From: Campylobacterota bacterium
GTDB lineage: Bacteria; Campylobacterota; Campylobacteria; Campylobacterales; Sulfurovaceae
Assembly: GCA_003646505.1 (NCBI GenBank)
Contig: QMKT01000018.1
Coordinates: 1 to 16,318 of the forward strand
Direction: 5' to 3'
DNA length: 16,318 bases
The position numbers were made by a program, and so were the translations under genes. The notes beneath the pieces were generated by a model, which was not told the origin of the DNA, made no database searches, and saw only the letters and a program-made list of their open reading frames with translations. The number at the start of each line of letters is the position of its first letter. The stretch's first letter is position 1. Of this stretch, positions 1 through 16,318 are shown piece by piece.

Positions 1-431
1 ATCAATGCTGTCGTTAAGTTATCTGCTATAGGAGAGATGAAAAATGCTAAAAAACCAGTGATCCAAAAGAGTTTTTTATAATCATAGCCTTTTGAAACAA
101 GGTTATAACGTAAAGCGGAAAAAACATCTCTATCGATCATTGCCTCAATATAAGTCATGGCAACAAAGAGGAAGAAGAATATTCCTGCAATTTCAAAAAG
201 AAGTATCTCTATTTCGTGATGTAAATGTTTACCGTCTAGACCATTCATTGCATAATAAATACCAATAAGGATAAAGATAAATGTTCCAGCAAAAAGTGCT
301 GGTTTAGCTTTATTTATATGGTATTTATCTTCCGCTGCAATAAAATAATATGCTATTACAAATATCGCGAGTGAGACGATCCCCACCCATGTTGTTGTTA
401 AATCTACTGATGTACCTATTGCTTCTGTCAT
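1..431 (-). CDS. nhaD: Na+/H+ antiporter NhaD, N-terminal part (cut by window edge)
   Basis: This is the first 143 codons of an integral membrane protein on the minus strand; the rest lies beyond the left edge. The start is an ATG at 429-431, preceded by a good AGGAG ribosome binding site. The translation begins MTEAIGTSVDLTTTWVG and shows three hydrophobic segments (roughly residues 14-34, 46-62 and 78-95) before a charged loop. The last visible part, FFISPIADNLTTALI, matches the conserved SPIADNLTTAL-type motif of the NhaD/ArsB (ion transporter) superfamily. Members exchange Na+ (or Li+) for H+ across the inner membrane, which suits a marine bacterium. The gene begins 47 bp after the nadB stop and is probably cotranscribed with it. 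Family assignment is from motif recognition; the missing C-terminus prevents a length check. Confidence 0.85.
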   Translation of the reverse strand, partial: MTEAIGTSVDLTTTWVGIVSLAIFVIAYYFIAAEDKYHINKAKPALFAGTFIFILIGIYYAMNGLDGKHLHHEIEILLFEIAGIFFFLFVAMTYIEAMIDRDVFSALRYNLVSKGYDYKKLFWITGFLAFFISPIADNLTTAL

Positions 432-478
432 TTCTACTCCTAATTCTTTTGTGTGCCATGCTTGTTTATGCATACGAC

Positions 479-1930
479 CTAATTCATTTCCATATAATGC
501 GAACCTAAAGACTCTTTTCTGGCCAATGCTGCATCCACTATAGCAGAAGCTGTGTTGAGCCGTAACTCGAGCAGTCTTCCTATCTCTTTATTCTTCATAT
601 CATAAATGAGATTTTTAGCTTCGTGCAAGCCCTTGGTTGTCCTGATAATACCTATATCGTCCCACATTACTTGACGTAGTTTATGTTTATAGATTTTATC
701 ATTTTCTTTGTGCAGAATATTACCATAATCCTTCTCAAATTTAGGTGTTTGGATCGCTTTGTGTTCTTTAGAAAGAAGATGGTCTACGGCACGTTTGGCA
801 AAGACAACACCTTCGAGTAATGAGTTTGATGCTAAACGGTTTGCACCATGCACACCTGTTCTTGCTGCCTCACCTATAACATATAAACCTTCCATACCGT
901 CTATACACCCATTGGTATCACACTTTATGCCACCATTTGCATAGTGAAATGCCGGAGAAATAGAGATCTTGTCTCTGGGAAACTTGTAACCAAGCGTAGC
1001 AAAGGTATGTGTGATATTGGGAAAACGTTTTTCAAACCACTTTTCTTCGAACATAGAAAAATCAAGATAGGCATTTTGTCCTGTTTTTCGTTTATGATTA
1101 AAAATACCACGTGCCACGATATCCCTGCTTGCCAATTCTCCTCTTTCATCATACTCAAATAAAAATCGTTTCCCCTCATCATCTATCACATGCGCACCCT
1201 CACCTCGAAGTGCTTCAGTAAGTAAGAGTTTCCTTGCATAAGGTGTTTCTACAAAAACAGTAGGGTGAAACTGCATAAACTCCATATCGGAAAGTTCTAT
1301 ACCTTTTTCAACACAAATTCCATGTATATCTGAAGAAATAGTTCGAGAGTTTGTATTATATGCATACAATGAACCTATACCTCCAGAGGCGATGATCACA
1401 TCATCCGCATAGATCGTTGTAGGTTCATAATTCACCGTTGCTTTCACACCAAAGCATCTGCCATTTTCTATAAGCAGATCATACACCAGTGTATTTTTTT
1501 GAAGTTTGTGTTTGTTCTGCACCATCATAAAATAATGCATATACCGTCCTGTGGCATCTCCTCCTGCATGAACAATACGTTCTACTGAGTGTGCTGCTTC
1601 TCGTGTATAAAGAATATTACCCTCTTTATCTGTATCAAATTTCATACCTTTACTGATAATATCAGGTGTGGTGTCAAGTGAAGTACGGGAAAGGATCTCC
1701 ACGGCTTCTTTATCATTATGATAGGAACCTGCGGCCATTGTATCTTCGACATGACTAGAAATATCAGCTTCATTCAAGGCAGTGGTCATGCCACCTTGGG
1801 CATAAAAAGTATTACATTCCCATGGGATATCCTTACAGACAACCAGTACTTTTTTACTTGCAGGCAGTTCCATTGCAGCATAAAGTCCTGCAATACCCGC
1901 ACCAATAATAAGCACGTCATACTTTTCCAT
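479..1930 (-). CDS. nadB: L-aspartate oxidase (NAD biosynthesis)
   Basis: NadB is a cytoplasmic FAD enzyme that oxidises L-aspartate to iminoaspartate, the substrate of quinolinate synthase NadA, in the first step of de novo NAD synthesis. The 483-residue product has the N-terminal dinucleotide-binding fold with G10-x-G12-x-x-G15 (IIGAGIAGLYAAMEL). It also has the family motifs QFHPT, RGEGAHVIDDEGKRF and ASRDIVARG, and the FAD-contacting stretch GEAARTGVHGANRLASNSLL. A short helical C-terminal domain follows. At 483 residues it is shorter than the roughly 540-residue E. coli enzyme, mostly at the C-terminus. The start ATG is preceded by AAGGG inside the last codons of the upstream lipoprotein gene, whose stop is only 3 bp away, so the two are translationally close. 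Fumarate reductase or succinate dehydrogenase flavoproteins are related, but the length and the HGANRLASNSLLEG motif fit NadB. Confidence 0.95.
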   Translation of the reverse strand: MEKYDVLIIGAGIAGLYAAMELPASKKVLVVCKDIPWECNTFYAQGGMTTALNEADISSHVEDTMAAGSYHNDKEAVEILSRTSLDTTPDIISKGMKFDTDKEGNILYTREAAHSVERIVHAGGDATGRYMHYFMMVQNKHKLQKNTLVYDLLIENGRCFGVKATVNYEPTTIYADDVIIASGGIGSLYAYNTNSRTISSDIHGICVEKGIELSDMEFMQFHPTVFVETPYARKLLLTEALRGEGAHVIDDEGKRFLFEYDERGELASRDIVARGIFNHKRKTGQNAYLDFSMFEEKWFEKRFPNITHTFATLGYKFPRDKISISPAFHYANGGIKCDTNGCIDGMEGLYVIGEAARTGVHGANRLASNSLLEGVVFAKRAVDHLLSKEHKAIQTPKFEKDYGNILHKENDKIYKHKLRQVMWDDIGIIRTTKGLHEAKNLIYDMKNKEIGRLLELRLNTASAIVDAALARKESLGSHYMEMN

Positions 1931-1933
1931 CTA

Positions 1934-2080
1934 CTACCCTTCTGTCTTTATACTCGTATTATTATCTACTTTATCCGCAACATAAACAGGATTTGTTTTA
2001 TACCCACATCCTACCAAGATGATACAGCAAAGTGATGTTATAATTGCTTTATGAAAAAAGCCAATATGATTTTGTCTCAT
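1934..2080 (-). CDS. small lipoprotein, LptM/YifL-like motif
   Basis: This is a 48-codon gene directly upstream of nadB. It starts at an ATG at 2078-2080 with only a weak AGAAG upstream. The product has a short basic N-terminus, a hydrophobic stretch (about residues 13-23) and a lipobox ILVGC with the lipidated cysteine at residue 25. A short polar tail starts CGYKTNPVYVADK. That sequence just after the cysteine resembles the CGLKGPLY.P signature of LptM (YifL), a small outer membrane lipoprotein that helps LptD maturation. The resemblance is my inference from the motif. The stop (TAG TAG) lies immediately before the nadB ATG and carries nadB's ribosome binding site. Its first 30 bp overlap, in antisense, the start of the divergent gene at 2051. 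The lipobox makes a real gene likely; the function is uncertain. Confidence 0.72.
   Translation of the reverse strand: MRQNHIGFFHKAIITSLCCIILVGCGYKTNPVYVADKVDNNTSIKTEG
2039..2044 (+). promoter_or_regulatory. candidate -10 box (TATAAT) for the DUF721-like gene and uvrC
   Basis: A perfect TATAAT ends 6 bp before the ATG at 2051. Transcription would then begin at or next to the A of the start codon. No Shine-Dalgarno sequence precedes that ATG, which fits a leaderless message. The box lies inside the coding region of the divergent lipoprotein gene. No clear -35 is visible, which is common in Campylobacterota promoters. Confidence 0.45.
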
Positions 2081-2494
2081 TTATCTTCTCAACCTCAGTT
2101 TAAATCACTAAAACGACAAGAGTGTTACCAGAAGTATATTAATCTTTTAAGTCACAAATGGCAAAAAGCAGTTGCCTTTGTTTATATCAAAGATGAAACA
2201 CTATTCATAGCAGTCACACACCCCGGTTTTAAAATGGAACTTAATTATAATAGAGATTTATTAAAAAGTCTATTAATGCAGCTCAATACCTATGATGCCA
2301 GCTGTCAAAAAATGACTGCCGACAAAGTGGTGGTCTTCCACAGTAAATACCATGCCATGCCGGAAGAGAAAGCCTTCTGCTCAACCGTACCTCATTATCA
2401 TGAACGCTCCTCTGGTACATTTGACATACCTGCTGATGAAAAACTCAAAGAGGCATTTGAACGCATCAAAACACTGATCTCATGCAAACAGTAG
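2051..2494 (+). CDS. DUF721/DciA-like small protein
   Basis: This is a 147-residue soluble protein without signal peptide or membrane segment. The centre (about residues 34-77) has the pattern of the DUF721 (DciA) family. A tryptophan in LLSHKWQKAVAF is followed by a strand ETLFIAVTHPGF and the ELNYNRDLLKSLLMQLN helix, then a second strand ADKVVVFHS. In other bacteria DciA is the loader of the replicative helicase DnaB; whether this protein does that is not shown. The C-terminus contains a less conserved tail rich in His and Glu. The 3' end overlaps the uvrC start by 13 bp, so the two are almost certainly cotranscribed and may be translationally coupled. I chose the ATG at 2051 (MKKANMILSHL) over the internal Met6 because it gives the usual N-terminal helix. 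There is no Shine-Dalgarno sequence at either. Confidence 0.78.
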   Translation: MKKANMILSHLSSQPQFKSLKRQECYQKYINLLSHKWQKAVAFVYIKDETLFIAVTHPGFKMELNYNRDLLKSLLMQLNTYDASCQKMTADKVVVFHSKYHAMPEEKAFCSTVPHYHERSSGTFDIPADEKLKEAFERIKTLISCKQ

Positions 2495-4272
2495 TCCAAG
2501 ATCTCCCCTCCTCAGCAGGAGTATACCAATACTTTGACAGTGCCGGGAAATTGCTTTATGTAGGCAAAGCAAAAAATCTTAAACACCGAGTCAAGAGCTA
2601 CTGGCGTTTTACACCAGAGTTCAAACCCAACCCCACACAAAGTTCCCGTATCATTAAGATGCTGCATGAAGCACTCAGATTGGAATACATTGTTGTAGAA
2701 ACAGAAGAAGATGCTCTCATCTTGGAAAACTCTCTGATCAAGCAGCTCAAACCAAAATACAACATTTTACTACGTGATGACAAGACCTATCCCTACATTT
2801 ACATTGATGAATCCATAGATTACCCACGCTTTGAGATCACACGTAAAGTCGTTAAAGGAAAAAATGTAACATACTACGGTCCTTTCCCCACCGGTGGAAG
2901 AGCACTACTTGATGCACTGTATGAAGTCTATCCCCTGGTACAAAAAAAATCTTGCTTGAGAGAAGGAAAAGCCTGCCTCTTTTACCAGATTAAAAAATGT
3001 CTTGCCCCCTGTGAAAAAAAAGTAAGTCCCCAGGCTTACCAAGAGATAGTCACACAAGCCAAAACGTCCATAGTCAAACGTAAAAACCTGCTTTCCGCTC
3101 TTAGCCAAAAAATGACAGATCTCGCTTTGCAGGAACGGTATGAAGAGGCCGGAAATATGAGAGACAGTATAGGGGCTATCTCTTCACTCAGTATCTCTTC
3201 CAATATAGACATGGCAAAAGAACTTGACCTGGATATTTTTGCCATACAAAATGGAGATGAAAGGGGTGTCATAGTGAAGCTCTTTATGCGCGGAGGGAAG
3301 ATCATCTCTTCATCCTACTCCTATTTCAGGCATACACATATCTTTGATGAAAATGAGGCCTATAGACAAGCTTTATTAGAATTTTATACCATAGATACGC
3401 CCAACATCTCTAAGCAGATCCTCACAGCACATCCCTTTGAGGATTCTCAGCAAGTAGCACTGAGTCTCTCAACACGTTTTGACAAAAAAGTAGAGATCCT
3501 TACACCCCTGCGCGGTCCCAAAGCCAGACTTATTGCCCTCGCAGTCCAAAACTGTGAAGAGTTGTTACGGAAAAAAGAGTCTGATACCATTATAGAACAA
3601 AAGATCGCTGACCTTTTTGATCTGGGCTCCATCCCTTACCGTATCGAAACTTTTGATAATTCTCATCTTATGGGTGCCGCCACGGTAGGAGGTATGGTTG
3701 TATGGGATGAAGGGGGCTGGGATAAAAATTCCTATAGACGTTATGAACTCCATGTACAGGATGAATATGGTCAAATGAAAGAGATGCTCTCAAGACGTAT
3801 AGAAAAATTTCAAGAATCCCCTGCTCCCGACTTATGGATACTTGATGGAGGACAGGCCAATCTCAACCTTGCAAAAAAATTGCTTAGAGAATCCCAAGTC
3901 AACCTTGATGTGATTGCCATTGCAAAAGAAAAACTTGACGCCAAAGCACATCGGGCAAAAGGTGCTGCCAAAGACATGCTCTATACCTCTTCTGGACTTT
4001 TCGAACTTAAACCCACTGACAAACGTCTACAATGGGTTCAAAGACAAAGAGATGAGTCACATCGTTATGCTATCACCTATCATCAAAATAAAAAACGAAA
4101 AGACGATACACAAATTTCTCTTCTAAACAAAAAAGGCATAGGTAAAGCAACCGTTAAAAAACTTATTGACTACTTTGGAACGTTTGAAGCGATTGAACAT
4201 GCATCTGCAGAAGATATAGAAAAAGTTACAAATAAGAAAATCTCATCTATTATTAAAAATTATAATGTATAA
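2482..4272 (+). CDS. uvrC: UvrABC excinuclease subunit C
   Basis: UvrC makes both incisions around a DNA lesion after UvrA/UvrB damage recognition. The 596-residue product is full length for the family. The N-terminal GIY-YIG nuclease domain (residues about 10-95) includes GVYQYF and LLYVGKAKNLKHRVKSYW and makes the 3' cut. Four cysteines (C158, C165, C173, C177) are placed like those proposed to bind an Fe-S cluster in E. coli UvrC. A UVR helix pair for UvrB contact lies near residues 205-240 (YEEAGNMRDS). The RNase H-like 5' nuclease follows, with ETFDNSH (D392), LWILDGGQAN (D455) and DESHRYA (H527). Tandem helix-hairpin-helix motifs (about residues 545-590, GIGKATVKKL) bind DNA. The start ATG lies inside the end of the preceding gene. 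Confidence 0.97.
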   Translation: MQTVVQDLPSSAGVYQYFDSAGKLLYVGKAKNLKHRVKSYWRFTPEFKPNPTQSSRIIKMLHEALRLEYIVVETEEDALILENSLIKQLKPKYNILLRDDKTYPYIYIDESIDYPRFEITRKVVKGKNVTYYGPFPTGGRALLDALYEVYPLVQKKSCLREGKACLFYQIKKCLAPCEKKVSPQAYQEIVTQAKTSIVKRKNLLSALSQKMTDLALQERYEEAGNMRDSIGAISSLSISSNIDMAKELDLDIFAIQNGDERGVIVKLFMRGGKIISSSYSYFRHTHIFDENEAYRQALLEFYTIDTPNISKQILTAHPFEDSQQVALSLSTRFDKKVEILTPLRGPKARLIALAVQNCEELLRKKESDTIIEQKIADLFDLGSIPYRIETFDNSHLMGAATVGGMVVWDEGGWDKNSYRRYELHVQDEYGQMKEMLSRRIEKFQESPAPDLWILDGGQANLNLAKKLLRESQVNLDVIAIAKEKLDAKAHRAKGAAKDMLYTSSGLFELKPTDKRLQWVQRQRDESHRYAITYHQNKKRKDDTQISLLNKKGIGKATVKKLIDYFGTFEAIEHASAEDIEKVTNKKISSIIKNYNV

Positions 4273-4295
4273 AAATACATAATTTCATATTTTTT

Positions 4296-4329
4296 ACTAA
4301 AAAAGCACCTAATTCATTCTATTTTTAGT
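4296..4329 (+). terminator. weak candidate terminator after uvrC
   Basis: An 8-bp AT-rich inverted repeat, ACTAAAAA (4296-4303) and TTTTTAGT (4322-4329), lies 23 bp after the uvrC stop and is followed by TTTAATTG. The stem has only one GC pair and the loop is 18 nt, so stability is poor. No better terminator is visible before the next promoter. Confidence 0.25.
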
Positions 4330-4412
4330 TTAATTGTAATACAGTTTTGTAACAGGGTTGTTATAGAATATTATCTTCAGACCATACATGATTAAGTCGA
4401 AATAATATAAGT

Positions 4413-4418
4413 TATAAT
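4413..4418 (+). promoter_or_regulatory. candidate -10 box for riboswitch 1 and the phosphorelay operon
   Basis: A perfect TATAAT places the predicted transcription start near 4425, at the 5' strand of P1 of the aptamer that follows. The 17-bp-spaced position upstream reads GATTAA, a poor -35. The segment 4330-4412 is otherwise AT-rich without further recognisable sites. The close fit between promoter and aptamer start supports both calls. Confidence 0.55.
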
Positions 4419-4419
4419 C

Positions 4420-4501
4420 CTAGATTAAACAGCTAAACTCATTGCGAAGTGGGGACAGAAAACCGTGGGTCTCATGCAGATTGCCAGGTTGCTAATAGTA
4501 G
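4420..4501 (+). promoter_or_regulatory. c-di-GMP-I (GEMM-I) riboswitch aptamer, copy 1
   Basis: The RNA matches the GEMM-I aptamer position by position when aligned by eye to Vc2. G4432 corresponds to G20, followed by the AAA bulge (4435-4437). The 6-bp P2 stem CTCATT/AGTGGG (4438-4443/4448-4453) is capped by a GCGA tetraloop. Then come GAC (4454-4456) and A4459 (A47). P3 opens with AACC (4461-4464) pairing GGTT (4487-4490), with TCT/AGA inside. C4492 corresponds to C92. P1 pairs ATTA (4424-4427) with TAAT (4493-4496), and CTA/TAG outside. Position 20 is G, which favours c-di-GMP over the cGAMP-selective variants that carry A. It precedes a four-gene signalling operon. The downstream expression platform is not obvious: CTCTT (4534-4538) can pair weakly with AAGGGG at the ribosome binding site. 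Ligand binding and ON/OFF sense are untested. Confidence 0.88.
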
Positions 4502-4574
4502 TAAGCTTATATCTTTTAGTTTACTGTCTACTGCTCTTCTTCTTGATACCATAAAAAAAGGGGTAACAAATACT

Positions 4575-4988
4575 ATGAATAGACCTAGTCCAATTGATGA
4601 AGAATATGTCTTTGATAACGGTTTGATAATTAGTTCTACAGATCTTAAAGGCATTATTACGTATGCAAACCGTAAATTCTGTGAGATCTCAGGCTATGCC
4701 AAAGATGAATTACAAGGCAAGAACCATAATATTGTTAGGCATCCAGATATGCCAAAAGCAGCATTTCAAGAAGTATGGGACACTATCCAATCAGGAAAAG
4801 AGTGGACTGGTGTTGTTAAAAACTTAAGAAAAGATGGTAAATATTATTGGGTTTACTCACACATTGCACCTGTTATAAATGAAGATGAAACTGTTGGTTA
4901 TACTGCGGCAAGAAGACCTGCATCAGCCACAGAAATTGAAGAGAGCATTCCTATCTATGAAGATATGCTGTCAAAAGAAAGTAATTAA
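4575..4988 (+). CDS. stand-alone Aer/CetB-type PAS domain protein
   Basis: The 137-residue product is essentially one PAS domain (residues about 12-115). It is close in pattern to the FAD-binding PAS of E. coli Aer and the Campylobacter CetB protein. Visible features are STDLKGIITYANRKF, the signature RHPDMPKAAF (55-64), WTGVVKNLRKDGKYYWV and GYTAARRPA. Such proteins sense cellular redox or energy state through FAD and signal by contact with a partner; here the partner could be the kinase encoded downstream. FAD binding is inferred from family resemblance. I chose the ATG at 4575 (MNRPSPIDEE) because AGGGG lies 11 bp upstream. The earlier in-frame GTG at 4449 would start inside the riboswitch P2 stem and adds a non-conserved 42-residue leader. 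The next gene follows after 18 bp. Confidence 0.92.
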   Translation: MNRPSPIDEEYVFDNGLIISSTDLKGIITYANRKFCEISGYAKDELQGKNHNIVRHPDMPKAAFQEVWDTIQSGKEWTGVVKNLRKDGKYYWVYSHIAPVINEDETVGYTAARRPASATEIEESIPIYEDMLSKESN

Positions 4989-5006
4989 AGAGGAGTTGTC
5001 GAGAAA

Positions 5007-6290
5007 ATGTACTATTTATTAAATCAAACCAATCAAATAATTGCCGCTGATGAGAGCTTATTGGCTTTATGTGAGGTATCTCACATAGATGAATTATCGT
5101 CAAAAATCATATTGGGTGACACCACTTTTGATCCTGTATCAGAAGACCAGATCATTATCAACAATGATCAAACCTATACGATTTCCAAAACTTCACTTTC
5201 CAGTATGCTTGGAGACCTCACATTAGTCAATGTCGCACTTGCAGACAGTATAAAAACAGACAGTGAGCTATCAGAGTTACTTGATGAAGACAATTTCCTG
5301 GATGATATTACCATTGGCGATACCATAGAAGAGAATCTAGACGAGATCGCTCCTTTAGACCTGGATCTGGATGCAGACCTTCTCTCTATCAAGCCAGATA
5401 GTGATGAAGAGACTTTTTCTTTCAGGGATGAACCAGAGAGTGATGAACTAGATATAGAAGACCTTCTCTTACCGGAAACAGAAGTATCAATTAGCCCTGA
5501 AAACAATGAAGATATCCAGATAAATATAGAAAAGATCAGTCAAGAGATGGGTGTATCTCATGAAGATTACAATGCTTTTCTTGACGAATACATTGATACG
5601 GCACTCGAATTGGAGACAGACCTTCAAAGCAAGGAAGAAGAGAAACGTGAAAATGCTGTCAGTACCCTATCTCAGCTTGGTGATGTACTACGCCTTCCTG
5701 TTATCGATACCATCATCAAAAAACTTTCTACAGCGCCCACAAACACGCACAAAGGGCTCATTGCATCCTTCTATTCTACGCTCTCAAGGTTGACAACCCA
5801 AACAGATAAAGAAGAAGCCGTAGAAGAGGAAACAGAAGATATAAGCCTCGAACTTTTTGATATGCCACTTGAAAAAGTCAAGACTATTGAAGAGATGAAA
5901 GCTGCAAAAAATGTAAATACAAATAGCTTTGGAACCATTAGTCTTGACGGAATTAAACCTATTCACTTTGACTTTCAACTTGAAGAGGCGGCTAACGATT
6001 TAAGTTTGCCCGTGGAACTGATTGAAGAATTTGTACATGATTTTATAGAACAGGCACATATTGAAACCAAAAATATGCTGGAAGCCTATGAAAATGGCGA
6101 CTTGGATGCCATTCAAAAGATCGGACATTTACTCAAAGGCGCTTCTAGTAACCTTCGTATCAATGCATTATCTGATACGCTTTATCAGATACAGTTTTGT
6201 GAAGATTCAAGTAATCTAGAAACTTTTATCAAAGAATATTGGGGACACTTCTTGTCTTTCGAAATTCAAATCAATGCACTAGCAAAATAA
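5007..6290 (+). CDS. Hpt phosphotransfer protein with a degenerate second Hpt-like domain
   Basis: This 427-residue, strongly acidic, soluble protein should pass phosphate between the kinase's receiver and the response regulator. The C-terminal Hpt domain (about residues 325-420) carries GHLLKGASSNLRI with the phospho-accepting histidine at His374. An upstream segment (about residues 172-260) has the same helical pattern. Its start ISQEMGVSHEDYNAFLDEY parallels AANDLSLPVELIEEF of the real domain, and TLSQLGDVLRL sits where IGHLLKGASSNLRI should, with Gln replacing His. It looks like a decayed Hpt duplicate. The first 75 residues (YYLLNQTNQIIAADESLL...) form a small domain I do not recognise. 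A linker very rich in Asp/Glu/Leu/Ser (85-165) follows. An AGAGGAG ribosome binding site lies 11 bp before the ATG. The kinase gene begins 12 bp after the stop. Confidence 0.9.
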   Translation: MYYLLNQTNQIIAADESLLALCEVSHIDELSSKIILGDTTFDPVSEDQIIINNDQTYTISKTSLSSMLGDLTLVNVALADSIKTDSELSELLDEDNFLDDITIGDTIEENLDEIAPLDLDLDADLLSIKPDSDEETFSFRDEPESDELDIEDLLLPETEVSISPENNEDIQINIEKISQEMGVSHEDYNAFLDEYIDTALELETDLQSKEEEKRENAVSTLSQLGDVLRLPVIDTIIKKLSTAPTNTHKGLIASFYSTLSRLTTQTDKEEAVEEETEDISLELFDMPLEKVKTIEEMKAAKNVNTNSFGTISLDGIKPIHFDFQLEEAANDLSLPVELIEEFVHDFIEQAHIETKNMLEAYENGDLDAIQKIGHLLKGASSNLRINALSDTLYQIQFCEDSSNLETFIKEYWGHFLSFEIQINALAK

Positions 6291-6302
6291 AAGGAAAAAT
6301 AT

Positions 6303-9300
6303 ATGACTATACGTAATAGACTTAAACTCACTGGGATGGTACCAATTACCCTACTGATCCTACTTTCAAGTTATTTCTTCATAACTTCATATTTGAACTT
6401 TGAAAAAGCCAGTGAACTCAAAATAACACTGATTAACAATGCTGCCATGGACAAAGCCTTGGTAAACATAGGTAAAGAGCGTGGGTTAACCGCTTTATAC
6501 TTAGGTAGTGATAAAAAAGAATTTTCTGATTCAATGATAAAACAGCGAGAAACATCAGATGAGGTTTTTGAAGACATCAAATATGAAGTGATGACAGACC
6601 ACACTGCTTACCTTCCTATGTTGATTGAATTATTAGGTAAAAAAACTATCACACAAGACAACAAATCGTTTGAAACATTTTTAGCCAATGTAGATAAACT
6701 TGGGGATATAAGAAAAAAGGTAGATACGGAAAATGTAGATTTTAAAAATATCTTTTTTACTACCTATACAGAATCTCTATCGACCCCCGTTATTGACAAG
6801 CTTTTAGCCGTTAAGAACTATTCACTTGATACAGAAATTTCATCACTTATTTCTACACTGATCCAACTTTATACTGCAAAAGAAAATGCAGGATTGGAAA
6901 GAGGATTTATTTCATACTACATGACCAAAAAATCTTCCATGTCATTTGATGAAATTGCATTATGGGATAACTTCAAAACAAAAGCAAATGTCTTTGATAT
7001 TAAACAAGTAACCAACCCACTCTTACGAAAACAGCTTGAAAAGTTATTGAATAATGACCAATCTATAGAGACGATGGAAGAACTTGCGATGACTTCATCT
7101 GCGATTCAAACCGATATTGATAATGGTGACTATGCTGAAGAAGCTATTGACTGGTTTGCTCTTCAAACTAAAAAGATCACCCTGCTCTCAAAAGCTGAAC
7201 TTATCGTTTCTGATGTTTTATGGAATAAAAGTGAAGTGTATCTTCAAAGACAACTTTTACTTCTCTCCATTGCTTCAGCGATCTGGTTACTGGCTTTTAT
7301 CCTTGCATATCTTGGATACACCACAACAAGGGATATTACAAGAAACATTAAAGAGCTTGAAGAAGTATTGAACAAAGCTGTTGATGAGATGAAAAGTAGT
7401 GACCAGTATCTTACATCTGACACTATTGCCATTGAAAATATTGAACTCGATACGCATGAAGGTACCAAAGAGGCCTACAAGTTCCTTGAAGAACTTGTAG
7501 AAACAGCGAAAGATGATAAACTCATTGCCCTACAGGCCAATGAAGCAAAATCTCTTTTCCTTGCCAACATGTCACATGAAATTCGTACTCCACTCAATGG
7601 TATTGTTGGATTTACAGAAATCTTACGTAGTACAGACCTTACAGAAGAACAAGACGAATTCCTTTCTATTATTGATAAAAGTTCAGAAAACCTTCTTAGT
7701 ATTATTAACAACATTCTTGACCTTTCAAAAATTGAAAGTAATAAAATTGAGATTGAAAACATTGTATTTGATGCAGCTGAAGAGTTTGAATCTGCTGTTG
7801 AAACCTATGCGGTAGCTGCGACAGAGAAAAATATTGACTTAAACTACTATATGGATCCGTTGATCTCCGCAAAACTCAAAGGTGACCCGACCAAGATCAA
7901 AGAGATCGTTATTAACCTTCTTTCAAATGCTGTTAAATTCACAAGTTACGGTGGTGAGATCAATCTTGTTATCAAAAGAATTGTGGATGAAAATGAGACG
8001 AGTCACGTACACTTTTCTGTTCAGGATAACGGTATCGGTATGACAAAAGATCAACAATCACGTATCTTTGATGCCTTCTCCCAAGCAGATGTATCTGTTA
8101 CCAGAAAGTATGGTGGTACAGGTCTTGGTCTTACTATTTCAAGTCAGTTCGTTGAACTTATGGGTGGAGACCTTGAACTAGAGAGTGCAAAAGATCATGG
8201 TACGACCTTCTACTTCTCCTTGCCTTTAGAAGAAGTAACATCAACAGAAGTAAATTATGCACATGCATTTACAGATCTTACAATCGGTAAATATGCTCAA
8301 GATATTCCAACAAAACTTGATAATTATTTGGAGGATTACTTTAAATACTTCGGTCCATCTGTCAAGCACTTTGAATCTATTGGAGATCTCAAAGAACTTG
8401 ATAGTAATAATGTATGTAAGAATTACTGGATCGATATTGATAAAGCAAGACAAAATATTTTAGATGCTATCCACCATATGGATAAATCTAAACTGATCGT
8501 TATGGCAAATGTTACAAGTCGTCATAAACTTGAAGAGCTTGGTATTGATCAAAGTAATGTTATCTATAAACCTGTTACCCTGAGTAAACTCAGAGAGGTA
8601 TTAAGCAACACAGCCAACATTACACCACAACTTATTGAAGAGACCGTTAGTGCGCAACAAACGAGATTTGATGCACATATCCTGGTCACAGAAGATAATA
8701 TCATTAACCAAAAACTCATTAAACGTATTTTGGAAGAGCATGGTATCAGTGTTGATCTTGCCAACAACGGTCTTGAATCATTTGAAAAACGAAGATCAGG
8801 TACCTATGATCTTCTCTTTATGGATATTCAAATGCCTGTTATGGATGGTATTGAAGCCACTCACGAGATATTGGACTATGAGGAAGATGAAGAGTTGGCA
8901 CACATCCCTATTGTTGCCTTGACTGCGAATGCACTTAAAGGAGATAGAGAAAGATTCCTCAATGAAGGTATGGATGAATATATCACGAAGCCTATTGAGA
9001 CAACCGAACTACTCTACGTTCTCAATAAATTCTTATCACATAAAACCAGCAGTAGCGATGATGCCCCTGTAAAGAAAGAATCACCTGCTGTAGTTAAAGA
9101 GGTAACCGTACCTCCTGTAGCAGCACCAGAAGAAACGCTTGAACTTGTGATTGATGAGCCCGTAGTTGAATTAGAAACACAAGGAAAGAAAAAAATACTT
9201 ATTGCTAAAAAATTCCTGCTTGCACGAAGAGTCCTCGCAAAAGTATTAGAAAACCTCGGTCAAGATTATGAGATTCTAGATGATATAAATTCACTACAGA

Positions 9301-9509
9301 AAGCTCTCGCATCTGGTAATTATGACCTGCTTTTTGCAGATGGTAATCTTATCACAGAAAGTATTGGCAACGAACATGACAATGTAGCTATAATTTCGTC
9401 AACGGATACAAATAACCCTCAGGAAGTAACTGTTAAATTGGGTGAGAATATCACCAATATGGCTACCAAAGAAGAGATAGAAAACATTATTAAAAAATAT
9501 AGAGGATAA
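6303..9509 (+). CDS. membrane hybrid histidine kinase, NIT-like sensor, three receiver-like domains
   Basis: This is a 1068-residue inner membrane kinase. TM1 (about 11-30) and TM2 (about 317-338) enclose a helical periplasmic region with KERGLTALYLGS and KENAGLERGFISYY, the pattern of NIT (nitrate/nitrite-sensing) domains. The actual ligand is unknown. A coiled linker leads to HisKA with the autophosphorylated His425 in MSHEIRTPLNGIVGF. HATPase_c (about 525-640) has LLSNAVKFT, DNGIGMT and GGTGLGL. Residues about 655-770 look like a receiver without the acidic pocket or phospho-Asp. The receiver at about 790-905 is intact (VTEDN, phospho-Asp841 in LLFMDIQMPVMDG, Lys in YITKPIE). A Pro/Glu/Val-rich linker (about 910-957) leads to a last receiver-like domain (961-1068). 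There the acidic pair is replaced by Ala-Lys (ILIAKKF), though Asp remains in LLFADGN. An AAGGA site lies 8 bp before the ATG. Confidence 0.95.
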   Translation: MTIRNRLKLTGMVPITLLILLSSYFFITSYLNFEKASELKITLINNAAMDKALVNIGKERGLTALYLGSDKKEFSDSMIKQRETSDEVFEDIKYEVMTDHTAYLPMLIELLGKKTITQDNKSFETFLANVDKLGDIRKKVDTENVDFKNIFFTTYTESLSTPVIDKLLAVKNYSLDTEISSLISTLIQLYTAKENAGLERGFISYYMTKKSSMSFDEIALWDNFKTKANVFDIKQVTNPLLRKQLEKLLNNDQSIETMEELAMTSSAIQTDIDNGDYAEEAIDWFALQTKKITLLSKAELIVSDVLWNKSEVYLQRQLLLLSIASAIWLLAFILAYLGYTTTRDITRNIKELEEVLNKAVDEMKSSDQYLTSDTIAIENIELDTHEGTKEAYKFLEELVETAKDDKLIALQANEAKSLFLANMSHEIRTPLNGIVGFTEILRSTDLTEEQDEFLSIIDKSSENLLSIINNILDLSKIESNKIEIENIVFDAAEEFESAVETYAVAATEKNIDLNYYMDPLISAKLKGDPTKIKEIVINLLSNAVKFTSYGGEINLVIKRIVDENETSHVHFSVQDNGIGMTKDQQSRIFDAFSQADVSVTRKYGGTGLGLTISSQFVELMGGDLELESAKDHGTTFYFSLPLEEVTSTEVNYAHAFTDLTIGKYAQDIPTKLDNYLEDYFKYFGPSVKHFESIGDLKELDSNNVCKNYWIDIDKARQNILDAIHHMDKSKLIVMANVTSRHKLEELGIDQSNVIYKPVTLSKLREVLSNTANITPQLIEETVSAQQTRFDAHILVTEDNIINQKLIKRILEEHGISVDLANNGLESFEKRRSGTYDLLFMDIQMPVMDGIEATHEILDYEEDEELAHIPIVALTANALKGDRERFLNEGMDEYITKPIETTELLYVLNKFLSHKTSSSDDAPVKKESPAVVKEVTVPPVAAPEETLELVIDEPVVELETQGKKKILIAKKFLLARRVLAKVLENLGQDYEILDDINSLQKALASGNYDLLFADGNLITESIGNEHDNVAIISSTDTNNPQEVTVKLGENITNMATKEEIENIIKKYRG

Positions 9510-9514
9510 GATAA

Positions 9515-9880
9515 ATGGCACTAAAAGTACTTATTGTTGATGATGACTTCATCAACAGAAAACTATTGTCTACACTGTTAAAGAAGAACCCAAGTGTAAC
9601 AGATATGATTGAGGCAGAGAATGGTTCTGATGCCCTAGATAAACTTAAGAAAGATCAAGATATTGATCTTATCTTGTTGGATATCATGATGCCTGTTGTC
9701 GATGGAATAGAGTTTCTCAAGATCTTCAGATCAAACATGGCAAACTCTCACATCCCTGTGATCGTTCTTTCAACGGATGATACTAGAAAAACAGAAGTAT
9801 TTGACAATGGGGCAAATGATTTTTTAAGAAAACCTGTCAAACAAGAGGAACTTACTGCAAAAATAGTACAGTGGACATAA
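9515..9880 (+). CDS. single-domain response regulator (CheY-like receiver)
   Basis: The 121-residue product is a complete receiver with no output domain. It has the acidic pocket VDDD (residues 8-11), phospho-acceptor Asp56 in ILLDIMMPVVDG, the switch Ser/Thr in VIVLSTDD (86-87) and Lys106 in FLRKPV. It starts 5 bp after the kinase stop with AGAGGA overlapping the kinase's last codons, so it is the last gene of the operon. It is the natural end point of a His425-Asp841-His374(Hpt)-Asp56 relay. This ordering is inferred from domain content. With no DNA-binding or enzymatic domain, output should be by contact, for example with a flagellar motor or a c-di-GMP enzyme encoded elsewhere. Confidence 0.94.
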   Translation: MALKVLIVDDDFINRKLLSTLLKKNPSVTDMIEAENGSDALDKLKKDQDIDLILLDIMMPVVDGIEFLKIFRSNMANSHIPVIVLSTDDTRKTEVFDNGANDFLRKPVKQEELTAKIVQWT

Positions 9881-9898
9881 ACCGATCTTAAAAATTTA

Positions 9899-9925
9899 TG
9901 TGTAGGGTCAAGTAAACCCTACACA
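9899..9925 (-). terminator. intrinsic terminator of lon, overlapping its stop codon
   Basis: A perfect 10-bp inverted repeat, TGTGTAGGGT (9899-9908) and ACCCTACACA (9916-9925), has a 7-nt loop. Read on the minus strand it includes the lon TAG stop (9919-9921) and is followed by ATAAATTTTTAAG, with a run of five T. In the plus direction it lies 18 bp past the response regulator stop. It has no T-run there, so it is at best a weak terminator for the converging operon. Confidence 0.82.
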
Positions 9926-12336
9926 AACACCTCTTGTAATACTTCTTCTACATGTGACACACCCACGATCTTAATATTATTTTTCACCTCTTCAGGAATA
10001 TCTTCTAGGTCACGTTCATAATTTTTCATCGGGATCAATGCTTTAGTCACTCCTGCTTTATATGCTGCAATAAGTTTCTCTTTGAGTCCACCAATAGGAA
10101 GTACTTTCCCTGTCAGTGTCACCTCACCTGTCATAGCCACTTTATTGTCTATTTTACGGTCACTAAGTATGGAAGCGATCGCTGACACCATAGCAATACC
10201 TGCACTTGGACCATCTTTTGGTGTGGCACCTTCTGGGACATGTATATGAAGATCATAACGCTTATAGACTTCAGAGGCATCCAAGTGTATACGTTCTTCT
10301 CTCTCTTTTGCAGAGTGCGGTATAACCGATGATGAGATGGCGAGATCTCCATTGTCTATAAGTATTTTCACCACAGAGTGGGCAATACGTACAGATTCTT
10401 TCATTACATCACCCAAGCTTCCCGTAAGTTGTAATCCACCTTTACCTTTGATCTTGATCGCTTCAATAGTCAATACATCACCACCTACTGCTGTCCATGC
10501 CAAACCATTCACAACACCTACTTGAGGTTTTGCGTCAACTAAAGAAATTTCAAATACTTTTTTATCTGTAAATTTTTTCAAATTCCTATTTGTAATAGTA
10601 ATTTTGTCTTTTGTTTTATCTTCTAAAAATTGTCTTGCACTTTTGCGCATCAACCCTGCAACCCTACGGCGTAAATTTCTTACCCCTGCTTCTCTTGTAT
10701 ATTCATCGATCAACGTTTTCAACGCTTTATCTGACATAGAAAACTCTCTGCGTTTTAGAGCATGTTTTTTAAGTTCTTGAGGGATCAAATATCGTTTTGC
10801 TATTTCAAACTTCTCTTTTGGCGTATAAGAATTTAGTCCTATAAACTCCATTCTATCCCGTAATGGTGCAGGTATACGACCCACATCATTAGCCGTAGCG
10901 ATAAAAATAGCTTTACTTAGATCAATGTTGAAATTTAAATAATAATCTCTATATTTGCTGTTTTGTTCGGGGTCAAGTATTTCAAGCAGTGCCGCGGTAG
11001 GGTCACCTCTCATGCTACGCCCTACTTTATCTATCTCATCAAGTACAATGACAGGATCCATACTTTTGGCCTCTATCAGCCCTTGCACCAAGCGACCGGG
11101 CATTGCACCCACATAAGTACGTCTGTGACCTCTAAGTTCATTCACGTCTTCCAGTCCACCCAGTGCCATACGTACCAGCGGTCTTCCAAGTGCGGTAGCT
11201 ATTGAGTTTGCAAGTGAAGTTTTACCAACACCTGGAGGTCCTGCAAAACAGAGTATAACACCCCCAGTCTCTTTTTGTTTAATACCTCTAAGATCTGCCA
11301 GTTCACGCACAGAAAAAAATTCAACAATACGTTCTTTTGGTTTTTCCAAAGAATAATGGTCTTTATCAAGTTCAAATGAAACATCTTTTACATTTAAGTT
11401 TTTCTTCGTCAACTTTCCAAAAGGAAGTTCAAGTACCCATTCCAAATAAGTCTGAAGCACATTGGCATCTGCAGAGTCTGGATGCATACGGGCAAAACGG
11501 TCCAACTGCTTAGAGATCTCTTTAAAAGCATCTTCCTGCATATGCGGTTTCAGTGCTGCTACTTTCTCACGGAATGTAGCAATCTCTTCTTCTCTTTGCG
11601 TATCCATACCCAACTCTTGCTGTATCTCTTTGAGTTGCTCTTTTAAGAAATACTCTTTGTTGGTCTGTTCTATCTTTGTATGTACTTTTGTACGTATCTC
11701 ACGTTGTACTTTTGCAGCTTCTATTTCAGAAGTAACAATATCAATGAGTCCCAACAAACGCTTTTCTATGTGAAGTTCAATGTAGAGTACATAAGCAACT
11801 TCTTTGTCAAGTTTTAACATGGATGAAACCAGGTCTGCTATACGGTTAGGCTCATCATTTTCTTCTATCGTTCGTATAAGGTCTGCAGGTATTTGAGAGT
11901 TTAATGACGAGAGTTTCTTTATCTTGTCTCTCAAAATATCCATGAGAGCATCTGCTTTCAGTTTATTATAATCCTTTAAAGTCACTATATCTATAACAGC
12001 ACGATTAAACGTTCCTTCTTGCGGCTCAAGTATTTTTCCTCTGGAAAGCCCTTGGAAAAGTATCTTTACTCTGCCGTCAGGTATATGAACTTTACGCATG
12101 ATCGAGCCTATCACACCTACTTTATACATGGCATCAAAATCCCGACTTCCCTCTTTACCCGGCATGGAGGACGTGACAAAAAGTAAAGAGTTATTTTCCA
12201 TTGCGTCTGTAGCAGCATCAATGTCTTTCTGATTGCTAAGAAAAATAGGGCTGATCATAAAAGGATAAAGAAAAAGTTCATCCTCTACGACTACCGGAAG
12301 AGTAGTGGGTAATGCATCATAATCGCTGAGTTGCAT
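9919..12336 (-). CDS. lon: ATP-dependent protease Lon
   Basis: Lon is a cytoplasmic homohexameric AAA+ protease that degrades misfolded and regulatory proteins. The 805-residue product is full length. It has an N-terminal substrate-binding domain (1 to about 200), a coiled-coil linker and an AAA+ module with Walker A GPPGVGKT (366-373) and Walker B VIVLDEID (429-436). The protease domain has catalytic Ser711 in PKDGPSAG and Lys754 in GGLKEKL, spaced 43 residues apart as in E. coli Lon. Around residues 661-690 there is an insert (NGDLAISSSVIPHSAKEREE) that is absent from E. coli Lon and that I associate with Campylobacterota Lon. The start is supported by AAAGGA about 6 bp upstream. It lies downstream of bamD in the same direction; Helicobacter has the same neighbours. 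Confidence 0.97.
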   Translation of the reverse strand: MQLSDYDALPTTLPVVVEDELFLYPFMISPIFLSNQKDIDAATDAMENNSLLFVTSSMPGKEGSRDFDAMYKVGVIGSIMRKVHIPDGRVKILFQGLSRGKILEPQEGTFNRAVIDIVTLKDYNKLKADALMDILRDKIKKLSSLNSQIPADLIRTIEENDEPNRIADLVSSMLKLDKEVAYVLYIELHIEKRLLGLIDIVTSEIEAAKVQREIRTKVHTKIEQTNKEYFLKEQLKEIQQELGMDTQREEEIATFREKVAALKPHMQEDAFKEISKQLDRFARMHPDSADANVLQTYLEWVLELPFGKLTKKNLNVKDVSFELDKDHYSLEKPKERIVEFFSVRELADLRGIKQKETGGVILCFAGPPGVGKTSLANSIATALGRPLVRMALGGLEDVNELRGHRRTYVGAMPGRLVQGLIEAKSMDPVIVLDEIDKVGRSMRGDPTAALLEILDPEQNSKYRDYYLNFNIDLSKAIFIATANDVGRIPAPLRDRMEFIGLNSYTPKEKFEIAKRYLIPQELKKHALKRREFSMSDKALKTLIDEYTREAGVRNLRRRVAGLMRKSARQFLEDKTKDKITITNRNLKKFTDKKVFEISLVDAKPQVGVVNGLAWTAVGGDVLTIEAIKIKGKGGLQLTGSLGDVMKESVRIAHSVVKILIDNGDLAISSSVIPHSAKEREERIHLDASEVYKRYDLHIHVPEGATPKDGPSAGIAMVSAIASILSDRKIDNKVAMTGEVTLTGKVLPIGGLKEKLIAAYKAGVTKALIPMKNYERDLEDIPEEVKNNIKIVGVSHVEEVLQEVFV

Positions 12337-12382
12337 AAGAAATCCTTTGGAGATAAATTTTAAATTCTAAATTCTAAATGTT

Positions 12383-12504
12383 GAATTTTGAATGATGGAA
12401 GGCACTTTAAAGAGTGCTTTTATGAAAGAATTATTGCAATATTTATGATCGAAGCAGAGCAACTGCACCACACACAATCATTCAAAATTCATCATTCAAA
12501 ATTC
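12383..12504. repeat. 14-bp repeat in two direct copies and one exact inverted copy
   Basis: The unit ATCATTCAAAATTC occurs twice in direct tandem (12477-12490 and 12491-12504) and continues with ATCATTAATTAA. Its exact reverse complement GAATTTTGAATGAT lies at 12383-12396, preceded by a short TAAATTC repetition (12361-12376). The inverted copies flank about 80 bp. The whole sits in the 192-bp gap between bamD and lon, where no gene is visible. AT-rich spacer repeats of this sort can be miniature elements or slippage products. No transposase or target-site duplication is evident. Confidence 0.6.
12399..12420 (+). terminator. hairpin with T-run in the bamD-lon gap (role uncertain)
   Basis: AAGGCACT (12399-12406) pairs with AGTGCTTT (12413-12420) in an 8-bp stem with one G-T pair and a 6-nt loop, followed by T. 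The T-rich tail is on the plus strand, opposite to the flanking genes, so it cannot end the bamD transcript efficiently. It may be a structure in the lon leader or a terminator for an unknown plus-strand transcript. Confidence 0.25.
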
Positions 12505-12514
12505 ATCATTAATT

Positions 12515-12530
12515 AAGAGCATCTGCTCTC
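12515..12530 (-). terminator. weak hairpin at the end of bamD
   Basis: On the minus strand GAGAGC, loop AGAT, GCTCTT form a 6-bp stem that overlaps the bamD TGA stop and is followed by AATTAATG. The stem is short and the T-run poor, so partial read-through into lon is likely. It overlaps the stop codon in the same manner as the stronger lon terminator. Confidence 0.35.
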
Positions 12531-13173
12531 AATCAAACACATATCCTATTATACCTTTTTCAGGTGGTGTAATATCGGTCATTTCAACAACAGAACCTTT
12601 ATTTTTATCTCTATATATTTTGGCAGCATCTGGTTTATCGGTTCTCTCATACAGAGCAGCAATATTTTCATTAAGCAGATATTGACTCATGTGTAACCGT
12701 ATAAGCATCGTATTCACAAGCGGCGCATATGCAGACCCTGGGTAACGATAGATATAGACTTTAGACGATTCAATACTGTCCATGATAAGCTTTTGATCTT
12801 TATACACATCTTTCACACCTAAAAATGAAGCTTTCAGTTTCATAAAATCAGTATATTCACGACTGTCACCTTCACCATACCGTTTGTTATACTCATCGAG
12901 ATAATAGTTTGCAAGCAGATATTCTTCTTTATTCATATGCGCATGAGAGAGCATCATCATCGTAGTTGGCATAAGTGGTGAACGCATATGCTCACTCTTA
13001 AGAGAGATATAATACGCATCAGCTTTGTCCATATTTCCCCGGGAAATACTGTCAGCTATCTTCTGATACCAGTACAATGCCGGTTTATTAAACTCCGCTA
13101 CCTCTTCATCACTACCGCCACATCCTGCAAACATAAATGCGATTGCCAAACTCAATAAAATACGCTTCTTCAA
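12529..13173 (-). CDS. bamD: outer membrane protein assembly factor BamD (lipoprotein)
   Basis: BamD is the essential lipoprotein of the BAM complex that, with BamA, inserts beta-barrel proteins into the outer membrane from its periplasmic face. The 214-residue product has a lipoprotein signal MKKRILLSLAIAFMFAGC with lipidated Cys18. A series of TPR-like helices follows: ALYWYQKIADSISRGNMDKA, YLLANYYLDEYNKRYG and SSKVYIYRYPGSAYAP. The YRYPGSAYAP-type turn is characteristic of BamD. It is slightly shorter than the roughly 245-residue E. coli protein. Placement next to lon matches Helicobacter, where comL (the older name for bamD) neighbours lon. The 139-bp gap upstream contains TATTAT/TATATT boxes that could give bamD its own promoter. 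Confidence 0.9.
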   Translation of the reverse strand: MKKRILLSLAIAFMFAGCGGSDEEVAEFNKPALYWYQKIADSISRGNMDKADAYYISLKSEHMRSPLMPTTMMMLSHAHMNKEEYLLANYYLDEYNKRYGEGDSREYTDFMKLKASFLGVKDVYKDQKLIMDSIESSKVYIYRYPGSAYAPLVNTMLIRLHMSQYLLNENIAALYERTDKPDAAKIYRDKNKGSVVEMTDITPPEKGIIGYVFD

Positions 13174-13312
13174 ATTTGAATCCTGTTTTTGAAATATATA
13201 ATACCTTTATACTATCTCAAAATAGGTATAAAACGTATTAATATGCTAATATAATTCTACCTATGTAAAGTACTAAAAAAGGGGAATTTACAACAGCCAT
13301 CCAATGATGACG

Positions 13313-13999
13313 TTATGACTTCTCATAACCTACTATGTATGCATGACCAGATTCTGGTTCAATGATGATCTCTATATCACTTATATCACTTCCCGTAACA
13401 AATTTAAAAGCAATCTTGCATTCGTCCTGCATAGTAGTACTATAATCAGGACTTGTTGAGCCAAAATGCCCTTTATGTGGTCTTCCCAAATTGTCAAAAC
13501 CGATATATCTTCCATTATCTGTCCCTGCAGAACCCGTCTGTGGATTACAATTTGTGAAATCAACATCACTGATACCTTTTTTACTTATAAAAGTTCTTCG
13601 GCTCGTATCTGATGCTACACTATCAGGACCTAGACATGGATTATAAGCCCTCGTGACCATTTTTTTGCCATTACTCGCATCAATAGCCATCTCATCCGTA
13701 CCTAGGCTTCCTCCGTAATTTTTATCTGACCCGACATAATAAAAAACATTGTCATTCGTTCCACATTCTTGAAAACCTATCGTCCAAAATGCCTTTTGCC
13801 AATTAGCATTTTCCGGATTAACTACGTTATCCATCAGTGCCATATGCTGTGTAAACCTTATATCTGTCAATAACTGACCTGCCACTTCCTGCCTCACATC
13901 TCTATCTAGTCTAGGCATTGCAATGGCTGCCAATATACCTAAAACAATTATTGCCATAATAAGTTCTATCATTGTAAAAGCAGATCTTTTTTCTACCAT
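13313..13999 (-). CDS. type IV pilin-like / type II secretion prepilin
   Basis: The 228-residue product starts with a short basic leader (MVEKRSA), a prepilin peptidase site and the class III pilin helix FTMIELIMAIIVLGILAAIAMP. Cleavage would fall between Ala7 and Phe8, with the conserved Glu at mature position 5 (Glu12). The residue before the cut is Ala instead of the usual Gly; Ala is tolerated in some prepilins. The globular part contains four cysteines that could form disulfides (QECGTND, YNPCLG, TNCNPQ, DECKIA). It could be a minor pilin or a pseudopilin; no pilus motor or secretin gene is in view to decide. AAGG lies 8 bp before the ATG. It is transcribed away from the riboswitch-controlled gene, the two sharing the 294-bp intergenic region. 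Confidence 0.88.
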   Translation of the reverse strand: MVEKRSAFTMIELIMAIIVLGILAAIAMPRLDRDVRQEVAGQLLTDIRFTQHMALMDNVVNPENANWQKAFWTIGFQECGTNDNVFYYVGSDKNYGGSLGTDEMAIDASNGKKMVTRAYNPCLGPDSVASDTSRRTFISKKGISDVDFTNCNPQTGSAGTDNGRYIGFDNLGRPHKGHFGSTSPDYSTTMQDECKIAFKFVTGSDISDIEIIIEPESGHAYIVGYEKS

Positions 14000-14055
14000 T
14001 GTATAACCTTTTTTTCTAAAATATAATAAAAACCTACTGTTATCATAACATAAAT

Positions 14056-14071
14056 TTGATATCTATATCAA
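14056..14071. promoter_or_regulatory. 16-bp dyad, candidate operator
   Basis: TTGATAT-CT-ATATCAA is a perfect inverted repeat with 7-bp arms in the intergenic region between the prepilin gene and the secreted-protein gene. It lies 57 bp upstream of the prepilin start and 60 bp upstream of the plus-strand -10 candidate. It is AT-rich, so chance occurrence is possible. No regulator can be assigned. Confidence 0.3.
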
Positions 14072-14130
14072 TAAAATAAAAACACCACTATTAAAAATAC
14101 TTATTAATAGCTATTTAAGTTAAGCTGTGG

Positions 14131-14136
14131 GATAAT
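14131..14136 (+). promoter_or_regulatory. candidate -10 box (GATAAT) for riboswitch 2
   Basis: GATAAT, one mismatch from TATAAT, predicts a transcript start near 14143, a few bases before the 5' strand of P1 of the following aptamer. The -35 region is not recognisable. An alternative box at 14144-14149 (TTATAG) would start transcription inside the aptamer and is less likely. Confidence 0.4.
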
Positions 14137-14147
14137 AGTAAAATTAT

Positions 14148-14220
14148 AGTAGATAAAGCCAAATTTGTCGCGAGGCAGAGACGGAAAGCCACGGGTCTCA
14201 TTGAGACGGCTGGGCTACCT
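14148..14220 (+). promoter_or_regulatory. c-di-GMP-I (GEMM-I) riboswitch aptamer, copy 2
   Basis: G14158 corresponds to Vc2 G20 and is followed by C, C and the AAA bulge (14161-14163). The 6-bp P2 stem TTTGTC/GGCAGA (14164-14169/14174-14179) is closed by a GCGA tetraloop. GAC (14180-14182), GG, A14185 (A47) and AAGCC follow. P3 uses AGCC (14187-14190) with GGCT (14213-14216), and GTCTC (14195-14199) with GAGAC (14203-14207). C14218 corresponds to C92. The P1-closing pair G14-C93 is G14152-C14219, with exactly five nucleotides between it and G20 as in Vc2. P1 beyond two base pairs is weak. All P2 element lengths equal those of Vc2 and of copy 1. It sits directly upstream of a large secreted repeat protein, a common target class for c-di-GMP control. 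Confidence 0.88.
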
Positions 14221-14243
14221 CATGTACTCAGAGTTAAACTTAC

Positions 14244-14286
14244 TTTCTTTGTGACATAGACAGCTCAACTTCTACAAAGAAAAGGG
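14244..14286 (+). promoter_or_regulatory. hairpin abutting the ribosome binding site (probable expression platform)
   Basis: TTTCTTTGT (14244-14252) and ACAAAGAAA (14274-14282) form a perfect 9-bp stem whose 3' strand runs into the Shine-Dalgarno AAGGG (14282-14286), 7 bp before the ATG. In a shifted register TTTCTTT can pair with AAAGGGA (14281-14287) using G-T pairs, which would cover the ribosome binding site directly. No T-run follows, so translation control is more likely than termination. This is inferred from sequence only. Confidence 0.5.
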
Positions 14287-14293
14287 AATTACT

Positions 14294-16318
14294 ATGAAAC
14301 ATTCACATAACCTATTCAAAACACTATTTCATCTTTTTGCCATGATCATACTACTCTCTTCTCTGGCAAGTGCTGCAACCTATACTTTGGATAATGACAA
14401 CAACGATGCGGAAGAAAGAGCTAATGGGTCCATGTCTCTGGGCAGTAGTGATCTTGAAATGGCATATGATTCTGGTGGTAGCCCGGATAGAGGGATCCAA
14501 ATCATTGGTTTAAGATTTAATGAAGTAGATATCCCTCAAGGTGCATCTATCACAAGTGCACGAATACGTTTTAGAGCAGATGCAAATGACAATGGAGACA
14601 CTTCTCTTATAATCTCTGGTGAGTCTGTTGATGATGCTGCTTCTTTTTCTTCTGATAATTCTGAACTTTCATCCCGTCTGAACTCCAATGGTACCAATGC
14701 AGAAGTAAATTGGAATCCTTCTAGATGGGAAAATAATGAGTACTACTATACCAATGATATTAGTCCTGTTATTCAAGAGATCGTTAATCGTACAGGATAT
14801 GCAGAAGATGATCTAATAATCTTTATAAGACCTGGTGCAGGGTGTACAGATAATGAATGTAGGCGTAGGGCTGATTCTCGAAATGAAAGTAACAGTAATG
14901 CTCCCAGACTTGAAGTCGAATATACTCTTCCCCCATCATGTTCCACACTGAGAGACAGTGATGACTTTACAGATACTCATACATCATACACATCACCTGT
15001 TTATAACAATTCTAATTGGAATGTAGGGCCAGGTGCAACAGCTATGAACCGTGCATATAAATTTACTGTAGATCGTGCCGGTACAGTAGATATTGATCTT
15101 AGTAGAATTGATAGAGATATGGCTAGATTCAGTGTTAGTACCGATGGCTGTCCATTAACATTGGATGGATTAAAAACTTCACAACTCACTTTTACAGGTG
15201 CCGGTGAATTCTATGTCTATATTTATTATTTTAACAATGGCAACGGAAATACCAATATTGAGCATCAACTAGATGTTGTTTTTACACCTTCTCTAGAAGC
15301 TGATGCGAATAATGATACTTACACAACACTCATAAATACTCCTCTAAACAATAATGTATTACAAAATGATAGTGGAGTAGGCGCTTTTACGGTAACAGGT
15401 AATACCGACGTCTCTCATGGAATATTGGCAATTCAAGCTAACGGTAACTTTACGTATACTCCTTCATCTGGTTATAGTGGAATCGACAGTTTTACTTACG
15501 ATATAACTGACGCATCAAATAATACAGATACAGCAACTGTTACCATCACTATCACTAACCCAGATGCAGCGGATGCTGTAAATGACAGCTATAGTGTCTT
15601 TACAGATACTGCACTGAGTGGAAATGTGATTGGTAATGATAGTGGTACCAGTATCTCAGTCACAAGCAATACAGCTCCAGCAAACGGTACACTTACACTC
15701 ACGAGGTTTGGTGATTTTGAATATAGGTCAGCTGTAGGATTTACCGGTGAAGATAGCTTTGAGTATACTATTACGGACATAATAGGCGCTACTGATACAG
15801 CTATCGTAACCATTACTGTCTCCAATGATACAAACTATACCTCAGGTAGTGAATTTCCTTTTACCCTCATAAATCCACCATTTACCAGAAATTTAGTAGG
15901 TAATTATGCACTTGCCGGTAACACCATAATGTGTTTAACTCAAAAAACAGACGGTTATGGAGGGACATGTCAGGACAATAATGACATAAAGCTTGAAACA
16001 AGTAACAGAAGAGTAAGTAAATATATCGATATTGATGAGGTCACATCACCCTCGGAAGATGCATCTACATGGAATTCAAGCTCATCATATATTATGTTTC
16101 CTGATACCTTTGACCGAAGTAAAAGATCAAGGGTCAAATGGGCTGGTCTCTTCTGGCAAGGTCGTATCAGTACAGACAATGATCATCCTATACGCTTTGG
16201 TGTTGAAGATGGGAACTCCTATAATTTTACAAATACCGGTGAGGGATATAACTATAATCTAAATATAAACAATACTGATGCAAATAAAATTAAACTTAAA
16301 GTGGACAATGCAAATTAC
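14294..16318 (+). CDS. large secreted surface protein with Ig/cadherin-like repeats (3' end beyond window)
   Basis: An open frame of 675 codons runs off the right edge without a stop. It has a Sec signal peptide (hydrophobic core about residues 11-24; cleavage likely after ASA, residues 25-27). Residues about 28-210 form a beta-rich domain with ITSARIRFRAD and APRLEVEYTL, like DNRLRE/CBM-type jelly rolls. Residues about 212-333 form a second beta domain. Two tandem repeats of about 88 residues follow (336-421 and 424-509). Each has the NVLxNDSG, NGxFxY, GxxSFxYxITD and ATVTITI pattern of bacterial cadherin-like/VCBS-type Ig repeats. The last part (513-675) contains VKWAGLFWQGRIS, recalling an A-LYW-G motif of other bacterial surface proteins, and no repeat. 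An adhesin or matrix protein is likely; the missing C-terminus should hold the anchoring or secretion signal. Confidence 0.88.
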   Translation, partial: MKHSHNLFKTLFHLFAMIILLSSLASAATYTLDNDNNDAEERANGSMSLGSSDLEMAYDSGGSPDRGIQIIGLRFNEVDIPQGASITSARIRFRADANDNGDTSLIISGESVDDAASFSSDNSELSSRLNSNGTNAEVNWNPSRWENNEYYYTNDISPVIQEIVNRTGYAEDDLIIFIRPGAGCTDNECRRRADSRNESNSNAPRLEVEYTLPPSCSTLRDSDDFTDTHTSYTSPVYNNSNWNVGPGATAMNRAYKFTVDRAGTVDIDLSRIDRDMARFSVSTDGCPLTLDGLKTSQLTFTGAGEFYVYIYYFNNGNGNTNIEHQLDVVFTPSLEADANNDTYTTLINTPLNNNVLQNDSGVGAFTVTGNTDVSHGILAIQANGNFTYTPSSGYSGIDSFTYDITDASNNTDTATVTITITNPDAADAVNDSYSVFTDTALSGNVIGNDSGTSISVTSNTAPANGTLTLTRFGDFEYRSAVGFTGEDSFEYTITDIIGATDTAIVTITVSNDTNYTSGSEFPFTLINPPFTRNLVGNYALAGNTIMCLTQKTDGYGGTCQDNNDIKLETSNRRVSKYIDIDEVTSPSEDASTWNSSSSYIMFPDTFDRSKRSRVKWAGLFWQGRISTDNDHPIRFGVEDGNSYNFTNTGEGYNYNLNINNTDANKIKLKVDNANY

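Follow-up and report, generated by a model that had tools for sequence, protein, structure and literature searches.

A probably functional class I c-di-GMP riboswitch in the leader of a giant, putative surface protein gene of a Sulfurovum-like bacterium

Control of surface proteins by c-di-GMP riboswitches is known from several bacteria. C. difficile carries 16 c-di-GMP riboswitches, 12 of class I and 4 of class II, and adhesins are among the products controlled, according to excerpts of two papers (PMC6200980, PMC6366702). Excerpts of a third describe cbpA of B. thuringiensis as encoding a riboswitch-controlled adhesin (PMC7423583). The initial annotation of the DNA analysed here inferred a riboswitch-controlled candidate adhesin or matrix protein; going by the excerpts, control of adhesins by riboswitches had already been published for both organisms (PMC6200980, PMC6366702, PMC7423583). 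In the open-access literature we found no work on c-di-GMP riboswitches in Sulfurovum or Epsilonproteobacteria; for Campylobacterota the one paper retrieved concerns Leptospira, and the excerpted part of a study of C. jejuni leaders reports a TPP riboswitch alone and makes no mention of c-di-GMP (PMC3847290). The heavy use of c-di-GMP-I riboswitches in the Sulfurovum-like group seems to be little described.

The aptamer of the present locus resembles Vc2 of Vibrio cholerae and its family RF01051 in the three-helix architecture, the GNRA loop in P2, the bases G20, A47 and C92 and the G14-C93 pair. It differs in having C-G instead of G-C at pair 21-46 and a short P1, in the leader of about 70 nt without a terminator and in the host phylum, which is Campylobacterota. 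Like Bc2, which stands before the collagen adhesin gene cbpA in B. thuringiensis/B. cereus, it is a class I aptamer in front of a probable surface protein gene. Bc2 acts via transcription read-through as described in excerpts of PMC6366702 and PMC7423583, whereas in the window no terminator was found and the core of the encoded protein has no Pfam family. The C. difficile regulon is similar in its many riboswitches per genome, some of which precede adhesin and type IV pilus genes. Compared with the 12 class I copies given for C. difficile 630 in excerpted literature, the host has 12 RF01051 matches over the cut-off in a genome rated 80% complete, and up to 21 class I matches occur in one genome of its family (E 0.001); PAS, PilJ-type and CAP-domain proteins are among the products encoded behind the family's aptamers. 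The variant c-di-GMP-I-GGC (RF03167) gives the best covariance-model score, but its consensus G47 is missing in the window.

The window, i.e. the whole stretch of DNA that was analysed, has a length of 16,318 nt and makes up contig C18 entirely; the genome comprises 1.46 Mb in 142 contigs. Judged by protein identity, the host genome is close to Sulfurovum: its UvrC is 90% identical to that of the Sulfurovum MAG L200, and with L258, a Campylobacterota MAG, it shares 91-95% identity in the PAS, kinase, Lon and BamD products. In our view the window probably carries a class I c-di-GMP riboswitch that is functional and lies in the 5' leader of the gene for a giant surface protein. The features of the locus are listed below.

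14128..14136, + strand: candidate extended -10 promoter element TGGGATAAT, read from the sequence; weak; transcription would start near 14143
14149..14223, + strand: c-di-GMP-I (GEMM-I) riboswitch aptamer, from RF03167 and RF01051 scores, the pair list and covariation (19 + 115 distinct aptamers)
14158, + strand: G20, the ligand-selectivity position
14159-14160/14183-14184, + strand: aptamer helix P1b, from the pair list
14164-14169/14174-14179, + strand: aptamer helix P2 with GCGA loop, from the pair list
14185, + strand: A47
14187-14216, + strand: aptamer helix P3, from the pair list
14218, + strand: C92
14244..14282, + strand: hairpin UUUCUUUGU/ACAAAGAAA immediately upstream of the ribosome-binding site, a candidate expression-platform element, from folding
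14283..14287, + strand: AGGGA, Shine-Dalgarno-like, with a 6-nt spacer to the start codon
14294..16318, + strand: gene, cut off by the contig end, for a giant protein that is probably secreted, with a signal-like N terminus, Big_9/cadherin-like repeats and the start of a long conserved core

Searching the window with Rfam models at the gathering threshold gave a match to RF03167 at 14149-14223 on the + strand, scoring 63.5 bits (window-wide E 3e-13; cut-off 59 bits). RF01051 matched at 14148-14222 with 57.6 bits, above its gathering cut-off of 35 bits, which places the element in this family. None of the 14 control genomes had a match with either model. With both scores over the cut-off and the control genomes empty, the aptamer match is far above chance. 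The fold stability of the aptamer alone was not unusual (z -1.09). The covariance-model search thus bore out the full GEMM-I aptamer that the initial annotation had proposed at this site, and reading the sequence confirmed its assignment of G20, A47 and C92 as well as of the G14-C93 closing pair (G14152 and C14219), in positions that we take to follow Vc2 numbering. The closing helix P1 consists of G14152-C14219 and A14151-U14220 and is interrupted beyond these; in all it is short, with two clean pairs and one G-U. All 18 core pairs of the pair list are standard pairs. The segment 14149-14223 is a class I c-di-GMP aptamer, ordinary in kind.

The three-helix fold is supported by covariation in relatives, counted over P1b, P2 and P3, with P1 left out of both sets. 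In 19 aptamers, 12 from the host genome and 7 from relatives, 95.9% of cells pair as compared to 83.8% in shuffles; both sides change in 12 of the 18 pairs, and slid controls were 25 to 48% paired. Among 115 distinct relatives 98.9% of cells pair and both sides change in 14/18 pairs, figures that lean towards the structure because the alignment was fitted to it.

The ligand-site bases are strongly conserved. Position 47 is A in 120/120 aligned relatives, position 20 is G in all 119 that have a letter there and position 92 is C in 117 of the 120; since these relatives are the best-scoring sites, with a few duplicates included (115 distinct rows), the set is skewed towards good matches. In another alignment, with 18 rows of which L101 is a chance match (E 0.91), every row has G20, a C-G pair at 21-46 and A47, and 17 have C92. 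We take A47 to be the base that stacks between the two ligand bases, and C92 presumably pairs with one ligand guanine. Pair 21-46 of the window aptamer is C-G (14159-14184), i.e. paired but inverted relative to the G-C of the RF01051 consensus; taking pairing rather than base identity as the family feature, the window agrees with RF01051 here. Among 119 relatives the pair is C-G in 117 and G-C in 2 (L048 and L118), and in the two reverting cases both sides have changed. Weaker syntenic copies deviate at this pair, with U-G in L214 and C-A in L222.

These bases bear on which ligand the aptamer recognizes. The best-scoring model is the variant RF03167, whose 'GGC' we read as G20-G47-C92, and its 63.5 bits against a cut-off of 59 would suit a member of this variant class with a changed ligand preference. 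At position 47, however, where the RF03167 consensus has G, the window has A (A14185), as do all its aligned relatives, and RF01051 passes as well with its 57.6 bits. Because of this A the element is filed as ordinary c-di-GMP-I, and membership of the variant class is very improbable. We give equally little credence to sensing of 3',3'-cGAMP, as by the GEMM-Ib aptamers of Geobacter. The fold is the same, excerpts of PMC6274999 report that G20A turns a GEMM-I aptamer into a cGAMP binder, and position 20 is called a selectivity factor and no hard filter in the excerpted part of PMC9262584, but this position is G in the window and in every relative with a letter there. Assignment to GEMM-Ib, which was tried with A at position 20 as its mark, was rejected on G14158.

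The ATG start codon of the downstream gene is at 14294. The initial annotation was right that the aptamer precedes the start at a short distance, but its figure of about 75 bp becomes 70 nt from the aptamer end. A two-hexamer promoter scan gave none on the + strand. In 16 related leaders a TATAAT-like hexamer with 4 or 5 of 6 matching places occurs 20-31 nt before G20, with 5/6 in 10 of them; in control windows, 5 of 6 places were reached by 341/2303. The terminator scan showed no terminator-like site in the leader. With no intrinsic terminator detected, regulation probably acts on translation or through Rho. The hairpin at 14244-14282 has a z-score of -1.9, and a hairpin just before the Shine-Dalgarno sequence was predicted, by our reading, in 11 of 13 related leaders with z from +0.7 to -3.1, both against mononucleotide shuffles. 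The relatives' leaders further contain two pairings that compete for strand b, which in one of them extends P1 (a-b) and in the other forms a hairpin (b-c). In 10 such leaders the pair counts were modest, the covariation score being reached by 0/500 and 11/500 shuffles, and pairs with double changes were not above shuffles. Swapped-duplex tests gave p values of 0.026 and 0.054 for a-b and of 0.115 and 0.039 for b-c. The window leader has neither the a-b-c arrangement nor the hairpin pair common to the relatives.

In 20 loci with relatives of the giant gene, two of them (L103 and L104) cut at the 5' side by the contig border, an aptamer precedes the gene in 7. By coordinates, an aptamer also lies before family members in G063, G066 and G183, the last of which belongs to another family. 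Because many gene relatives lack an aptamer, the switch is a feature of a lineage and no fixed part of the gene. A set of 80 named loci anchored on UvrC gave 29 aptamer matches (E 0.01). In 11 of the named loci the aptamer follows bamD or a pilin gene as in the window (L200, L213, L214, L215, L220, L221, L222, L236, L244, L247 and L258); 11/80 must not be read as a frequency, as many of the loci stop short of this position. Ten of the 11 syntenic aptamers are full length and have an open, secreted-looking ORF behind them, as judged by eye and for L214, L215, L222 and L236 by secreted look alone. The remaining one, at 19507-19576 of L258, is truncated: it lacks the 3' half and has no ORF in reach of the scan, in what is the closest relative by protein identity. 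At least L200, L213, L220, L221, L244 and L247 appear to be the same contigs as loci of the family-genome set, and the two sets are not independent. Since the arrangement recurs in relatives, including the 11 syntenic loci, the control by c-di-GMP at the RNA level that the initial annotation suggested is the best reading, from which we infer ligand binding and switching in one direction or the other.

Between bamD and the riboswitch lies a divergent prepilin-type gene (13313-13999, - strand). It is found in the same place in some relatives, and in others no match was found. Through this neighbor, the giant protein may be connected with a type IV pilus-like system.

In the proposed mechanism, c-di-GMP would bind in the three-way junction formed around G20, A47 and C92 and stabilize P1. 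This would alter the fold of the roughly 70-nt leader downstream and change the access of ribosomes to the Shine-Dalgarno sequence. As to direction, we slightly favor an ON switch. In 4 of 11 predicted downstream folds, computed with the aptamer left out (L094, L096, L099 and L132), the Shine-Dalgarno sequence is base-paired to the strand that contains C92-C93 and would be released on ligand binding; in the other 7, the window's included, that strand is not paired with it. The Shine-Dalgarno sequence reads GGU in 13/15 aptamer-bearing leaders compared to 4/10 aptamer-less ones, the latter examined by eye; that of the window has GGG.

A functional riboswitch with the opposite sign, by which c-di-GMP lowers synthesis of the giant protein, is a real possibility, on balance somewhat doubtful to us. 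When the aptamer was forced in 79 leaders of relatives, a set outside the host's own copies, the Shine-Dalgarno sequence became easier to open in 7 and harder in 21 (>1 kcal/mol), and was on average 0.58 kcal/mol harder to open (Wilcoxon p 0.015, or 0.0013 with the start codon added). This trend toward OFF is not seen in nine giant-protein leaders, where the opening energy changed by -0.4 to +0.6, and in the window itself forcing the aptamer partly freed the Shine-Dalgarno sequence while the start codon was paired more tightly. The thermodynamic models thus leave the direction unsettled, with an average that leans slightly to OFF. Precedents exist for both signs. Excerpted accounts describe Vc2 as an OFF switch acting on translation (PMC9262584) and assign the OFF sign to each of the seven class I switches that function in C. 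difficile (PMC6366702), one of which precedes a calcium-binding putative adhesin (PMC6200980), but the B. thuringiensis class I switch before the CbpA adhesin is described as ON (PMC6366702, PMC7423583). It is also conceivable that the aptamer is real and the window copy is decaying, with switching lost. The weak P1 and a leader without the hairpins common to relatives would fit such decay, as would the missing 3' half in L258, and excerpts of PMC6366702 call only 11 of the 16 predicted c-di-GMP riboswitches of C. difficile 630 functional. We regard decay as unlikely, however, in view of the retained ligand-site bases, the 18 standard core pairs, the score well above the cut-off and the hairpin kept before the Shine-Dalgarno sequence.

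The gene behind the functional riboswitch that we prefer encodes a giant protein that, by its N terminus, is probably secreted. As the initial annotation had noted, this N terminus looks by eye like a signal peptide and Ig-repeat domains of the Big_9/cadherin-like type follow, within about residues 337-477 and beyond. Relatives of the gene occur in 34/175 family genomes (E 1e-20), some of these matches being confined to single domains. Where relatives look full length, the frame is mostly about 1,470-2,200 amino acids long, with variable N-terminal modules, followed by a long conserved core, 1,361 amino acids in L096, with many invariant residues in 13 sequences. Cores of about 1,360 amino acids (L094, L096 and L099) contain invariant cysteines and a C-terminal tryptophan. 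No credible Pfam family match and no PDB sequence relative were found for the core. Its predicted fold is of low confidence and loosely Ig-like, and matches to Ig-like folds are only middling. The C-terminal half was matched in 96/298 sampled Campylobacterota genomes, in many of them only in part. It was unmatched in the host's own genome, presumably because the gene is cut by the contig end. The Bap/LapF-type large adhesin model NF045619 of NCBIfam gave 54.5 bits against a cut-off of 180, on the incomplete protein. Of the candidate adhesin proposed initially, the large, probably secreted repeat protein stands; since the core has no Pfam or PDB sequence match and a low-confidence, loosely Ig-like fold, a role at the surface or in attachment is something we infer.

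The host genome probably makes and degrades c-di-GMP, as it has 25 GGDEF matches, 3 of them with internal stop codons, and 17 EAL matches. The three stop-containing GGDEF matches are on contigs C5 and C117 of this genome (G000) and are perhaps pseudogenes or assembly errors. PilZ was not found in the genome; one MshEN, a c-di-GMP-binding module, was. Action of the messenger without a protein receptor, as first suggested, therefore holds at most for this gene. Class II riboswitches gave 0 matches in the host genome and also 0/14 in control genomes, a search that had no positive control and so does not show their absence.

Across the family, riboswitch matches occur in 106/175 genomes (57/90 of those of good quality). 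PilZ was over the cut-off in 0/175 family genomes, with one sub-threshold genome, and MshEN was over it in 145/175. In a phylum sample that includes the family, 42/397 genomes have a riboswitch over the cut-off. By these matches, the class I RNA is common in Sulfurovaceae and patchy elsewhere, and it is not the sole possible c-di-GMP receptor. A simple ORF rule, which also assigns the start codons and lets one ORF serve both aptamers of a tandem, placed an ORF no more than 450 nt behind 133 of 143 distinct aptamer sites. Cut to pieces of 350 amino acids or less for the scan, 116 downstream proteins gave 10 PilJ, 10 PAS, 8 CAP, 5 LysM and 5 Big_9 matches; the window's own piece went unmatched at the scan threshold, as the Ig domains are located at or past the point of truncation.

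Other arrangements were observed in these genomes. A first aptamer in the window (4422-4496, RF01051 50.6 bits) precedes a small PAS-domain gene (4578-4988), which is followed by Hpt-like, hybrid kinase (NIT domain) and response regulator genes. An aptamer just after uvrC is also present in a number of named Sulfurovum loci. Tandem c-di-GMP-I aptamers occur in several Sulfurovaceae-like genomes (L168, L169, L174, L053, L039, L127 and L161), with two tandem pairs about 1.2 kb apart in L161. In L130, L138 and L150 the first ORF found after the aptamer is PdxJ-like, 261-278 nt off and perhaps under its control.

Taken alone this riboswitch copy is ordinary, since switches of this class, also in front of adhesin genes, were already known. 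Its setting could matter: Sulfurovum-like genomes have many class I copies and no PilZ over the cut-off, and for these reasons c-di-GMP may act largely through RNA in them. Through its giant gene, the locus further draws attention to a large and uncharacterised family of proteins in Campylobacterota. Tentatively, the c-di-GMP output of Sulfurovum might run mainly via RNA, with genomes having as many as about 21 class I riboswitches, no PilZ receptor, and surface proteins, PAS and PilJ-type sensors and lipoproteins as targets; one syntenic switch would then set the dose of a giant, pilin-adjacent surface protein whose core represents an undescribed Campylobacterota family.
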